Assembly (NCBI GenBank): GCA_017854585.1
Contig: JAFMHK010000001.1
Span: forward strand, 186,001-250,000
From: Paracoccaceae bacterium
GTDB lineage: Bacteria; Pseudomonadota; Alphaproteobacteria; Rhodobacterales; Rhodobacteraceae
DNA: 64,000 bases
Direction of reading: 5' to 3'
The position numbers and the translations under genes are program-made. Below the pieces are notes generated by a model, which saw only the letters and a list, made by a program, of their open reading frames with translations, did not search any database and was not told the origin of the DNA. This document shows, piece after piece, positions 1 through 64,000 of the stretch (its first letter is position 1; every line of letters begins with the position of its first letter).

Positions 1-138
1 GTTTTGGTTATCCGTCAGTTCCCGGTGAAACAGCATGGTGCCGCATTCATCGCATTTGGTCCAAAGGTTCTCGGGCATTTCGCGGCGCGAGAAGATGGAG
101 TTGATGCGCGGGCGGACGTAGTTGGTAATCCAGTTCAT
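1..138 (-). CDS. accD: Acetyl-CoA carboxylase carboxyltransferase subunit beta, N-terminus only
   Basis: Only the first 46 codons lie in the window; the gene runs off the left edge. The visible N-terminus opens [15 protein letters not shown], the usual start of AccD, and continues to a Cys-x2-Cys pair at residues 29 and 32. These would be the first half of the AccD zinc ribbon. AccD with AccA moves the carboxyl group from biotin to acetyl-CoA in the first step of fatty acid synthesis, in the cytoplasm. It lies 72 bp downstream of the CPBP protease gene on the same strand. The catalytic domain cannot be seen, but the start is very characteristic. Confidence 0.9.
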
Positions 139-210
139 CGATGGTCCTGCGGTTGCCTGTCGCTTGATCCGAGATATGCCGGACGCGGACGGAATGCAAT
201 CGGCGCGGAC

Positions 211-1098
211 TTAGCGGTTGCGTGTCACGGCATAGCGGATAATCGCCCAGACAACGATTGTGGCCACCATGTCTTGCACGATCAACGGGCGTAGGGCTGC
301 GGTATCAAGCGGGCTGAAGGGCATCGTATAAAGTGCAAGGCCCGACAGGGGGCCATCCAGTGCGACCACCAGAATTGCGACACTGTTGTTGGCAAAGTGG
401 AGCCCCCACGCCGCGCCAAGCGACCCGGTTGCCGCCGTGAGGTCGGCGGCGCACAGCGCGAAAAGCCCGACCGCTGCAACAATCAGCCACGCATTGCCGC
501 CCATCGTCGCCGGCTGGTAATGCGCCAGCGCAAACAGGACCGATGGCAGGACCATCCAGATCAGCGGCGAAGCAAAACGCGCGGCCAGTTGTTGTTGGAT
601 ATATCCCCGAAACAAGATCTCTTCCGCGCCGGTTTGCACCAGAATGCCGACCACAGCCAAGGGCAGGAATGACAGCCAAAGCGACAGGCTGAGGTTGGGC
701 TGTGGCCGCACGTCCGAGGGCAGCAAGGCCAGAAGCCCGAAAACGGCGGCGCAAACGCCCAACGCAAGCGCGAAGTCACGCACAACGCGGTGCCTTGGGC
801 CAAAGAGGGTGCCAATGCGACGGCGATGCAGCAGGCGGGCCGCCAGAAAAGGCCCGAGCGCCATGCCGAGGAAGCTGGCCAACAACAAAAGGCTGCCGGT
901 GGGTGTGCTGCCGGTGGCCATGAGGCGCATCCAGTTCTGCGCGCCATCCCAACCGCTGGTCAGTGTCAGAATGCCAAGAAGGACAACGAAGCCAGCCAGA
1001 TACACGGCCATGACCAGCAAGACGCCCAGCAACAAGCGCCAGATCTGGGGCCGTGCACGGGCGGGGGCGATGAACGCCTGATGGGCCGTATACTGCAT
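211..1098 (-). CDS. CPBP-family intramembrane metalloprotease (CAAX protease-like)
   Basis: A 295-residue polytopic membrane protein with about eight hydrophobic segments by eye. The C-terminal half carries the CPBP/Abi signature motifs in order: EEILFRG (EExxxR), then FALAHY (FxxxH), then HFANN. These are the conserved glutamate, histidine and asparagine positions thought to hold the catalytic metal in this family. Bacterial members are mostly uncharacterised; some process or protect against peptides. It is transcribed toward accD and away from ilvD, with 139 bp between its start and that of ilvD. The family call is firm and the substrate is unknown. Confidence 0.85.
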   Translation of the reverse strand: MQYTAHQAFIAPARARPQIWRLLLGVLLVMAVYLAGFVVLLGILTLTSGWDGAQNWMRLMATGSTPTGSLLLLASFLGMALGPFLAARLLHRRRIGTLFGPRHRVVRDFALALGVCAAVFGLLALLPSDVRPQPNLSLSLWLSFLPLAVVGILVQTGAEEILFRGYIQQQLAARFASPLIWMVLPSVLFALAHYQPATMGGNAWLIVAAVGLFALCAADLTAATGSLGAAWGLHFANNSVAILVVALDGPLSGLALYTMPFSPLDTAALRPLIVQDMVATIVVWAIIRYAVTRNR

Positions 1099-1237
1099 CG
1101 TGCCTGCCGCTTTTTGTCTTTTGATTCACCCTAGCCCGAAGGTCTTCTCCGGGCAATCGCGCTTGTGCCATTGAAACGCCCCGTCTATTCCCAAAGGGGA
1201 GAGACGAACACGCCATTTCTAACGGGAGAGCCGCACC

Positions 1238-2971
1238 ATGCTGAAAGGCAAGATGGACAAATCGAAATTGCCAAGCCGCTATGTGACCGAGGGGCCATCG
1301 CGCGCGCCACACCGGTCGTATTTCTATGCGATGGGGCTGAGCGAGGAAGAGATCAACCAGCCCTTCGTGGGTGTGGCCACCTGCTGGAACGAGGCGGCGC
1401 CGTGCAACATCGCGCTGAGTCGTCAGGCGCAGTCGGTCAAGATGGGCGTCAAGCAAGCCAACGGCACCCCGCGTGAGTTCACCACCATCACCGTTACCGA
1501 CGGGATCGCGATGGGCCATGAAGGCATGAGGTCGTCGCTGGCCAGCCGCGATGCGATCACGGACACCGTGGAGCTGACGATGCGCGGGCATTGCTATGAC
1601 GCCTTGGTGGGATTGGCGGGTTGCGACAAATCCCTGCCCGGCATGATGATGGCCATGGTGCGTCTGAACGTGCCGTCGGTGTTCATCTATGGCGGATCGA
1701 TCCTGCCGGGCCGACTGAACGGCAAGGACGTGACGGTGCAAGATGTGTTCGAAGCCGTGGGCCAGCATCAGGCGGGCAACATGAGCGACGAGGCCTTGGC
1801 GGTTCTTGAACGCGTGGCGTGCCCAAGCGCCGGGGCCTGCGGCGGTCAGTTTACCGCTAATACCATGGCGTGCGTGTCCGAAGCGATCGGTCTGGCGTTG
1901 CCGAATTCAAGCGGCGCGCCCGCACCTTACGAAAGCCGCGACCAGTATGGGGTGGCATCCGGTCAGGCAGTGATGAACCTGCTGGAAAAGAACATTCGCG
2001 CCCGCGATATCGTGACGCGGAAGTCGCTGGAAAACGCGGCGCGTATCGTGGCCTGCACCGGAGGGTCGACCAACGCCGGCCTGCACCTGCCGGCAATCGC
2101 GCATGAAGCCGGAATTGATTTTGATCTGTTCGACGTGTGCGACATCTTCAAGGACACCCCGTATTTCGTCGATATGAAGCCCGGCGGGCAGTATGTGGCG
2201 AAAGACCTTTACGAGGCGGGTGGCGTGCCAGTCGTGATGAATGAACTGCGCAAGGCGGGCCTGATCCACGAGGATTGCATGACCGCCACCGGCCGCACCA
2301 TGGGTGAAGAGCTTGACCTGATCACGCGCAAAGCCGATGGCAAGGTGATCCATGAGGTCGCGACGCCATTGACCGAAACCGGTGGCGTTGTCGGCCTGAA
2401 GGGCAACCTTGCACCGGAAGGCGCGATTGTGAAGGTTGCGGGGATCGCCCCCGAAAATCAGGTATTCACTGGCCCGGCGCGCGTCTTCGAATGTGAAGAG
2501 GACGCGTTCGAGGCGGTGAAAGCGCGGGACTACAAAGAAGGCGAGGTTCTGGTGATCCGCAACGAAGGGCCGCGCGGCGGGCCGGGCATGCGGGAAATGC
2601 TTGCCACCACCTCGGCCCTGTCTGGGCAGGGGATGGGCAAGAAGGTCGCCCTGATCACCGATGGCCGGTTCAGCGGGGCAACCCGTGGGTTCTGTGTGGG
2701 TCATGTCGGGCCAGAGGCCGCCGTGGCAGGCCCGATTGGTCTGCTGAAAGATGGCGATATGATCACCATCAACGCGATCACCGGGGAATTGAGCGTGGCG
2801 TTGAGCGAAGATGAACTGGCGGCGCGCAAGGCCGATTGGAAGGGCCCGCGCCCAACCATTTATGCCAGTGGTGCGCTGTGGAAATACGCGCAACTTGTGG
2901 GTGAGGCGCGATATGGCGCGGTTACGCACCCCGGCGCGAAAGAGGAGGCCCATGTTTACATGGACATCTAA
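1238..2971 (+). CDS. ilvD: Dihydroxy-acid dehydratase
   Basis: Full-length 577-residue IlvD. It converts 2,3-dihydroxy-isovalerate and 2,3-dihydroxy-3-methylvalerate to the keto acids that lead to valine/leucine and isoleucine. The iron-sulfur cysteine contexts of the family are present: NEAAPCN near residue 56, [11 protein letters not shown], and [10 protein letters not shown]. The conserved [19 protein letters not shown] stretch is near the C-terminus. The ATG at 1238 follows a gggaga ribosome site; a second ATG at 1253 is possible. The last 20 bases overlap the start of the lipoprotein gene, so the two are probably cotranscribed. Confidence 0.97.
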
Positions 2972-3728
2972 ACCATATTGGGCGGTGACCTTGGTCGCCG
3001 CCCTTATGCTTGCGGGCTGCGGCGGGCGGTTCGGTGGCGGGGGCGGCAATAGCGGCCCCCCACCGCAACGATCGGTCGCGGTGACAACCGATGCCGTGGT
3101 CATCACCGGACCAGAGGGGTTTTGCGTCGACCCGACAGCCACCCAGGACAATGGCACCACAGGGTTTGTGCTGATGGGCAATTGCGCAGCGATTTCGGAC
3201 AGCCGGGGTGCCGGACAGCCGGCTATACCCGCCTTGTTGACGGCGTCTGTTTCGGATGCATCGACGGACGGCAGCCTGCGCGACAGCATTCCGACGCTGG
3301 CCGAGTTCTTTCAGTCGGAGGACGGGCGGCGGCTGATGAGCCGCAGTCAGGATGCCACGACGGTGACAATTCTGGACAGCTTTCACCAAGATGACGTGTA
3401 TTACCTGCAGGCGCGCGATACGAGCGCGAACACCGTGTTCGGTGTCGGGCAGGATTATTGGCGCGCCTACATGGACGTTGGGTCGCGCATTGCCACCCTG
3501 TCGGTCTTGAGGCTGGAAGACCGGGAACTGAGCAGTGAGGCGGCGATTGGTTTGCTGCGCGGTTTCGCAACAGCGGTCATGACCGCCAATGCGCCCGGAG
3601 CCGAGCAACCTGTGGCGGCGGCGTCACGCGTGCCGGTTGCCCCATCGCCCCCGCCAGCGGCAACGCAGCGGAGCCGGACGGGCGGTCGATTAGGGAACGT
3701 GGGACTGCTTAGAAGGATATTCAATTAA
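2952..3728 (+). CDS. Putative lipoprotein of unknown function
   Basis: A 258-residue protein whose start ATG sits inside the end of ilvD, preceded by gaggagg. The N-terminus is a lipoprotein signal: charged start, hydrophobic stretch, then lipobox LMLAGC with the lipidated cysteine at residue 23. A Gly/Pro-rich linker (about 25-40) follows, then a globular domain, and a Pro/Ala-rich, basic C-terminal tail (about 215-258) ending LGLLRRIFN-like. I do not recognise the central domain. A product anchored in a membrane facing the periplasm is expected. Coupling to ilvD is positional only and does not imply a role in isoleucine/valine synthesis. Confidence 0.8.
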
Positions 3729-3797
3729 CCTCAATTGGGGTAGATTGTGTCAAAATGAGAAACACCGCGGCATAGACGGTGAAGTGGGGACACAGAT

Positions 3798-4574
3798 ATG
3801 GGCATGCAGGTTCCAGGGTTCTTGGGACGGATCGGACTCGCACAGGTCATGCGGCGCTGGAGCGCTGTTCTGGCCGCACCTGAAACAGTTTCGGCCAAGG
3901 GATTGCGTGAGATGCGGGGCCAGATGCGCAGGTTGCGCGACGATCTGGACCGGATGGCGGCTTGCGCGCAAAGCGAGCTGTTGGCGCGGGCAGATGGTGC
4001 CGAAGATGGCATCGCGCGGCCAGTTCAATGCGATTGGTCCTATCGCCCGGAACCGTGGGTTCGCATGATGCACCCGCGTGGGCGGGTCGAGGTTGCTTCG
4101 CCCACCCGGCTGCCGGGTGGAGTCACGTTGTTTCACGATGCTGCGCGGCCGGATCTGACCTTGCGTCAGGAACCTGTCCCGGGAAGCGATGCAGGCGCCC
4201 GGTTCGGCCTTGTGATGGAGGTTTATCGGTTTGACGGGTCGTTCTTGTCGCTGGTGGAAGATTTCCCCGCTGAGGCACTGGTCGGGCTGACGCGCAACCA
4301 TTTCGTGACCGTGTCCCTGAACGTGGATATGGAGGAACCGCTGGAGATCTACGCGCGCTTGAACGTCCAGCATGGTCCCAATACCGAACAGATCGTGCGG
4401 CAGTTTGCGCTGGATGGTAAGCGCGCGGTGGTCGAGTTTGACCTCGCCTATACGACGATCAACGAAAAACGGTTGGAGAAGATGTGGTTGGACCTGATTT
4501 TTGAGGGACCAAGCATGAACCGGATCGCGCTGTGGGACATGAATATGATCCGGGCGCCTCGGGCTGATATGTGA
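3798..4574 (+). CDS. DUF6478 family protein
   Basis: A 258-residue soluble-looking protein without a signal peptide or membrane segment. The N-terminal 70 residues are basic and helical (RQM/RRLRDDL-type heptads), followed by a mixed alpha/beta domain rich in Trp and Arg (WSYRPEPW, then VEDFPAEALVGLTRNHFVTVSL). I recognise it as the DUF6478 family, largely seen in Rhodobacteraceae, with no known function. ATG at 3798 was chosen; ATG at 3804 is an equal alternative. The stop TGA is part of the ribosome site of the next gene, so the two are probably coupled. Confidence 0.75.
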   Translation: MGMQVPGFLGRIGLAQVMRRWSAVLAAPETVSAKGLREMRGQMRRLRDDLDRMAACAQSELLARADGAEDGIARPVQCDWSYRPEPWVRMMHPRGRVEVASPTRLPGGVTLFHDAARPDLTLRQEPVPGSDAGARFGLVMEVYRFDGSFLSLVEDFPAEALVGLTRNHFVTVSLNVDMEEPLEIYARLNVQHGPNTEQIVRQFALDGKRAVVEFDLAYTTINEKRLEKMWLDLIFEGPSMNRIALWDMNMIRAPRADM

Positions 4575-4587
4575 GGAAGTGGCGGGT

Positions 4588-4962
4588 ATGGCCGAAGAGA
4601 TACTGACACGTTTGCGGTTCAACGCGGGGTGCTATGAGGGCACTTTGCAGGCGAACCCCGCGCCGGGGATCGAGGCGATGCACCATGGCAAGGTCGTTGC
4701 GGTCGCCCATGCGACGCCGCAGGAAGGGCGCACCAACGAGCACCGTATTTCGGTGCATCTGCCGGCCGAGGTGATGGGCGAGGGCGTGCAGGTCATCGCG
4801 CTTCGGTCGACGACGACGGGTGACGTGCTGGACCGGATCACGATCATGGCCGGTGCGGCCCTTGATGAGGATATCCGGGCCGAATTGGCACTGGTCCGCG
4901 ATGAGTTGGAGGTGCTGAAGCGTGCGTTCCGGCGCCACTGCGTCGAAACCGGACAGGATTGA
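4588..4962 (+). CDS. Conserved hypothetical protein, partner of the DUF6478 gene
   Basis: A 124-residue protein, MAEEILTRLRFNAGCYEG at its start. The ATG at 4588 is preceded at ideal spacing by aggaag, which overlaps the stop codon of the upstream DUF6478 gene; a GTG at 4579 is less likely. The body looks beta-rich (VVAVAHATP, HRISVHLPAEV, VQVIALRST), and the C-terminal third is an acidic/basic helix that could form a coiled coil (ELALVRDELEVLKRAFRR). I recognise no catalytic motif. The tight spacing suggests it works with, or is cotranslated with, the DUF6478 protein. Confidence 0.7.
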   Translation: MAEEILTRLRFNAGCYEGTLQANPAPGIEAMHHGKVVAVAHATPQEGRTNEHRISVHLPAEVMGEGVQVIALRSTTTGDVLDRITIMAGAALDEDIRAELALVRDELEVLKRAFRRHCVETGQD

Positions 4963-5043
4963 TCGCCGGGCAGGATTGTGTGGCTGGCATCAGTTCCATT
5001 CAAACGCCCTGCGGTCGGCGGATATCCGATCCATCAACGGTGG

Positions 5044-5062
5044 CTTTATTTCACGAATAAAG
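5044..5062. promoter_or_regulatory. AT-rich perfect palindrome upstream of fadH
   Basis: CTTTATT-tcacg-AATAAAG, with 7-bp perfect arms, stands out in otherwise GC-rich DNA. It lies 75 bp before the fadH start, in a 175-bp gap between genes. It is followed by two close copies of gGGATGACGC (near 5065-5092). A regulator site for fadH is my inference. The regulator is unknown. Confidence 0.4.
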
Positions 5063-5071
5063 ATGGGATGA

Positions 5072-7171
<2,100 letters not shown>

Positions 7172-7225
7172 GGGGCCAGCCCCCCGGCCTGCGGCCGCCC
7201 CCCGGAATATTTATGAAACGGAGAA
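7172..7225 (+). repeat. GC-rich intergenic stem-loop repeat, copy 1
   Basis: Starts at the fadH stop: GGGGGCCAGCCCCC hairpin, then CGGCC-tgc-GGCCG hairpin, then CCCCCGGAATATTTATGAAA-like tail with GGAGAAAG. Closely similar elements lie at 21050-21105 (plus strand) and 26836-26872 (minus strand). All three sit directly after a gene end. It may act as a transcription terminator for fadH, but the wider family resemblance suggests a dispersed repeat. Confidence 0.65.
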
Positions 7226-7242
7226 AGGCTAACCCGCAGCAC

Positions 7243-7527
7243 CTAGCCCAGAAGCTTGCCCAGTTTCATTGCGACGCCGATATCGCCCGAGACCTTGAGC
7301 TTGCCCATCATTACGCCGGTCATCGGATTGAGCTTGCCGGCCAGAAGCTTGGTCAGGTTGTCGGCGGTGAGCGTGATGGTGCAATCGGTGTCTCGGTCCA
7401 CTGTCGCCGCGGTGCCGTCCGCCAAGACAACGACACCATCCGCGCCACAATCGAATTTCAGCGAGCCGTCAAATCGCTTGTCTGACAGACCGGTTTGCAG
7501 GCGGCGGGCGATTTCGGTGAGTGGCAT
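7243..7527 (-). CDS. SCP2 sterol-binding domain protein
   Basis: A 94-residue single-domain SCP2 protein. The typical core is present: a helix (LTEIARRLQ), DGSLKFDCGADGVVVLADG strand pair, CTITLTADNLTKLLAGKLNP, and GKLKVSGDIGVAMKLGKLL at the C-terminus. SCP2 domains bind lipids or fatty acyl-CoA in a hydrophobic tunnel. It lies downstream of argG on the same strand, separated by a strong hairpin (7546-7571), and converges on fadH. A lipid-related role next to the beta-oxidation enzyme is suggestive only. Confidence 0.85.
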   Translation of the reverse strand: MPLTEIARRLQTGLSDKRFDGSLKFDCGADGVVVLADGTAATVDRDTDCTITLTADNLTKLLAGKLNPMTGVMMGKLKVSGDIGVAMKLGKLLG

Positions 7528-7545
7528 GGGCGCATCCGTTGGTGA

Positions 7546-7571
7546 AGCGGCCCGCCAGTGGGCGGGCCGCT
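7546..7571 (-). terminator. Hairpin terminator after argG
   Basis: A perfect 11-bp stem, AGCGGCCCGCC-AGTG-GGCGGGCCGCT, begins 10 bp beyond the argG stop in the direction of argG transcription. Only a short T-poor tail follows, so it may be inefficient or rho-assisted and allow some read-through into the SCP2 gene. Confidence 0.6.
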
Positions 7572-7580
7572 GTCACGAGG

Positions 7581-8801
7581 TCACTTCTTGAGCCGTCTGT
7601 TGCGCGCGGCCAGAAGTTTCAGGCGCAGCGCGTTCAGTTGGATGAAACCCTGAGCATCCTTCTGGTCATAGGCGCCTGCGTCTTCCTCGAAGGTCACGTG
7701 CGCCTCGGAATAGAGCGAATGGTCGGACCAACGCGCGACTGTGCGGGCCGAGCCCTTGTACAGTTTCACGCGAACGGTTCCAGAGACATGCTCTTGCGAC
7801 TTGTCGATCAGGGCTTGCAGCATTTCGCGTTCTGGCGAGAACCAGAATCCGTTGTAAATCAACTCCGCATATCGCGGCATGATGCTGTCTTTCAGGTGCC
7901 CCGCGCCGCTATCCAGCGTGATCTGCTCGATCCCGCGATGTGCCTCCAGCAAGATGGTGCCGCCGGGGGTTTCGTAGATGCCGCGGGATTTCATGCCGAC
8001 AAAACGGTTTTCCACCAGATCAAGCCGACCGACGCCATGTCTACCGCCAATTTCGTTCAGACGGGTCAGTATTGTGGCGGGCGACATGGCTTCACCGTTG
8101 ATGGCCACAGCATCGCCGCGTTCGAAGGTAATCTCGACCATCTCGGGGGTGTCGGGCGCGAGTTCGGGGTCAACCGTGCGCTGATAGACGTAATCGGGTG
8201 CCTCCTCCGCCGGGTTTTCCAGAACCTTACCCTCGGAGGAGGTATGCAACAGATTGGCATCGACGCTGAACGGCGCATCGCCGCGTTTGTCTTTCGCGAT
8301 GGGGATCTGGTTCTTTTCGGCAAATTCCAGCAGCCGGGTGCGGCTGGTCAGGTCCCATTCGCGCCACGGTGCGATGACCTTGATTTCAGGGTTCAGCGCA
8401 TAGGCAGCCAGTTCGAACCGGACTTGATCGTTCCCTTTGCCCGTTGCGCCGTGGCTGACGGCGTCAGCCCCGGTTTCGGCAGCGATTTCCACAAGGCGTT
8501 TGGAAATCAGCGGGCGCGCAATCGAGGTGCCCAACAGATACAGCCCCTCGTACAGCGCATTGGCGCGGAACATCGGAAAGACGAAATCGCGGGTGAATTC
8601 CTCGCGGAGGTCTTCGATGTAGATGGCCGAGGCGCCCATCATCTCGGCTTTCTTGCGGGCGGGCTCCAACTCCTCGCCTTGACCGAGGTCGGCGGTGAAG
8701 GTCACCACCTCGCAGCCGTATTCCGTCTGCAACCATTTCAGGATGATGGAGGTGTCGAGACCCCCGGAATAGGCAAGAACGACTTTCTTTGGGGCAGTCA
8801 T
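7581..8801 (-). CDS. argG: Argininosuccinate synthase
   Basis: Full-length, 406 residues, the usual ArgG size. It joins citrulline and aspartate using ATP to give argininosuccinate, the penultimate step of arginine synthesis, in the cytoplasm. The N-terminal ATP-binding P-loop AYSGGLDTS is at about residues 10-18. Conserved substrate-binding stretches include [13 protein letters not shown] and [16 protein letters not shown]. It stands alone (no argH nearby), divergent from the membrane protein gene at 8885. Confidence 0.97.
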
Positions 8802-8884
8802 TGGCAGCTCCGACAGGTTTTCGTTGACCGACAGGGCGATAGCGGGTTTTCAGGGATGGGGCAAGGCAAGCAGGAGCGCGCGAG

Positions 8885-9640
8885 ATGGACTATGGGTATC
8901 AATTGCTGCGGCATGTCGTGCAGCAGGTGTTTGGCAATCTGGCCCAAGCGGCCCGGCTGACGCTGCTTTTGACGCTGATACCATCGCTTTTGCTGATTGT
9001 GACAAATCCGGGGGTGATGACCGGCGCTGCAATTGATCCGACGCAACCGGGCGCCATCGGGGTCAACTGGTCGATGTTGATGCTGGCTGCCGCCCTGAGT
9101 GTCGTGGCCTGGTGCTGGGCGGCGGTGGGGTGGCACCGCTATGTGCTGTTGGAAGAAATGGGCAATGGTGTTGTGCCCATGTGGAACGGCACGCGGATCT
9201 GGAATTACTTCACTGCGGCATTGATCGTGGGTCTGGTTGTGCTGGGCGTGGCGTTCGGTTTGGGACTTGTGATCGGGTTTGTTGTCGTGTTGCTGCCTTC
9301 GCCGATGGTCGCCGGGTTCTTGGGAATCGGTCTTGTTGTCGGGGTGTTGTGGATTTCTGCGCGGATTGGCCTGATCTTGCCAGCCGCGGCTCTGGGTCAG
9401 CCGCTGCGGGTCAGCGAAAGCTGGGCTGTGACGGCGCCTGTTTCGGGGCAGATATTGCTGCCGGTACTGGTTATCGCCGTGGTTGGCGGGGTGGTGTCAC
9501 AGGTGGTGCACATGATCTTGGGGATGACGATTGCCGCCGCCTTGGTCAATGTTGGGGTATCGTGGCTGCAACTGCTGATGAACCTTGGCTTGATGACGAC
9601 GCTTTATGGCAATTTGATCGAAGGCCGGCAGATGAACTGA
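8885..9640 (+). CDS. Polytopic inner-membrane protein of unknown function
   Basis: A 251-residue, highly hydrophobic protein with about six membrane segments by eye (roughly 22-40, 62-83, 108-136, 143-163, 184-205 and 212-238). An extra-membrane loop (about 85-105, VGWHRYVLLEEMGNG) follows the second segment. AGGAG lies 9 bases before the ATG. It resembles the loosely defined families of six-helix membrane proteins related to glycerophosphodiester phosphodiesterase membrane domains, but I see no catalytic motif. It lies 40 bp upstream of ilvA and may share a transcript with it. Confidence 0.7.
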   Translation: MDYGYQLLRHVVQQVFGNLAQAARLTLLLTLIPSLLLIVTNPGVMTGAAIDPTQPGAIGVNWSMLMLAAALSVVAWCWAAVGWHRYVLLEEMGNGVVPMWNGTRIWNYFTAALIVGLVVLGVAFGLGLVIGFVVVLLPSPMVAGFLGIGLVVGVLWISARIGLILPAAALGQPLRVSESWAVTAPVSGQILLPVLVIAVVGGVVSQVVHMILGMTIAAALVNVGVSWLQLLMNLGLMTTLYGNLIEGRQMN

Positions 9641-9680
9641 CGGGCTGGACAGCCGAGACAGGTTAGGGCAGGCCAGAGCG

Positions 9681-10928
9681 ATGGATGATTTTGCCAAAGC
9701 CGCCCGCGCCGCCACCGCCGAAATGCGCGCCCTGTTTCCGCCGACGCCGTTGCAGCGCAACGTCTATCTGTCGGAACGATATGGCGCCGATATCTGGCTG
9801 AAGCGGGAAGATCTGAGCCCCGTGCGATCCTACAAGATCAGGGGTGCGTTCAATGCGATGCGCAAGGTGCGGATGGCGCGGCCTGCGCAACGACAGTTCG
9901 TGTGTGCAAGCGCGGGCAATCATGCACAGGGCGTTGCGTTCGTGTGCCAGCATTTCGGCGTGCAGGGGACCATCTTCATGCCGGTCACCACGCCGAAACA
10001 GAAGATCGACAAGACCAAGGCGTTTGGTGGCGATCATGTGCGGATCAAGCTGGTCGGCGATTTCTTTGACGATACCCTGACCGCCGCACAAGCGTTTTGC
10101 GCAGCACAGGGGGCGCATTTCCTTGCGCCGTTCAACGACCCTGATGTGATCGAGGGGCAAGCGTCGGTGGCGGTGGAAATGCTGGAGGAGTTGGGCCGCA
10201 GCCCCGACCGGCTGATCTTGCCAGTGGGGGGCGGCGGATTGTCGGCTGGGATGTCGCGGTATCTGCGCGGGGTGGGGGCGATGCCGCCGATGACGCTGGT
10301 GGAACCCGTGGGTGGCCCCAGCCTGACGGCAGCCTTGGCCAATGGCGGGCCGATTGCGGTGCCGATCACCGACAGTTTCGTTGATGGGGCCGCCGTCGCG
10401 CGGATTGGCGATCTGACGTTTGATGCCTTGCGGGGGGTGGACCCGGCCGACGTGTTGCTGGCGCCGGAAAACCGGATCTGCGTGACCATCCAGCAAATGC
10501 TCAACGTGGAAGGGATCGTTCTGGAACCGGCAGGTGCGCTGTCACTTGATGTGCTGCCTGAGATGGCGGACCGAATTGCCGGACAGACCGTGGTGTGCGT
10601 CACTTCGGGGGGAAATTTCGATTTCGAACGCCTGCCCGAAGTGAAGGAGCGCGCGATGCGCTATCTTGGGGTGAAGAAGTATTTCATCCTGCGGTTGCCG
10701 CAACGGCCCGGCGCCCTGAAGGATTTTCTGGCTCTGCTGGGACCGGATGACGATATTGCCCGGTTCGAATATCTCAAGAAATCGGCCCGCAATTTCGGCT
10801 CGGTCCTGATCGGGATCGAGACGTCCGAGGCGGAGCGATTCGCGGAGTTGTTTGCCAGCATGACCGCCAGCGGCTTTGCGTTCCGGGACATCACCAACGA
10901 CGACGTGTTGGCCGAATTCCTGATCTAG
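9681..10928 (+). CDS. ilvA: Threonine ammonia-lyase (threonine dehydratase), biosynthetic
   Basis: A 415-residue PLP enzyme that deaminates threonine to 2-oxobutyrate, the entry to isoleucine. The PLP lysine is K52 in SYKIRGAFNAM; the phosphate-binding glycine loop is PVGGGGLSAGM. From about residue 330 there is one ACT-like regulatory domain (FILRLPQRPGALKDFL). It is therefore the shorter form with one regulatory lobe rather than the two of the enterobacterial enzyme. Its TAG stop shares four bases (CTAG) with the stop of the convergent HPt gene. Confidence 0.93.
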   Translation: MDDFAKAARAATAEMRALFPPTPLQRNVYLSERYGADIWLKREDLSPVRSYKIRGAFNAMRKVRMARPAQRQFVCASAGNHAQGVAFVCQHFGVQGTIFMPVTTPKQKIDKTKAFGGDHVRIKLVGDFFDDTLTAAQAFCAAQGAHFLAPFNDPDVIEGQASVAVEMLEELGRSPDRLILPVGGGGLSAGMSRYLRGVGAMPPMTLVEPVGGPSLTAALANGGPIAVPITDSFVDGAAVARIGDLTFDALRGVDPADVLLAPENRICVTIQQMLNVEGIVLEPAGALSLDVLPEMADRIAGQTVVCVTSGGNFDFERLPEVKERAMRYLGVKKYFILRLPQRPGALKDFLALLGPDDDIARFEYLKKSARNFGSVLIGIETSEAERFAELFASMTASGFAFRDITNDDVLAEFLI

Positions 10929-11251
10929 CTGGTGGTGGCTTTGCCGGGAAGTTTTGGCCTGACCTCGGCAACCGATCTGTGGAACAGGGCGACAATTTCC
11001 GAGATATTCGGCGACGCCCCCGCAGTGATAGTGGTTTCGGCCGCCTGACACGCCCGCGCCAGCCCGCGAAAGCCGAGGTTGGCGGCGCTACCTCGTAGAA
11101 AATGAAAATCATCTGGGCCAATATGGTCAGGCGCCGCCGAAAGCCGGACAAGCGTTTCTTCGATTTCGGTCACGAACAGCATCGCGACGGCGGCAAAATC
11201 ATCATCGCCCATATCGGTCCGCAATGCGGACAGCCGATCCCAATCAATCAT
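10925..11251 (-). CDS. HPt-domain phosphotransfer protein
   Basis: A 108-residue stand-alone histidine phosphotransfer protein. The signature HFLRGSAANLGF places the phosphorylated histidine at residue 50, with Arg in place of the more common Lys three residues later. The rest is the expected four-helix pattern. The start at 11251 (MIDWDRL) follows GGAGGT; a longer frame upstream lacks a ribosome site. It diverges, with a 131-bp gap, from the receiver-phosphatase gene at 11383, an obvious candidate partner. No histidine kinase is nearby. Phosphorelay function is from family knowledge; pairing is inference. Confidence 0.85.
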   Translation of the reverse strand: MIDWDRLSALRTDMGDDDFAAVAMLFVTEIEETLVRLSAAPDHIGPDDFHFLRGSAANLGFRGLARACQAAETTITAGASPNISEIVALFHRSVAEVRPKLPGKATTS

Positions 11252-11382
11252 CACCACCTCCAACAAGCTCCGCAAAAGATGGTGCTGTGACCACATTAAG
11301 GCCCGGTTAAACCAGACGGCCCTGATCAATCGGATTTTCGCATTCACGCGCTGTTAAGGGGGTTTGCCCCAAAGAGGCCGGG

Positions 11383-12699
11383 ATGATTCAGGTGGAACCG
11401 AAGATGCCAACATCGCGACGACGCGAACGCTCCATGCTATCGGAGCTTGCCGCCACCCGTGTTCCGGACCGGGCCGAGCATGTATTGGTGCTGGATGACA
11501 GCCTCGCACAGCGCAGCATGATGTGTGCCCTGTTGCGAAAATGGGGGCATACGGCCGTGCCATGCGATTGCCCGGATGTCGCCCTCCGGCTCATGGAAGA
11601 CCCGGCGATCACAATGGTGTTGAGCGACTGGATGATGCCCGGAATGACGGGGCCGGAATTCTGCCGTCAGGTACGTGCGATGGTGCGGACCGATTATCCA
11701 TATCTGATCTTGCTGACGTCCAAAAGCGACGCGGCCGCCCTGACCGAGGGGTTGGAGGCCGGGGCCGATGATTTCCTGACCAAGCCTGTGAACCCGCCGG
11801 AGTTGCGCGCGCGGTTGCAGGCGGGTGCACGCGTGGTGGCGATGCAACGAGAGGCGGTGAACAATAACCGCAATCTCAGAACGGCATTGGCCGAGATTCA
11901 GAGCCTTTATGATGCCATTGACAACGACCTGAACGAGGCGCGTTGGCTGCAGCAATCCCTGCTGCGCGAACCGTATCGCCCGTTTGCGGCGGCTGATGTG
12001 TCCCTGATGCTGAAGGCGGCGGGGCATGTGGGTGGCGACATGGTGGGCTACTTTCCCGTATCGGCACACGTCGCGGGCTTGTTTGCACTTGATGTGTCGG
12101 GACACGGTGTAACATCCGCCATGATCGCGGCGCGCATCGCCGGCATGTTAAGCGACAAGTCACCGGATCAGAACATCGCGATCATGCGCCGGGATGATGG
12201 AAGCTTTGCGGCGCTTCCCCCGGACATGGCGGCGTGGCGATTGAATGCGCTGATGTTGCAGGAATTGCAGACCGATCGGTATTTTACCCTTTTTCTGGGG
12301 TTCTTGAACATGAAGACAGGGATCGTGCGGTTCGTGCAGGCGGGCCACCCCCATCCGATCGTCCTGCGCGTTGACGGGACCACGGAACTGGTAGGCATAC
12401 CCAGCATGCCGGTCGGACTGCTGGCCGAAGCGAGCTATACCTGCGCCGAGGTGAAATTGTCACCGGGCGACAGGATGCTGATCTACTCGGACGGTTTGAC
12501 GGAATGCCCGGCCCCCGATGGCACTGCGTTGGAGGAGGAAGGATTGGCGTCCATGATGCAGGCGAACGTGGCCCTGAAGGGGCGGGCGTATCTGGCGGCG
12601 CTGGAGGATGGCCTGTCGGCGTTCACCGGGACCGACGACTTTCCCGATGATGTGTCGGCCGTCTTGTTGGAATATCGCGGTATTTCCCGGCCGGCCTAA
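11383..12699 (+). CDS. Response regulator fused to PP2C/SpoIIE-type protein phosphatase (RsbU-like)
   Basis: A 438-residue cytoplasmic signalling protein. A receiver domain spans about residues 33-150, with D38/D39 acidic pair, phosphoacceptor D82 (SDWMMPG) and K134 (LTKP). A linker helix (about 150-195, AEIQSLYDAIDNDLNEARWLQQ) leads into a SpoIIE/PP2C domain with GGDMVGYFPV, FALDVSGHGVTSAM and a late DFPDDVSAVLLEYR, containing the metal-binding aspartates. Such proteins dephosphorylate anti-sigma-antagonists or other phospho-Ser/Thr partners when the receiver is phosphorylated. The neighbouring HPt protein may feed it. No anti-sigma or STAS antagonist gene is adjacent. Confidence 0.9.
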   Translation: MIQVEPKMPTSRRRERSMLSELAATRVPDRAEHVLVLDDSLAQRSMMCALLRKWGHTAVPCDCPDVALRLMEDPAITMVLSDWMMPGMTGPEFCRQVRAMVRTDYPYLILLTSKSDAAALTEGLEAGADDFLTKPVNPPELRARLQAGARVVAMQREAVNNNRNLRTALAEIQSLYDAIDNDLNEARWLQQSLLREPYRPFAAADVSLMLKAAGHVGGDMVGYFPVSAHVAGLFALDVSGHGVTSAMIAARIAGMLSDKSPDQNIAIMRRDDGSFAALPPDMAAWRLNALMLQELQTDRYFTLFLGFLNMKTGIVRFVQAGHPHPIVLRVDGTTELVGIPSMPVGLLAEASYTCAEVKLSPGDRMLIYSDGLTECPAPDGTALEEEGLASMMQANVALKGRAYLAALEDGLSAFTGTDDFPDDVSAVLLEYRGISRPA

Positions 12700-13142
12700 C
12701 GCGCCAATCCCATCAATCGCCGCAGGAAATAGCGGTCACCGGAAACGGCGATTTTATCCACCGCGTCGACCCAGGGCAGAAACACGGCCGTGTGCCCCGG
12801 CTCGGTCGGGTCGGACAGGCGGGGTCCTACACGGGCGGCGTAGATATGACACAGCTTCTGGGCGTACAGGTCATAGTCGGGCATATAGGTAAAGCGGTGG
12901 AACATGCCCAACCGCCGCAACCCGTGAATCCGATATCCGGTTTCCTCCATCACTTCGCGGTGCAGGGCGGCAATGGGGTGTTCGCCCGGGTCGATGCCAC
13001 CGCCGGGCAATTGCAGTTCCGGCCACGGATTTTCCTGAAAGGTGGCAAGAATCGCGTCGCCTGCGTCAATGATGGCATAGACGCCGGGGCGTGTTTTGTA
13101 GGCGATGTCAGGGCGCGGCGCACGGCCGAAACGGCGGTTCAT
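12696..13142 (-). CDS. Nudix hydrolase
   Basis: A 148-residue Nudix-fold protein. The Nudix box GGIDPGEHPIAALHREVMEE...GY runs from about residue 48 to 70, with all key Gly and Glu residues of GX5EX7REUXEEXGU. It hydrolyses a nucleoside diphosphate linked to another group; the substrate cannot be told from sequence. Its stop codon shares four bases (CTAA) with the stop of the convergent receiver-phosphatase gene. The start ATG at 13142 gives the normal family length. Confidence 0.88.
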   Translation of the reverse strand: MNRRFGRAPRPDIAYKTRPGVYAIIDAGDAILATFQENPWPELQLPGGGIDPGEHPIAALHREVMEETGYRIHGLRRLGMFHRFTYMPDYDLYAQKLCHIYAARVGPRLSDPTEPGHTAVFLPWVDAVDKIAVSGDRYFLRRLMGLAR

Positions 13143-13455
13143 GGGATCCCCATATATTGCTTGCGCATGTAGTGGCACGAGGAGCGGGGGTGGGGAAGAT
13201 GCGTCTTTCGGAGACGCCCCCGATTTCAATGGCTGGCGGGCAGACTTGGCACGCTTCAAACATGATCCCGACGCCGCAACACCCAATACCAATTTTCCGG
13301 ATGTGCGGCCATTTGCCAAGATCCATTTGCCACAGCTTGGTCCCCATTCGGCCAAGGGCAGTCGTGGCGGCGGCCAAATGTTGGCAGTAAACGGGCCGCT
13401 TTCATGACCGCTGGCCCCCTCGCCAATCGCTGTCAGTTGGGCTAAGGCTCCGGCT
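13143..13455. other. 313-bp gap before kdsD, no assignable gene
   Basis: Both strands have short open frames of about 90-100 codons here, but none has a recognisable protein signature or a clear ribosome site that makes one convincing. A small hairpin, GCGTCT-ttcgg-AGACGC, lies at 13201-13217 after a purine-rich aggagcggggg stretch. The gap must contain the start regions of both divergent genes (Nudix leftward, kdsD rightward). Confidence 0.5.
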
Positions 13456-14421
13456 ATGGACAAGACAACCCAACAGATGATCCGTGACACGGCGGCCCGC
13501 GTGCTTCGCATTGAAGGCGAAGCCGTGGCGGCGATGGCTGACGCATTGCCCGCCGATTTCGCGGCGGCGGTCGAGGCGGTGTTGGCGACCAAGGGCCGGG
13601 TGATCCTGTCTGGGATCGGAAAGTCGGGGCATATCGCGCGCAAGATCAGTTCGACGTTCGCATCGACCGGCACGCCATCGGCCTTTGTGCATCCGGCCGA
13701 GGCAAGCCATGGTGATCTGGGGATGATCATGCCGGGCGATCTGGTCGTGCTGATCTCGAATTCCGGCGAAACGGCGGAGTTGCGCGATATCGTGGCCCAT
13801 GTCGCGCGGTTTTCGATTCCGATGATCGCGATATCCGGTCGGGCCCAAAGCACGTTGATGCAGGCCGCCGACTATTGCCTGCTGTTGCCCGATGCACCCG
13901 AGGCCTGCGTGATCGGCATGGCGCCGACCACATCCACGACGCTGACGCTTGCGTTGGGTGATGCGCTGGCGGTAGCGGTGATGGAACGACGCGGGTTCCT
14001 GCCCGAACATTTCCGCACCTTTCACCCCGGCGGCAAGCTTGGGGCGCAGCTATCCAAGGTGGCGCAACTGATGCATGGGGTGGATGCCCTGCCGCTGGTT
14101 GGGGCCGGTCAACCGATGAGCGATACGCTGCTGGTCATGAGCGAGAAGGGGTTCGGCATTGCCGGAGTGGTTGATGCTGATAAGCTTGTGGGTGTGATTT
14201 CGGACGGTGACCTGCGGCGCAACATGGCCGATCTGATGACGCGGACGGCAGGGCAGGTAGCGACGCATTCCCCGCGCGTGACCACGCCAGATGCTTTGGC
14301 AGCCGACGCGCTGGCCACGATGTCGGGTAACAAGATTACGGCGCTGTTTGTGGTGAATGATGCCGGACAACCCGTGGGGCTGCTCCATCTTCACGATTGC
14401 CTCAGGGCTGGCGTGGTTTAG
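13456..14421 (+). CDS. kdsD: Arabinose-5-phosphate isomerase (KpsF/GutQ family)
   Basis: 321 residues, the normal size. It interconverts ribulose-5-phosphate and arabinose-5-phosphate, the precursor of Kdo for lipopolysaccharide. The N-terminal SIS domain shows LSGIGKSGHIARKISSTFAS and HPAEASHGDLGM. Two CBS motifs fill the C-terminal 120 residues (GFGIAGVVDADKLVGVISDGDLRR, then ITALFVVNDAGQPVGLLHLHD). In many relatives this gene precedes lptC-lptA; here it is followed at once by a convergent aminotransferase, so it stands outside the usual LPS cluster. Confidence 0.92.
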   Translation: MDKTTQQMIRDTAARVLRIEGEAVAAMADALPADFAAAVEAVLATKGRVILSGIGKSGHIARKISSTFASTGTPSAFVHPAEASHGDLGMIMPGDLVVLISNSGETAELRDIVAHVARFSIPMIAISGRAQSTLMQAADYCLLLPDAPEACVIGMAPTTSTTLTLALGDALAVAVMERRGFLPEHFRTFHPGGKLGAQLSKVAQLMHGVDALPLVGAGQPMSDTLLVMSEKGFGIAGVVDADKLVGVISDGDLRRNMADLMTRTAGQVATHSPRVTTPDALAADALATMSGNKITALFVVNDAGQPVGLLHLHDCLRAGVV

Positions 14422-15602
14422 GCCAGCACCTGCGCGACGGCGCGGGCCACGTAATCCACCTTGTCGGGCGTCAGGCCGGCGATGTTCATGCGGCCGTCAC
14501 CCACCAAGTAAATCCCGTGTTTGTCGCGCAAGGTGGCCACCTGTTCGGGCGTCGCCCCGATGAGTGAGAACATCCCCCGATGCCCGGCGATGAACCCGAA
14601 CCGGTCGGATCCGGCATGTTCGCGCAGGGCCGCAGCAAACCGCGTGCGCATCGCGTTCATCCCGTCGCGCATTCCGCGCAGTTCATCGCGCCACATGTCG
14701 CGCAAGGTATGGTCGTTGAGGATGGTTTGCACCACGCGGGCCCCATGGTCCGGCGGAAAGGCATAATTTTGGCGATTGAGGTATGCCAGCATGCCTTGCG
14801 CGGCGGCTTGTGCGGTTCCACCAGACGTAACGGCAAGCACGACACCCACCCGTTCGCGGTACAGGCCGAAGTTCTTGGAGCAGCTTGCAGCAATCAGCAT
14901 TTCGGGCACAGCGGCAGCCATCAGGCGGGTGCCTGCCGCGTCATCCTCAAGGCTATTGGCAAATCCGAGGTAGGCCAGATCGACAAACGGGATGGCACCG
15001 GTCCGTTGGCAGAGCGCGGCGATCTCGACCCAGTCACCTTCCTGAAGATCAACGCCGGTCGGGTTGTGACAGCAGCCATGCAGCAAGATCAGATCGCCGG
15101 GTTTTGCCTGTTCCAGATCCGCAAGCATTCCAGACCGGTCCAACCCACCGGTGGCGGTGTCGTAGTAGCGGTATTCGCGATGGTTCAGGCCAAGGTAGCT
15201 GATGATCGAGGGGTGGTTTGGCCAAGTTGGCGTGCTGATCCAGATCGTGGCGTCGGGCGTCAGCCGTTTGGTCAGTTCCAACACCTGCCGGACCGCCCCT
15301 GTGCCCCCCGGGGTGGCAACGGCGGCGATGCGGCCAACATCGACCGTTTCGCCCAAGATGAGGTTACGCATGGCGGAGTGGAAAGCCGGGTCGCCTGCAA
15401 GCCCGGTATATGACTTGGTGGCTTGATCCGCCAAGATCCGCCCCTCGGCCTGCTTCACGGCGGCCATCACGGGGGTGCGCCCATCCGGCGTGCGGTAAAC
15501 GCCAACGCCAAGGTCCACTTTGTCGGGCCGCGTATCGGCGGCATACATCGCCATCAGACGCAGGATCTTGTCAGGTTCGGGTGGAATCAGGGTATCGAAC
15601 AT
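14418..15602 (-). CDS. tyrB: Aromatic amino acid / aspartate aminotransferase, class I
   Basis: A 394-residue PLP transaminase of subgroup I-alpha. The PLP lysine is K243 in SCSKNFGLYRERVG; upstream are HGCCHNPTGVDL and the TPTWPNHPSII substrate loop. It matches the AspC/TyrB branch (transfers amino groups between aspartate or aromatic amino acids and 2-oxo acids). Whether aspartate or tyrosine/phenylalanine is the main substrate cannot be decided here, so the symbol is approximate. Its stop shares four bases (TTAG) with kdsD. The GNAT gene ends 14 bp before its start, so the two may be in one transcript with sseA. Confidence 0.88.
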   Translation of the reverse strand: MFDTLIPPEPDKILRLMAMYAADTRPDKVDLGVGVYRTPDGRTPVMAAVKQAEGRILADQATKSYTGLAGDPAFHSAMRNLILGETVDVGRIAAVATPGGTGAVRQVLELTKRLTPDATIWISTPTWPNHPSIISYLGLNHREYRYYDTATGGLDRSGMLADLEQAKPGDLILLHGCCHNPTGVDLQEGDWVEIAALCQRTGAIPFVDLAYLGFANSLEDDAAGTRLMAAAVPEMLIAASCSKNFGLYRERVGVVLAVTSGGTAQAAAQGMLAYLNRQNYAFPPDHGARVVQTILNDHTLRDMWRDELRGMRDGMNAMRTRFAAALREHAGSDRFGFIAGHRGMFSLIGATPEQVATLRDKHGIYLVGDGRMNIAGLTPDKVDYVARAVAQVLA

Positions 15603-15616
15603 CAGGCGCGTGACCT

Positions 15617-16177
15617 TCAGGAGGGAATACGCGCCGGATCACGGTCGCGATGCAGAGTGCGGGTACGGGTTTCTGTCGCGATCGGAACAAAGCCAATGCG
15701 CTTGTACAGGTGCAGCGCGCGGGGATGGTCGAGTGTGCAGGTATTGACGGTCATCTTTGAGATACCGGCGCGCCAGCCCTTGGCAACGGCGGTTTGCAGC
15801 AGCAGGCCGCCCAGACCTCCGCCAACCGCTTGGGGCACCATGCCAAAATATGCCAGATCGCAGACCCCATCCTCGGAAAAGTCGAGGCAGAAGAAACCAG
15901 CCGGCCACCCATTGCGGATCGCTGTCCAGATCTGCAAATCGGGATGCTGAACAAAAGCGGCCAGTTCATCCTCGGGTTGGTTGAACCTGTCGCGCCATTC
16001 GTAATCGCGACCCACCGCATCGTAGAGCGCAAGGAAATACCAAGGTGGCGGGTTTACGGCCATATCCAGCCGCACATCAGCCGGAAGCGCCGGTGCCGTG
16101 ATGCCGGGGTTCTGCGTCATTTCAAGATAGGTGATCGTGAAGGGCACCTCTGTGCCCGCCGGGATGATGACCGTCAT
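15617..16177 (-). CDS. GNAT-family N-acetyltransferase
   Basis: A 186-residue acetyltransferase. The acetyl-CoA pyrophosphate-binding motif QAVGGGLGGLLLQTAV is at about residues 118-133, and the NTCTLDHPRALHLYKRIGF motif of the C-terminal beta strand follows. The start ATG at 16177 overlaps the sseA stop as ATGA, a sign of coupled translation; a longer frame upstream would lie inside sseA. The acceptor substrate is unknown. Confidence 0.87.
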   Translation of the reverse strand: MTVIIPAGTEVPFTITYLEMTQNPGITAPALPADVRLDMAVNPPPWYFLALYDAVGRDYEWRDRFNQPEDELAAFVQHPDLQIWTAIRNGWPAGFFCLDFSEDGVCDLAYFGMVPQAVGGGLGGLLLQTAVAKGWRAGISKMTVNTCTLDHPRALHLYKRIGFVPIATETRTRTLHRDRDPARIPS

Positions 16178-17037
16178 CCCTTTGCGACCTTGAGTTGGTC
16201 GAACTGACCCCATTCCGTCCACGACCCATCATAAAGCGAAACGTCGTCCTGCCCCAGTCGGGCAAGACCCAGCATCAAGATCGCGGCAGTGACGCCGGAC
16301 CCACAAGTGGTGATGGTGCGTTTCTGCAGATCGACGCCTTGATCGGTGAAGGCATCGCGCAAGGCCGCGCCCTGTTTCATGGTGCCATCGGCCTTGAAAA
16401 GCGTGGCGTAATGCACGTTTTTGGAGCCCGGTATGTGACCCGCGCGAAGACCGGGCCGCGCCTCTGGGACCTCACCGCGAAAACGGTCGGGCGAGCGTGC
16501 ATCGATGATCTGCCAATCGCCCAGCTTTGATGCCGAGGCAACTTGCGTCACATCCTTCACAAGATGGGCCTGCCGCTGCACCGTCATGTGACGATCGCGC
16601 AAGATCGGGGGCATGTCTTCGGTCGGGCGACCCTCGGCCAGCCATTTGGGCAGGCCACCGTCCAGCACGGCGATATCTGTCTTGCCCATCAGGCGGAAGT
16701 TCCACCAGACCCGCGCGGCGGAAAAAAGGCCCATGCCGTCATAGACCACCACCTGATGGCCGTCGCCAACGCCGATGCCGCGCATCCGGGACATGAATTT
16801 TTCAACGGGCGCGGCCATGTGGGGCAGATCGCTGCGCGCGTCTGCCACTTCGTCGATGTCAAAGAACCTTGCACCGGGAATATGGGCCGCATCGTATTCG
16901 GCCTTGGCGTCCCTGCCCATGGCGGCAAGGTAATAGGACGCATCGAGAATACGCAGATCGGGATCGTTCAGATGGGCGGCCAACCAGTCGGTTGAGACCA
17001 AGGTTTTCGGATCGTCACCTGTGATTGCGGCGGGCAT
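16174..17037 (-). CDS. sseA: 3-mercaptopyruvate / thiosulfate sulfurtransferase (tandem rhodanese)
   Basis: 287 residues with two rhodanese domains. The N-terminal inactive domain spans about 14-135, the catalytic one about 165-285. The persulfide cysteine is C245 in the loop TTCGSGVTA; the CGSGV(T/S)A loop favours the mercaptopyruvate sulfurtransferase branch. It moves sulfur from 3-mercaptopyruvate to an acceptor. It heads a probable sseA-GNAT-aminotransferase transcript; an aminotransferase could supply 3-mercaptopyruvate from cysteine, which is a reasonable but untested link. Confidence 0.93.
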   Translation of the reverse strand: MPAAITGDDPKTLVSTDWLAAHLNDPDLRILDASYYLAAMGRDAKAEYDAAHIPGARFFDIDEVADARSDLPHMAAPVEKFMSRMRGIGVGDGHQVVVYDGMGLFSAARVWWNFRLMGKTDIAVLDGGLPKWLAEGRPTEDMPPILRDRHMTVQRQAHLVKDVTQVASASKLGDWQIIDARSPDRFRGEVPEARPGLRAGHIPGSKNVHYATLFKADGTMKQGAALRDAFTDQGVDLQKRTITTCGSGVTAAILMLGLARLGQDDVSLYDGSWTEWGQFDQLKVAKG

Positions 17038-17116
17038 TCGGGCCTCCCCTGAAGGTAAGCGGTTTTTCGGCCATTAGCCGTAAGGGGCAAGCGCGCAACG
17101 CGCAAGGGCAGAGGCG

Positions 17117-17596
17117 TCAGTGATGCGACTGCTTGAGCAGTCGCGACTTCTGCAACTGCCAGTCGCGCTTGGCTTCGGACTCGCGCTTGTCGTGGTTCTT
17201 TTTGCCCTTGGCGATGCCGATCTTGAGCTTAACCAAGCCACGGTCGTTGAAATACATCACCAGCGGCACAATGGTCATCCCCTCGCGCTGGGTGGCGTTC
17301 CACAGGCGCGACAGCTCCTTGTTGCGGGCCAAAAGCTTGCGCCGCCGCCGTTCCTCGTGACCCCAAGTCTTAGCTTGTCGGTAGGGCGCGATATAGCTGT
17401 TCACCAGCCACAGCTCTCCGTCTTCAACCGCCGCATAGCTGTCGGCGATGGTGGCACCGCCCTGACGAAGGGATTTGACCTCGGACCCTTCAAGGATGAT
17501 GCCGACCTCGATGTCATCCTCGATGGCATAATCATACCGTGCACGCCGGTTTTCGGCGATCACCTTGTAGTTCGGGTTTGTCTTCAGCTTGGCCAT
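17117..17596 (-). CDS. smpB: SsrA-binding protein
   Basis: 159 residues, normal length. SmpB binds tmRNA and brings it to stalled ribosomes. Family motifs: [41 protein letters not shown], the [27 protein letters not shown] core, and a basic tail [14 protein letters not shown]. The start at 17596 ([11 protein letters not shown]) is the conserved one; an upstream extension would reach into trmO. It lies 23 bp after trmO and completes a dapA-trmO-smpB transcript. The pairing of dapA and smpB is common in alphaproteobacteria. Confidence 0.96.
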
Positions 17597-17619
17597 GGCA
17601 GCGATATAGGCACTGGCGC

Positions 17620-18096
17620 CTACGGACGCCAGCCCGGTGGCACGTCGACGCCCGGCAGCCACGGCTTTATGTCAAGCACCGGGGTGCCATCGAACGCATC
17701 GATTGCGTCAATGCCGATGGTCGCGCCGTCCAGCGAGGTGATCCTCACCACGGCCAGCGAAATGGGGTTGGGGCGCACGGGGCTACGTAGGGCAAAGGTG
17801 CCGCGCGGTGCATCGGTATGGGGCGGGTTCTGCACGATGAGGTCACGCTGCCCGCGATCCATCCAGTACAAGACGATGATCTGCTGACCTGTCTTGAGCC
17901 CCCTCAGGCCTGCGGCATAGTCCGGGTCCAGATCAATCTGTGCACCGCGCCCGGTCTCACGTGCCTGACCGATATTGCGGGGGCAATCGCCGGGCGACCA
18001 CGGAGAACGGATGACGCCAATGAAGCTGACGCCTGCCGACACGCGGTCGGCAGGGTCGAACGGCAAACGCACCTCGCCAATGCGCGGGGCCGACAT
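17620..18096 (-). CDS. trmO: tRNA (N6-threonylcarbamoyl-A37)-N6-methyltransferase, TrmO/TsaA-like
   Basis: A 158-residue protein of the TrmO (YaeB/VirR) beta-barrel family. Signature stretches are [48 protein letters not shown] and [12 protein letters not shown]. TrmO uses S-adenosylmethionine to methylate t6A37 in some tRNAs. The RSPVRPNPI motif is the most diagnostic. Its ATG shares one base with the dapA TGA stop (TGATG), indicating translational coupling. It is shorter than the enterobacterial enzyme, as in many alphaproteobacteria. Confidence 0.88.
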
Positions 18097-18968
18097 CAGT
18101 TGATCAGACCTGCATGGCGCATCGCCGCCGTGATTTTGGCCTTTGTTGCGTCTTCCAGCCCGGTCAGGGGCAGGCGCACGTCGTCGGAACACAGGCCCAG
18201 CACCGACATGGCGTATTTCGCACCCGCGACGCCCGGTTCGACAAATATGGCCTCGTGCAGGGGCATCAGGCGGTCCTGAATGTCCAAGGCTGTGGCATAA
18301 TCCCCCGCAAGGGTCGCATTCTGCATCTTGGCGCAGAGTTGTGGGGCCACGTTGGCCGTCACACTGATGCAGCCGATGCCGCCTTGGGCATTGAAGCCGT
18401 GGGCAGTCGCATCTTCGCCCGACAATTGCATGAACGCTTTGCCACACGCCGCCCGCTGCTTGGACACGCGTGACAGGTCGCCGGTGGCGTCCTTGACGCC
18501 AACGATCATGTCCAGCTTGGCCAGTTCGCCCATGGTTGTCGGGCTCATGTCGATGACGGACCGGGGCGGAATGTTGTAGATGATGATCGGGATGCCAACG
18601 GCGTTAAGCGCGGTGTAGTGGGCGATCAGCCCGCGCTGGGTGGGTTTGTTGTAATACGGCGTAACGACCAAGGCCGCCGCCGCGCCCGCATCCTTGGCGA
18701 ACTGGACAAAGCGCAGCGCCTCGGCGGTGTTGTTCGATCCGGCGCCGGCAATGACCGGCACGCGCCCGGCAGTTGCCTTCACGACAGTCGCAATGACCTG
18801 TTCGTGTTCATCATGGGTCAACGTCGGGCTTTCCCCGGTCGTCCCAACAGGGACAAGGCCGGTACTGCCTTCGGCAATGTGCCAATCGACAAGTTTTGCA
18901 AGCGTGTCAAAATCCACCGCGCCGTTCTTGAACGGCGTGACCAATGCGGGCATCGAGCCTTTGAACAT
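18096..18968 (-). CDS. dapA: 4-hydroxy-tetrahydrodipicolinate synthase
   Basis: 290 residues, normal size. It condenses pyruvate and aspartate semialdehyde in lysine/diaminopimelate synthesis. The Schiff-base lysine is K159 (GVKDATGD), the catalytic tyrosine Y131 (YNIPPR), and the pyruvate-binding loop is [10 protein letters not shown]. The start at 18968 ([13 protein letters not shown]) is the conserved one; the longer frame reaches back toward slt without support. It diverges from slt over a 148-bp gap. asd, which makes its substrate, is also in this window at 56662. Confidence 0.96.
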
Positions 18969-19116
18969 CACACGCTTCCTTGTCGTCATGGGTAAAGCCA
19001 GCATCGGCGAAATCGCGCGGACACTATAGGGTGCGGAAAAGAATGCCAAGTTCGTGTGTTGCGTGAATCGCCCCATCCCCTATCGTGTTCGAAATTCGTC
19101 ACGTCCGAGGTATCTG

Positions 19117-21048
19117 ATGCGCAACCTGTTCATTGCTCTGGTGTTTTTCCTGCTGCCGATGCCAGCCGTGGCCAATGCCGATGCGCTGGGTCTTGCGCTG
19201 GATGCGCTGGCCAGCAGGGATGCCGCGTTGGCAGCCGAGGCGATTGCCGCGATCAATGATCCGGTTGCGATGGATATCGTGCGGTGGACCCAACTGCGTG
19301 CCGGCGACGGTGAATTTGGAGAATATCTGGAGTTTCTGGCGCTGAATCCCGACTGGCCGGGCCTTGAACTGCTGCGCCGTCAGGGCGAGGCACGGATCCC
19401 GCGATCTGCCAGCGTATCCGACGTGATGGGCTATTTCGCCGAGGTGGCGCCGCAGACCGGCACGGGTGCGCTGCGCCTCGCCGGGGCATTGGCGGTGTCG
19501 GGCGACCGCGCCACCGCCGAGGCCGAGATCATCCGTGCATGGACCACGATGGTCATGACGCAGGAGGAGGCGCGGGAGATTCTGGACAGCTACGACGGAG
19601 TGCTGGCACCCCATCACGTTGCGCGTCTGGACAATTTGCTGTGGGAAGGTGCTGAAGACCGCGCGCTGGGGATGTTCAGCCTTGTCCCCGAGGGATGGGC
19701 CCTGCTAGCCGAGGCGCGGCTGGCGCTGCGCGAGAACCGGCCCGGCGTCGATGACCGCATCGCCGCAATTCCGGCCAGTTTGCAGGATGATCCGGGGCTG
19801 GCGTTCGAGCGATTCATGTGGCGGATGCGGGCGGGATACTGGGACACGGCCGGTGAGCTGATGGCCGAACGGTCCACGAGCGCCGAAAGCCTTGGCCGCC
19901 CGGCGGAATGGGCTGACAGACGCGCCGATCTGGTTCGCGATGTGATGCGCGAAGGCGAATTCGACCTCGCCTATGAATACGCCGCCAACCATCACGTGCG
20001 CGCGGAGGACAGTTACGCGGATCTGGCGGAGTTAGCGTGGTTGGCAGGATATACCGCCTTGCGGCGGGGGCAGCCCGAAAGGGCGATTGGCCATCTGGAA
20101 CGCTTTCGCGATACGGTGTTCAGTCCCATCAGCATGGGGCGGGCAGGGTATTGGCTGGGCCGCGCACATGAGGCGGCCGGCAATGCCGATCAGGCCGCCG
20201 AGGCCTATGCTCTGGGTGCGCGATATCAGTCCAGCTTTTATGGTCAACTGGCTGCAGAACGGGGCGGGTTGCCCACCGATGCCGCCTTTCTGGCGCAAGA
20301 GGATTTTGGCGACTGGCGCACCGGGGGCTTTGTGAATTCCCGTGTGTTTCACGCCGGCCTGCTGCTTTACGAGGCCGGTCAGATCGATTTGGCGGAGCGG
20401 TTTCTGACCCATCTCACCGAAAGTCTGGACCGCACCGATGCGGGCCGGTTGGGGGCAATGGCGCTGGAACTGGGAGAGCCGCATCTGGCCTTGCTGATCG
20501 CAAAGCGCGCGGCGCAATCCGGGTTCGAGATCATGCCCGCCTACTACCCGCTGGCTGATCTGACCGAGGCCGATATTCCGATCCCCCGCGCGCTGGCGCT
20601 GGCGATCGCGCGGCGCGAGTCCGAGTTTGACCCGAACGTCGTCAGCGGCGCGGGCGCAATTGGTTTGATGCAAGTCATGCCCGGAACAGGGCGTGACACC
20701 GCGAATGCGCTTGGCATCGGGTTCTCTGAGGCGCGGTTGCGCACCGACCCGGATTACAACGTCTTGCTGGGCACCACCTTTCTGGCCGCGTTGACCGAAC
20801 GGTTCGACGGCAATCCGGTGCTGGTGTCCATTGCATACAATGCCGGACCGCGCCGGGCAGATGACTGGATCGAAAGGTTCGGAGACCCGCGCGGCGCGGA
20901 TGTGGACATTGTGGACTGGATCGAGGCGCTGCCCTTCACCGAGACCCGCAATTACGTGATGCGTGTCAGCGAAAGCCTGCCAATTTACGAGGCACAGTTG
21001 ACTGGAAATCTGCCTGCATCGGACCTGAGCGCCCGGTTACGCCGATGA
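19117..21048 (+). CDS. slt: Soluble lytic murein transglycosylase
   Basis: 643 residues, the size of Slt70-type enzymes. A signal peptide (residues 1 to about 21, ending AVANA) sends it to the periplasm. A long alpha-helical superhelix domain (about 30-470) is followed by the SLT domain. The catalytic glutamate is E501 in ARRESEFDPN; then GAGAIGLMQVMPGTG and SIAYNAGPRR complete the active site. It cleaves peptidoglycan with formation of 1,6-anhydromuramic ends. The start at 19117 is chosen because it begins the signal peptide. Confidence 0.94.
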   Translation: MRNLFIALVFFLLPMPAVANADALGLALDALASRDAALAAEAIAAINDPVAMDIVRWTQLRAGDGEFGEYLEFLALNPDWPGLELLRRQGEARIPRSASVSDVMGYFAEVAPQTGTGALRLAGALAVSGDRATAEAEIIRAWTTMVMTQEEAREILDSYDGVLAPHHVARLDNLLWEGAEDRALGMFSLVPEGWALLAEARLALRENRPGVDDRIAAIPASLQDDPGLAFERFMWRMRAGYWDTAGELMAERSTSAESLGRPAEWADRRADLVRDVMREGEFDLAYEYAANHHVRAEDSYADLAELAWLAGYTALRRGQPERAIGHLERFRDTVFSPISMGRAGYWLGRAHEAAGNADQAAEAYALGARYQSSFYGQLAAERGGLPTDAAFLAQEDFGDWRTGGFVNSRVFHAGLLLYEAGQIDLAERFLTHLTESLDRTDAGRLGAMALELGEPHLALLIAKRAAQSGFEIMPAYYPLADLTEADIPIPRALALAIARRESEFDPNVVSGAGAIGLMQVMPGTGRDTANALGIGFSEARLRTDPDYNVLLGTTFLAALTERFDGNPVLVSIAYNAGPRRADDWIERFGDPRGADVDIVDWIEALPFTETRNYVMRVSESLPIYEAQLTGNLPASDLSARLRR

Positions 21049-21049
21049 C

Positions 21050-21105
21050 AGGAGGCCAGCCCCCGGGCCTGCGGCCCTCCCCCGGAGTTTTGCGGCCAAG
21101 ATGAA
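21050..21105 (+). repeat. GC-rich intergenic stem-loop repeat, copy 2
   Basis: Lies directly after the slt stop. It has GGCCAGCCCCC, then the hairpin GGGCC-tgc-GGCCC, then CCCCCGGAGTTTTG and a GCCAAGATGAAG tail. It matches copy 1 (7172-7225) closely over the first 35 bases and diverges in the tail. It may terminate both slt and the convergent DMT gene. Confidence 0.65.
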
Positions 21106-21117
21106 GCCGATTGACCG

Positions 21118-21996
21118 TCAGTCTGCGGCTTTTTCCTTGGCGCGTGCCCGAAGCAGCGCGAAGACGCCAGCGGCGACAACCAATGCCGCACCGATGGCTA
21201 CATTCGTGCGCAACGTCTCGTTGAACGCGATGAACCCGAGGGACGCTGCAAAGACGAGTTGCAGGTAGGCGAAGGGTTGAACAGCGCTGGCCTCGGCCAC
21301 CTCGTAGACCTTGATCAACAGCCAGTGACCCAACGCGCCGGTGACACAGAGTGTGGCCATCCAGAGCCAGTCTTTCGGAGCCATGGGTTCCCAGAACCAG
21401 ATGCCGATGCACGACATCACGACCCCACCGACAACGCCGGTGTAGAAAAAGCTGGTGGCTGAATTGTCGTGCCGCGCGGCGTAGCGGGTCGCAAGACCAT
21501 AGACCGCGAACATCAGGGCTGAGACGAAGGGCACAAGTGCTTCGATCTGGAAGATGCCACCGCCGGGCTGCAAGATGATCAGCACACCCATGAAGCCCAC
21601 GCCGATTGCCGCCCAGCGCCGCCAGCCGACCTGTTCGCCAAGCACAGGCCCCGAGAGCGCAGCGACAAGAAGGGGATAGCAGGCGAAGACCGCATGCGAT
21701 TCGATGAGGCCGATCAGGACGAAGGCCAGAACCATGACGCAGATCTCCAGCGCCAGCAGCACGCCGCGAAATACCTGAAGCAAGGGGGCTTTGCTGGCCG
21801 CCACCCGGCGCAGGCCGCCGGGCTTGCGCGCTGCGATGGCGATGACGAACAGCGCGAAGAACCAATAGCGGATCATCACGACCATCAGCACGTTGTATTC
21901 GGCGGCAAGGATCCGGCTGATGCCGTCTTGCATGGCAAAGACAAAGGTGGTGGCCACCATCAACCAGATGCCACGCGTATTGTTTTGTACCATCAT
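21118..21996 (-). CDS. DMT-superfamily transporter (EamA type)
   Basis: A 292-residue inner-membrane protein with ten predicted helices in two EamA repeats (about 8-135 and 150-285). Typical repeat-end motifs are LLVAALSGPVLGEQVGWRRW and LVFAASLGFIAFNETLRTN. Members export amino acids or metabolites; the substrate is unknown. The start at 21996 overlaps the mnmD stop as ATGA, so it is probably cotranslated with mnmD. ATGs at 21993 and 22005 are alternatives. Confidence 0.86.
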   Translation of the reverse strand: MMVQNNTRGIWLMVATTFVFAMQDGISRILAAEYNVLMVVMIRYWFFALFVIAIAARKPGGLRRVAASKAPLLQVFRGVLLALEICVMVLAFVLIGLIESHAVFACYPLLVAALSGPVLGEQVGWRRWAAIGVGFMGVLIILQPGGGIFQIEALVPFVSALMFAVYGLATRYAARHDNSATSFFYTGVVGGVVMSCIGIWFWEPMAPKDWLWMATLCVTGALGHWLLIKVYEVAEASAVQPFAYLQLVFAASLGFIAFNETLRTNVAIGAALVVAAGVFALLRARAKEKAAD

Positions 21997-22670
21997 GGCA
22001 GGCATCCCGTGGTCATGTGCCGTTTGCGTCCGAAGCCCGGCACGCGCGCGACGACAAAGCCCGCCTCGGCCAGCGCCCGCCGCACATGGCCCGCTGCGGT
22101 GTAGGTGGCAAACGTGCCTTGCGGTGCGGTGTGGCGTGCGACCTGACCCAGCAGTGCCGGTTCCCACATCTCCGGGTTCTTGGCAGGTGAGAACCCATCG
22201 AGGAACCATGCGTCGGCGCGGCCCTGCCAATGCGGCAGGGTTTCGCGGGCATCACCAATGATCAGACGCAATTCGAAGTCATCGCCGATCTGGTGAAGCG
22301 GCAGCGCGGTCGGCTCTGTGTAATGATCAACCAAGACGCCGGTCGGCAGATCGGCAAAGGGGCGCAGGGCTGCGCGCAGATCCGCGAGGCTCAGGGGAAA
22401 GGCCTCGAAACTGGTGAAGCGCAAGATGCCGGGGGTTCCGCTCTGGCGAAACGCTGCCAGCGTCGTCAGGAAATTCAGTCCGGTGCCGAAGCCAAGTTCG
22501 GCCACGTGAAAGCCGGGACAAAAGCGCGTGTGCAGGTCATTGCCGCCCAAGAACACATGGCGCGTTTCAGCAAGCCCGTCATCCAGCGAATAGAACGGAT
22601 CGTCGAATCGCGCCGAGACCGGGACGCAGCCATCGCGCCATTCCAATGGATGTGTCTGGCCCTCGTTCAT
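21993..22670 (-). CDS. mnmD: tRNA 5-methylaminomethyl-2-thiouridine methyltransferase
   Basis: 225 residues, equal to the methyltransferase half of E. coli MnmC. SAM-binding motif AELGFGTGLNFLTT is near residue 56; DAWFLDGFSPAKNPEMW is the other diagnostic stretch. It completes mnm5s2U at the wobble base of several tRNAs. The FAD half of MnmC is not fused; a separate FAD oxidoreductase gene diverges from this one 59 bp away (22730). Confidence 0.92.
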   Translation of the reverse strand: MNEGQTHPLEWRDGCVPVSARFDDPFYSLDDGLAETRHVFLGGNDLHTRFCPGFHVAELGFGTGLNFLTTLAAFRQSGTPGILRFTSFEAFPLSLADLRAALRPFADLPTGVLVDHYTEPTALPLHQIGDDFELRLIIGDARETLPHWQGRADAWFLDGFSPAKNPEMWEPALLGQVARHTAPQGTFATYTAAGHVRRALAEAGFVVARVPGFGRKRHMTTGCLP

Positions 22671-22729
22671 GCCCTGCCCTAGAACGGATGAATTGTACCG
22701 CAGCTAGGACAAGGCGAGGGGAGAACGCA

Positions 22730-23767
22730 ATGGCCGACGTAACGGTGCGCGGTGCGGGTATCTTTGGACTGTCGGTGGCGTGGGCCTGCGCGCGGCGCGG
22801 CGCGCGGGTGCGCGTGATTGATCCGAACGGGCCGGGCGCGGGCGCGAGCGGCGGTATCGTTGGCGCATTGGCGCCCCATACCCCCGAGGCTTGGAATGAC
22901 AAGAAGCAGTTTCAGTTCGAAAGCCTTGTGATGGCCCAGACGATGTGGGCCGAGGTGGCCGAGGTTTCAGGGCAGGATCCGGGATATGCGCGGCTGGGTC
23001 GCGTCCAGCCCTTGCCGGATGATGCAGCGATTGCGCTGGCGACACGGCGCGCCGAAACGGCGCAGGCGCTTTGGCAAGGCTGTTATCATTGGCACATCCG
23101 GTCAGCAGATGAATTTGCACCGTTGGTATCGGCGACGGCTGGTCAGGTCGTGTTTGATACGCTGAGCGCGCGGTTGCACCCACGGCGCGCGACACATGCG
23201 TTGGCCGCAGCCCTGACGGTGCTTGGGGTGGAGATTGTGGCCGAAGGTCGCGCCCGGGGGGAAGAGGTATGGGCCACCGGCACCCACGATCTGGCGGCGA
23301 TGTCCGCGGCGTTGGGGGCCCCGGTGGGAAACGGGGTGAAGGGTCAGGCGGCATTGCTGGAATTTGATGCGCGCCATGCGCCCCAGCTTTATGCCGAGGG
23401 TTTGCACATCATTCCGCATGGTGACGGGACCACGGCAATCGGATCGACGTCGGAACGCGATTATGCCGACCCCACCGGCACGGACGCGCTACTGGATGAT
23501 ATTGTGGCGCGCGCGCGCGCGCTTTGCCCGGCCATGGCGGATGCGCCTGTCATCGCGCGCTGGGCCGGATTGCGCCCCCGCGCGCGTTCACGCGCGCCAA
23601 TGCTGGGGCTGCATCCGACCCGGTCAGGCGCGTTCATCGCCAATGGCGGCTTCAAGATCGGGTTCGGGATGGCCCCCAAGGTCGGTGCGGTGATGGCTGA
23701 CCTGATATTGGAGGGGCGCGACACGATTAGCGACAGTTTCAAACCGGCCGCAAGCCTGCCGAAATGA
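22730..23767 (+). CDS. FAD-dependent oxidoreductase, probable MnmC1-like partner of MnmD
   Basis: 345 residues of the DAO (D-amino-acid oxidase) fold. The N-terminal FAD site GAGIFGLSVAWACARRGARV is at about residues 8-27; the C-terminal FAD contact is FIANGGFKIGFGMAPKVG. In E. coli the matching domain of MnmC removes the carboxymethyl group of cmnm5U. Its position, divergent from mnmD with 59 bp between, suggests the same job here, but generic glycine/D-amino-acid oxidases have the same fold. It follows cgaggggagaac before the ATG at 22730. Its stop overlaps the next gene as ATGA. Confidence 0.8.
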   Translation: MADVTVRGAGIFGLSVAWACARRGARVRVIDPNGPGAGASGGIVGALAPHTPEAWNDKKQFQFESLVMAQTMWAEVAEVSGQDPGYARLGRVQPLPDDAAIALATRRAETAQALWQGCYHWHIRSADEFAPLVSATAGQVVFDTLSARLHPRRATHALAAALTVLGVEIVAEGRARGEEVWATGTHDLAAMSAALGAPVGNGVKGQAALLEFDARHAPQLYAEGLHIIPHGDGTTAIGSTSERDYADPTGTDALLDDIVARARALCPAMADAPVIARWAGLRPRARSRAPMLGLHPTRSGAFIANGGFKIGFGMAPKVGAVMADLILEGRDTISDSFKPAASLPK

Positions 23768-24510
23768 CCGAGATCGTCCCCGACCTTGCCCCTCTTGCAT
23801 GGGTCTACTGCCTGATCGCAACGGCGCTGGCAGCGGCACTACAGCGGATATCGGGCCAAGGGTTCGGGATGCTTTCGGCACCGCTTATCGCGCTCGTGGC
23901 GCCCGAGATGCTGCCGACAACGCTGCTGATCCTTGGGGCGCTGGTGGGGTATCGTGCCATGCGGGCCGATCGGTCGGCAGTGACGCTATCGGAGTTGCCG
24001 CCAGGATTGTTGGGGCGTTTGGTGGGCGCAATCCTTGCGGCTTGGCTTGCGTCCGCGCTTATCGGTTCTGGTTCGCTTGGGGTTGTCATCGCCTTGGTGG
24101 TTTTTGCGGCGATCGGTCTGTCACTGTTGGGTGTGCGGGTCGCCATTTCCCCGGGATCTCTTTTTGGCGCAGGGCTGGCGGCGGGCCTGATGGGGACGCT
24201 GACAGCCATCGGAGCGCCGCCCATGGCGCTGCTTTACCAATACGAAGAACGCGCCCGCGCCGCCGCCATGCAAAACACGTTCTTCATGTGCGGGATGGTG
24301 TTCAGCTTTTCGGCGCTCTTGTGGCACGGACTTGTGCGAACCGACCATTTCGGATTCGCACTTGCCCTTACCCCTGCCGTTTTTGCGGGTTTGCAGCTGG
24401 CCGGACCTTTCAACCGGGTACTGGGCACGATCCCGGCGCGCGCCGTCGCCCTTGGGCTTGCGGGGGCTTCCGCCAGCCTTCTGTTGCTTCGGTCGCTTGC
24501 GACCGGATGA
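23764..24510 (+). CDS. TauE/SafE-family permease (sulfite exporter-like)
   Basis: A 248-residue membrane protein with about eight helices. The two TauE/SafE repeats are visible: GQGFGMLSAPLIALVAPEMLP near the start, and GLMGTLTAIGAPPMALLYQYE in the middle. The family exports sulfite, sulfoacetate or other organic anions. The ATGA overlap with the FAD oxidoreductase implies coupled translation. Nothing nearby (no tau, xsc or suy genes) confirms a sulfur role, so only the family is claimed. Confidence 0.85.
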   Translation: MTEIVPDLAPLAWVYCLIATALAAALQRISGQGFGMLSAPLIALVAPEMLPTTLLILGALVGYRAMRADRSAVTLSELPPGLLGRLVGAILAAWLASALIGSGSLGVVIALVVFAAIGLSLLGVRVAISPGSLFGAGLAAGLMGTLTAIGAPPMALLYQYEERARAAAMQNTFFMCGMVFSFSALLWHGLVRTDHFGFALALTPAVFAGLQLAGPFNRVLGTIPARAVALGLAGASASLLLLRSLATG

Positions 24511-24573
24511 CCCGGCACTTTCATTCCAGAAATAAGGCCGCCGCCTACATCCGTCCCAACCCCACAGGTCGCA

Positions 24574-25122
24574 TCAAACCGGTGGCAAACCTGCCTCTGC
24601 CCGCAGATCGGCCATCAGTTCCGCCAGCGCCTTGACGTTGAACGGGTTTGCAAGGCTCTCACCTTCGAACTGATCGCCGGCCTGCGCCACCAGAACCTCG
24701 GGACCCTGCAAGATCCGCGGGCGGAACGGCACCATGCACAAGCGCAGCGAATACTGTGTCCGCTCACCACCCGCGCGCCCCGCGGCGGCTGACATGATCG
24801 CCACCGGCTTGCGATTCCATGGACCGCCCTTTGTGCGGCTGACCCAATCCAGCGCGTTCTTCAGAACACCGGAAATCGCCTTGTTGTATTCGGGCGTGGA
24901 GATGACGACTGCGTCGGCGGTTGCAATCTGATCGGCCAATAACTGAACCGATCCGGGGATCCCTTCGGCGGTTTCCAGATCGCCATCATACAACGGCAGC
25001 CGCAGGTCGGCCTCGGTGAATTCAGAGGGGTAAAAAAGACGCGCGGCCTCGCGCACCAGCTTGCGATTGAACGATGCTGCGCGCAGCGATCCCGAAATTC
25101 CCAACAGCCGTCCACTGGACAT
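24574..25122 (-). CDS. NAD(P)H-dependent FMN reductase (flavodoxin-like)
   Basis: 182 residues with a flavodoxin-like fold. FMN phosphate loop GISGSLRAASFNRKLV is at residues 8-23, and the flavin-stacking motif TPEYNKAISGVLKNALDWVSR follows near residue 75. The family reduces FMN, quinones, azo dyes or chromate using NAD(P)H. It diverges from the ThDP enzyme gene with 52 bp between starts. Confidence 0.9.
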   Translation of the reverse strand: MSSGRLLGISGSLRAASFNRKLVREAARLFYPSEFTEADLRLPLYDGDLETAEGIPGSVQLLADQIATADAVVISTPEYNKAISGVLKNALDWVSRTKGGPWNRKPVAIMSAAAGRAGGERTQYSLRLCMVPFRPRILQGPEVLVAQAGDQFEGESLANPFNVKALAELMADLRAEAGLPPV

Positions 25123-25174
25123 GGCGCTCTCCTCAGATCAAAACTCAATAGGACACTTAAACCGAGGGCACAGC

Positions 25175-26821
25175 ATGGCAAACCGACATGGCGGAAAAAT
25201 CCTGGCGGATCAACTGGCGATTCAGGGGGTCACCCGCGTGTTCTCGGTGCCGGGGGAAAGCTTTTTGGCGGCGCTGGACGGCCTTTATGACCACGCCATC
25301 CCCAATATCGTCTGCCGTCAGGAAGGCGGCGCGGCCATGATGGCCGAGGCGCACGGCAAGCTGACCGGCAAGCCCGGTGTGCTGTTCGTGACGCGGGGGC
25401 CCGGGGCCAGCAACGCCGCCAGCGGCTTGCATGTGGCCATGCAGGACAGCACGCCAATGGTGGTTTTCGTCGGTCAGATCGCGTTGGACCATCGCGATAG
25501 GGAGGCTTTTCAGGAGGTCGATTATCGCGCCTTCTTTGGTCCGCTGGTAAAATGGGTGGCCGAAGTGGAACGGACCGATCGCCTACCCGAGTATATATCG
25601 CGCGCTTTCCAGGTGGCCCAATCCGGCCGTCCGGGCCCGGTGGTTCTGGCCCTGCCCGAAGATATCTTGTCCGCCGTCGTCGATGTGCACGATCGCGGCC
25701 CCACCGTTCCGGTTCATCCCCCGGTCGACGGCGCCACCGCACGCGCGGCTTTGGCAGACCTCGCCAGCCACAAACGCCCCCTGATCATCGCGGGTGGCCC
25801 GGGCTGGTCCACAAAGGCGCAGCATGATCTGGAGGCCTTGGCAGCCGCCACGGGCATACCCGTCGCTGTCACCTTCCGGCGGCAGGACTACATGGATAAC
25901 GCCCACCCGAACTATGCCGGCGATCTGGGTGTTGGCGCCAACCCCAGACTAGCGCAGCGGTTGAAAGATGCCGATGCGCTGTTGGTCTTAGGGTCGCGTC
26001 TGGGCGATATCGCGACCGGCGGCTATGAATTGATGAACCCTGCCGCGCACGGAAAAACGCTGATCCACATCCACCCCGACCCCGATGAGTTGGGCCGCGT
26101 GTACCAGCCCACCACGGCCATTGCCGCCCGCGCGCCGGACATGTTGGCGGCCATGGTGGGGATCAACGATATTCAGGCGGATTGCGCCGAATGGACGGCG
26201 CAGGCCCGTGCAGATTACGTCTGGTGGCAACAGCCCAAGGAAACCCCCGGCGCGGTCAAGATGGAAGCGGTCATCGGCTGGCTGTCATCCCATCTGGACG
26301 GGCGCGGGATCATTACAAATGGTGCCGGCAACTACGCGGCCTTCCTGCACCGTTATGCGCGGTTCCGGGGCTATCGCAGTCAAGTTGCGCCAACGTCGGG
26401 GTCCATGGGCTATGGTTTGCCCGCCGCCATCGCCGCCAAGCTGGAACACCCCGACCGGCCCGTCATCTGCCTTGCCGGTGACGGTTGCCTGCAAATGACC
26501 ATTCAAGAACTGTCAACCGCCCGCCAACATGGGGCGGATATCATTGTGATCGTGGCCAATAACGGGCGTTATGGCACCATCCGGATGCATCAGGAAAAGA
26601 TCTATCCGGGTCGTGTATCGGGGACAGACCTGTTCAATCCTGATTATGTCGCGCTGGCGGCGGCTTATGGCGGCACCGGGCACCTTGTCACCGAAACGGC
26701 CCAGTTTTCCGCCGCGTTCCAGAAGGCGGAAAAGGGCGGCCTGCATATCATTGAGCTGAAACTCGATCCCGACATGCTGGCTACCGGCTTCTCGCTCAGC
26801 GACTTGGCGCCTCGGCCTTGA
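25175..26821 (+). CDS. ThDP-dependent enzyme, acetolactate synthase-like
   Basis: 548 residues with the three domains of the pyruvate oxidase/acetolactate synthase family. The PYR domain contains the catalytic glutamate in VCRQEGGAAMMAEA. The middle domain begins about residue 190. The PP domain has the ThDP motif GDGCLQMT...ANN. It is similar to IlvB-type subunits but no small regulatory subunit (ilvH) is adjacent. The reaction (acetolactate formation, a keto-acid decarboxylation, or a lyase) cannot be told by eye. Start at 25175 is chosen because the 38 upstream codons overlap the opposite FMN reductase gene. Confidence 0.85.
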   Translation: MANRHGGKILADQLAIQGVTRVFSVPGESFLAALDGLYDHAIPNIVCRQEGGAAMMAEAHGKLTGKPGVLFVTRGPGASNAASGLHVAMQDSTPMVVFVGQIALDHRDREAFQEVDYRAFFGPLVKWVAEVERTDRLPEYISRAFQVAQSGRPGPVVLALPEDILSAVVDVHDRGPTVPVHPPVDGATARAALADLASHKRPLIIAGGPGWSTKAQHDLEALAAATGIPVAVTFRRQDYMDNAHPNYAGDLGVGANPRLAQRLKDADALLVLGSRLGDIATGGYELMNPAAHGKTLIHIHPDPDELGRVYQPTTAIAARAPDMLAAMVGINDIQADCAEWTAQARADYVWWQQPKETPGAVKMEAVIGWLSSHLDGRGIITNGAGNYAAFLHRYARFRGYRSQVAPTSGSMGYGLPAAIAAKLEHPDRPVICLAGDGCLQMTIQELSTARQHGADIIVIVANNGRYGTIRMHQEKIYPGRVSGTDLFNPDYVALAAAYGGTGHLVTETAQFSAAFQKAEKGGLHIIELKLDPDMLATGFSLSDLAPRP

Positions 26822-26835
26822 TTTCTCTGCTTCAG

Positions 26836-26872
26836 AAGTACTCCGGGGTCCGGGGCAGCGCCCCGGTCCGCC
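26836..26872 (-). repeat. GC-rich intergenic stem-loop repeat, copy 3 (reverse orientation)
   Basis: Read on the minus strand: hairpin CCGGGGC-gct-GCCCCGG (26850-26866), then CCCCGGAGTACTTCTGAAGC and a GAGAAAT tail. The tail matches copy 1 (CCCCGGAATATTTATGAAAC, GAGAAAG). It lies between the convergent ends of the ThDP enzyme and MscS genes and may serve as a two-way terminator. Confidence 0.55.
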
Positions 26873-26875
26873 ATC

Positions 26876-28231
26876 TCAATCCAGCGCCTTTGTGATCAAT
26901 TCAGATCCTTCCAGCATCTTGACCTCGCGTTGCGGGAACGGGATCGAGATGCCGTTTTCCTGGAAGGCATCCCACAATGCCAGATAGACGTTGCCACGAA
27001 TATTGGTCAGGCCGCCGGTCGGATCCTTGATCCAGAACCGCAAGATGTAGTCCACGCTGCTGTCGCCAAACCCCACGATATGGCATACCGCAGGCCGAAA
27101 GCTCAGGACGCGTTCCACGCCCTGCGCCGCAGCCACCGCAATCTTGCGAACCTTGTGGGGGTCATCGCCGTAGGCAGTGCCAAAATAGATATCCAGCCGC
27201 ACGAATTCGTTTGAATGTGACCAGTTCACCACCTGATTGGTGATCAGATCCTCGTTCGGGATAAGGTATTCCTTGCCGTCGCGTGTGACCACGCTGGCAT
27301 AGCGCGCGCCAAGTGTATTGATCCAACCAAACGTCTCGCCAAGGGAAATCACGTCGCCGGGTTTGATCGACTTGTCCAGCAGGATGATTACGCCTGACAC
27401 AAGGTTCGACACGACCTTCTGCAGGCCAAAACCCAACCCCACCCCGATTGCACCCGACAAGACGGCAAGCCCGGTTAGGTCTACCCCCACCGCGCGCAGC
27501 CCGACAAAGACGGCAGCACCGTACAAGCCAAGCTGCATCATCTTGACGACCAGCACGCGCATGGAAGGCGAGATTTCCTCGTTCTTCTCTATTCGTGCGG
27601 CTGTTGTCTTGGTGATGAATCGCGCCGCCGTGATCAGGGCGGCCAACAGCACGATCGCCTGCACCAGCAGCAATAGCGAAAACCGCACCTCACCGAGGTT
27701 GAACCCAATGGATGCCAAAAGCTGCGCGGCTTCGTCCCGCAGGTTCAGAATCGCCAGAGTAACGTAAACCCACGCGCCATATCGCGCCGTGGATCGCAAC
27801 ACTGGCGAACGGATCAGACGCGTCACGAAAACGACAAACAGCCACGCGGTCGACAACTCGGCGATGACGCCCAGAATATAGCTCCGGCTGGGCCAAGTGA
27901 CCTCGCGCATGATCGCGACGACAATCCAGATCAGGATGACGAAAAAGATCATCTGCAGGCGACGATGAGCCACCACCAGCACCCGCATGCGCCATGTGGG
28001 CCAACCTTCGCGCGTGGCCATCCAATTGCGGACACGCGGCCCCAGCACCACGCGGAGCAGCCATGCCAACAAGAACACGCCAAATGCGATACCCAACTGA
28101 TACGCATTCCATGGGCGCAGCAGGTTCTCAACGAACAACTGCCCCTCTGACAGCAGGGTCAGCCCCAGATCGCTCGCCTGTTCGATCACATCTTGGGTCG
28201 GAACGTCTTGAGGTATGGTTTCGGGGTCCAT
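26876..28231 (-). CDS. MscS-family mechanosensitive ion channel
   Basis: 451 residues. A long N-terminal set of about five membrane helices (about 40-260) precedes the MscS core: pore helix plus the hinge GAIGVGLGFGLQKVVSNLVSGVI and LLDKSIKPGDVI. The beta domain follows (TRDGKEYLIPNEDLI) and then an alpha/beta cytoplasmic end. It opens under membrane tension to release solutes. It converges on the ThDP enzyme; 273 bp separate its start from leuC, a stretch in which I see no gene. Confidence 0.92.
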   Translation of the reverse strand: MDPETIPQDVPTQDVIEQASDLGLTLLSEGQLFVENLLRPWNAYQLGIAFGVFLLAWLLRVVLGPRVRNWMATREGWPTWRMRVLVVAHRRLQMIFFVILIWIVVAIMREVTWPSRSYILGVIAELSTAWLFVVFVTRLIRSPVLRSTARYGAWVYVTLAILNLRDEAAQLLASIGFNLGEVRFSLLLLVQAIVLLAALITAARFITKTTAARIEKNEEISPSMRVLVVKMMQLGLYGAAVFVGLRAVGVDLTGLAVLSGAIGVGLGFGLQKVVSNLVSGVIILLDKSIKPGDVISLGETFGWINTLGARYASVVTRDGKEYLIPNEDLITNQVVNWSHSNEFVRLDIYFGTAYGDDPHKVRKIAVAAAQGVERVLSFRPAVCHIVGFGDSSVDYILRFWIKDPTGGLTNIRGNVYLALWDAFQENGISIPFPQREVKMLEGSELITKALD

Positions 28232-28504
28232 GCCGGCTCCTTGCGCTAGGCCTCAGCATGGCAGTGGGGCGCATAACCTACAAGCCGCAGGTCAGCGATC
28301 GGGTGGCCGGATCCTCAATCCAACTTGCGAAAGCCACGTCCGGGCAGTAGATCAACGGCCATGACACGGGTTTTTGACATGGATGACCGCGCACGCCTGC
28401 CATGGCGGTTCTTTGGCGCTGGCCTTTCGGTGCGGGCACGACTGCGCGCCTAAGGCCCCTCCATTACCCAAAACATGAAATTCCATCGGGAAAGGACCGC
28501 AACC

Positions 28505-29911
28505 ATGACTGCCCCGAAGACGCTGTATGACAAAATCTGGAATGCCCATCTTGTGCACGAGGCCGATGATGGCACCGCGCTGCTGTATATCGATCGTCAT
28601 CTGGTTCATGAAGTAACCAGCCCGCAGGCCTTTGAAGGGCTGCGCATGACCGGCCGCACTGTCCGCGCGCCCGACAAGACGATTGCCGTGCCCGATCATA
28701 ATGTGCCGACCACGCTTGACCGTGCCAATGGCGGCATGAACGAGGAAAGCCGCATTCAGGTTGACGCACTGGACACGAACGCCAAGGAATTCGGCATTCA
28801 TTATTACCCCGTGACCGATGTTCGGCAGGGCATCGTACATATCGTTGGCCCGGAACAAGGCTGGACCCTTCCGGGCATGACCGTGGTTTGTGGCGATAGC
28901 CACACTGCCACTCATGGCGCGTTTGGCGCGTTGGCCCATGGCATCGGAACGTCCGAGGTTGAACACGTTCTTGCCACCCAGACGCTGATTCAGCGCAAGG
29001 GCAAGAACATGAAGGTCGAGATTACCGGCAAACTGGCCCCCGGCGTCACCGCCAAGGACATCACCCTGTCTGTTATCGGCAAGACCGGCACTGCGGGCGG
29101 TACTGGCTATGTTATCGAATATTGTGGCGAGGCGATTCGCGACCTGTCCATGGAAGGACGGATGACCGTCTGCAACATGGCGATCGAGGGTGGCGCGCGG
29201 GCCGGTTTGATCGCCCCCGACGAAAAGACCTTTGCATACGTGATGGGCCGCCCTCATGCGCCGAAAGGTGCCCAATGGGAGGCAGCGTTGGCATGGTGGA
29301 AGACGTTGTTCTCAGACGATGACGCCCATTGGGATAAGGTGGTGACCATTCGCGGCGAAGATATCGCCCCCGTGGTGACTTGGGGCACCAGCCCCGAAGA
29401 TGTTCTGCCCATCACTGGCGCTGTCCCTGCGGCCAGCGATTTCTCTGGCGGGAAGGTCGAAGCGGCGCAACGCTCTCTGGATTACATGGGCCTGACGCCC
29501 GGTACACCGTTGCGCGAAATCGCGATTGATACGGTTTTCATCGGGTCCTGCACGAATGGCCGGATCGAGGATTTGCGCGCCGCCGCCGCCATCTTGAAGG
29601 GCAAGAAGAAGAAAGATGGCATTCGCGCCATGGTTGTTCCCGGTTCGGGTCTTGTGCGCGCGCAGGCCGAAGAGGAAGGGCTTGCACAGATCTTTATCGA
29701 TGCCGGTTTTGAATGGCGACTGGCCGGGTGTTCCATGTGCCTTGCAATGAACCCCGATCAACTCAGCCCCGGCGAGCGCTGCGCCGCAACGTCCAACCGC
29801 AACTTCGAGGGTCGTCAGGGCCGTGGTGGACGTACTCATCTGATGTCACCGGCGATGGCGGCGGCGGCGGCCATCACGGGGCGGTTGACGGATGTTCGCG
29901 AAATGATGTGA
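28505..29911 (+). CDS. leuC: 3-isopropylmalate dehydratase large subunit
   Basis: 468 residues. With LeuD it isomerises 2- to 3-isopropylmalate. The 4Fe-4S cysteines are C349 (IGSCTNGR), C409 and C412 ([10 protein letters not shown]). The start at 28505 ([12 protein letters not shown]) follows aaagga. leuD and leuB are on the same strand but 4.2 and 7.0 kb further on, so this is not a compact leu operon. A strong hairpin follows at once (29919-29960), which suggests leuC is transcribed alone. Confidence 0.97.
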
Positions 29912-29918
29912 GAAAATC

Positions 29919-29960
29919 CGGATCACGCCAGCAATCCGTTCGGAAAGCTGGCGTGATCCG
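29919..29960. terminator. Bidirectional hairpin between leuC and MFS gene
   Basis: A perfect 14-bp stem, CGGATCACGCCAGC and its complement, with a 14-base loop that itself contains a small TCCG-tt-CGGA hairpin. A-rich sequence precedes the left arm (GAGAAAAT). It occupies almost all of the 50 bp between the convergent leuC and MFS stop codons and probably ends transcripts from both sides. Confidence 0.8.
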
Positions 29961-29961
29961 C

Positions 29962-31170
29962 CTATAGAAATGGCCGCAGGTGGCGCAGGACAAACCCCAT
30001 CCCTGCGGCAACCGCGAAACACCATATTGCCAGCAGCAGCCCCTGATCAGGAAACGGTACGCCAATGTCGATCAGCCAGCCGGTGATGCCGGGCCCGATC
30101 GCGGTTGATACCACCATGATCGCCACGGTCAGCGCGCGGACCGATCCAAGGTATCTTGTCCCGTAGACATGCGGCCAGAACGCACCCCACAAGGCACCGA
30201 CCATACCTTGGGTCAGCGCCATGACAGCCAGCATCAGAACCCACATCCAGACCGAGTCCGCAGGCCCTATCAGCAACATTGCCATGCCCATGGGGATCAG
30301 TGCGATTGGCAGCAACTTGTCAGGACCAAACCGGTCGCAGGCCCATCCGGCCACCAGAGACGTTGCCACGGTGACGCTTGCATATGCCGGGTAGGCCGGG
30401 GCCATCTGCGCCAGCGTCCAGCCCTTGATCTCGGATATGTGGACCTGATGAAAGAACACGACCGTGCCGATGAACCCCGGCGTCAGAAGCAGGGGCAGCA
30501 GCGCCCAGAACAGCCAGTGGCGCAGGACTTGGGTGCGGTTCCAGTGGGTTCCGCCCATTCCCGTGCTGCCCATTGCAGCAATCATTCCCCCGGGTGCTCG
30601 GTCTCGCGCCAGAAGCCACATCAGCAGTGGCAGGATCACCAGCAAGATGACCGCCGCTGCGACGCCCCATGTTGCACGCCAGCCGATCCACCCGATCAGC
30701 AGGACAACCGGCAGAGGCAGCAAGACCTCGCCCAGCGGATAGCCAAGCCCCTTGATGGACACCGCGCGCCCACGGGTGGCAACAAACCAGCGGCCCATGG
30801 CGGTCGTGGCGATGTGGGTGAACATTCCCTGCCCGCAAAACCGCAGCAGGAACACGCAGACGACCAGCAGCCAGACCGTATTGCCCAAGGCCATGCCCAG
30901 CGCGGCACACGCAAACAGCACTGCCACTACCGGGGCCAACCGTGACAGCGGCATGGTATCGGCCAGCCCCCCCCGCGACAGCAACACCGCGGCGGAACTG
31001 AGCGTTGCCAGCGTGTAGATCCCGCCCCATTGCCCGTCAGTCAGACCATACGCGGCGCGGATTTCGCCGGCAAACAGCGAAATAAACCACGTCTGTCCAA
31101 AGCTGGAGCCGAACGCGAGCAACACCCCCGTCCCCAGCCACCGCGCATTGTCGATCAGAAATCGTCCCAT
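29962..31170 (-). CDS. MFS transporter
   Basis: 402 residues with about twelve membrane helices. A major-facilitator loop (RGGLADTMPLSRL, about residues 66-78) lies between helices 2 and 3, and the second-half repeat GWACDRFGPDKLLP lies between helices 8 and 9. The substrate is unknown. Its start is 30 bp after the HupE gene on the same strand, so a hupE-MFS transcript is likely. Confidence 0.88.
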   Translation of the reverse strand: MGRFLIDNARWLGTGVLLAFGSSFGQTWFISLFAGEIRAAYGLTDGQWGGIYTLATLSSAAVLLSRGGLADTMPLSRLAPVVAVLFACAALGMALGNTVWLLVVCVFLLRFCGQGMFTHIATTAMGRWFVATRGRAVSIKGLGYPLGEVLLPLPVVLLIGWIGWRATWGVAAAVILLVILPLLMWLLARDRAPGGMIAAMGSTGMGGTHWNRTQVLRHWLFWALLPLLLTPGFIGTVVFFHQVHISEIKGWTLAQMAPAYPAYASVTVATSLVAGWACDRFGPDKLLPIALIPMGMAMLLIGPADSVWMWVLMLAVMALTQGMVGALWGAFWPHVYGTRYLGSVRALTVAIMVVSTAIGPGITGWLIDIGVPFPDQGLLLAIWCFAVAAGMGFVLRHLRPFL

Positions 31171-31200
31171 TACAGCGGCTTATGCTGATCGCTGGTGAAG

Positions 31201-32328
31201 TTAAAGCAGCGTGCGTTCGACCACCCAAAATGCGCCGACAGCCGCGATCGTCAGTGATGCCGGGATGGCGATAAAGGGGCGATACCATGGTTTGTGGATA
31301 AACCAGCCGACAAGCAAAGCTGCCGCTGCGATGACTGCAAGCTGGCCAAACTCCACCCCGATATTGAAACCGATCAAGGCTACGGCAAAACGATCAGTCG
31401 CGATGCCGTAGTCGCCCAGAACGCTGGCGAACCCCAGCCCATGCAGCAACCCAAAGGCAAAGACCAGCGCAGTACGCCCCCTGATGTTGCCCCATCCAAA
31501 GGTGTTCTCGATGCCGACATAAACGATGGTGGCCGCGATCAAGGGCTCGACCACACTGGCTGGGACGGTCACCATCCCGGTCGCGGCCAGCGCCAGCGAA
31601 ATGGTGTGCGCCAATGTGAACGCCGAAACCTGCCACAGAAGCGGCCTCAACTGGGTCGCGAAGAAGAAAAGCCCGAGTACGAACAAGATGTGATCAACCC
31701 CAAGCGGGACGATGTGTTCAAACCCGGCACCGATATAGCGCAAGAAAACCGTCGATGCGCCCTCGGTCGCGATTTCGCCACGGGGCAGCGGGGCTGAAAG
31801 TTCGCCACCGCTGAGGAAGCCTTCATAGGCATCGGCGCCACCGCCGATCTGACGCGGAACGAATGTGCCATATTCCGGGGCAAGACCGACCCGTACCGCG
31901 CCGCCGGGCGGAAGTTCTGCAACGATGGTCAGGATGCTGTCGCGCGGCAGGTCGGTGTCGCCGACGTCTGGGATGGCGACGCTTAGGATTTCGGGGGTGA
32001 TGCGTGCGCCATCGGTTTCAAAGATAAAGCCATCGGCGATGCGCGGCCAAGCGGCGCGCAGTGATTCCTCCAAGGCGGGGGCATCCAGATGCCGCAGTTG
32101 ATCGTAAATCGCGGCTTCGGGTGCATCGTTCGTATCTTGCAGACCCTCAAGGTCGATCCCGGCGATATAGCTTTCCAGCGCGACCCTGAGCGTGACGATG
32201 GCGCGATCGGCCGTTACCTCCACATCGCCGATTGTCGGTCTGATCTCGTGGGCGGTGGCGGCACCCAAAGACGTGATCACCAGAACCATTGACACAAGCG
32301 CCGCGCGGATGATGTTGATGAACGACAT
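31201..32328 (-). CDS. HupE/UreJ-family membrane protein (putative metal uptake)
   Basis: 375 residues. A signal sequence (1 to about 26, ending TAHE-like) leads a periplasmic domain (about 27-200), followed by seven or so helices. The family signature GFEHIVPLGVDHILFVLGLFF is at about residues 202-222, and LLHGLGFASVL follows. HupE/UreJ proteins are linked to nickel or cobalt uptake. The start ATG at 32328 lies only 16 bp from the start of the divergent DUF4198 gene. DUF4198 proteins often accompany HupE, so the pair probably serves one transport function. Confidence 0.85.
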   Translation of the reverse strand: MSFINIIRAALVSMVLVITSLGAATAHEIRPTIGDVEVTADRAIVTLRVALESYIAGIDLEGLQDTNDAPEAAIYDQLRHLDAPALEESLRAAWPRIADGFIFETDGARITPEILSVAIPDVGDTDLPRDSILTIVAELPPGGAVRVGLAPEYGTFVPRQIGGGADAYEGFLSGGELSAPLPRGEIATEGASTVFLRYIGAGFEHIVPLGVDHILFVLGLFFFATQLRPLLWQVSAFTLAHTISLALAATGMVTVPASVVEPLIAATIVYVGIENTFGWGNIRGRTALVFAFGLLHGLGFASVLGDYGIATDRFAVALIGFNIGVEFGQLAVIAAAALLVGWFIHKPWYRPFIAIPASLTIAAVGAFWVVERTLL

Positions 32329-32344
32329 GAAAGGGACCTCTGCG

Positions 32345-33148
32345 ATGACCAAATGGCTGCTAGCCGCAACACTTGCGTTGATCTTGCCGATGGGCAAGGC
32401 CGATGCGCATGAATTCTGGATTGATCCGCCAGCCTTTCTGATTGCCACCGATGATACGCTGACGGCCGATTTGCGCGTCGGGCAGGAATTCAGCGGGGCG
32501 ACAATGTCTTATCTTCCGAGAAACTTCGTGCGATTCGACGTCGTTCAGGGCGACGCGGCCACCCCGGTCGAGGGGCGGTTTGGCGATATTCCCGCGCTAA
32601 GCATGGATGGCTTGGTGGATGGATTGGCCATTATCGTGCATCAAACCACCGCCAACAACCTGACCTGGAGCGAGTGGGAGCGGTTCGTCGGCTTTGCCGA
32701 ACACAAGGATCTGGGGGATGTTGCCCAGATGCACGCGGATCGGGGCATTTCACAAGAGAACGTCCGCGAGGACTATATCCGCTACGCGAAATCGCTGGTC
32801 GCCGTTGGTGACGGGGCCGGGGCCGATCGGGTCGTGGGACTGCGGACCGAATTGGTGGCCTTGGCAAACCCCTACACGGACGATGTGTCCGGCGGCATGC
32901 CGGTGCAACTGTGGCTGGATGGTGCATTGGTGCCGGATGTGCAGGTGGAATTGTTCGACCGCGCCCCAGACGGTGAGGTGACGATCACGACCCACCGGAC
33001 AAACGCCGAGGGTGTCGCGCTGCTGCCCGTTGCTGCGGGTCACGTGTATATGGCCGATTCCGTCACATTGGAGGCGGTGGAACCGACGGCCGAAAGCGAT
33101 GCGGTCTGGGTCACGCTTTGGGCGAATTTGACGTTTGCGGTGCCCTGA
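32345..33148 (+). CDS. DUF4198 family periplasmic protein (metal-uptake associated)
   Basis: 267 residues with an N-terminal signal peptide (MTKWLLAATLALILPMGKADA) directly followed by HEFWIDP, the typical mature start of DUF4198 proteins. The rest is beta-rich, with a carboxypeptidase-like repeat near the end (PVQLWLDGALVPDVQVELFDR, then NAEGVALLPVAAGHVYMAD). Family members are found with nickel/cobalt transport genes and are thought to work in the periplasm. The 16 bases gaaagggacctctgcg before the ATG are its whole separation from hupE, so its promoter must lie inside hupE or be shared. Confidence 0.82.
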   Translation: MTKWLLAATLALILPMGKADAHEFWIDPPAFLIATDDTLTADLRVGQEFSGATMSYLPRNFVRFDVVQGDAATPVEGRFGDIPALSMDGLVDGLAIIVHQTTANNLTWSEWERFVGFAEHKDLGDVAQMHADRGISQENVREDYIRYAKSLVAVGDGAGADRVVGLRTELVALANPYTDDVSGGMPVQLWLDGALVPDVQVELFDRAPDGEVTITTHRTNAEGVALLPVAAGHVYMADSVTLEAVEPTAESDAVWVTLWANLTFAVP

Positions 33149-33257
33149 CGCGCCGGATTTGGCCGGGACACACCCTTTGCCGTGCTTGACGCAAATGGCG
33201 TGATCCGGCCATACGGGTTCACGACTCCCCAAGCCACTTTGCGAAAGCGCCAATTTC

Positions 33258-34052
33258 ATGGCCCCACCCAAGCTGCCGACCATCGCGATGTTCTGGACAG
33301 GGCGCGATCTGGACTGGATGCAGCGGCTTTCAATGCATTCGTTCGTCAACCATGGTTACGAGTTGGTGCTGTTCACCACGGAAATCTTTGATCCGGGTGT
33401 GGACGGTGTTCAGGTCGAACGGATGGAAGACATCTACGATCCGCATCGACGGATGCGCAACAATGCGGCACCTGCGTGCATCGCGGACGTGTTCCGGCTC
33501 TATCTGATGAAGAAGACCGATATGGTCTGGATGGATAGCGACATGCTGTCGATTTCGCCGGTTACCCTGCACAATGGGTATGTCATGTCATGGTCAGGTC
33601 CAAAGGGGCAGATCAACAATGCTGCACTAAGGGTTCCAAAGGATTCCGCTGCGCTGGATTACCTGATTGGCCATATCGAAGACCCCGAATTGATTCCGGA
33701 ATGGATGAATGCGGATCAACGTGAAAAGTTGCGCGAGATGCCGCCCGAGCGTCGGTTGCTGGCGCAGGGCAAGATGTTGCGCATTGTCTATGGACCACGC
33801 GGTTTGAACCATGCGCTGGGCAAGACCGGCGAAGATGTAAACGCCCGTGAGATGGATGTGTTTTCGCCGGTGCCATGGTGGCTGACCGATCTGTTCTTCA
33901 GCCCCAGGGGCGGGGTCGACGCCTACATCACCGAAAACACGCAGGTGGTGCATCTTTTTCAGGATCAGATCCGCAAGTGGAACTTGAATCATCCTCTGCC
34001 CGAGGGTTGTTTCCTGGACCGATATGTTAAAGAAAGCGGCTTCGTCATCTGA
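33258..34052 (+). CDS. Putative glycosyltransferase (DxD, GT32/A4GALT-like)
   Basis: 264 residues, no signal peptide. It begins [23 protein letters not shown], like the first strand and helix of GT-A sugar transferases that use nucleotide sugars. [22 protein letters not shown] contains the DxD metal motif at D93/D95. The C-terminal region carries histidine and tryptophan residues typical of the acceptor side. It sits 26 bp upstream of leuD and shares its strand, although no sugar pathway is nearby. The donor and acceptor are unknown. Confidence 0.75.
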
Positions 34053-34078
34053 GGCCTCAAGAGGAGGGGAGCATTCCC

Positions 34079-34684
34079 ATGGATAAGTTCACCAAACTGA
34101 CGGGCATTGCGGCCCCCATGCCGCTGATCAACGTCGATACCGACATGATCATCCCCAAGCAGTTTCTGAAGACCATCAAGCGCTCTGGATTGGGCGTGAA
34201 CCTGTTCGATGAAATGCGTTATGACGACGATGGCAATGAGATTGCCGATTTTGTCCTGAACAAGCCCGCGTATCGCGGCGCGCAGATTCTGGTTGCCGGC
34301 GACAATTTCGGCTGCGGTTCGTCCCGCGAACATGCGCCTTGGGCTTTGTTGGATTTCGGCATTCGCTGTGTGATTTCCACGTCGTTCGCCGACATTTTCT
34401 TCAATAACTGCTTCAAGAACGGCATTCTGCCGATCGTTCTGCCGCAAGAAGACGTCGACAAGCTGATGGATGATGCGCAGCGCGGGGCCAACGCGGTCAT
34501 CAGCGTCGATCTGGAAAGCCAGACCATCACCGGCCCCGATGGCGGTTCGATCACCTTCGAGGTGGACGCCTTTCGCAAGCATTGCCTGTTGAACGGCATT
34601 GATGACATTGGTCTGACCCTTGAAAAGGCAACGGCCATCGACAGCTTCGAGACGTCGGCGGCGCAATCCCGGCCTTGGGTCTGA
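34079..34684 (+). CDS. leuD: 3-isopropylmalate dehydratase small subunit
   Basis: 201 residues, the normal length. It forms the aconitase swivel domain that partners LeuC. Diagnostic stretches are [36 protein letters not shown] and [17 protein letters not shown]. gaggagggg lies before the ATG at 34079. The glycosyltransferase ends 26 bp upstream, so leuD probably depends on a promoter that also reads that gene. A hairpin follows at 34730-34754. Confidence 0.97.
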
Positions 34685-34729
34685 CGCGACCCATCCGACC
34701 ATTTCCCAAGTGATGCATTCAAGCGACAG

Positions 34730-34754
34730 TCAGCCGGGCAAACTGCCCGGCTGA
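34730..34754 (+). terminator. Hairpin terminator after leuD
   Basis: Perfect 11-bp stem TCAGCCGGGCA-aac-TGCCCGGCTGA, 45 bp past the leuD stop, followed by TTCATGTTGC. The T-run is weak, so termination may be partial. Confidence 0.65.
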
Positions 34755-34834
34755 TTCATGTTGCCGGATCAAAGCCTTGCCTGACCACATGAAACTGGGC
34801 AAGATTGTGGCAAATGTGGCAGCTCCAAGCCTAA

Positions 34835-35743
34835 ATGGGGCAAAATAATGGAATAAGGGGTCGGCATGAACTGATCCCATCCAGTTTGAGGATCGAGGCA
34901 GTGGTTTCGCAGTTCATCGGCGCCGTTTTGCGGGCTGTCGTGGTGTTGATCGTTATCGCCACTCCAGCGTTGCTAATCCCCGGGGCAGACCCCGAATCCG
35001 CACAGGTTGTGACACTTGTGGGACTTATCACCGCTATTTTCGTCGCGGTCGAATATAACGCCTCCTATCCTGCCTTGATCGAATTTCGTGACGCGCCGCC
35101 CTTCAACCGGGTGCGCATCATCGCGGCCTTTCTGACATTGTTTGGGCTGAGCGTGATCATGACGGCTGCGGGTTCTCAATCAACCTTGGCGCTGGTGCTG
35201 ACGGCGCTTGGGCTGCTGGTGGGTCGGGCGCTGGAGTTCCCTTACAGTCCCCTGACACTGGTGTTGGAAACGCTACCAGAGGGAACCGACATCATGCTGG
35301 TTACCAAGATTCAGATCATGGCTGGCCTTGCCTGTTTCATCAGCCTGTTGTCGTTGTGTATTTTTGCGATCCTGATCCGGCTGCAACACTGGCCGAACCG
35401 CGGATCGGCCTTCAACGTCTGGATCAACCTGCCAACCTTTGACCCAACGACGGGCGGCGATGTGGTCACACGGTTAATCAGAGACAGCCGCGTTAACGTT
35501 ATCTTAGGGTTAACCCTGCCATTCATTCTTCCGGCGATGTTGGTGCTGACGGCCAACCATTTCGAAGTGTCGATCACCACGTCTCCGCAAACACTGGTTT
35601 GGTCGATCACACTATGGATGTTCCTTCCCCTCAGCCTTTTCATGCGCGGTCTGGCGATGGGGCGGATTGCGGACATGATCCGCGCCCGGCGCGCAAGGCT
35701 GGTTGCTGGGTTGGACCACGACAGGCAGGCATCGCTGGCCTGA
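34835..35743 (+). CDS. Conserved membrane protein between leuD and leuB
   Basis: 302 residues as written, with about seven hydrophobic segments. The start is unsettled: the ATG at 34835 lacks a good ribosome site, and a GTG inside EAVVSQFIG (near 34900), after gaggatcgagg, would drop the first 22 residues and look more natural for a membrane protein. I recognise no family motif. It appears to be a Roseobacter-group protein associated with the leu region. Its last 130 bases overlap the frame of the EEP-family gene. Confidence 0.6.
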   Translation: MGQNNGIRGRHELIPSSLRIEAVVSQFIGAVLRAVVVLIVIATPALLIPGADPESAQVVTLVGLITAIFVAVEYNASYPALIEFRDAPPFNRVRIIAAFLTLFGLSVIMTAAGSQSTLALVLTALGLLVGRALEFPYSPLTLVLETLPEGTDIMLVTKIQIMAGLACFISLLSLCIFAILIRLQHWPNRGSAFNVWINLPTFDPTTGGDVVTRLIRDSRVNVILGLTLPFILPAMLVLTANHFEVSITTSPQTLVWSITLWMFLPLSLFMRGLAMGRIADMIRARRARLVAGLDHDRQASLA

Positions 35744-36756
35744 TCGCACTTGTCACGGGTGGTTCCGCCACGGCAGACAGCCTACGGCTTGCAAATTTTC
35801 ATACTGACCTCAGTCGCGCGGGCCCCGGCCTGTTGCTGCGCGACATGTTGGGGGGCGACGATGAACAGGTCGCCGCAACCGTTGCGGTCATTGCTGCGGC
35901 CGACGCCGATATCGTGATGCTGCAGGGGGTCGATTACGACGCAGATGGCGTGGCGTTGGGTGTGCTGCAGGACCAGTTGGGCCAAGCGGGCGCGCCGTAT
36001 CCGCACAGCTTTGCCTTGCGCCCCAATACGGGCCGGCCAACGGGTGTTGATCTTGACGGGAACGGCCGATTGGGCGAAGCGCGCGATGCCGTGGGCTATG
36101 GCACCTTCAACGGACAGGGCGGTATGGCGATCCTGTCGCGCGTGCCGATCGGCTTGGTGCGGGACCATTCAGGGTTCCTGTGGCGTGATCTGCCGGAAGG
36201 GTCGGCCGCCGAGGTCACGCCGGCCGAAGCGCTTGACCTGCTGCCACTGGCCACGGTTGCCGCATGGGATATGCAAATCATTCTTCCATCCGGAGTTTTC
36301 CACCTTCTGACGCTGCATGCTACGCCGCCGGTTTTTGATGGGCCCGAGGATCGCAACGGCCTGCGCAACGCCGATGAACTGCGGTTTTGGCAACTGCTGC
36401 TTGATGGATGGTCGCCCGACGGGGCGCCCTTTGCCGCCGACCGGTTTGCGCTGATCGGGACGCTGAACCTTGACCCAAACCGGGGAGAGGGTCGTCGCAG
36501 CGCGCTGATGGGTTTGCTGACCCATGCGGCCCTGCAAGACCCGGCGCCGCAGCGTCCCGGCGGCGGCATGCAGACCGCCGATTGGCCGGAGCCTACCCCC
36601 GGCGACATGCGGGTCGATTACATTTTGCCCGCTGCGGGATTGCGCGTCACCGATAGCGGTGTGATCTGGCCTTCTGACGACGCCGCCACACCCCCGTTGT
36701 CCACGGTGATGGCGGCCTCGGACCATCGGCTGATTTGGGTAGACCTGCAGTTCTAG
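35614..36756 (+). CDS. Endonuclease/exonuclease/phosphatase (EEP) superfamily protein
   Basis: About 380 residues as written; the recognisable part begins near 35750 with an AT-secretion-like hydrophobic stretch ([15 protein letters not shown]) and [15 protein letters not shown] motifs follow: [49 protein letters not shown] and, at the C-terminus, [11 protein letters not shown] and [13 protein letters not shown] (the catalytic DH pair). The start is uncertain: no ATG or GTG sits where relatives begin, and ATG 35614 lies inside the preceding gene. Periplasmic export is likely if the hydrophobic stretch is the signal. Substrate unknown. Confidence 0.75.
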
Positions 36757-36916
36757 CAGACGCAGCGCCTTGATATCGGGCCCGTCGCCACACGTCACGC
36801 ATCGCTTATGGGTTGGAAGTCTTGGTGCAGATGTTCATCTGCGGTCGTTTCTTGAACTTTCCCAGCGCAGAATGTACCGCCATTGGCAACGCAACCTTGC
36901 CAAGGATACCAGCCAG

Positions 36917-38020
36917 ATGACCAACCCCTCCCTCTTGATCCTGCCGGGCGACGGCATTGGCCCCGAAGTCATGGCCGAAGTGCGCAAAGTTATCGATTGG
37001 TATGGCACCCGTGGGGTTACCTTCGACGTGTCCGAGGATCTGGTCGGGGGAGCAGCCTATGATGTGCATGGCACACCATTGCATGATGACACGATGGCCA
37101 AGGCGCAAGAAGTTGACGCCGTGTTGTTGGGCGCTGTCGGCGGGCCCAAATACGATGTTCTGGATTTCAGTGTAAAGCCGGAGCGCGGGTTGCTTCGCCT
37201 GCGCAAGGAAATGGACCTGTTCGCCAACCTGCGCCCGGCGCAATGCTTTGACGCGCTGGCGGATTTCTCATCGCTGAAGAAGGACGTGGTGGCCGGTCTC
37301 GACATCATGATCATCCGCGAGTTGACCTCGGGCGTTTATTTCGGCGAACCGCGCGGCATCCACCGCGAAGGCAACGAGCGCGTGGGTATCAACACCCAGC
37401 GTTACACCGAATCCGAGATTGCCCGTGTCGCCCGGGCGGCGTTTGAACTGGCGCGCAAGCGGGGCAACAAGGTCTGCTCGATGGAGAAGGCCAACGTGAT
37501 GGAATCGGGCATCTTGTGGCGGGATGTCGTGACCGAAGTGCACGCGGCGGAATACCCCGACGTGGAACTGAGCCATATGTATGCAGACGCCGGGGCCATG
37601 CAGTTGACCCGCTGGCCCAAACAGTTCGACGTCATCGTGACAGACAACCTGTTTGGCGATCTGCTGTCCGATCTGGCCGCGATGTTGACCGGATCGCTTG
37701 GGATGTTGCCGTCGGCATCGTTGGGCTTGCCAATGGCCAATGGGCGGCCCAAGGCGCTTTATGAACCGGTGCACGGATCGGCACCCGATATTGCCGGGCA
37801 GGGCAAGGCAAATCCGATCGCCTGCATTCTCAGCTTTGCGATGGCCTTGCGCTATTCCTTTGATATGGGCGCCGAAGCCACGCGTCTGGAAAAAGCGGTT
37901 GAGGACGTGTTGGCGGACGGATTGCGGACAGCCGATTTGCTGGGTGAGGAGGGCGTCACACCTGTGAGCACAGCCGCCATGGGCGATGCGATTGTGGCGA
38001 AACTTTCGGCATCGGTGTGA
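36917..38020 (+). CDS. leuB: 3-isopropylmalate dehydrogenase
   Basis: 367 residues. It oxidises and decarboxylates 3-isopropylmalate with NAD+. Motifs: [64 protein letters not shown] (dehydrogenase signature), and [20 protein letters not shown]. The start at 36917 gives the conserved [14 protein letters not shown] rho-independent terminator follows (38041-38066). It has its own 160-bp upstream region and is probably transcribed separately. Confidence 0.97.
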
Positions 38021-38040
38021 TCCAAAGCTGCTTTGAACGA

Positions 38041-38066
38041 AAACCCGGCCTTTATGGCCGGGTTTT
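38041..38066 (+). terminator. Rho-independent terminator after leuB
   Basis: AAACCCGGCC-tttat-GGCCGGGTTTT: a 10-bp perfect stem with a T-run, starting 20 bp past the leuB stop. It separates leuB from the DMT gene. Confidence 0.85.
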
Positions 38067-38105
38067 GCGTTGCAAGTTGCGCTTAAACCGGGCCAGAACG
38101 CTGAT

Positions 38106-39095
38106 ATGACTGGGAACACCAATTTGCGTGGCGTGATATTCGCGCTGGTGGCTTTTGCCGTCTTTGCCACCCATGACGTGGTGATCAAATATCTGGGTGG
38201 CAGTTATTCCCCGTTCCAGATTGTGTTTTTCAGTGTGCTGTTCGGCTTTCCGTTCATTACCTTCCTGCTGATGCGCGACGCGACCGAGGGAAACCTCATT
38301 CCCCGCCACCCATGGTGGACCATGGCGCGCACCGTTGCGTCTGTCGTGACGGGTGTCTGTGCCTTCTATGCGTTTTCCACCCTTCCGCTGACCCAGACCT
38401 ACGCGATCTTGTTTGCCGGACCTTTGGTGATCACGGTGCTGTCGATCCCCATTCTGGGCGAAACAGTGGGTTGGCGTCGCGGCTTGGCGGTGCTGGTCGG
38501 GTTGGGTGGTGTGATGGTGGTGCTGCAGCCCGGAGCGGAAGCACTGGAACTGGGCCATATCGCGGCTCTTGTGGCGGCGTTCACCGGCGGCTTTGCCTCG
38601 ATCGTGGTCCGCAAGATCGGGCGGGAGGAACGGTCCGCGACGCTTATCCTTTATCCGATGATGGCCAATTTCGTGGTGATGGGGGCCGCGCTGCCGTTTG
38701 TTTACGAACCCATGCCCATGGTGGACATCGCGGCATCTGCCGTTGTTGCGGCGATGGCGCTGGTTGGCACATCTTGCCTGATTTATGCGTATCGGTTCGG
38801 GCAGGCGGTGATCGTGGCGCCGATGCAGTATTCGCAGATCATATGGGCCGCCTTTTTCGGCTTTATCTTTTTTGACGAGGATTTTGACATGGCCACCCTG
38901 ATCGGGTCGGCGATCATTATCGCGTCTGGTATATACATCGTGCTGCGCGAAGATCGCGGCGGCAGGTCATCCACCACGCCGGTGTTGCGAACCCGGTCGC
39001 GCACCGGGATGCAAGATGGCCCCCGTGTCAGCAATTTTCTGGCGGATCATTTGCGCGGTCCGCAAGGCGCGGCACAAAAGGCCGCCGAGAAATAG
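38106..39095 (+). CDS. DMT-superfamily transporter (EamA type)
   Basis: 329 residues with ten helices in two EamA repeats and a polar C-terminal tail of about 45 residues (REDRGGRSSTTPVLRTRSRTG). Repeat-end motifs include TYAILFAGPLVITVLSIPILGETVGWRRG and VAPMQYSQIIWAAFFGFIFFDEDFD. Substrate unknown. Start at 38106 (MTGNTNLRGVIFAL) is preferred because an upstream ATG at 38070 would begin next to the leuB terminator. It lies between that terminator and the tRNA-Pro gene. Confidence 0.85.
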   Translation: MTGNTNLRGVIFALVAFAVFATHDVVIKYLGGSYSPFQIVFFSVLFGFPFITFLLMRDATEGNLIPRHPWWTMARTVASVVTGVCAFYAFSTLPLTQTYAILFAGPLVITVLSIPILGETVGWRRGLAVLVGLGGVMVVLQPGAEALELGHIAALVAAFTGGFASIVVRKIGREERSATLILYPMMANFVVMGAALPFVYEPMPMVDIAASAVVAAMALVGTSCLIYAYRFGQAVIVAPMQYSQIIWAAFFGFIFFDEDFDMATLIGSAIIIASGIYIVLREDRGGRSSTTPVLRTRSRTGMQDGPRVSNFLADHLRGPQGAAQKAAEK

Positions 39096-39219
39096 GTCAC
39101 AGGGACCTGCAGTTTTCCGATGTCTGGCGGTCTGTTTCCCATGTGGTAGGGCTTGGCCCGTCACCGCGCAGACCCCCCTTGCATTGCCCTGCAAGCCCCG
39201 CTATCCCGCCGGTCACGGT

Positions 39220-39296
39220 CGGGCTGTAGCGCAGCCTGGTAGCGCACCTGCTTCGGGAGCAGGGGGTCGGAGGTTCGAATCCTCTCAGCCCGACCA
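39220..39296 (+). tRNA. tRNA-Pro, anticodon CGG
   Basis: A 77-base cloverleaf including encoded CCA. The acceptor stem CGGGCTG pairs with CAGCCCG, then A-CCA. The D arm contains GCGCAGCCTGGTAGCGC, the anticodon arm CCTGC-TTCGGGA-GCAGG gives anticodon CGG (bases 34-36), and the T arm is GGAGG-TTCGAAT-CCTCT-like. It reads CCG codons, which are common in this GC-rich genome. A 357-bp gap follows. Confidence 0.97.
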
Positions 39297-39653
39297 GTTC
39301 TTTACCTTATGATGCAGTCCGTCGGTTGTCGCCTCTTGGGGCGGGCCATGCCGTTGGGTGCCATGCCGAAACATCTTCAGGGCAACGCCCGCCGGGACCC
39401 AAGGATCAAGCACCCAACCCGGAGTGACCGTTTCCCCACAGCGGCCGAAGGCCGCGTTCCGGAACGGTTTGACAATTCAGGAACGGTCGGCTAGCCCCGC
39501 ATCAGGCTTTCGACGCCTGCCGCCCGCTGACATATCTGTCTTGGTGAAGTTCGGAGCACGACAGACTTTGTAATCCTCCACGCCCATCGCGCGGATGGTA
39601 ACGCGGGTACCCGTCCTAATCTTGCGCGATGCTTGCACGAGGAGTACGGGGCC
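39297..39653. other. 357-bp gap downstream of tRNA-Pro, no assignable gene
   Basis: Only short overlapping frames on both strands occur here (61-71 codons), none recognisable. A CGGCC-gaa-GGCCG stem followed by CGTTCCGGAACG palindrome is visible at about 39442-39467. I do not see a second copy of the tRNA 3' end, which would mark an integrated element. The last part carries the MATE gene leader, with gaggag before its ATG. Confidence 0.5.
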
Positions 39654-41045
39654 ATGTCCATAACCCCAGTCAATACGTTTCTTCACCGGCCGTTGCGGTC
39701 CGTCTACGCCAAAACCGCGCTTCCCATCATTTTCGTCATGGGCATGAGCGGGCTGCTTTCAGTCGCGGACGCGCTTTTCCTTGGCCGTTATGTCGGGCCG
39801 GGTGCGCTGGCGGCAGTCACATTGGTCTTCCCGTTCTACATGGTCATCGTCGCGATTTCGACGCTGGTATCCAGCGGCATGTCCAGCCTTCTTGCAAGGC
39901 ACCTTGGCGGCGGTCATCTCGATCGGGCGCGCGCGGTCTTTGTCGGCGCACATGGTCTGGCATTGGTGGTCGGACTGTCGCTTATCTTGTTGTTCGCGCT
40001 GACGGGACGCGCGGCCACGACCTTGCTTGCCGGAGGCAATGGCGATCTGGCGCAGATGGGGTTTGTCTATTTGCGGATCATGGTGGTTTTCTCGCCGCTG
40101 ATGTTTGTCTTATCCGTCAATTCCGACGCGTTGCGGAACGAGGGTCGCGTCGGCTTCATGGCTGCGATGAGCCTTCTGGTGTCATTGGCCAATATCGGGT
40201 TCAACTATGTGCTGATTGCGATGTTGGACATGGGTGTGGCGGGATCCGCCTATGGCACCGTACTTGCCCAGGCGCTTGCGATTGGGATTATCTTGCTTTT
40301 CCGGGTGCGAGGCAGGACCAAGCTGCGCCTTGATGCGTTGCTGCAGCATCGGATGACGCACGGATGGGGTCGCATCCTTGCGCTTGGCGCGCCTCAAAGC
40401 CTGAATTTCATCGGGTTGGCCCTTGGCACCGCCGCAGCCATCGCCGCCTTGCAGATCGTTGAAAGCACGCGATATGACGTCACGATTTCGGCCTACGGGA
40501 TTATTACGCGCGTAATGACCTTTGCCTTCCTGCCGTTGTTGGGCCTGTCCCATGCCATGCAGACCATCGTCGGCAACAACTTTGGTGCCGGCCAATGGCG
40601 GCGTTCGAACGACAGCATGGCATTCGCCGTCGTGGCGGCGTTTCTTTACTGCGCCAGTGTTCAGGTTTTGACGGCGGTCTTCGCGATGCAGATCGGGCAG
40701 GCTTTTGTTGATGATCCCGATGTCGTGGCCGAGGTCGCGCGCATCTTGCCGGTGATGACTGCCGTCTTTTTTCTGTCGGGCCCGCTGATGATGATTGCGA
40801 CCTATTTTCAGGCAACGGGCGACGCCACCCGCGCCGCCATTCTGGGCCTTTCGAAACCGTACTTCTTCTTGATTCCGATGATCTTCGTCTTGATGTTCAC
40901 GATAGGAGAGATCGGCATCTGGGCGGCGGGACCAGTCGCCGAAGGGATGCTGCTGATCCTGACCATCCTCGTTCTTGCGCGAAGGGCGCGTCAGGGATCG
41001 CTGCGGTGGGGCCTTTTCCACGCAACCGCGGAGGCAAGATCATGA
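39654..41045 (+). CDS. MATE-family efflux transporter
   Basis: 463 residues with twelve membrane helices. It opens KTALPIIFVMGMSGLLSVADALFLGRYVG, the usual MATE helix 1 and DALFLG/G motif region. Later repeats include GAPQSLNFIGLALGTAAAIAALQIV. It exports drugs or metabolites by sodium or proton antiport. gaggag lies at good spacing before the ATG at 39654. Its stop overlaps the next start as ATGA, linking it to a glyoxalase_8 protein. Confidence 0.9.
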   Translation: MSITPVNTFLHRPLRSVYAKTALPIIFVMGMSGLLSVADALFLGRYVGPGALAAVTLVFPFYMVIVAISTLVSSGMSSLLARHLGGGHLDRARAVFVGAHGLALVVGLSLILLFALTGRAATTLLAGGNGDLAQMGFVYLRIMVVFSPLMFVLSVNSDALRNEGRVGFMAAMSLLVSLANIGFNYVLIAMLDMGVAGSAYGTVLAQALAIGIILLFRVRGRTKLRLDALLQHRMTHGWGRILALGAPQSLNFIGLALGTAAAIAALQIVESTRYDVTISAYGIITRVMTFAFLPLLGLSHAMQTIVGNNFGAGQWRRSNDSMAFAVVAAFLYCASVQVLTAVFAMQIGQAFVDDPDVVAEVARILPVMTAVFFLSGPLMMIATYFQATGDATRAAILGLSKPYFFLIPMIFVLMFTIGEIGIWAAGPVAEGMLLILTILVLARRARQGSLRWGLFHATAEARS

Positions 41046-41473
41046 CCAAGGCGAACCCGACGGCTGCCGAGGCCAAGGCACAGGCACGAAACCTGCGGGA
41101 ACAACTGGCCACGCAGGGCACGAAAATCGGCCACGCCAAGGCGCTTGAGCTTGTGGCGCATCAACACGGCTTTCGCGACTGGAACACCTTCCATGCGCAA
41201 ATCGGCAATCGCGCGCCGGAAAACTGGACACCCGGGGGAAGGGTGCGGGGCACCTATCTGTCGCAACCCTTTGAGGCCACGGTCCTTACCATTGAGGCGA
41301 CGCGTCCGGGTTGGTTTCGCCTGACGCTTGATCTTGACCATGCGGTGGACGTCGTGACCTTCGAGAGCTTCTCGAATTTCCGAAAGCGCATCAGCCTTGC
41401 GGTCGGTCCCGAAGGTCTGTCGCATGAACGGACATCCGATGGGGTGCCACACCTGATGATTGAGCTTGAATAA
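41042..41473 (+). CDS. Glyoxalase_8-domain (glyoxalase superfamily) protein
   Basis: 143 residues. Residues about 15-60 (NLREQLATQGTKIGHAKALELVAHQHGFRDWNTFHA) match the glyoxalase_8 domain, a short helical motif seen in Rhodobacterales and Rhizobiales proteins. The C-terminal half is beta-rich (RVRGTYLSQPFEATVLTIEA, DLDHAVDVVTFESFSNFRKR). No catalytic role is known to me. Start at 41042 overlaps the MATE stop as ATGA. A terminator follows, so the two genes form a closed operon. Confidence 0.75.
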   Translation: MTKANPTAAEAKAQARNLREQLATQGTKIGHAKALELVAHQHGFRDWNTFHAQIGNRAPENWTPGGRVRGTYLSQPFEATVLTIEATRPGWFRLTLDLDHAVDVVTFESFSNFRKRISLAVGPEGLSHERTSDGVPHLMIELE

Positions 41474-41479
41474 CAAAAA

Positions 41480-41513
41480 ACGGTCGCGGCCCCTTTTGGG
41501 TGCCACGACCGTT
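41480..41513 (+). terminator. Rho-independent-like terminator after the MATE-glyoxalase_8 operon
   Basis: Outer stem ACGGTCG...CGACCGT with an inner GGC-cccttttgggt-GCC region, preceded by AAAAA at 41475-41480. It lies right after the stop at 41473. The convergent SDR gene ends 70 bp further on, and the A-run makes the hairpin usable from that side as well. Confidence 0.7.
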
Positions 41514-41582
41514 CCGTCCTCGTCCGTGTCGGCGCGAAATCCTCCGGGCTAACCAAGTCCGCCCTCTGCCGATGGCCGTGTT

Positions 41583-42419
41583 TCAGACCTCTTTCTTTTC
41601 AGTCACGATGTTCATCTGAGCCAACCCGCTTTCGCCGATCTTGACTGCGGCGAAGGGGCCACCGTGGAACATCTGTGCGGGATCGGTCGGATCGGCGGGC
41701 GGTGCCTCGGCAAGGATTTTTTCGGCGAACACCTCGGCGTTGTCTTGTGGACGATAGCCCAGATAAGCGGCCCCGGAATTGTCGACCGGGCAGCGGTCGT
41801 TGTTGGAGACGCCGTAGATCACGCTGAAGCCCACGGTGGGCGTGTCGATTGCGCGGGTCACAAGCTGAATGAGATCAGGGTATGAAAGCCACGAGCCAAG
41901 CGCCCGTGGGTTGGTGACGTTTGAGGCCGACAAGATGCGCAGGTGAACGGATTCAAGCCCGCGTTTGTCCCAATACATCTTGCCCATATCTTCGGTAAAG
42001 CACTTGGCCAGCCCATAGAATCCGTCGGGCCGGTGATCAGCATCAATACCAATGGCGGTCTGCTTTGGTTGCATCCCGACTGCATGGATGGAGCTGGCGT
42101 AGACGATGCGCCGCACGCCTGCGCGATACCCTGATTCCCAGATATTGTAGGAGCCGATGAAATTCGGCCCGAGCAATTTTTCGAACGGGCCTTCATCCAC
42201 GAAGGCCCCGAAATGCACGACCATGTCGGCGCCATCCATCAAGGGCGCGATCTGGTCCATCTCGGCCAGATCGGCCTTAACGTAGCTTTCACCATCGTAA
42301 AGCGTGCCGATATCGTCGGCAATGTCGGTCGACAGCAGCGATTCGCACATCTTGGACAGAGGTTCCCGCAGGTGAGAACCAAGGTTACCAGCGGCACCGG
42401 TGAGGACGATTTTTTTCAT
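41583..42419 (-). CDS. NAD-dependent epimerase/dehydratase (uronate dehydrogenase-like)
   Basis: 278 residues, extended SDR fold. NAD loop TGAAGNLGSH at about residues 7-16; catalytic Tyr-x3-Lys is Y135/K139 in FYGLAK, with a serine in ASSIHAVG. The overall sequence most resembles uronate dehydrogenases, which oxidise glucuronate/galacturonate to aldarolactone, and related sugar-acid enzymes. It is the last gene of a four-gene run; ATG overlaps the stop of the FAD oxidoreductase as ATGA. The partners do not give a sugar-acid pathway, so the substrate is open. Confidence 0.78.
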   Translation of the reverse strand: MKKIVLTGAAGNLGSHLREPLSKMCESLLSTDIADDIGTLYDGESYVKADLAEMDQIAPLMDGADMVVHFGAFVDEGPFEKLLGPNFIGSYNIWESGYRAGVRRIVYASSIHAVGMQPKQTAIGIDADHRPDGFYGLAKCFTEDMGKMYWDKRGLESVHLRILSASNVTNPRALGSWLSYPDLIQLVTRAIDTPTVGFSVIYGVSNNDRCPVDNSGAAYLGYRPQDNAEVFAEKILAEAPPADPTDPAQMFHGGPFAAVKIGESGLAQMNIVTEKKEV

Positions 42420-43633
42420 ATCACGGCCCTTTCAAGGATCGGCTGACCGGCAAGGATGCGGTCATAATGGAATGGCGTCATGTCCAACGAGCGGTAGCCA
42501 CCATAGGTCAGCCATTCGGACATGGCGCGACCCATAGCAGGGGATTGTTGCAGCCCATGGCCGGAAAATCCGTTCTGGAAGACGAAGTTCGAAACCTCGG
42601 GATGTGGGCCAAGAATAGCGTTATGATCCAAGGTGTTATAGGCATAATGACCGGCCCATTCCGATTGGACCTTTACCGCCTCGAACTGTGGAATCCGGGC
42701 CGCGACGGCGGGCCAGATGTGGTTTTGCCAAAGCCCGTGATCCATCGCGAAATCGGTCGGATCCACCGCCGGGTCAACATCGGCGTGGCCGCCTGCCATG
42801 TAGGTGCCACCACCGTTTTCGCGCACATGTACACCGGATGGGTCGATGGTCAGCGGCAGGTCAACGTCAAGCGGATGGGCGGCCGTGAAGATGTAGGTAA
42901 AGCGTTTGCGCGGCTCGACCGGAAGGTCGAGACCCGCCATCCGCGCGGTGATGGCCGCACGGGGGCCCGTTGCGTTCACCAACTGACCGCAGGCGATGCT
43001 TTCACCTGACTTCAGCGTCACGCTGGTGACGCGGTTGCCGCTGCGGTTGATGGCCGCCACCTCGTTATGGATATATTCAACGCCACGCTCGCGGGCTTGG
43101 CGTTTCCACCAGTCGAACATGGTAGCGCCGTCGAAATACCCCTCGTTATGGGTATTGATGGACCCAAGCACGATGTCATCGAGGTTGTAGAATGGGTAGG
43201 CGGCCTTGATCTGATCGGCGGTCAGAAGGCGTGTGGCGGCACCGCAGGCATGCTGCACCTTCATGTTGTCGCGCAGAACATCTGCGAAAGATTGGGTGTC
43301 GGCCAGATAGAGATAGCCGAAGGAGCGGATTGCCAGTTCCGGCACGCGGGGGTCATTGCCCATGCGCGTGCGCAGGTTGGTGTAGAAATCGGCCCCGAAC
43401 TGGCTGATCCGCACGTTAAGCTCGGTAGAAAACTGCTGCCTGATGCACGAATTGGTATGTGCGGTGGAACAGAATTCGTAATTCGGGTCCCGCTCGATCA
43501 CCAGCACCCGTCCATTGAAATCGGGGTTGTCGGTCAGGAACCAAGCGGTTGAAGACCCCATGATGGCCCCACCAATGATGACGACATCATAAGTGGCGTG
43601 ACGAGGGGTGGCGGAAAACCCGGCTGCGACCAT
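42416..43633 (-). CDS. FAD-dependent oxidoreductase (DAO/sarcosine oxidase-like)
   Basis: 405 residues. FAD-binding start VVIIGGAIMGSSTAWFL at about residues 17-33; the family contact IRQQFSTELN is about 40 residues later; the C-terminal FAD segment is FQNGFSGHGLQQSPAMGRA. It resembles sarcosine oxidase beta subunits and dimethylglycine-type enzymes that oxidise amines. No alpha, gamma or delta sarcosine oxidase subunits are near. The ATG abuts the hyuB stop (TGAATG), so it is probably cotranslated. An amine released by the hydantoinase is a possible substrate (inference). Confidence 0.82.
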   Translation of the reverse strand: MVAAGFSATPRHATYDVVIIGGAIMGSSTAWFLTDNPDFNGRVLVIERDPNYEFCSTAHTNSCIRQQFSTELNVRISQFGADFYTNLRTRMGNDPRVPELAIRSFGYLYLADTQSFADVLRDNMKVQHACGAATRLLTADQIKAAYPFYNLDDIVLGSINTHNEGYFDGATMFDWWKRQARERGVEYIHNEVAAINRSGNRVTSVTLKSGESIACGQLVNATGPRAAITARMAGLDLPVEPRKRFTYIFTAAHPLDVDLPLTIDPSGVHVRENGGGTYMAGGHADVDPAVDPTDFAMDHGLWQNHIWPAVAARIPQFEAVKVQSEWAGHYAYNTLDHNAILGPHPEVSNFVFQNGFSGHGLQQSPAMGRAMSEWLTYGGYRSLDMTPFHYDRILAGQPILERAVI

Positions 43634-45340
43634 TCAGAAAACCTCTCCCAGTTTCGCGCGATGCAGGATGTCAGCGATCTTGGCCTGTGAAAGGCCATAA
43701 TACGTGGCGGCAAATTCGGGCGTAATATAGCCAAGCGCAAGATCTCGCATGATGTGGGCCGGGTCACGGTCAGCGGGGTCGCCATAACCGGCGCCTCCGG
43801 GAAATGCCATTTCCACGCGGCGGCCATGGGGCACGAACTGCTTACCCTTGCCCTTCATTTTCGTGTTGTCGTCTTGCGCGATCGTGGTGGGCGCGCCGGG
43901 GTGGCCGCCGCGCCGTCCGCGTGCCGGGTGATCGACGCGGTCGAACATCGCCTGAATGTCGAACTCGTGGCCTTCGCGCGCGCCGACCACCATGTACTGG
44001 CCCAGACCGCCGCGAAACTGCCCCGCGCCGCCGCTGTCGGGGCGAAGTTCCTTGCGCCAGATGATGACCGGGCCAACCTGTTCGGTTGCCTCTACCGGCA
44101 TGGTCATCACCCCGGATGGAAAGGCGGTGGCATTCATTCCGTCCAACGTGGGGCGTGCGCCCGCCCCGCCAGAATTGAAGGTCAGCACCTCGGCCCGGCG
44201 CGCATCGATTGGTGCCGGCCCATCGGTGCGCGGGCGGAGCGAGACCTGAAAATTGCACAGACATCCCGCCCCTTCGGCGGGAACCGTATTTGGCAAAAGT
44301 TGATCAAGGGCCGCATAGATCGTGTCGGGCACCATGTGGCCAATCACATGGCGCAGCGCTACGGGTGCGGGGTGCACGGCGTTGATGATGGTATTTTCGG
44401 GGGCAGATATCTCGAACGGGGCCAACGAGGCGGCGTTGTTGGGAATATCCGGTGCGATGGCGCATTTGAGCGCATAGCAGGCATAAGCCTTGGTATAGAC
44501 CAACGGCACGTTGATGCCCTTCTTGTCCAGCCCGGATGTACCTGCCCAATCACTGATCACGCGGTCTTGTGCGATTGTCACCCGGACACGCAGGTCGATT
44601 GGATTGGAATAGCCATCGATCTGCATGTGGCCATCAGCGCTGCCGGGGGGAAGGGCGTTGATCCGTTCCAGCGTCGCCTTGCGGGAGTTGGTGAGGATGA
44701 AATCGGAGATGCCGGTCAGGTCGGCAAGTTTGAATTCCGTCATCATGTCGATCAGACGTCTGTGCCCAATCTCGTTACAGGTGGCCAGTGCGTAGATGTC
44801 GCCAGCCAGTTGATCAGGTTCGCGCACGTTGCCGCGGATGATCTGCATCAGAGTTCTATCCACGATGCCACGGTCCGCGAATTTCATGATGGGGATGTAC
44901 AGCCCCTCTTCATAGACGGAGTTTGCATCGGCCCCGAAACCGCGCCCCCCGATATCGACGATATGGGCGGTGCAGGCGAAGAATCCGATCATGCGATCGT
45001 GGTGGAACGATGGGGTCACGACAGTGATATCGTGCAGATGGCCGGTGCCTTCCCACGGATCGTTGGTGATGTAGACATCGCCGGGCTGGATGTTGTCGCG
45101 ACCGATGCGGCGGATGAAATGGCCCACGGCATCGGCCATTGCGTTGACGTGACCGGGTGTGCCGGTGACCGCCTGCGCCAACATCTGACCTGCATCGTTG
45201 TATACACCAGCGGACAGGTCACCTGCTTCGCGAACCGAAGTTGAAAAGGCGGTGCGAACCAGCGCTTGGGCCTGTTCCTCAACGACCGAGATCAGGCGGT
45301 TCCACATGACCTGATGGGCGACTTGGGATGTGCTGATCAT
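43634..45340 (-). CDS. hyuB: Hydantoinase B / 5-oxoprolinase family protein
   Basis: 568 residues, normal for HyuB. Typical stretches: YNDAGQMLAQAVTGTPGHVNAM, GDVYITNDPWEGTGHLHDITVVTPSF and GGRRGGHPGAP near the C-terminus. HyuB pairs with HyuA to cleave hydantoin-type or 5-oxoproline-type rings with ATP, or in some members to carboxylate ketones. Start overlaps the hyuA stop as ATGA. No cofactor motif distinguishes the substrate. Confidence 0.92.
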   Translation of the reverse strand: MISTSQVAHQVMWNRLISVVEEQAQALVRTAFSTSVREAGDLSAGVYNDAGQMLAQAVTGTPGHVNAMADAVGHFIRRIGRDNIQPGDVYITNDPWEGTGHLHDITVVTPSFHHDRMIGFFACTAHIVDIGGRGFGADANSVYEEGLYIPIMKFADRGIVDRTLMQIIRGNVREPDQLAGDIYALATCNEIGHRRLIDMMTEFKLADLTGISDFILTNSRKATLERINALPPGSADGHMQIDGYSNPIDLRVRVTIAQDRVISDWAGTSGLDKKGINVPLVYTKAYACYALKCAIAPDIPNNAASLAPFEISAPENTIINAVHPAPVALRHVIGHMVPDTIYAALDQLLPNTVPAEGAGCLCNFQVSLRPRTDGPAPIDARRAEVLTFNSGGAGARPTLDGMNATAFPSGVMTMPVEATEQVGPVIIWRKELRPDSGGAGQFRGGLGQYMVVGAREGHEFDIQAMFDRVDHPARGRRGGHPGAPTTIAQDDNTKMKGKGKQFVPHGRRVEMAFPGGAGYGDPADRDPAHIMRDLALGYITPEFAATYYGLSQAKIADILHRAKLGEVF

Positions 45341-47427
45341 GGGGCAACCTTCGGGTTGATATGCACGTCCAGCGTGCCGTCGGGGTGGGCAAATACCGCG
45401 CGGCTGCTGGGGACGATGACGGTGGTTTCATCTTCGGTGATGACGGCAGGACCTTGGGCATAGGCGCCGGGGCGCATGCTTGCACGGTCGATGACTGCAG
45501 CCGTGACCTGTGCGCCCAGCGCGGGGTCAAAAAGGGTGCGATGACCGACGGGTTCGATCGTGGTTTGGACCGGTGCGGCACCAAGCGGGACGACAGGTTT
45601 CTGGGCGGTATAGGCATTGACGGACCAAACGGTGATTTCAACGTCCATCCCCGCAACCGACCGCCCGAACAGGGCGGTATAGTCGGTTTCGAATAGCCGC
45701 AGAAAGGTTGTCGCGTCGGGGGCTTGTGCCTGAGCCGCCGACAGCGGCACCGGGATTTCCCACCCCTGCCCGGAATAGCGCATGTAGACCTTGTAATCGG
45801 CCATGATCGGTGCCGTCGCATCGCAGGAGCGGACAAACCGCGTTGCCTCTCCTTCCATCTCGGAGAAGAGCATCTTGACCATGGTTTGATCGAAGGCCGA
45901 AAGCTTCATGAAGACGGACCGGTTCGCCTCGAAGCTGAACGGCGCGCGAAGGAACCCGATGGCGGAGCCCACACCTGCGCCCCGCGGCACAAGGCACCGC
46001 GCGATGCCGAGTTTCTCGCAAAGCCTTGCGGCGTGCAGGGGGGCGGCACCACCAAAGGCAATCATCGTGTAACCGGCAAGATCCTCGCCGTTCTCGACCG
46101 CATGAACGCGGGCGGCGTTGGCCATGTTTTCGTCGACGACCTCGGCCAGACCCCACGCGGCTTCGACGGCGTCCATTTCAAGCGTTTTGCCGATATGTTC
46201 GCAAAGCGCCATCGCGGATGCCGCAGGGTCCAGCGGAATGGAACCGCCCGCGAAATTTGCGGGGTCCAGCTTGCCCAACACAAGATCGGCATCGGTGACA
46301 GCGGGCCGTTCACCACCGCGGCCATAGCATGCGGGGCCGGGTTCGGATCCAGCGCTTTCCGGCCCAACCCTGATCTGGTTCATGGCATCCACATGGGCAA
46401 GTGAACCGCCGCCTGCGCCAATCTCGACCATGTCGATGACCGGGATCGAGATGGGCATGCCCGACCCCTTCTTGAAGCGGTAGGTGCGGGCGACCTCGAA
46501 CACGCGAGCGGTCTTGGGGGTCTGGTCCTTGATCAGGCAGATCTTGGCAGTGGTGCCCCCCATGTCGAAGGACAACACCTTGTCCAACCCATGCCGTGCG
46601 GCAATGTCAGCGGCAAAGACCGCCCCTCCGGCAGGGCCGGATTCGACAAGCCGCACGGGAAACTCGGCGGCGCTTTCAAGGCTGATGATGCCGCCACCGG
46701 AATGCATCAGAAACACCGGGCAGTCGGCGCCCTCATCCGCCAGACGCCCCTTGAGACGCCCCAGATAGCTTTTCATCAGTGGCTTGATATAGGCGTTTGC
46801 AATGGTGGTGTTGAAACGCTCGTATTCCCGCATTTGCGGCGAAACTTCCGACGACAGCGAGATCATCACACCGGGCAGACGGGTTGCCAGAACATCGCGG
46901 ATCATCCGCTCGTGGGTGTCGTTCACATAGGAATGCAGCAGGCCCACGGCGATACTGTCGTAGCCCGCGACGGCAAGGTCATCGGCCAGCGCCGCAACCT
47001 CGGCCAGATCCAGCGGGATTAGCACCTTGCCTGACGCGTCCAACCTTTCGGTCACCACATGGCGGCGGTTCCGGGGCAGCAGCGGTTCGGGCAGGACAAG
47101 GTTCAGATCGTATTGTTCGAACCGTGATTCGGTCCGCATTTCGATGACATCGCGAAAACCTCTGGTGGTGATCAGTGCCGTCTTGGCCCCGCGCCGTTCG
47201 ATCAGCGCATTCGTGGCGAGCGTGGTGCCATGGATGATCTGGCTAATGACGGCAGGTGCGATGGCGGCTTTGGCACAGACCTGCGCCATGCCTTCGATGA
47301 TCGCATCCTCTGGTGCTGCATAGGTGGTCAGTACCTTGGTGGAATAGCGTTGGAGACCAATTTCCAGAACCACATCGGTGAAGGTGCCGCCGATGTCGAC
47401 GCCCAAGCGGGGAGAGGGGGTGGTCAT
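45337..47427 (-). CDS. hyuA: Hydantoinase A / 5-oxoprolinase family protein
   Basis: 696 residues, a full HyuA subunit. ATPase-fold motifs: GVDIGGTFTDVVL at the start, HGTTLATNALIERRGAKTALIT, DMGGTTAKICLI and GAAPLHAARLCEKLGI. It supplies the ATP-driven part of the hydantoinase/oxoprolinase complex with HyuB. The start at 47427 follows ggagagg; 56 more upstream codons are open but lack support. It heads a hyuA-hyuB-FAD oxidase-SDR operon, all joined by 0- or 4-base spacing, with 152 bp to the divergent fbpB. Confidence 0.93.
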   Translation of the reverse strand: MTTPSPRLGVDIGGTFTDVVLEIGLQRYSTKVLTTYAAPEDAIIEGMAQVCAKAAIAPAVISQIIHGTTLATNALIERRGAKTALITTRGFRDVIEMRTESRFEQYDLNLVLPEPLLPRNRRHVVTERLDASGKVLIPLDLAEVAALADDLAVAGYDSIAVGLLHSYVNDTHERMIRDVLATRLPGVMISLSSEVSPQMREYERFNTTIANAYIKPLMKSYLGRLKGRLADEGADCPVFLMHSGGGIISLESAAEFPVRLVESGPAGGAVFAADIAARHGLDKVLSFDMGGTTAKICLIKDQTPKTARVFEVARTYRFKKGSGMPISIPVIDMVEIGAGGGSLAHVDAMNQIRVGPESAGSEPGPACYGRGGERPAVTDADLVLGKLDPANFAGGSIPLDPAASAMALCEHIGKTLEMDAVEAAWGLAEVVDENMANAARVHAVENGEDLAGYTMIAFGGAAPLHAARLCEKLGIARCLVPRGAGVGSAIGFLRAPFSFEANRSVFMKLSAFDQTMVKMLFSEMEGEATRFVRSCDATAPIMADYKVYMRYSGQGWEIPVPLSAAQAQAPDATTFLRLFETDYTALFGRSVAGMDVEITVWSVNAYTAQKPVVPLGAAPVQTTIEPVGHRTLFDPALGAQVTAAVIDRASMRPGAYAQGPAVITEDETTVIVPSSRAVFAHPDGTLDVHINPKVAP

Positions 47428-47579
47428 GTGCGCTCCGGAAAATTGAGTCTGGATGACACCGTAGTCTGGGGTTTGAAATTGTGCCAACCGAAACGCGCGA
47501 CCTCTAATGGCTTGAGAACATCTGACGCTTTTCGTCGGGAACACTTGGCGGGCGGGACGCAACCGGCTAAGTCGGCAAC

Positions 47580-49256
47580 ATGGATACACCAACACGCCGC
47601 CCGCGCACCTCGCGCCTGCAAATCCTGGCCTGGATCGTGGCGGGGATGTGCCTGTTGCCGATTGCCGCCGTTGTGCTGGCGGCAGTGACGGGCGGGTTTG
47701 ACACCATCGGCCGCTTGGCCACGACCGTGCTGCCCCGTTATATCGGTGCGACAGTGATGTTGGTTGCTTTGGTCAGCGTTGGAACCGCGGTGATCGGCAC
47801 CGGGTCGGCGTGGCTGGTGACGGGGACGCGATTCGGAGGGCGCCGGGTGCTGGAGGTGGCGCTGGCGCTGCCGCTGGCCTTTCCGGCCTATGTGCTGGCC
47901 TATGCCTATACCGATTTTCTGGATCATCCGGGCTTTGTGCAATCGACCTTGCGTGATCTGACCGGTTGGGGGCCTCGCGATTATTGGTTCCCTGAAATAC
48001 GGTCGCTAGGCGGGGCAGCGATGATGTTGATCCTTGTCCTTTACCCCTATGTCTACCTGTTGGCGCGCGCGGCATTCCTGCAGCAAAGCGCCACGGCCTA
48101 TATTGCAGCGCGCACTTTGGGACAGGGGCCTTGGGGGGCGTTCTTCCGGGTTAGCCTGCCAATCGCGCGGCCCGCGATAGCCGGCGGCGTCTTGCTGGCC
48201 CTGATGGAGACATTGGCCGATTTTGGCACGGTCTCGTATTTCGGGGTTCAGACCTTTGCGACGGGCATCTACCAAAGCTGGTTTTCTTTTGCGGACCGGG
48301 GTGCGGCGGCGCAACTGGCGCTGTGCCTTCTGGCCATCGCGCTTGTGTTTGCCGTGTTGGAGCGTAGCCAGCGGCGCGGTCAGCGGCATCATGCGGCAGG
48401 TCGCCGGTTCGAGGTCATGCACCCCCCCACCCTGACCGGCTGGCGTGCGGTGGGCGCGGTGGTATTTTGTGGCGTGCCCGTGGTGCTGGGTTTTGTTCTA
48501 CCGGTGATATTGCTGGTCGGCATGGGCTGGGGATCGGGGCAGTTGTTGTTCACTGATCGCTATCTGGCCTTCCTGCAGAACTCATTGACGCTGGCTGTTG
48601 TTGCGGCCGTTGTGACGGTCTTGGCGGCGGTGGTGCTGGGGTTCAATGCGCGGCTGCATCCGACACGGGGGGCCAAAGGCGCGGTTCAGCTTGCGGGACT
48701 GGGATATGCGGTGCCGGGCGGTGTTATCGCCGTCGGGCTCTTGGTGCCGTTCGCGGCGTTCGATAATGCGCTGGATGCGGTGATGGAGGCACGGTTCGGG
48801 ATCGACACCGGGCTGTTGCTGACCGGGTCGATCTGGGTGTTGGTCATGGCCTATATGGTGCGTTTCATCGCCGCCGCACTCAGCGCGTATGACAGCGGTC
48901 TGGCCACGATCAACCCGAACGTCGATGCGGTGGCAAGGACGCTGGGCCGCACGCCGCCCGCGATGTTGCGCGGCGTACATATCCCGATTCTGAAGCCCAG
49001 TTTGCTGACCGCGCTGTTGATCGTGTTCGTCGATGTGATGAAGGAGTTGCCGGCGACGTTGATCATGCGGCCGTTCAACTTTGATACCCTCGCGGTGCAG
49101 GCGCACCGTCTTGCCAGCGATGAACGGCTGGCCGAGGCGGCGGTGCCGTCATTGGTGATCGGGGCGGTTGGCCTGCTGCCCGTGATCATCTTGTGCTGGG
49201 GATTGGGGCGGGAACGCACGACCGCGCGGCAATTCGTGCCGGAGCCAACAGAATAG
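47580..49256 (+). CDS. fbpB: Ferric iron ABC transporter permease
   Basis: 558 residues, twelve membrane helices in two binding-protein-dependent permease halves. EAA-loop motifs are AARTLGQGPWGAFFRVSLPIARPAI in the first half and VARTLGRTPPAMLRGVHIPILKPSL in the second. It forms the channel that moves ferric iron across the inner membrane with an FbpA-type binding protein and an FbpC ATPase. fbpA is convergent just downstream; no ATPase gene is visible in the window, so the ATPase must be encoded elsewhere. Confidence 0.9.
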   Translation: MDTPTRRPRTSRLQILAWIVAGMCLLPIAAVVLAAVTGGFDTIGRLATTVLPRYIGATVMLVALVSVGTAVIGTGSAWLVTGTRFGGRRVLEVALALPLAFPAYVLAYAYTDFLDHPGFVQSTLRDLTGWGPRDYWFPEIRSLGGAAMMLILVLYPYVYLLARAAFLQQSATAYIAARTLGQGPWGAFFRVSLPIARPAIAGGVLLALMETLADFGTVSYFGVQTFATGIYQSWFSFADRGAAAQLALCLLAIALVFAVLERSQRRGQRHHAAGRRFEVMHPPTLTGWRAVGAVVFCGVPVVLGFVLPVILLVGMGWGSGQLLFTDRYLAFLQNSLTLAVVAAVVTVLAAVVLGFNARLHPTRGAKGAVQLAGLGYAVPGGVIAVGLLVPFAAFDNALDAVMEARFGIDTGLLLTGSIWVLVMAYMVRFIAAALSAYDSGLATINPNVDAVARTLGRTPPAMLRGVHIPILKPSLLTALLIVFVDVMKELPATLIMRPFNFDTLAVQAHRLASDERLAEAAVPSLVIGAVGLLPVIILCWGLGRERTTARQFVPEPTE

Positions 49257-49294
49257 GCTCTCCGCAATTCTGAAGGGCCAGATGCCCCATGCAA

Positions 49295-49320
49295 AACGGG
49301 CGCCGCGAGAGGCGCCCGTT
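49295..49320. terminator. Bidirectional terminator between fbpB and fbpA
   Basis: Perfect 10-bp stem AACGGGCGCC-gcgaga-GGCGCCCGTT, with AA upstream and TCTTGTTT downstream. It ends fbpB and, from the other strand, fbpA. Confidence 0.85.
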
Positions 49321-49340
49321 CTTGTTTCCTGACCCAAGGT

Positions 49341-50360
49341 CTATTCCCAACCGACCCGATTGAATATTTCCTGCGCGGTGCCAAGGTTCTGCGCGACAGC
49401 AGACAGGTCGATATCGTCAGCCTGAAAATCGCCAAGGCTTGCAACCGAAGGGGCCAGTTCCACGCCGTCGACCGCGGGATATTCATCGTTGCCGGCGCTG
49501 AAATAGATCTGCGCCTGATCCGATGCGAGGTATTCGAGGAACGCGATGGCGTTTTCGCGGTTCGGCGCATGCGCCGCAACGCCGCCGCCCGAAAGGTTCA
49601 TGTGTGCACCGTTTCCGCCCTGATCGGGAAACACCCAGGCGATATTGGCGCGTTCGTCTTCGGATAGGCCGTCAACCTCGGTCCTCAGCGCACGGGCGAA
49701 GTAATAGGTGTTGGAGATCGCGATGTCGCATTCACCAGATACAAGGGCCCGCAGTTGGTCGGTGTCGCCGCCTTGCGGATCGCGGGCAAAGTTCTCCACC
49801 AGACCCTGCGCCCATTCTTGCGCGGCCTCAGCGCCCAGATGTTCGATCATCGCGGCCATCAACGTCTGGGAATAGACGTTGCTTGAGGAACGGGAGCAAA
49901 CCATGCCTTCATATGCGTCGTCCGCCAGATCGGCATAGGTCAGGGGCGGGGTCGCCACAGTGTCGCTGTTGTAGAAAATGATCCGCGCACGTTGCGAAAA
50001 GCCGAACCACCGGTTGTCGGCGTCTTGCAGGTTGGCGGGGATACGCTGCTCCAGAACATCACTGTCGACCGACTGCAACAGGCCCGACTCCGCAGCACGA
50101 TACAGCCGCGAGGTATCGACCGTCAGCAAGACATCCGCAGGGGAATTCGCGCCTTCAGCCTGCATGCGGGCCATCAACTCATCGGCGTCGCCTTCGATAC
50201 GGTTGATGACGATGCCGGTCTGATCGGTGAAGTCGGAATAGAGCCGTTCATCGGTGTCATAGTGGCGGGAGGAATACAGATTGAGCTCCTGCGCCTGTGC
50301 GGCGGTCAGGCTGCTGACGATAATGGTGGTTCCCAGAAGGAGGGCGAGGGTGCGGGTCAT
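49341..50360 (-). CDS. fbpA: Ferric iron ABC transporter substrate-binding protein
   Basis: 339 residues with a signal peptide (1-24, ending TAAQAQ). The mature protein begins ELNLYSSRHYDTDERLYSDF, a typical FutA/FbpA start. A paired tyrosine Y219/Y220 in NTYYFARA marks the ferric-iron site. It binds Fe(III) in the periplasm and hands it to FbpB. It is transcribed toward fbpB, which is unusual since these genes normally form an operon. A possible operator lies 30 bp before its start. Confidence 0.9.
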   Translation of the reverse strand: MTRTLALLLGTTIIVSSLTAAQAQELNLYSSRHYDTDERLYSDFTDQTGIVINRIEGDADELMARMQAEGANSPADVLLTVDTSRLYRAAESGLLQSVDSDVLEQRIPANLQDADNRWFGFSQRARIIFYNSDTVATPPLTYADLADDAYEGMVCSRSSSNVYSQTLMAAMIEHLGAEAAQEWAQGLVENFARDPQGGDTDQLRALVSGECDIAISNTYYFARALRTEVDGLSEDERANIAWVFPDQGGNGAHMNLSGGGVAAHAPNRENAIAFLEYLASDQAQIYFSAGNDEYPAVDGVELAPSVASLGDFQADDIDLSAVAQNLGTAQEIFNRVGWE

Positions 50361-50390
50361 GAGAGACGCTCCGGCAGTTGTGCGGTTTAC

Positions 50391-50407
50391 CTGACTGTTT
50401 TAGTCGG
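50391..50407. promoter_or_regulatory. Candidate operator upstream of fbpA
   Basis: Imperfect palindrome CTGACT-gtttt-AGTCGG (5 of 6 positions match), 30 bp before the fbpA ATG. The sequence TTAGTCGGC in it resembles TAAGTCGGC just before the fbpB start (near 47567-47575). An iron-responsive regulator is plausible since alphaproteobacterial iron genes usually have such sites, but no family box is matched here. Confidence 0.35.
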
Positions 50408-50540
50408 CTTAGTGGGTTCTATGAAAACCATCCGCGAATTGCTGTCAAGAATTTCCGACAGAAATAATCAGAATTCAGGCTGCTTGTCCCGTGCGACGTG
50501 GCAGTGCAGTGTCCGGCGGAAAACAAGGGTGGAGGGAACG

Positions 50541-51716
50541 ATGCGCGCCGGAGTAGCATTTCTGGTGCTGGCTTACATGTTGAGCCAGTTCTACCGCGCG
50601 TTCCTTGCGGTGATGTCGCCTGTCTTGGAGGCGGAAATCGGCGCCACGCCCGAAGACCTTGCCCGCGCGTCGGGCCTTTGGTTCCTTGCCTTCGCACTGA
50701 TGCAATTACCTGTGGGTTGGGCACTGGACCGGATCGGCCCACGGCGCACCGCGTCGGTGTTGTTTGGCGTGGGTGCGGCCGGGGGCGCGGCGCTGTTTGC
50801 CTCGGCGCAAGACCCATTGATGATCAAGCTGGCCATGACGCTGATCGGGATCGGTTGCGCGCCCGTCCTGATGGCGACCTATTTTATCTTCGCACGCATT
50901 TTTTCCTCGGCGGTTTTCGGGACCTTGGCGGGCGTGACGGTTGGTTTCAGCTCGCTGGGGAATATTGCCAGCGCCGCCCCGATGGCTTGGGCGATCGACG
51001 CCTTCGGCTGGCGCGAAACAGTGACAGCGCTGGCGGTTGTCAGTTTGCTGGTGGCGCTGGCCATAGCGCGGCTTGTGCAAGATCCAAAAGCGCCAGAGGG
51101 GGAGCCGAAGGGGTCGATCCTTGATCTGCTGCGCGATGCACGGTTGTGGCCGATCTTGATCATGATGTTTGTCTGCTATGCACCCGCCGCAGGCATTCGC
51201 GGGTTGTGGGTTGGCCCCTATGTGACCGAAGTCTTTGGTGCCGATCTGGCCCGGATCGGCACGATCACCTTGATCATGGGGTTGGCGATGGTGGCGGGCA
51301 ACTTCGCCTATGGGCCGCTGGATCGGCTATTGGGCACACGCAAATGGGTTATCTTGGTTGGCAACGCTGTGGTGGCTGTGTGCTGCCTGAGCTTCTGGTT
51401 TACCGCGCCCGGCACGATCTGGGCCGCTGCCGCCATCTTTGCCATCATCGGTTTTTGCGGTGCGTCCTACCCGATGGTCATCGCACACGGCCGTAGCCTT
51501 GTGCCTGCACATTTGACTGGGCGAGGCGTAACATTGTTGAACCTGTTCGGCATGGGTGGCGCAGGTGTAATGCAATTTGCAAGTGGGCCGTATTTTGCCG
51601 GGTTGGCGGGGCAGATGCCTGTAGCCGATGCATTTGGTCGCCTGTTCGGCATTTTCGGAATCGCCCTTCTGCTGGGGCTTTGCGTTTATCTGTTCAGCCG
51701 CGACAGTACCACGTAA
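50541..51716 (+). CDS. MFS transporter
   Basis: 391 residues, twelve membrane helices. The helix 2-3 loop carries GWALDRIGPRRT, a standard MFS motif; the second half shows GPLDRLLGTRKWV. The substrate is unknown; the position beside fbpA is not informative. ggaggg lies before the ATG at 50541. A strong terminator follows at 51782-51807. Confidence 0.88.
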   Translation: MRAGVAFLVLAYMLSQFYRAFLAVMSPVLEAEIGATPEDLARASGLWFLAFALMQLPVGWALDRIGPRRTASVLFGVGAAGGAALFASAQDPLMIKLAMTLIGIGCAPVLMATYFIFARIFSSAVFGTLAGVTVGFSSLGNIASAAPMAWAIDAFGWRETVTALAVVSLLVALAIARLVQDPKAPEGEPKGSILDLLRDARLWPILIMMFVCYAPAAGIRGLWVGPYVTEVFGADLARIGTITLIMGLAMVAGNFAYGPLDRLLGTRKWVILVGNAVVAVCCLSFWFTAPGTIWAAAAIFAIIGFCGASYPMVIAHGRSLVPAHLTGRGVTLLNLFGMGGAGVMQFASGPYFAGLAGQMPVADAFGRLFGIFGIALLLGLCVYLFSRDSTT

Positions 51717-51781
51717 GCCGGGTCCGGGGGTGGCCAATCGGTCGATGTCCCGTTAAATCCTTGGCAACAGCGTGCATACTT

Positions 51782-51807
51782 GGCGCCTCATTGCGGCGCC
51801 TTTTTTG
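51782..51807 (+). terminator. Rho-independent terminator before the SulP gene
   Basis: GGCGCC-tcattgc-GGCGCC followed by TTTTTTG, 65 bp past the MFS stop. It separates that gene from the SulP-Usp operon and rules out a SulP start further upstream than 51825. Confidence 0.8.
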
Positions 51808-51824
51808 TTTTGACGGAGTCCCCG

Positions 51825-53321
51825 ATGCCAATGTCCCCTGCTTTCCTGTCCCGGATGCGGACTGACTGGATTGGCAATATTCGCGGCGACCTGTTGTCGG
51901 GTCTGGTCGTGGCATTGGCCCTGATCCCCGAGGCGATTGCCTTTTCCATCATCGCGGGTGTCGATCCCAAGATCGGGCTTTATGCGTCGTTCTCTATCGC
52001 GGTGATCACGGCCATCGTGGGCGGACGGCCCGGTATGATTTCCGCGGCGACCGCGGCGACCGCCGTCCTGATGGTGACGTTGGTGCGTGATCACGGGCTG
52101 GAATACCTGTTGGCGGCAACGGTTCTGGCCGGGCTGTTGCAGATTGGCGCGGGCCTGCTGCGACTGGGAAGTGTGATGCGCTTTGTTTCCCGCTCGGTCA
52201 TGACAGGGTTTGTGAACGCCTTGGCGATCCTGATCTTCATGGCGCAATTGCCGGAACTGATCGGTGTGCCCAACCTGACTTATGTGATGGTCGCGGGCGG
52301 TCTGGCCATTATTTACCTGTTCCCTTACGTGACCAAGGCGATCCCGTCGCCATTGGTGTGCATCGTGGTGCTGACGGCGCTGGCACTGCTGTTCGGAATG
52401 GACCTGCGCACCGTTGGCGACATGGGAGAGCTGCCCGATACGCTGCCGATGTTCCTGATCCCCGATATTCCGCTGACATGGGAAACGCTGCAGATCATCT
52501 TGCCGTATTCAGCGGCCGTTGCGGCCGTTGGCTTGCTGGAAAGCCTGATGACCGCCCAGATCGTGGATGATTTGACCGATACGCCATCGGACAAGAACCA
52601 GGAATGCATCGGGCAGGGCATTGCCAACACCGCGACCGGCTTTATCGGCGGCATGGCGGGCTGCGCGATGATCGGACAGTCGATGATCAACGTGAAATCA
52701 GGCGGCCGCGGTCGCCTGTCGTGCTTTGCCGCAGGGGTTTTCCTGCTGATCTTGATTGTGGTTCTGGGCGATATCGTCAGCATCATTCCCATGGCCGCTT
52801 TGGTGGCGATCATGATCATGGTGTCGGTCGGGACGTTCAGTTGGTCATCCATCGTGAACCTGCGCGATCATCCGCGCAGTTCGTCCATCGTGATGTTGGC
52901 GACGGTGTTCGTCACGGTCTACACGCATAACCTCGCGCTTGGCGTTCTGACCGGCGTGCTGCTGTCGGGAATCTTTTTCGCGGGCAAGATCGCGCAGCTG
53001 TTCAGCGTTACGTCCACGCTTTCGGATGATGAAAAGACACGCACGTATCATGTTCAGGGGCAGTTGTTCTTTGCCTCGGCTGACCAGTTTGCTGCCGCGT
53101 TCGACTATAACGAGGTGCTTGACCGCGTGGTGATCAATGTAAGCCGTGCGCATATCTGGGACATATCAAGTGTTGCGGCGCTGGACATGGCCGTGCTCAA
53201 GTTCCGCCGGGACGGGGCCGAGGTGGAGATCATGGGCATGAACGAGGCGTCCGAGACCATCGTGGACAAGCTGGCCGAACACGACAAACCGGGCGCGATG
53301 GACCGGTTGATGGGTCACTGA
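51825..53321 (+). CDS. SulP-family anion permease with STAS domain
   Basis: 498 residues. Ten to twelve helices fill the first 390 residues, beginning [36 protein letters not shown], the SulP signature. A STAS domain fills about 410-498 ([22 protein letters not shown]). The family moves sulfate, bicarbonate or dicarboxylates; the bicarbonate transporter BicA belongs here, but sequence does not decide. GGAG precedes the ATG at 51825. It is followed 12 bp later by a tandem universal stress protein gene. Confidence 0.9.
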
Positions 53322-53333
53322 GGGGGGATGGTC

Positions 53334-54185
53334 ATGGGCAAGGTAATCGCGCTGGTCGACGGGTCGATCTATTCACAAAGCGTTTGCGATCACGCGGCAT
53401 GGGTGGCCAAGGGCAAGGGTTGGACGGTGGAGATTGTTCACGTCATTGGGCGGCGTGACGAAAGCGTGGACCCAAGGAACCTGAGCGGCAATATCGGGTT
53501 GGGCGCGCGGACGGCGCTGTTGCACGAGTTGGCCGAATTGGACGCGCAGAGGGCCAAGCTGGCAAAGAAGCGTGGGCAGGCCATTTTGGAAGATGCGGTG
53601 GCGCGGGTCAGCGCCCAAGGGGTCGAGGCACATGCCAAGCTGCGCATGGGCGATCTGGTCGAGACCCTACGGGAGCTGGAGGCGACGGCCGATCTGGTCA
53701 TCGTTGGAAAACGTGGCGAGGCGGCCGACTTTGCTAAGCTGCATCTGGGCAGCAATCTGGAACGCGCGGTCCGGTCATCGACCAAGCCGATGCTCGTTGC
53801 GTCCCGCGCATTTCAGTCGGTGAAAAAACTGCTGGTGGCGTTCGATGGGGGGGCCTCGGCCTTGAAAGCGGTGGACCACATCGCCCGTTCCGAGCTTTTC
53901 GCGGGCCTTGATGTCCATTTGCTGAGCGTAGGCACAGAGACGACCGCATCCAAACGCGCGATCGAGGGGGCGGCGGCCCTGCTGAAAGGTGCCGGCTATC
54001 CGGCAACGTGGGAGGTTGTGCCGGGCGAGGCGGAAAAAGTTATCGCGCAGCGTGCCGAGGCGCATGATTTCGATATGCTGATCATGGGGGCTTATGGCCA
54101 CTCGCGAATCCGCAGCCTGTTCATCGGGTCCACGACGACCGAGATGATCCGGTCTTGCAAGGTTCCGGTTTTGCTGTTCCGTTGA
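53334..54185 (+). CDS. Tandem universal stress protein (UspA family)
   Basis: 283 residues with two Usp domains (about 1-150 and 160-283). The nucleotide-binding motif G-x2-G-x9-G-(S/T) is seen in both: GKRGEAADFAKLHLGS and GAYGHSRIRSLFIGSTTTEM. It is a cytoplasmic ATP-binding type. The ATG at 53334 is 6 bases past a GGGGGG site; ATG at 53328 abuts that site. It lies just after the SulP gene, a pairing seen elsewhere, suggesting that it regulates the transporter. Confidence 0.87.
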   Translation: MGKVIALVDGSIYSQSVCDHAAWVAKGKGWTVEIVHVIGRRDESVDPRNLSGNIGLGARTALLHELAELDAQRAKLAKKRGQAILEDAVARVSAQGVEAHAKLRMGDLVETLRELEATADLVIVGKRGEAADFAKLHLGSNLERAVRSSTKPMLVASRAFQSVKKLLVAFDGGASALKAVDHIARSELFAGLDVHLLSVGTETTASKRAIEGAAALLKGAGYPATWEVVPGEAEKVIAQRAEAHDFDMLIMGAYGHSRIRSLFIGSTTTEMIRSCKVPVLLFR

Positions 54186-54260
54186 GAACATCGCCGACGG
54201 TGGCCAACTGACGCCTCGGGCGGCCATATTTTGAGAACGAAGATGGGGCGCGGTAGAGCG

Positions 54261-55058
54261 ATGACACATCCGTTGATTACCGAAGCTGATGTCATGGCGT
54301 TTCAGCGCGACGGTGTCGTGTTGATCAAGGGGCTGTTCGCCGATCATGTGCAGACGCTGCGCCGCGGGATCGACCGGAACATGGCCGATCCGGGCGAATA
54401 TGCCGCCGAAAACGTGAAGCCCGGACAGACAGGGCGTTTCTTCGATGATTACTGCAATTGGGAACGAATCCCCGAGTTTACCGAAGTGGTCCTGCAATCG
54501 CAGGCCGCCGCGGTGGCCGCAGAACTGATGCGTTCCGACACCGTGCAGATGTTCCATGACCATGTGCTGGTCAAGGAACCCGGCACATCGGCTCCGACGC
54601 CGTGGCATCAAGACGGACCCTATTACTTTGTGGAAGGCCGTCAGACCGTCAGTTTCTGGTGCCCCGTCGACGCGGTTACCGAAGCATCGCTGCGTTGTGT
54701 GGCGGGATCGCACCTTTGGGACAAGCCGGTGCTGCCCACGCGCTGGCTGTCAGAGCAGAATTTCTACCCTGACGGGGACGCATACATGCCGGTACCGGAC
54801 CCGGATGCCGAAGGTATGGATATTCGCGAATGGGCCATGGCACCGGGGGATGCGGTGGCGTTCAACTTCAACATCTTGCATGGCGCGCGCGGGAATGCAG
54901 CGCGCGCACAAAGGCGCGCGTTTTCACTGCGTTTGTTGGGTGATGATGCGCGATATGTGGCACGACCGGGCCGCACCTCACCGCCGTTTCCGGGACACGA
55001 CATGGTGCCCGGACAACGGCTGCGTGAGGATTGGTTTCCGGTGATCTTTCACCGCTAG
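54261..55058 (+). CDS. Phytanoyl-CoA dioxygenase (PhyH) family protein
   Basis: 265 residues. Iron ligands of the 2-oxoglutarate-dependent dioxygenase fold are H116 and D118 (PWHQDGPYY) and H207 (FNILHGAR), with R214-R219 near the 2-oxoglutarate site. It hydroxylates an unknown substrate. The start at 54261 (MTHPLITEADVMAF) is chosen; earlier in-frame starts add a poorly conserved stretch. It lies 75 bp after the Usp gene and 9 bp before the convergent helicase gene. Confidence 0.87.
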   Translation: MTHPLITEADVMAFQRDGVVLIKGLFADHVQTLRRGIDRNMADPGEYAAENVKPGQTGRFFDDYCNWERIPEFTEVVLQSQAAAVAAELMRSDTVQMFHDHVLVKEPGTSAPTPWHQDGPYYFVEGRQTVSFWCPVDAVTEASLRCVAGSHLWDKPVLPTRWLSEQNFYPDGDAYMPVPDPDAEGMDIREWAMAPGDAVAFNFNILHGARGNAARAQRRAFSLRLLGDDARYVARPGRTSPPFPGHDMVPGQRLREDWFPVIFHR

Positions 55059-55067
55059 ACGCGGCGC

Positions 55068-56360
55068 TTATGCGGCCCGGCGGCGGCGCTGGCGCTGCTG
55101 CGGCTTGCCGGTGTTGGCGCCGGCGGGTGCCTGACCAAAGGACTTTTTCTGCCCTTGCCCCGCTCCCTGCGGACGGCGATTGCCGCCACCGTTTCCGCCA
55201 CGGCGGTTGGGCTTTTCCATCTTCACGGCTTGGGGGCGGGTGCCCTCTGCCACGGGGATGGTTGTTTTCATCAGCTTTTCGATCTGCACCAGCAGATCGA
55301 TTTCTTCGGCTGAGACCAATGCGATCGTTTCACCCTCGCGACCGGCGCGTGCGGTCCGGCCAATGCGGTGAATGTAGTTGTCCGGTGTGTCGGGCAGTTC
55401 GTAGTTGATCACATAGTTTACGCCCGGAATGTCGATGCCGCGGGCGGCAACATCGGTGGCGACCAGAATGCGGATCGCACCATCGCGGAACGCTTTGATT
55501 GCGCGGTCGCGTTGGCCTTGCGATTTGTTGCCGTGGATCGATGCCGCGTTGAAGCCATCATCGACCAGCCCCTTCATCAGCTTTTCACAGCCATGCTTGG
55601 TGCGGCCAAAGACAAGCACCAGCGCCTCGGGGTCGCGGCGCAGGATCTCGCGCAGCTTTGCGTTCTTGCTGGGCTTTTCCACGTAGATCAGCGACTGGGA
55701 AACCTTGTCGGCGGCCTTGCCCGGAGGGGCGACTTGCACCTTGCGGGGGTTGGTCAGGTAGGCGCGGCTGAGTTCTTCCATCTGCTTCGGCATGGTTGCC
55801 GAAAACAGCATCGTCTGGCGTGGTGAACCAAGTTTTGGCGCGATCTTCCGCAGCGCGTGGATAAATCCGAGGTCCAGCATCTGATCGGCTTCGTCCAGCA
55901 CCAGATGGCGCACGGTGTGCAGCTGGATTGCGCCGCGATCCATCAGGTCCATCAGGCGTCCGGGTGTGGCGACAAGAATGTCGACACCACGTGCAAGGAT
56001 GCCAATCTGTCGATTGATGGACTGGCCACCTACAACAGTTGCGATCTTCAGGGGTGTTTCACGGGTGAACATGCTGAGGCTGTCGGCGATCTGATTCACC
56101 AGTTCGCGGGTCGGCGCAAGAATCAGCGCCTTGGCGGTCTTGGGATCGGGTTTGCCGTGCAGTTCCAGCAAATGGGCCACCAGCGGCAGACCAAAGGCCA
56201 GCGTCTTGCCGGTGCCGGTCTGGGCCAGACCCAGAATGTCGTGACCTTCCAGTGCAAGCGGGATCGCCTGATTCTGGATGGGTGTCGGTTCGGTGAAGCC
56301 GTTCGCGGCAAGGGTTTTGTTCAGGATCGGCTTCAGGCCGAGCATGTCGAAATCAAACAA
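55068..56360 (-). CDS. DEAD-box RNA helicase
   Basis: About 430 residues. Helicase motifs in order: Q motif (FTEPTPIQNQAIP), AQTGTGKT, PTREL, TPGR, DEAD, SAT, VFGRTKHG, ATDVAARGID and HRIGRTARAG. The tail from about residue 380 is Gly/Arg/Gln-rich (NRRGGNGGGNRRPQ, then QRQRRRRAA), typical of RNA-binding helicases. The start is uncertain. I chose TTG at 56360, six bases after AAAGGA, giving FDFDMLGLKP; an ATG at 56417 would add 19 residues and an ATG at 56345 would remove five. It likely acts in RNA or ribosome remodelling. Confidence 0.9.
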   Translation of the reverse strand: MFDFDMLGLKPILNKTLAANGFTEPTPIQNQAIPLALEGHDILGLAQTGTGKTLAFGLPLVAHLLELHGKPDPKTAKALILAPTRELVNQIADSLSMFTRETPLKIATVVGGQSINRQIGILARGVDILVATPGRLMDLMDRGAIQLHTVRHLVLDEADQMLDLGFIHALRKIAPKLGSPRQTMLFSATMPKQMEELSRAYLTNPRKVQVAPPGKAADKVSQSLIYVEKPSKNAKLREILRRDPEALVLVFGRTKHGCEKLMKGLVDDGFNAASIHGNKSQGQRDRAIKAFRDGAIRILVATDVAARGIDIPGVNYVINYELPDTPDNYIHRIGRTARAGREGETIALVSAEEIDLLVQIEKLMKTTIPVAEGTRPQAVKMEKPNRRGGNGGGNRRPQGAGQGQKKSFGQAPAGANTGKPQQRQRRRRAA

Positions 56361-56661
56361 AGGATATCCTTTCGGACGCAGGCCATCGGCCGCGCCATTG
56401 GTCATTGGCCGCGACAACGCGCAACCGGGCTAGGGTGCGACCCGGACCGCGTATCGGTCTGGATCGTCAGAACCCTGCGTGATGGGGACCTGGAGAAATT
56501 GTGCGTCGCTGTCAGGGCAAAAGCCCAGGCTGCTCACGCGGCAGCGCAGCGACATGAGAGGCACATGCGCCTTGGAATGCATTCTGTCAAGGATGCTGCC
56601 CCTTTTCCTTGGCCCGCGCATCCATTATGCCCCGCGCATCCGATACCGAAGGATTTGGAAC

Positions 56662-57684
56662 ATGGGCTATAAAGTCGTCGTTGCGGGCGCCACGGGCAAT
56701 GTGGGCCGCGAAATGCTGAACATACTGGCCGAGCGCCAGTTCCCCGTTGATGAGATCGTGGCGCTTGCGTCCCGTAAATCGTTGGGGTCCGAATGCAGCT
56801 TTGGCGATAAGACCTTGAAAACCAAGGATCTGGACACTTTCGATTTTACAGGCTGGGATATCGCACTGTTCGCGATCGGGTCTGAAGCGACCAAGATCTA
56901 CGCGCCCAAGGCGGCAAAGGCCGGTTGCATCGTCATCGATAATTCCAGCCTCTACCGCTATGATCCCGATGTCCCGCTTGTCGTTCCCGAAGTGAACCCC
57001 GAGGCGGTCGAGGGGTATTACAAGAAAAATATTATCGCGAATCCGAATTGCTCGACTGCGCAGATGGTTGTGGCGCTCAAGCCATTGCACGACCGTGCAA
57101 CGATCAAGCGTGTTGTCGTGTCGACCTATCAATCCGTATCTGGTGCGGGCAAGGAAGGGATGGACGAGCTTTGGAACCAAACAAAGAGCATCTATAATCC
57201 GACCGACAGCAAGCCGCCCAGCAAGTTCACCAAGCAGATCGCATTCAACGTGATCCCGCACATCGACGTGTTTCTTGATAGTGGTGACACCAAGGAAGAA
57301 TGGAAGATGGTTGCCGAAACCAAGAAGATTCTTGATCCCAAGATCAAGGTTACGGCCACCTGCGTGCGGGTGCCGGTTTTCGTTGGCCATTCTGAATCGA
57401 TCAACATCGAGTTCGAAGAGTTTCTGGACGACGACGAGGCGCGTGACATCTTGCGTGAGGCCCCGGGCATCATGGTCATCGATAAGCGCGAAGACGGGGG
57501 CTATGTCACGCCGGTTGAATGCGTGGGCGATTATGCGACCTTCATCAGCCGCGTCCGGCAAGACAGCACCATCGAAAACGGTCTGAACCTTTGGTGCGTC
57601 AGCGACAACCTGCGCAAGGGCGCAGCCTTGAACGCCGTACAGATCGCCGAGACACTCGGCAATCGGGTGCTTAAAAAGGGCTAA
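56662..57684 (+). CDS. asd: Aspartate-semialdehyde dehydrogenase
   Basis: 340 residues, normal. It reduces aspartyl phosphate to aspartate semialdehyde for lysine, threonine and methionine. NADP loop VAGATGNVGREML at residues 7-19; the active-site cysteine is C130 (NPNCSTAQ). The start at 56662 fits aagga spacing; upstream codons are unsupported. It stands alone between the divergent helicase gene and the DUF4139 gene. dapA, which uses its product, is at 18096. Confidence 0.96.
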   Translation: MGYKVVVAGATGNVGREMLNILAERQFPVDEIVALASRKSLGSECSFGDKTLKTKDLDTFDFTGWDIALFAIGSEATKIYAPKAAKAGCIVIDNSSLYRYDPDVPLVVPEVNPEAVEGYYKKNIIANPNCSTAQMVVALKPLHDRATIKRVVVSTYQSVSGAGKEGMDELWNQTKSIYNPTDSKPPSKFTKQIAFNVIPHIDVFLDSGDTKEEWKMVAETKKILDPKIKVTATCVRVPVFVGHSESINIEFEEFLDDDEARDILREAPGIMVIDKREDGGYVTPVECVGDYATFISRVRQDSTIENGLNLWCVSDNLRKGAALNAVQIAETLGNRVLKKG

Positions 57685-57759
57685 GCAATTTCCCCGGTTT
57701 GAAGACTAGGAAATCTGGGCAATATGGACCTCTGGAATTCAAACTAGAGGTATTTCCCG

Positions 57760-59406
57760 ATGACCCGATTTCTGATGATGACGGCCTTGGTCCTGTCGCT
57801 GCCGTTGGCGGCGCAGGCACAAGGTGTGCCATTGCGGGCGCCGATAACCGCAGCGACAGTATTTACGCAAGGCGCTGAGGTTTTCCGCAATTTCGACGTT
57901 GATCTGGCCACAGGCACGCAACGTGTGTTGATTGCCCTTCCCGATAGCCGCGATGCCGCCCTGTTGCAGGTCACCGGCCCGGAGGCTCTGACGATTGGTC
58001 TGCCGGAACGCATCAGCGCAGTGGCGATCGCCGAGGGCGCACTGGACACGTCCGATCAGGCCCAAGCCCGCGCCGCAGTCGAGGTTGCGCAAGACGCTGT
58101 TCAGGCAGCGCAAGATGCACTGTCAGGTGCCGATGCGCAGATCGAGGCGATTGAATTGCAGGTTGCCTATCTGGGTGCATTGGCCCGTGGCGGCGAAGCT
58201 GGCGCAGCAATGCCCACAGACCCCGCAACGGTGTCAGCAGTGTTATCGACGCTTGGCACGGAAATGCTGCGCACCGGGACCGCCTTGCAAGAGGCCCGCG
58301 TGGCCCGGCGCGACCTCGCCGATGCCTTAACGGATGCTCAGATCGAGCTGAACACGGCATTGCAGGAATTTGGCCGGTTGCAGCCGATCGACGGCAATGT
58401 GGATGTGTTGGCCGTCGACGTGACGGCGACCGCGGCGGGAATCTCCCCCTTGGAACTGCGGTATTTCACCGCTGCGGCCGGGTGGGAACCAAGCTATGAA
58501 CTGCGGCTTGATAGTGACAGCGGCGATTTGGACCTTGTGCGTTTCATCCAGTTTTGGGCGCAGGGCGCTGCCCGATGGCAAGATGTCGATGTGACCTTTT
58601 CCACGGCCGCGCCGAACCGGGCGCGCGAACCGGCCACTGTCTTGCCGCAGCCCGCGCGCCTGCGCGATCCGGTGATGCCACTGGCGGAAAGCCGGATTTC
58701 GGGGGGCGCGATGTCTAATGAGGTGGGGTTTCCCATTGCTGCCGTCGCGCCAGTCGTGATGGCCGATACGCAGACGGTCTTTTCCGGTTTGGCGGTCAGC
58801 TACGTCTACAACACGCCTGTCACGGTTGGTCCGAATGGCACGGTCACGCTGCCGTTCGACAGTCTCACTTTGGAGATGGAGCTTGAAAACCGCGCCGTCC
58901 CGCGCCGCGATGCCACCGCCTTTCTTGTCGCGATGGGCGACAACGATAGCGGCGAGCCGATCTTGCCCGGTCAGGGCTATTTTTTCCGCGATGGGGCGCT
59001 GATCGGCGAAGGCTATCTGCCGTTGATCGTTGCGGGCGAAGAGATCGAGATTGGTTTTGGCCCCCTCGATCATCTGCAGCTTGTCTGGGAAAACCGCGCC
59101 TTGAACGAAGGTGACCGGGGGCTGATCGTGACCAGCAATACGCAAGTGAACGAGATTGCATTTGGTGTCGAAAACACAAGCGGAGAGGCCGAGGAGGTGC
59201 GGATCATCTACGCCACGCCTTTTGCCGAGCAAGAGGATCTTGAACTTGATCTGACCTTCCGGCCGTTGCCGACGGCACGCGATGTCGACAACCTGCGCGG
59301 CGTACATGAATGGGTGATCGAGGTCGCCCCAGGTGCAACTGAAATGGTCGAGATGACGGCAGCGTTCAGCTGGCCTGAGGGACCGGTTCTGGAATGGTGG
59401 CCATAA
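57760..59406 (+). CDS. DUF4139 domain protein (mucoidy-inhibitor A-like), secreted
   Basis: 548 residues with a signal peptide (MTRFLMMTALVLSLPLAAQA). The N-terminal part (about 22-75) has the beta-rich APITAATVFTQGAEVFR start of the DUF4140 region. A helical stalk (about 85-210, AVEVAQDAVQAAQDALSGADAQIEAIELQ) may form a coiled coil. The DUF4139 region follows (WEPSYELRLD, then FFRDGALIGEGYLP). It is probably periplasmic; function is unknown. It lies 75 bp after asd. Confidence 0.85.
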   Translation: MTRFLMMTALVLSLPLAAQAQGVPLRAPITAATVFTQGAEVFRNFDVDLATGTQRVLIALPDSRDAALLQVTGPEALTIGLPERISAVAIAEGALDTSDQAQARAAVEVAQDAVQAAQDALSGADAQIEAIELQVAYLGALARGGEAGAAMPTDPATVSAVLSTLGTEMLRTGTALQEARVARRDLADALTDAQIELNTALQEFGRLQPIDGNVDVLAVDVTATAAGISPLELRYFTAAAGWEPSYELRLDSDSGDLDLVRFIQFWAQGAARWQDVDVTFSTAAPNRAREPATVLPQPARLRDPVMPLAESRISGGAMSNEVGFPIAAVAPVVMADTQTVFSGLAVSYVYNTPVTVGPNGTVTLPFDSLTLEMELENRAVPRRDATAFLVAMGDNDSGEPILPGQGYFFRDGALIGEGYLPLIVAGEEIEIGFGPLDHLQLVWENRALNEGDRGLIVTSNTQVNEIAFGVENTSGEAEEVRIIYATPFAEQEDLELDLTFRPLPTARDVDNLRGVHEWVIEVAPGATEMVEMTAAFSWPEGPVLEWWP

Positions 59407-59415
59407 GCGGCCATT

Positions 59416-59448
59416 GATCGGGGCCTTCAGATCGTGTTGGCCCCGGTC
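59416..59448 (+). terminator. Weak hairpin after the DUF4139 gene
   Basis: GATCGGGGCC...GGCCCCGGTC, a 10-bp stem with one wobble pair and a 13-base loop, 9 bp past the stop. No T-run, so it is only a candidate. Confidence 0.35.
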
Positions 59449-59581
59449 GATACTCATGATCCGTCATTCACCGCCGGCCGTATCCTGCGGGCGGGGGCCA
59501 TGGTGCCCGTAATGCTGTCTCCCGCTGGCAATTTTCGACGAGACCAACGGCAGACCGCAAAGCACGGTCTGGGGTGAAACG

Positions 59582-59893
59582 TCAGAACCGTTCGGCGCGC
59601 AGGACTTCGCAATCCACCACGCTGACCACGCCGATATGCCGTTCCACGACAGAAAATGCGGCGTCCAGCAGATTGTCCAGTTTGTCGGCCCGGACAATGC
59701 AGACCACGCTGACCATGCCGCCTGCACGGCTGACCTGTCCCTCGCGGCTCCATTGGCCCGAACGGCCTGACCCACCCAGAACGGGCAACACGGTAAACCC
59801 GGTTACGCCAGCAGTGACCAAGGCGGTGGTCAGGCGGCGTTCCATGACCGCCTCGATCGTGATTTCCACGCGTTTCGCTTTGTGGGTCTGCAT
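59582..59893 (-). CDS. sbtB: PII-like protein, SbtB type
   Basis: 103 residues. It has the PII fold pattern (KRVEITIEAVMERRLTTALVTAGVTGFTVLPVLGG, then MVSVVCIVRADKLDNLLDAAFSVVERHIGVVSVVDCEVLR). The T-loop region (SGRSGQWSREGQVSRAG) lacks the classical GlnB uridylylation tyrosine, as expected for SbtB, and there is no C-terminal cysteine loop. SbtB binds cyclic or adenine nucleotides and controls the bicarbonate transporter SbtA. It lies 6 bp after sbtA, a typical pairing. The 133-bp stretch after its end holds no gene. Confidence 0.85.
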   Translation of the reverse strand: MQTHKAKRVEITIEAVMERRLTTALVTAGVTGFTVLPVLGGSGRSGQWSREGQVSRAGGMVSVVCIVRADKLDNLLDAAFSVVERHIGVVSVVDCEVLRAERF

Positions 59894-59899
59894 GGGGTG

Positions 59900-60883
59900 T
59901 CAGGCTCCGGTCAGGGCTTGGGCGATCGTCAGGTAAATCGGGATGCCCAGGGTCAGGTTGAATGGAAAGGTTACGCCAAGCGACAGCGTCAGGTAGATGG
60001 ATGGGTTCGCCTCGGGCAGGGCCACGCGCATGGCGGCCGGCACGGCGATGTAGCTGGCTGAGGCCGACAGCGTCATGAACAACATCACGCCACCTGGCGA
60101 CAGGCCCAGCAACAATCCCGCGCCAAGACCGAACATGCTGCCGATCAAGGGCATCACCATGCCGAACAGGAAAAGCCCCGGGCGCAGGACATCGCGCGCC
60201 TCGCGGAGACCACGGCCCGCAACCAGCCCCATATCCAGCAAGAACAGGCACAGCACGCCCTGAAACGGGCTCACGATGAAGGGTGCGATCTTCGCCAACC
60301 CTTCGGCCCCGGTGATGACACCGATCAGGAACGAGCCGACCAAAAGCACGATTGATCCGTTTAGCAGGATTTCCTGCAACAGCCCGGCCTCCATCTTGCC
60401 GCTGCCGGAACTGTCATATCGCGCGATCAGCCATAGGGCCGACAGGATGGCCGGTGCCTCCATCACGGCGGCGACGGCGACCATATAGCCTTCGGAGTTC
60501 AGGCCCGCACTGGTCGCAACCGATGTGGCCGCCACGAAGGTCACGATAGAGATGGAGCCATAGTGCGCCGCAACTGCCGCCGCATCCGTAACGCTAAGCC
60601 CGGTCATCACACGCAGCAGTGTGAAGGCGACAAAGGGCAAGACGAAGGAAAGGATCAAACCGGCCAGCAGTGACAACAGCAAGGTCGCGTCGATGCCATG
60701 CGCCGCCACACTGGCCCCGCCTTTGAAGCCGATGGCGAACAACAGATAGAGCGACATCCCCTTGGCCACCGATTCCGGCACCGTCAGGTCAGACCGTGCA
60801 AAGGCAGCCAGCAGTCCAAGGGCGAAGAACAGGATGATCGGCGATAACAGGTTATCGACCGCCAGTGCGAATATGCCGTCCAT
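59900..60883 (-). CDS. sbtA: Sodium-dependent bicarbonate transporter, SbtA family
   Basis: 327 residues with about ten helices in two inverted repeats. Signature stretches: LLSPIILFFALGLLAAFARSDL, AVAAHYGSISIVTFVAATS (a substrate-binding serine-rich motif), and MTLSASASYIAVPAAMRVALPEANPSIYL. It matches SbtA, which in cyanobacteria takes up bicarbonate with sodium. It is preceded by a beta carbonic anhydrase gene and followed by sbtB on the same strand. Confidence 0.9.
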   Translation of the reverse strand: MDGIFALAVDNLLSPIILFFALGLLAAFARSDLTVPESVAKGMSLYLLFAIGFKGGASVAAHGIDATLLLSLLAGLILSFVLPFVAFTLLRVMTGLSVTDAAAVAAHYGSISIVTFVAATSVATSAGLNSEGYMVAVAAVMEAPAILSALWLIARYDSSGSGKMEAGLLQEILLNGSIVLLVGSFLIGVITGAEGLAKIAPFIVSPFQGVLCLFLLDMGLVAGRGLREARDVLRPGLFLFGMVMPLIGSMFGLGAGLLLGLSPGGVMLFMTLSASASYIAVPAAMRVALPEANPSIYLTLSLGVTFPFNLTLGIPIYLTIAQALTGA

Positions 60884-60941
60884 TACCCTGCCCCCGCGCT
60901 CGTTTCAATGTGCATAGTCCGAGCAGAAGCTTTGGTAAAGT

Positions 60942-61607
60942 TCAGGGGCGCACGAAATGGCGTATCGTCCCGTCGAATGTCTCCAGATCCATCTCGGCGA
61001 TATCCGTCCAGAGGCCGTGCAGCGTTATGGTATTGGAATCGACCGCCTCGGCAACGAACGGATAGCTCAGCAGGTTCTCCAATGAGACCTGCACCCCCTC
61101 TTTCTCAAGGGCGGTCTGGCGAACGGCGAGGTCCGCAATATCCGCGACGCGATCATGCCCGACGCGCAGGGTGTCGAGCCACCGCCCGATGAAGCTGCTT
61201 TGCTCCTCCAATTCCGGGGCGTTACCGGTACACATTTCGATGCATCCGCGCACGCCGCCGCAGTTGGAATGCCCCATGACGATAATGTGCTGTACGTTGA
61301 GGTTGCGGATGGCAAATTCGACCGCTGCGGCCGTCCCGTGGTGTTGCCCGTCCGGCGTGTAGGGTGGAACCAGATTGGCGATGTTGCGGTGCACGAACAG
61401 TTCGCCCATGCGCTGCCCAAAGACCGAATTCACCGCCACCCGGCTATCGCAGCAGGCGATGATCATTGCTTTGGGGTGCTGTCCATCGGTTGCCAGATGG
61501 CGAAACCAGTTACGGTTTTCAGGAAACCGGGTTTCCTTCCAATCCTTGTAGCGGGTCAACAGATAGTCGGGCAGAGATTTGACGCGGTGCATTTCAGAGC
61601 CATCCAT
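60942..61607 (-). CDS. Beta-class carbonic anhydrase
   Basis: 221 residues. Zinc and catalytic residues: C52, D54 and R56 (ACCDSR), H113 and C116 (GHSNCGG). It interconverts carbon dioxide and bicarbonate. The start at 61607 (MDGSEMHRVKSLPDYL) was chosen since AGGTCAGG lies before it; 61634 and 61592 are alternatives. It precedes sbtA by 58 bp and probably shares a promoter with it, giving a carbonic anhydrase-sbtA-sbtB cluster. The enzyme is cytoplasmic, having no signal peptide. Confidence 0.94.
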   Translation of the reverse strand: MDGSEMHRVKSLPDYLLTRYKDWKETRFPENRNWFRHLATDGQHPKAMIIACCDSRVAVNSVFGQRMGELFVHRNIANLVPPYTPDGQHHGTAAAVEFAIRNLNVQHIIVMGHSNCGGVRGCIEMCTGNAPELEEQSSFIGRWLDTLRVGHDRVADIADLAVRQTALEKEGVQVSLENLLSYPFVAEAVDSNTITLHGLWTDIAEMDLETFDGTIRHFVRP

Positions 61608-61738
61608 GAGGTGCCTGACCTGACTACCCTGCATTGCGTTCAATTTGGAGGCGTTTTTTGACGCGGGCTAAATCGTTTTTTCAGCACGCTTCGCACAGGT
61701 TGATCCCAGCCGTGGGGGCGGAATGTGGAGTGTGCAAT

Positions 61739-62119
61739 ATGCAATTCATTACCGAATTGCGGGTGGAGGAACCTGCGCGGTTCAACCCGGACCGGTTGGA
61801 AGAACTCTGCCGCACGGTGGGAGAAGTGCGTGCAGAGGCCGAGGTGGCTTTGGCACTGGACCGGATCGGCCGTTGCCTGTTGCAACTGGCGCGGGTCGAT
61901 CCAGTCGCGACATCGGCTGAGGTCACGGTTGTGCTGGCGCAAATCATCAAAGCGTCTGATCTGATTGGCATGGCAACCTTGGCACGTGTGGCGCGCGATG
62001 TGACGTCTTGCATGGAGGGGCAAGACCCTGTGGCCTTGGCCGCGACGCTGGCACGTCTGAAACGGGTCGGGGACAGGTCCATCCACGCGGTATGGGATCT
62101 GGAGGATTTGTCGGGCTGA
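61739..62119 (+). CDS. Small helical protein of unknown function
   Basis: A 126-residue protein (MQFITELRVEEPARFNPDRLEEL at its start), almost entirely helical by sequence and rich in Ala, Val, Leu and Arg. It has two cysteine-containing helices but no known motif. I do not recognise it. The start at 61739 is used; an earlier frame would add a basic stretch. It lies 69 bp before pepA on the same strand, and could be cotranscribed with it. A phosphotransfer (HPt-like) fold would be possible from length, but the HxxKG motif is absent. Confidence 0.55.
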   Translation: MQFITELRVEEPARFNPDRLEELCRTVGEVRAEAEVALALDRIGRCLLQLARVDPVATSAEVTVVLAQIIKASDLIGMATLARVARDVTSCMEGQDPVALAATLARLKRVGDRSIHAVWDLEDLSG

Positions 62120-62188
62120 TTGCGCGGGGGTCTTGCGGCCTCCCACCCGCAGGGTAGTGTGGCGCGACAGATTTGAAAGGTCGCCCCG

Positions 62189-63574
62189 ATGCCGCTGAAA
62201 TTCGTTGCCCCTGATCCTGAGGCAATACCCGTTACATTGTGCGCGCCACTTGATCTGGACATGGTGTTGGCGATGCTGCGTGATGCAAGCCAGTCGTGGG
62301 TGCGACACCACGGCTTTACCGGTGGGCTTGGGCAGGTCTGCACCCTTCCGGGGGAAGACGGCACCCCCGAACGTGTCTTGATCGGTCGTGGCACGGTGGC
62401 AGATCGGTTGCGGCGCCGCTTTGCTGTGGGTGCGGCGATCGCCGCTTTGCCGACCGCAACCTACATGATCGAGGCAATGCCAGACGGCGCCGAGGCCGAT
62501 GAGATCGCGCTTGGGTATTTGCTGGCGTGTTACCGGTTCGATCGTTACCGCGCCCAAACGGTTGCGACGGCGCGGTTGGTTGCCCCCGTCGGCGTCGATG
62601 CAGGCAAGCTTGAGGCGATTGCCGCCGGTGAAATGTTGACCCGCAATCTGATCAACACGCCTGCCGAAGACATGGGGCCGGACGCGTTGGAGCAAGCGGT
62701 TCACGGTCAGGCGGCGGCGTTTGGTGCAACAGTCAACGTCATCACGGGCGACGATCTGCTGACCCGGAATTTTCCTTTGATTCACACGGTCGGTCGCGCA
62801 GCCGCCCGCGCCCCGCGCCTGATCGAGATGACATGGGGCAACACCGGCCCGACCCTGACCCTTGTGGGCAAGGGCGTTTGTTTCGATACCGGCGGGCTGA
62901 ACCTCAAACCCAGTGCATCCATGGGGCTGATGAAAAAGGATATGGGTGGCGCGGCGACAGTCTTGGGCTTGGCGCACATGATCATGGCGCGGGGCATGGC
63001 GGTGCGGTTGCGGGTGCTGATCCCCGCAGTGGAAAATGCGGTGTCAGGAAATGCGTTTCGCCCCGGCGATATCTTGACCGCGCGCAACGGTTTGACGGTC
63101 GAGATCAACAACACCGATGCGGAAGGACGCCTTGTACTGGCCGATGCGCTGGCGTTGGCAAACGAAACACCACCCGATCTGTTGATTTGCATGGCAACCC
63201 TTACGGGCGCGGCGCGCGTTGCCGTCGGCCCGGATCTTGCGCCCTTCTTCACCGATGATGACGTGCTTGCCGCCGCGGTGTCCGCTTATGCGGCGAAAGT
63301 GGCCGACCCGGTCTGGCGCCTGCCGTTTCATGCGCCCTACGAGGCGATGATCGAACCTGGGATCGCCGATCTGGACAATGCGCCCAAAGGCGGTATGGCG
63401 GGATCAATCACTGCCGCGCTGTTCCTGCGCCGGTTCGTGCCAGACGTGGCACGGTTTGCTCATTTCGACATCTACGGCTGGCAGCCGTCTGATGCGCCCG
63501 CCCGACCCAAGGGCGGTGTTGGCATGGCCGCCCGCGCCCTGTTTGCCGCCCTGCCCGAGGTGTTGGCCCAATGA
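62189..63574 (+). CDS. Leucyl aminopeptidase, M17 family
   Basis: 461 residues. The two-metal M17 site is clear: K228 and D233 in GKGVCFDTGG, D251-type aspartate in MKKDMGGAATV, and D310 and E312 with catalytic R314 in NTDAEGRLVLADAL. It removes N-terminal residues from peptides in the cytoplasm. It is shorter than E. coli PepA and resembles the PepB/alphaproteobacterial branch. Its stop overlaps the next start as ATGA. Confidence 0.93.
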   Translation: MPLKFVAPDPEAIPVTLCAPLDLDMVLAMLRDASQSWVRHHGFTGGLGQVCTLPGEDGTPERVLIGRGTVADRLRRRFAVGAAIAALPTATYMIEAMPDGAEADEIALGYLLACYRFDRYRAQTVATARLVAPVGVDAGKLEAIAAGEMLTRNLINTPAEDMGPDALEQAVHGQAAAFGATVNVITGDDLLTRNFPLIHTVGRAAARAPRLIEMTWGNTGPTLTLVGKGVCFDTGGLNLKPSASMGLMKKDMGGAATVLGLAHMIMARGMAVRLRVLIPAVENAVSGNAFRPGDILTARNGLTVEINNTDAEGRLVLADALALANETPPDLLICMATLTGAARVAVGPDLAPFFTDDDVLAAAVSAYAAKVADPVWRLPFHAPYEAMIEPGIADLDNAPKGGMAGSITAALFLRRFVPDVARFAHFDIYGWQPSDAPARPKGGVGMAARALFAALPEVLAQ

Positions 63575-64000
63575 CAGACCAGCGCGTAACCCCCGCCAAT
63601 GGCCGCGTGGCTCATACCTCGTTGCAGGGCGTCGTGCAGGCCGACCGTTTCGTTGAAGGGCGCTGGATGATGGTCCAACAACCGATGGCCAACATCACCG
63701 ACGAGCCGCGCGGCAAACGGTTGAGCCAGCTATTGTTTGGCGAACGGTTTCTTGTGCTCGAATCGATTGATGGTTTCGCCTTTGGGCAAGCCGAGCGCGA
63801 TGGCCACGTGGGTTACATCATTTCCGGTGCATTGACCGGCGCCGAGGATGCGACCCATTGGGTGATTGCCCCCGCTACGCATCTTTACCCCAAGCCGGAA
63901 CTCAAGGCACCGCCCGAGGTGGCCTTGTTCTTTGGCTCTCACATCAAGGTTTTGCGGGAAAGGGATGACTATTTCCGCATCCACACCGGGCATTTCATTC
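63571..64000 (+). CDS. NlpC/P60-family hydrolase, N-terminal part
   Basis: The first 143 codons are present; the gene continues past the right edge. The visible part has two SH3-like domains (GRVAHTSLQGVVQADRFVEG, then LSQLLFGERFLVLESIDGFAFGQAERDGHVGYI) typical of the N-terminus of alphaproteobacterial NlpC/P60 peptidases, which cut peptidoglycan stem peptides. The catalytic domain is not in the window, so the call rests on the SH3-type N-terminus and the pairing with an M17 aminopeptidase, which is common in this order. Confidence 0.75.
   Translation, partial: MTDQRVTPANGRVAHTSLQGVVQADRFVEGRWMMVQQPMANITDEPRGKRLSQLLFGERFLVLESIDGFAFGQAERDGHVGYIISGALTGAEDATHWVIAPATHLYPKPELKAPPEVALFFGSHIKVLRERDDYFRIHTGHFI

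Follow-up and report, generated by a model that had tools for sequence, protein, structure and literature searches.

What might a bacterium in whose genome no Rubisco is found do with a carbonic anhydrase (CA), an SbtA-family transporter, and a PII-like protein encoded side by side? The question is raised by three genes towards one end of the window, as we call the whole stretch of 64,000 nucleotides of Paracoccaceae DNA analyzed here (Table 1). All three are intact and co-directional on the minus strand, and the ORF coordinates bear out the gaps of 58 and 6 bp initially reported between them; the interval given for the cluster in the initial annotation, 59582-60942, leaves out the CA gene, which extends to 61643 when the TTG start of the 233-aa product is taken (alternative ATG starts lie at 61634, 61607, and 61592). 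The grouping is not a chance one, since the same genes recur jointly across many genomes. Around them lie genes assigned by Pfam or NCBIfam to an aminopeptidase, the MuiA family, and asd, the last of which probably starts later than its frame, as its NCBIfam match covers only residues 62-396; the 132-aa ORF next to the CA has no match in Pfam or NCBIfam searches. Between 57500 and 63000 no RNA family is matched, a promoter-pattern scan of the locus returned no promoter, and of four terminator-like patterns (2.5 expected) none lies at the cluster end.

Table 1. The cluster and its surroundings, with coordinates in the window.
Feature	Coordinates	Strand	Remarks
Carbonic anhydrase of the beta class, at the head of the cluster	60942-61643	-	233 aa; Pfam Pro_CA 9e-44
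SbtA-family (Sbt_1) transporter, divergent short subfamily	59900-60883	-	327 aa, ATG; Pfam Sbt_1 4.3e-115
PII-like protein of CPII type, likely transporter regulator	59582-59893	-	103 aa, ATG; Pfam P-II 2e-13
Conserved ORF without family match, divergent neighbor of the CA	61721-62119	+	132 aa; context, outside the proposed mechanism
Leucyl aminopeptidase family, context marker of the CA locus	62189-63574	+	NCBIfam 5.7e-93, under that model's curated cut-off
Aspartate-semialdehyde dehydrogenase (asd), context marker on the other side	56479-57684	+	NCBIfam 5e-156

The transporter scores 384.7 bits against Pfam Sbt_1 (cut-off 27 bits), and its AlphaFold model (mean pLDDT 88) is matched best by the SbtA structure 8zor (Z 44.2, rmsd 1.9 over 322 residues); the top five Foldseek matches are all SbtA (Z 37-44), and the next other protein reaches Z 23. 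Judged by sequence and model, it has the predicted fold of SbtA, yet is far from canonical SbtA. With the cyanobacterial SbtA-SbtB pair (Slr1512/Slr1513) it shares the Pfam family, the fold, and an adjacent PII-like gene, but the transporters are only about 23-26% identical, and the cluster differs further in its CPII-type partner, its co-encoded CA, and the lack of any Rubisco found. Against Slr1512 the window protein reaches 79 bits, whereas L023, a long SbtA paralogue of the same Pfam family from a related genome, reaches 355 bits. Four bicarbonate ligands have been mutagenized in Synechocystis SbtA, namely Ser114, Tyr140, Ser324, and Ser327 (PMC8352866); the window transporter keeps the first and third as S112 and S277, whereas the second and fourth are alanines, A138 and A280, so that only two of the four are present. 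Each kept serine is found in 99 of the 100 aligned rows, A280 in 97, and A138 in 90, in an alignment that takes in two long paralogues (L052 and L053), which at these two positions retain the Tyr and Ser of canonical SbtA. The label SbtA-type thus holds for family and fold, and not in the sense of a canonical SbtA. We know of no member of the short subfamily that has been assayed for bicarbonate uptake; bicarbonate as the substrate, and inward as the direction, are what we infer.

The replacement of Tyr140 and Ser327 might also mean that the substrate is a different small carboxylate, such as formate or an anion akin to it, with the CA as an incidental neighbor. It would be in line with this that 45 of the 94 rows of the transporter tree have no CA in the stretch, and that SO_3758 of Shewanella oneidensis, the nearest experimental case, which has the same Ser-Ala-Ser-Tyr-Ile in its substrate-crossover stretch, as read from the residues named in its published description, came to notice through formate tolerance. 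Its authors incline to efflux, and their account, which presents the protein by this phenotype, discusses no CA or PII partner for it (PMC12093963). However, docking of wild-type SO_3758, as that description reports it, favors bicarbonate over formate (PMC12093963), the transporter is paired with CAs of two lineages in two gene orders, and its partner is nearest to CPII, a protein solved with bicarbonate. Transport of another carboxylate is, in our estimate, distinctly unlikely.

The PII-like gene had been labeled SbtB. It does adjoin an SbtA-family gene, but its family is a different one: by sequence, profile, and fold, its best solved match is CPII of Thiomonas intermedia, and assignment to SbtB is rejected in favor of the CPII type. 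The initial annotation had itself listed a better score to another PII-like family among the outcomes that would refute its reading, and for the SbtB label this is the outcome obtained. Its profile scores are 60.2 bits for CPII, 37.6 to 29.2 for SbtBs, and at most 19.8 for classical PII; its model (pLDDT 85.7) matches CPII with Z 13.7 and rmsd 2.4 over 103, in a fold where the values lie close together (TTHA0516 12.7, SbtB 11.8). The two proteins have a G-x-G-x-x-G-x-aromatic T-loop stretch in common, in which G41, G43, and G46 are invariant (89 of 89 aligned rows) and W48 nearly so (86 of 89); they differ in sequence (about 27% identity) and in that no Rubisco is found in the window genome. 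According to their PDB titles, the Thiomonas structures (5d4l, 5d4n-5d4p, 5drk, and 5ds7) were solved with ADP, AMP, and bicarbonate. CPII is said, in the title of a 2016 paper by Wheatley and colleagues, to be carboxysome-associated; the locus studied here is not a carboxysome operon of that type, as its neighbors are the aminopeptidase, CA, MuiA-family, and asd genes and the genome has no PF00016 match. Genome-wide, Pfam finds one Sbt_1, one beta-CA (PF00484), and three PII-family genes, of which that of the cluster is the weakest match (50 bits, against 99 and 113 for the other two). The absence of the C-terminal cysteine loop, remarked upon in the initial annotation, is real: the protein ends in ...AERF, without the cysteine pair, and two cysteines within the last 12 residues, as in a CGPxGC-type loop, occur in none of the 89 aligned homologues. 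It is not diagnostic against SbtB, since in the counts given by PMC10991534 only roughly half of 460 cyanobacterial SbtBs have the loop. The PII-like protein is likely a regulator of the transporter.

Transporter and PII-like gene together behave as a cassette. A scan of named genomes yielded at least 536 relatives, of which the best 80 were taken for counts; these lean to the kin of the window, because they were chosen as nearest to its protein. Among these best 80 of at least 536, the PII gene adjoins the transporter in 77, the misses being L171 (cut by a contig end), L181, and L183, and a CA lies within the fetched stretch in 43, 32 times upstream of the transporter and 11 times downstream of the PII gene (including L135, where it is 3.65 kb away). 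Among the relatives examined, the order CA-Sbt-PII is that of the Rhodobacteraceae, a family in which the window is itself placed by the named organisms nearest to it in these genes and in gene order; the order Sbt-PII-CA is seen in Roseibium, Labrenzia, Hongsoonwoonella, Thalassospira, some Hyphomicrobiales, and, more loosely, Kiloniella. In a sample of 101 relatives, the transporter is matched in 21 and the short subfamily in 19; the 19 cassette-type genomes exclude G011 and G087, which have only a long divergent kind, and include the fragmentary G021 and G094, while short and long kinds occur together in G001, G015, and G030. The 45 CA-less rows of the transporter tree (94 rows, drawn without L035, a copy of L113, and without L043, L050, L110, L052, and L053) comprise 43 cassettes elsewhere and two at the CA locus that lack the CA. 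Starred branches of this tree force at least five changes of the upstream-CA state, and insertions are not counted beyond them because many forks are unsupported and the outer branches long. A recurring second partner gene for cassettes away from the CA was considered and dropped: in a scan of 19 of the neighbors, the only repeats are LysR beside three PII-less copies, MutL beside two related copies, and two EamA transporters in unlike places.

The CA-first order of the Rhodobacteraceae, together with the lack of a Rubisco match in the genome, could speak for a role that is mainly outward or in pH and sodium balance, in which the CA would hydrate respiratory CO2 and the transporter would expel the bicarbonate (with sodium), so as to get rid of CO2 or to buffer the cytoplasm where the habitat is marine, saline, or alkaline; the names of some relatives point to saline or soda habitats. 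Against this, the sodium gradient normally drives a sodium symporter inward. The cassette also occurs in those 45 tree rows without a CA, and Sbt proteins that have been assayed raise uptake or intracellular carbon in the experiments described by PMC4275256 and PMC12628692, even if the efflux favored by the authors of SO_3758 (PMC12093963) would suit such a role. We judge such a role unlikely.

The predicted CA itself belongs, as initially labeled, to the beta class: besides the Pro_CA match, its best PDB match is the pea enzyme 1ekj (5.9e-32), and the first Cys, the Asp, and the Arg of the CxDSR motif, as well as the His and Cys of HxxC, are kept in all 51 aligned rows. It looks like a resident of the locus, and the Sbt-PII pair like a visitor, because CA loci without the cassette keep the CA with the aminopeptidase or asd. 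Of 20 such loci, all from family genomes with no cassette at this site, 18 contain the aminopeptidase, 18 asd, 16 the two together, and 14 the 132-aa ORF, and none contains an Sbt or PII gene (in three of these genomes, G006, G015, and G043, a short transporter is found at another site). The window shares with 37 other tree rows a cassette placed downstream of the CA, mostly at gaps of less than 60 bp (the largest being 2.1 kb), and the aminopeptidase or asd is in view in 35 of the 37.

In the CA tree, enzymes from loci with and without the cassette are intermingled: the upstream label, which shows some clustering, takes 17 changes where shuffled labels need 23.0 on average (6 of 500 shuffles are as low), and the no-cassette label takes 18 where they need 17.5. 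As the labels are mixed, the CA would seem to belong to the locus and not to the cassette. This is also the pattern that a cassette would leave if it had merely landed downstream of a housekeeping CA without any functional coupling; against such an accident stand the second arrangement, with another CA lineage, and the forced changes of the upstream state on the starred branches of the transporter tree, and we consider it very improbable. A branch with an SH-aLRT of 96 sets the downstream-order CAs apart from those of the upstream order and of the cassette-less loci, and the transporter thus has partners from two CA lineages; the downstream clade, which has long branches (L135, L151) in a tree drawn without CAs of cassette-less genomes from those orders, may be the ordinary CA of those orders.

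No Rubisco (PF00016) is matched anywhere in the 94.3%-complete genome (3.37 Mb in 69 contigs), while the search is positive in 5 of 14 control genomes, and what had been noted for the window, that no Rubisco is visible, is thereby borne out genome-wide; PEP carboxylase likewise has no match in the same assembly. The incompleteness of the genome leaves a small doubt over both absences. Across relatives, a strong PF00016 match is present in one of the 19 cassette-type genomes and in 12 of the remaining 82 (Fisher p 0.45), and a match of any strength in 2 and 24 of them, respectively (p 0.14); counting the family alone, the latter stand at 1 of 12 with the cassette and 20 of 49 without (p 0.044), in the opposite direction to a link. 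The module thus does not follow Rubisco (1/19 vs 12/82), and a Rubisco-linked CCM is rejected both for this genome and as a trend. A sink of another kind is at hand: a PYC_OADA match lies in a frame of 1164 aa, which fits pyruvate carboxylase, in keeping with the initial suggestion that biotin carboxylases might use the bicarbonate. The frame at the left edge of the window that had been called accD is a 46-aa fragment running off the end (1-138, minus strand), 59 kb from the cluster, with a CDECG motif that may be that of AccD. A DabA homologue is encoded elsewhere in the genome; a SulP transporter 6 kb away from the cluster was considered as BicA and rejected (158.7 bits against a cut-off of 880; nearest solved 'sulphate transporter' 5da0).

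A simple replacement of the CA by the transporter was an attractive idea at first: a search of 42 genomes, 37 of them named cassette genomes with no CA in the stretch and five of them controls that have one there, found beta-CA in all five controls but nowhere in 16 of the 37. An alpha-CA is likewise missing from all 16, by a search that is positive in only 1 of 14 control genomes, and 13 have no DabA, the survey having taken in beta-CA, alpha-CA, and DabA. In two MAGs, L140 and L145, the cassette occupies the CA locus but the CA is absent from it, and no beta-CA is found elsewhere in the available sequence; L145 has a DabA. In the family sample, however, beta-CA is missing from none of 12 genomes with the cassette and from 7 of 49 without it (alpha-CA in 0 and DabA in 2 of these 7), so that its absence is not clearly commoner with the cassette (16 of 80 named genomes, the best of at least 536) than without (7 of 49). 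A simple replacement of CA by the transporter is therefore rejected, the 16 being mostly MAGs of unstated completeness and the family counts running against it.

The explanation that we favor with moderate confidence, as the most likely one, is a regulated, sodium-driven import of bicarbonate for housekeeping, non-autotrophic carboxylases. The SbtA-family protein would import bicarbonate with sodium by an elevator mechanism, and the CPII-type trimer would sense the adenylate state, the bicarbonate state, or both, its T-loop plugging the transporter on the cytoplasmic face whenever no import is required (as in SbtA-SbtB, PMC8352866). The co-encoded beta-CA, which is the resident CA of the family, would equilibrate CO2 and bicarbonate and, with the pump plugged, supply bicarbonate from respiratory CO2; the bicarbonate would go to biotin-dependent and similar carboxylases, here pyruvate carboxylase. 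Such transporters can support heterotrophic growth, as seen where CA-less E. coli is rescued, in the reported experiments, by cyanobacterial SbtAs, whose uptake SbtB blocks in four of five pairs (PMC4275256), and by two Sbt proteins of Thiomicrospira pelophila (PMC12628692), which may belong to either the short or the long subfamily. On the other side, an SbtA-like cyanobacterial paralogue of 24% identity is described as apparently not compensating for a missing SbtA (PMC11890772).

One objection is that a transporter working beside a cytosolic CA should, on this analysis, leak; the account of staphylococci states that an importer with a cytosolic CA 'does not really make sense', and no growth benefit was seen (PMC8552792). 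Gating by the PII-like protein would answer this objection as that source frames it. Also counted against import are SO_3758 with its formate phenotype and its authors' preference for efflux, the changes in two of the four bicarbonate ligands, the 45 of 94 tree rows without a CA, the empty promoter scan, and the loss of beta-CA being about as common with the cassette as without. In a bolder version, possible but doubtful, the locus would encode a bicarbonate valve of its own kind in proteobacteria, mobile and independent of Rubisco. Its transporter would be from a short SbtA subfamily in which the anion site has been rebuilt, and its gate a CPII-type protein reading bicarbonate and adenylates; clustered with the resident CA, it would let the cell change over from CA-made to imported bicarbonate and back with no futile leak, and in certain lineages (Shimia and Aestuariivita MAGs at the same locus; Natronohydrobacter and similar) the CA would have given way to the transporter.

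The setting in a heterotroph, which the initial annotation had pointed out, is not in itself new, as SbtA-like proteins in 'numerous heterotrophic bacteria' are mentioned in PMC10117731, and PMC10030771 mentions SAR11 genomes with both an SBT permease and a CA. Bicarbonate or CO2 for housekeeping carboxylations outside autotrophy is likewise the role given to MpsAB/DAB of heterotrophs (PMC8552792, PMC6689103); these are unrelated proteins, and are treated, in the discussion of PMC8552792, as alternatives to CA and not as its partners. What sets the present cluster apart from the published SbtA-like proteins of heterotrophs is the coupling to a CA and the CPII-type partner. In the open-access literature, with subscription journals mostly outside its reach, no account of a CA-Sbt-PII cluster in Rhodobacteraceae or of a CPII-type partner was found, which we take as weak evidence of novelty.

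In many alphaproteobacteria, then, a putative importer, a cytosolic CA, and a PII-like switch are encoded together, contrary to the argument made for staphylococci in the account cited above (PMC8552792). If the module does import bicarbonate, it would offer a directly testable answer to how cells avoid the leak, PII-type control of inorganic carbon would extend beyond autotrophs, and the CPII-type proteins would gain a likely partner.

The cassette, a short SbtA-family transporter gene with an adjoining gene for a CPII-type PII-like protein, is also found in three gammaproteobacterial halophiles (L105, L106 and L110; Ectothiorhodospiraceae, Spiribacter), the transporters of which are 77-82% identical to that of the window. 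In the transporter tree, L105 and L106, both from metagenome-assembled genomes, are placed within Rhodobacteraceae; this position points to either transfer or mis-binning as the source of the cassette in these two. A further locus, in a record titled Maritalea mobilis (Devosiaceae; L107), is typical of Rhodobacteraceae and carries a transporter resembling that of the window; the organism name on this record may be wrong.

Near the window's transporter, the same tree groups five copies into one clade (L120, L122, L128, L148 and L149), all of which are located away from the beta-carbonic anhydrase (CA) locus; a search for beta-CA in their genomes saw none in any of the five. Three of the five carry the names of soda-lake types: Paracoccus bogoriensis, Natronohydrobacter and Roseinatronobacter. 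Nine transporter copies lack the PII gene, and in the three of these that were scanned (L181, L183 and L042) a LysR regulator gene lies close upstream; in such copies, PII control may be replaced by transcriptional control.

Around the CA cluster of the window (Table), the 132-aa ORF finds no match in Pfam or NCBIfam, and the MuiA-family gene is present in six of the 20 CA loci without the cassette. The SulP/STAS protein has the sulphate transporter 5da0 as its nearest solved structure, and its gene is directly followed by that of a protein with weak universal-stress-protein matches. The full-length DabA homologue encoded elsewhere in the genome is a candidate second inorganic-carbon system, in a genome without a Rubisco match.

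Table. Neighbours of the CA cluster and other genes of the same genome.
Feature	Position	Strand	Remark
132-aa ORF	window 61721-62119	+	close to CA in 14 of 20 CA loci without cassette
MuiA-family protein, DUF4139/DUF4140	window 57760-59406	+	between asd and cluster
SulP/STAS transporter	window 51780-53321	+	far under BicA cut-off
DabA homologue, full-length	G000:C18:9852-12125 (another contig, outside window)		match 4e-250
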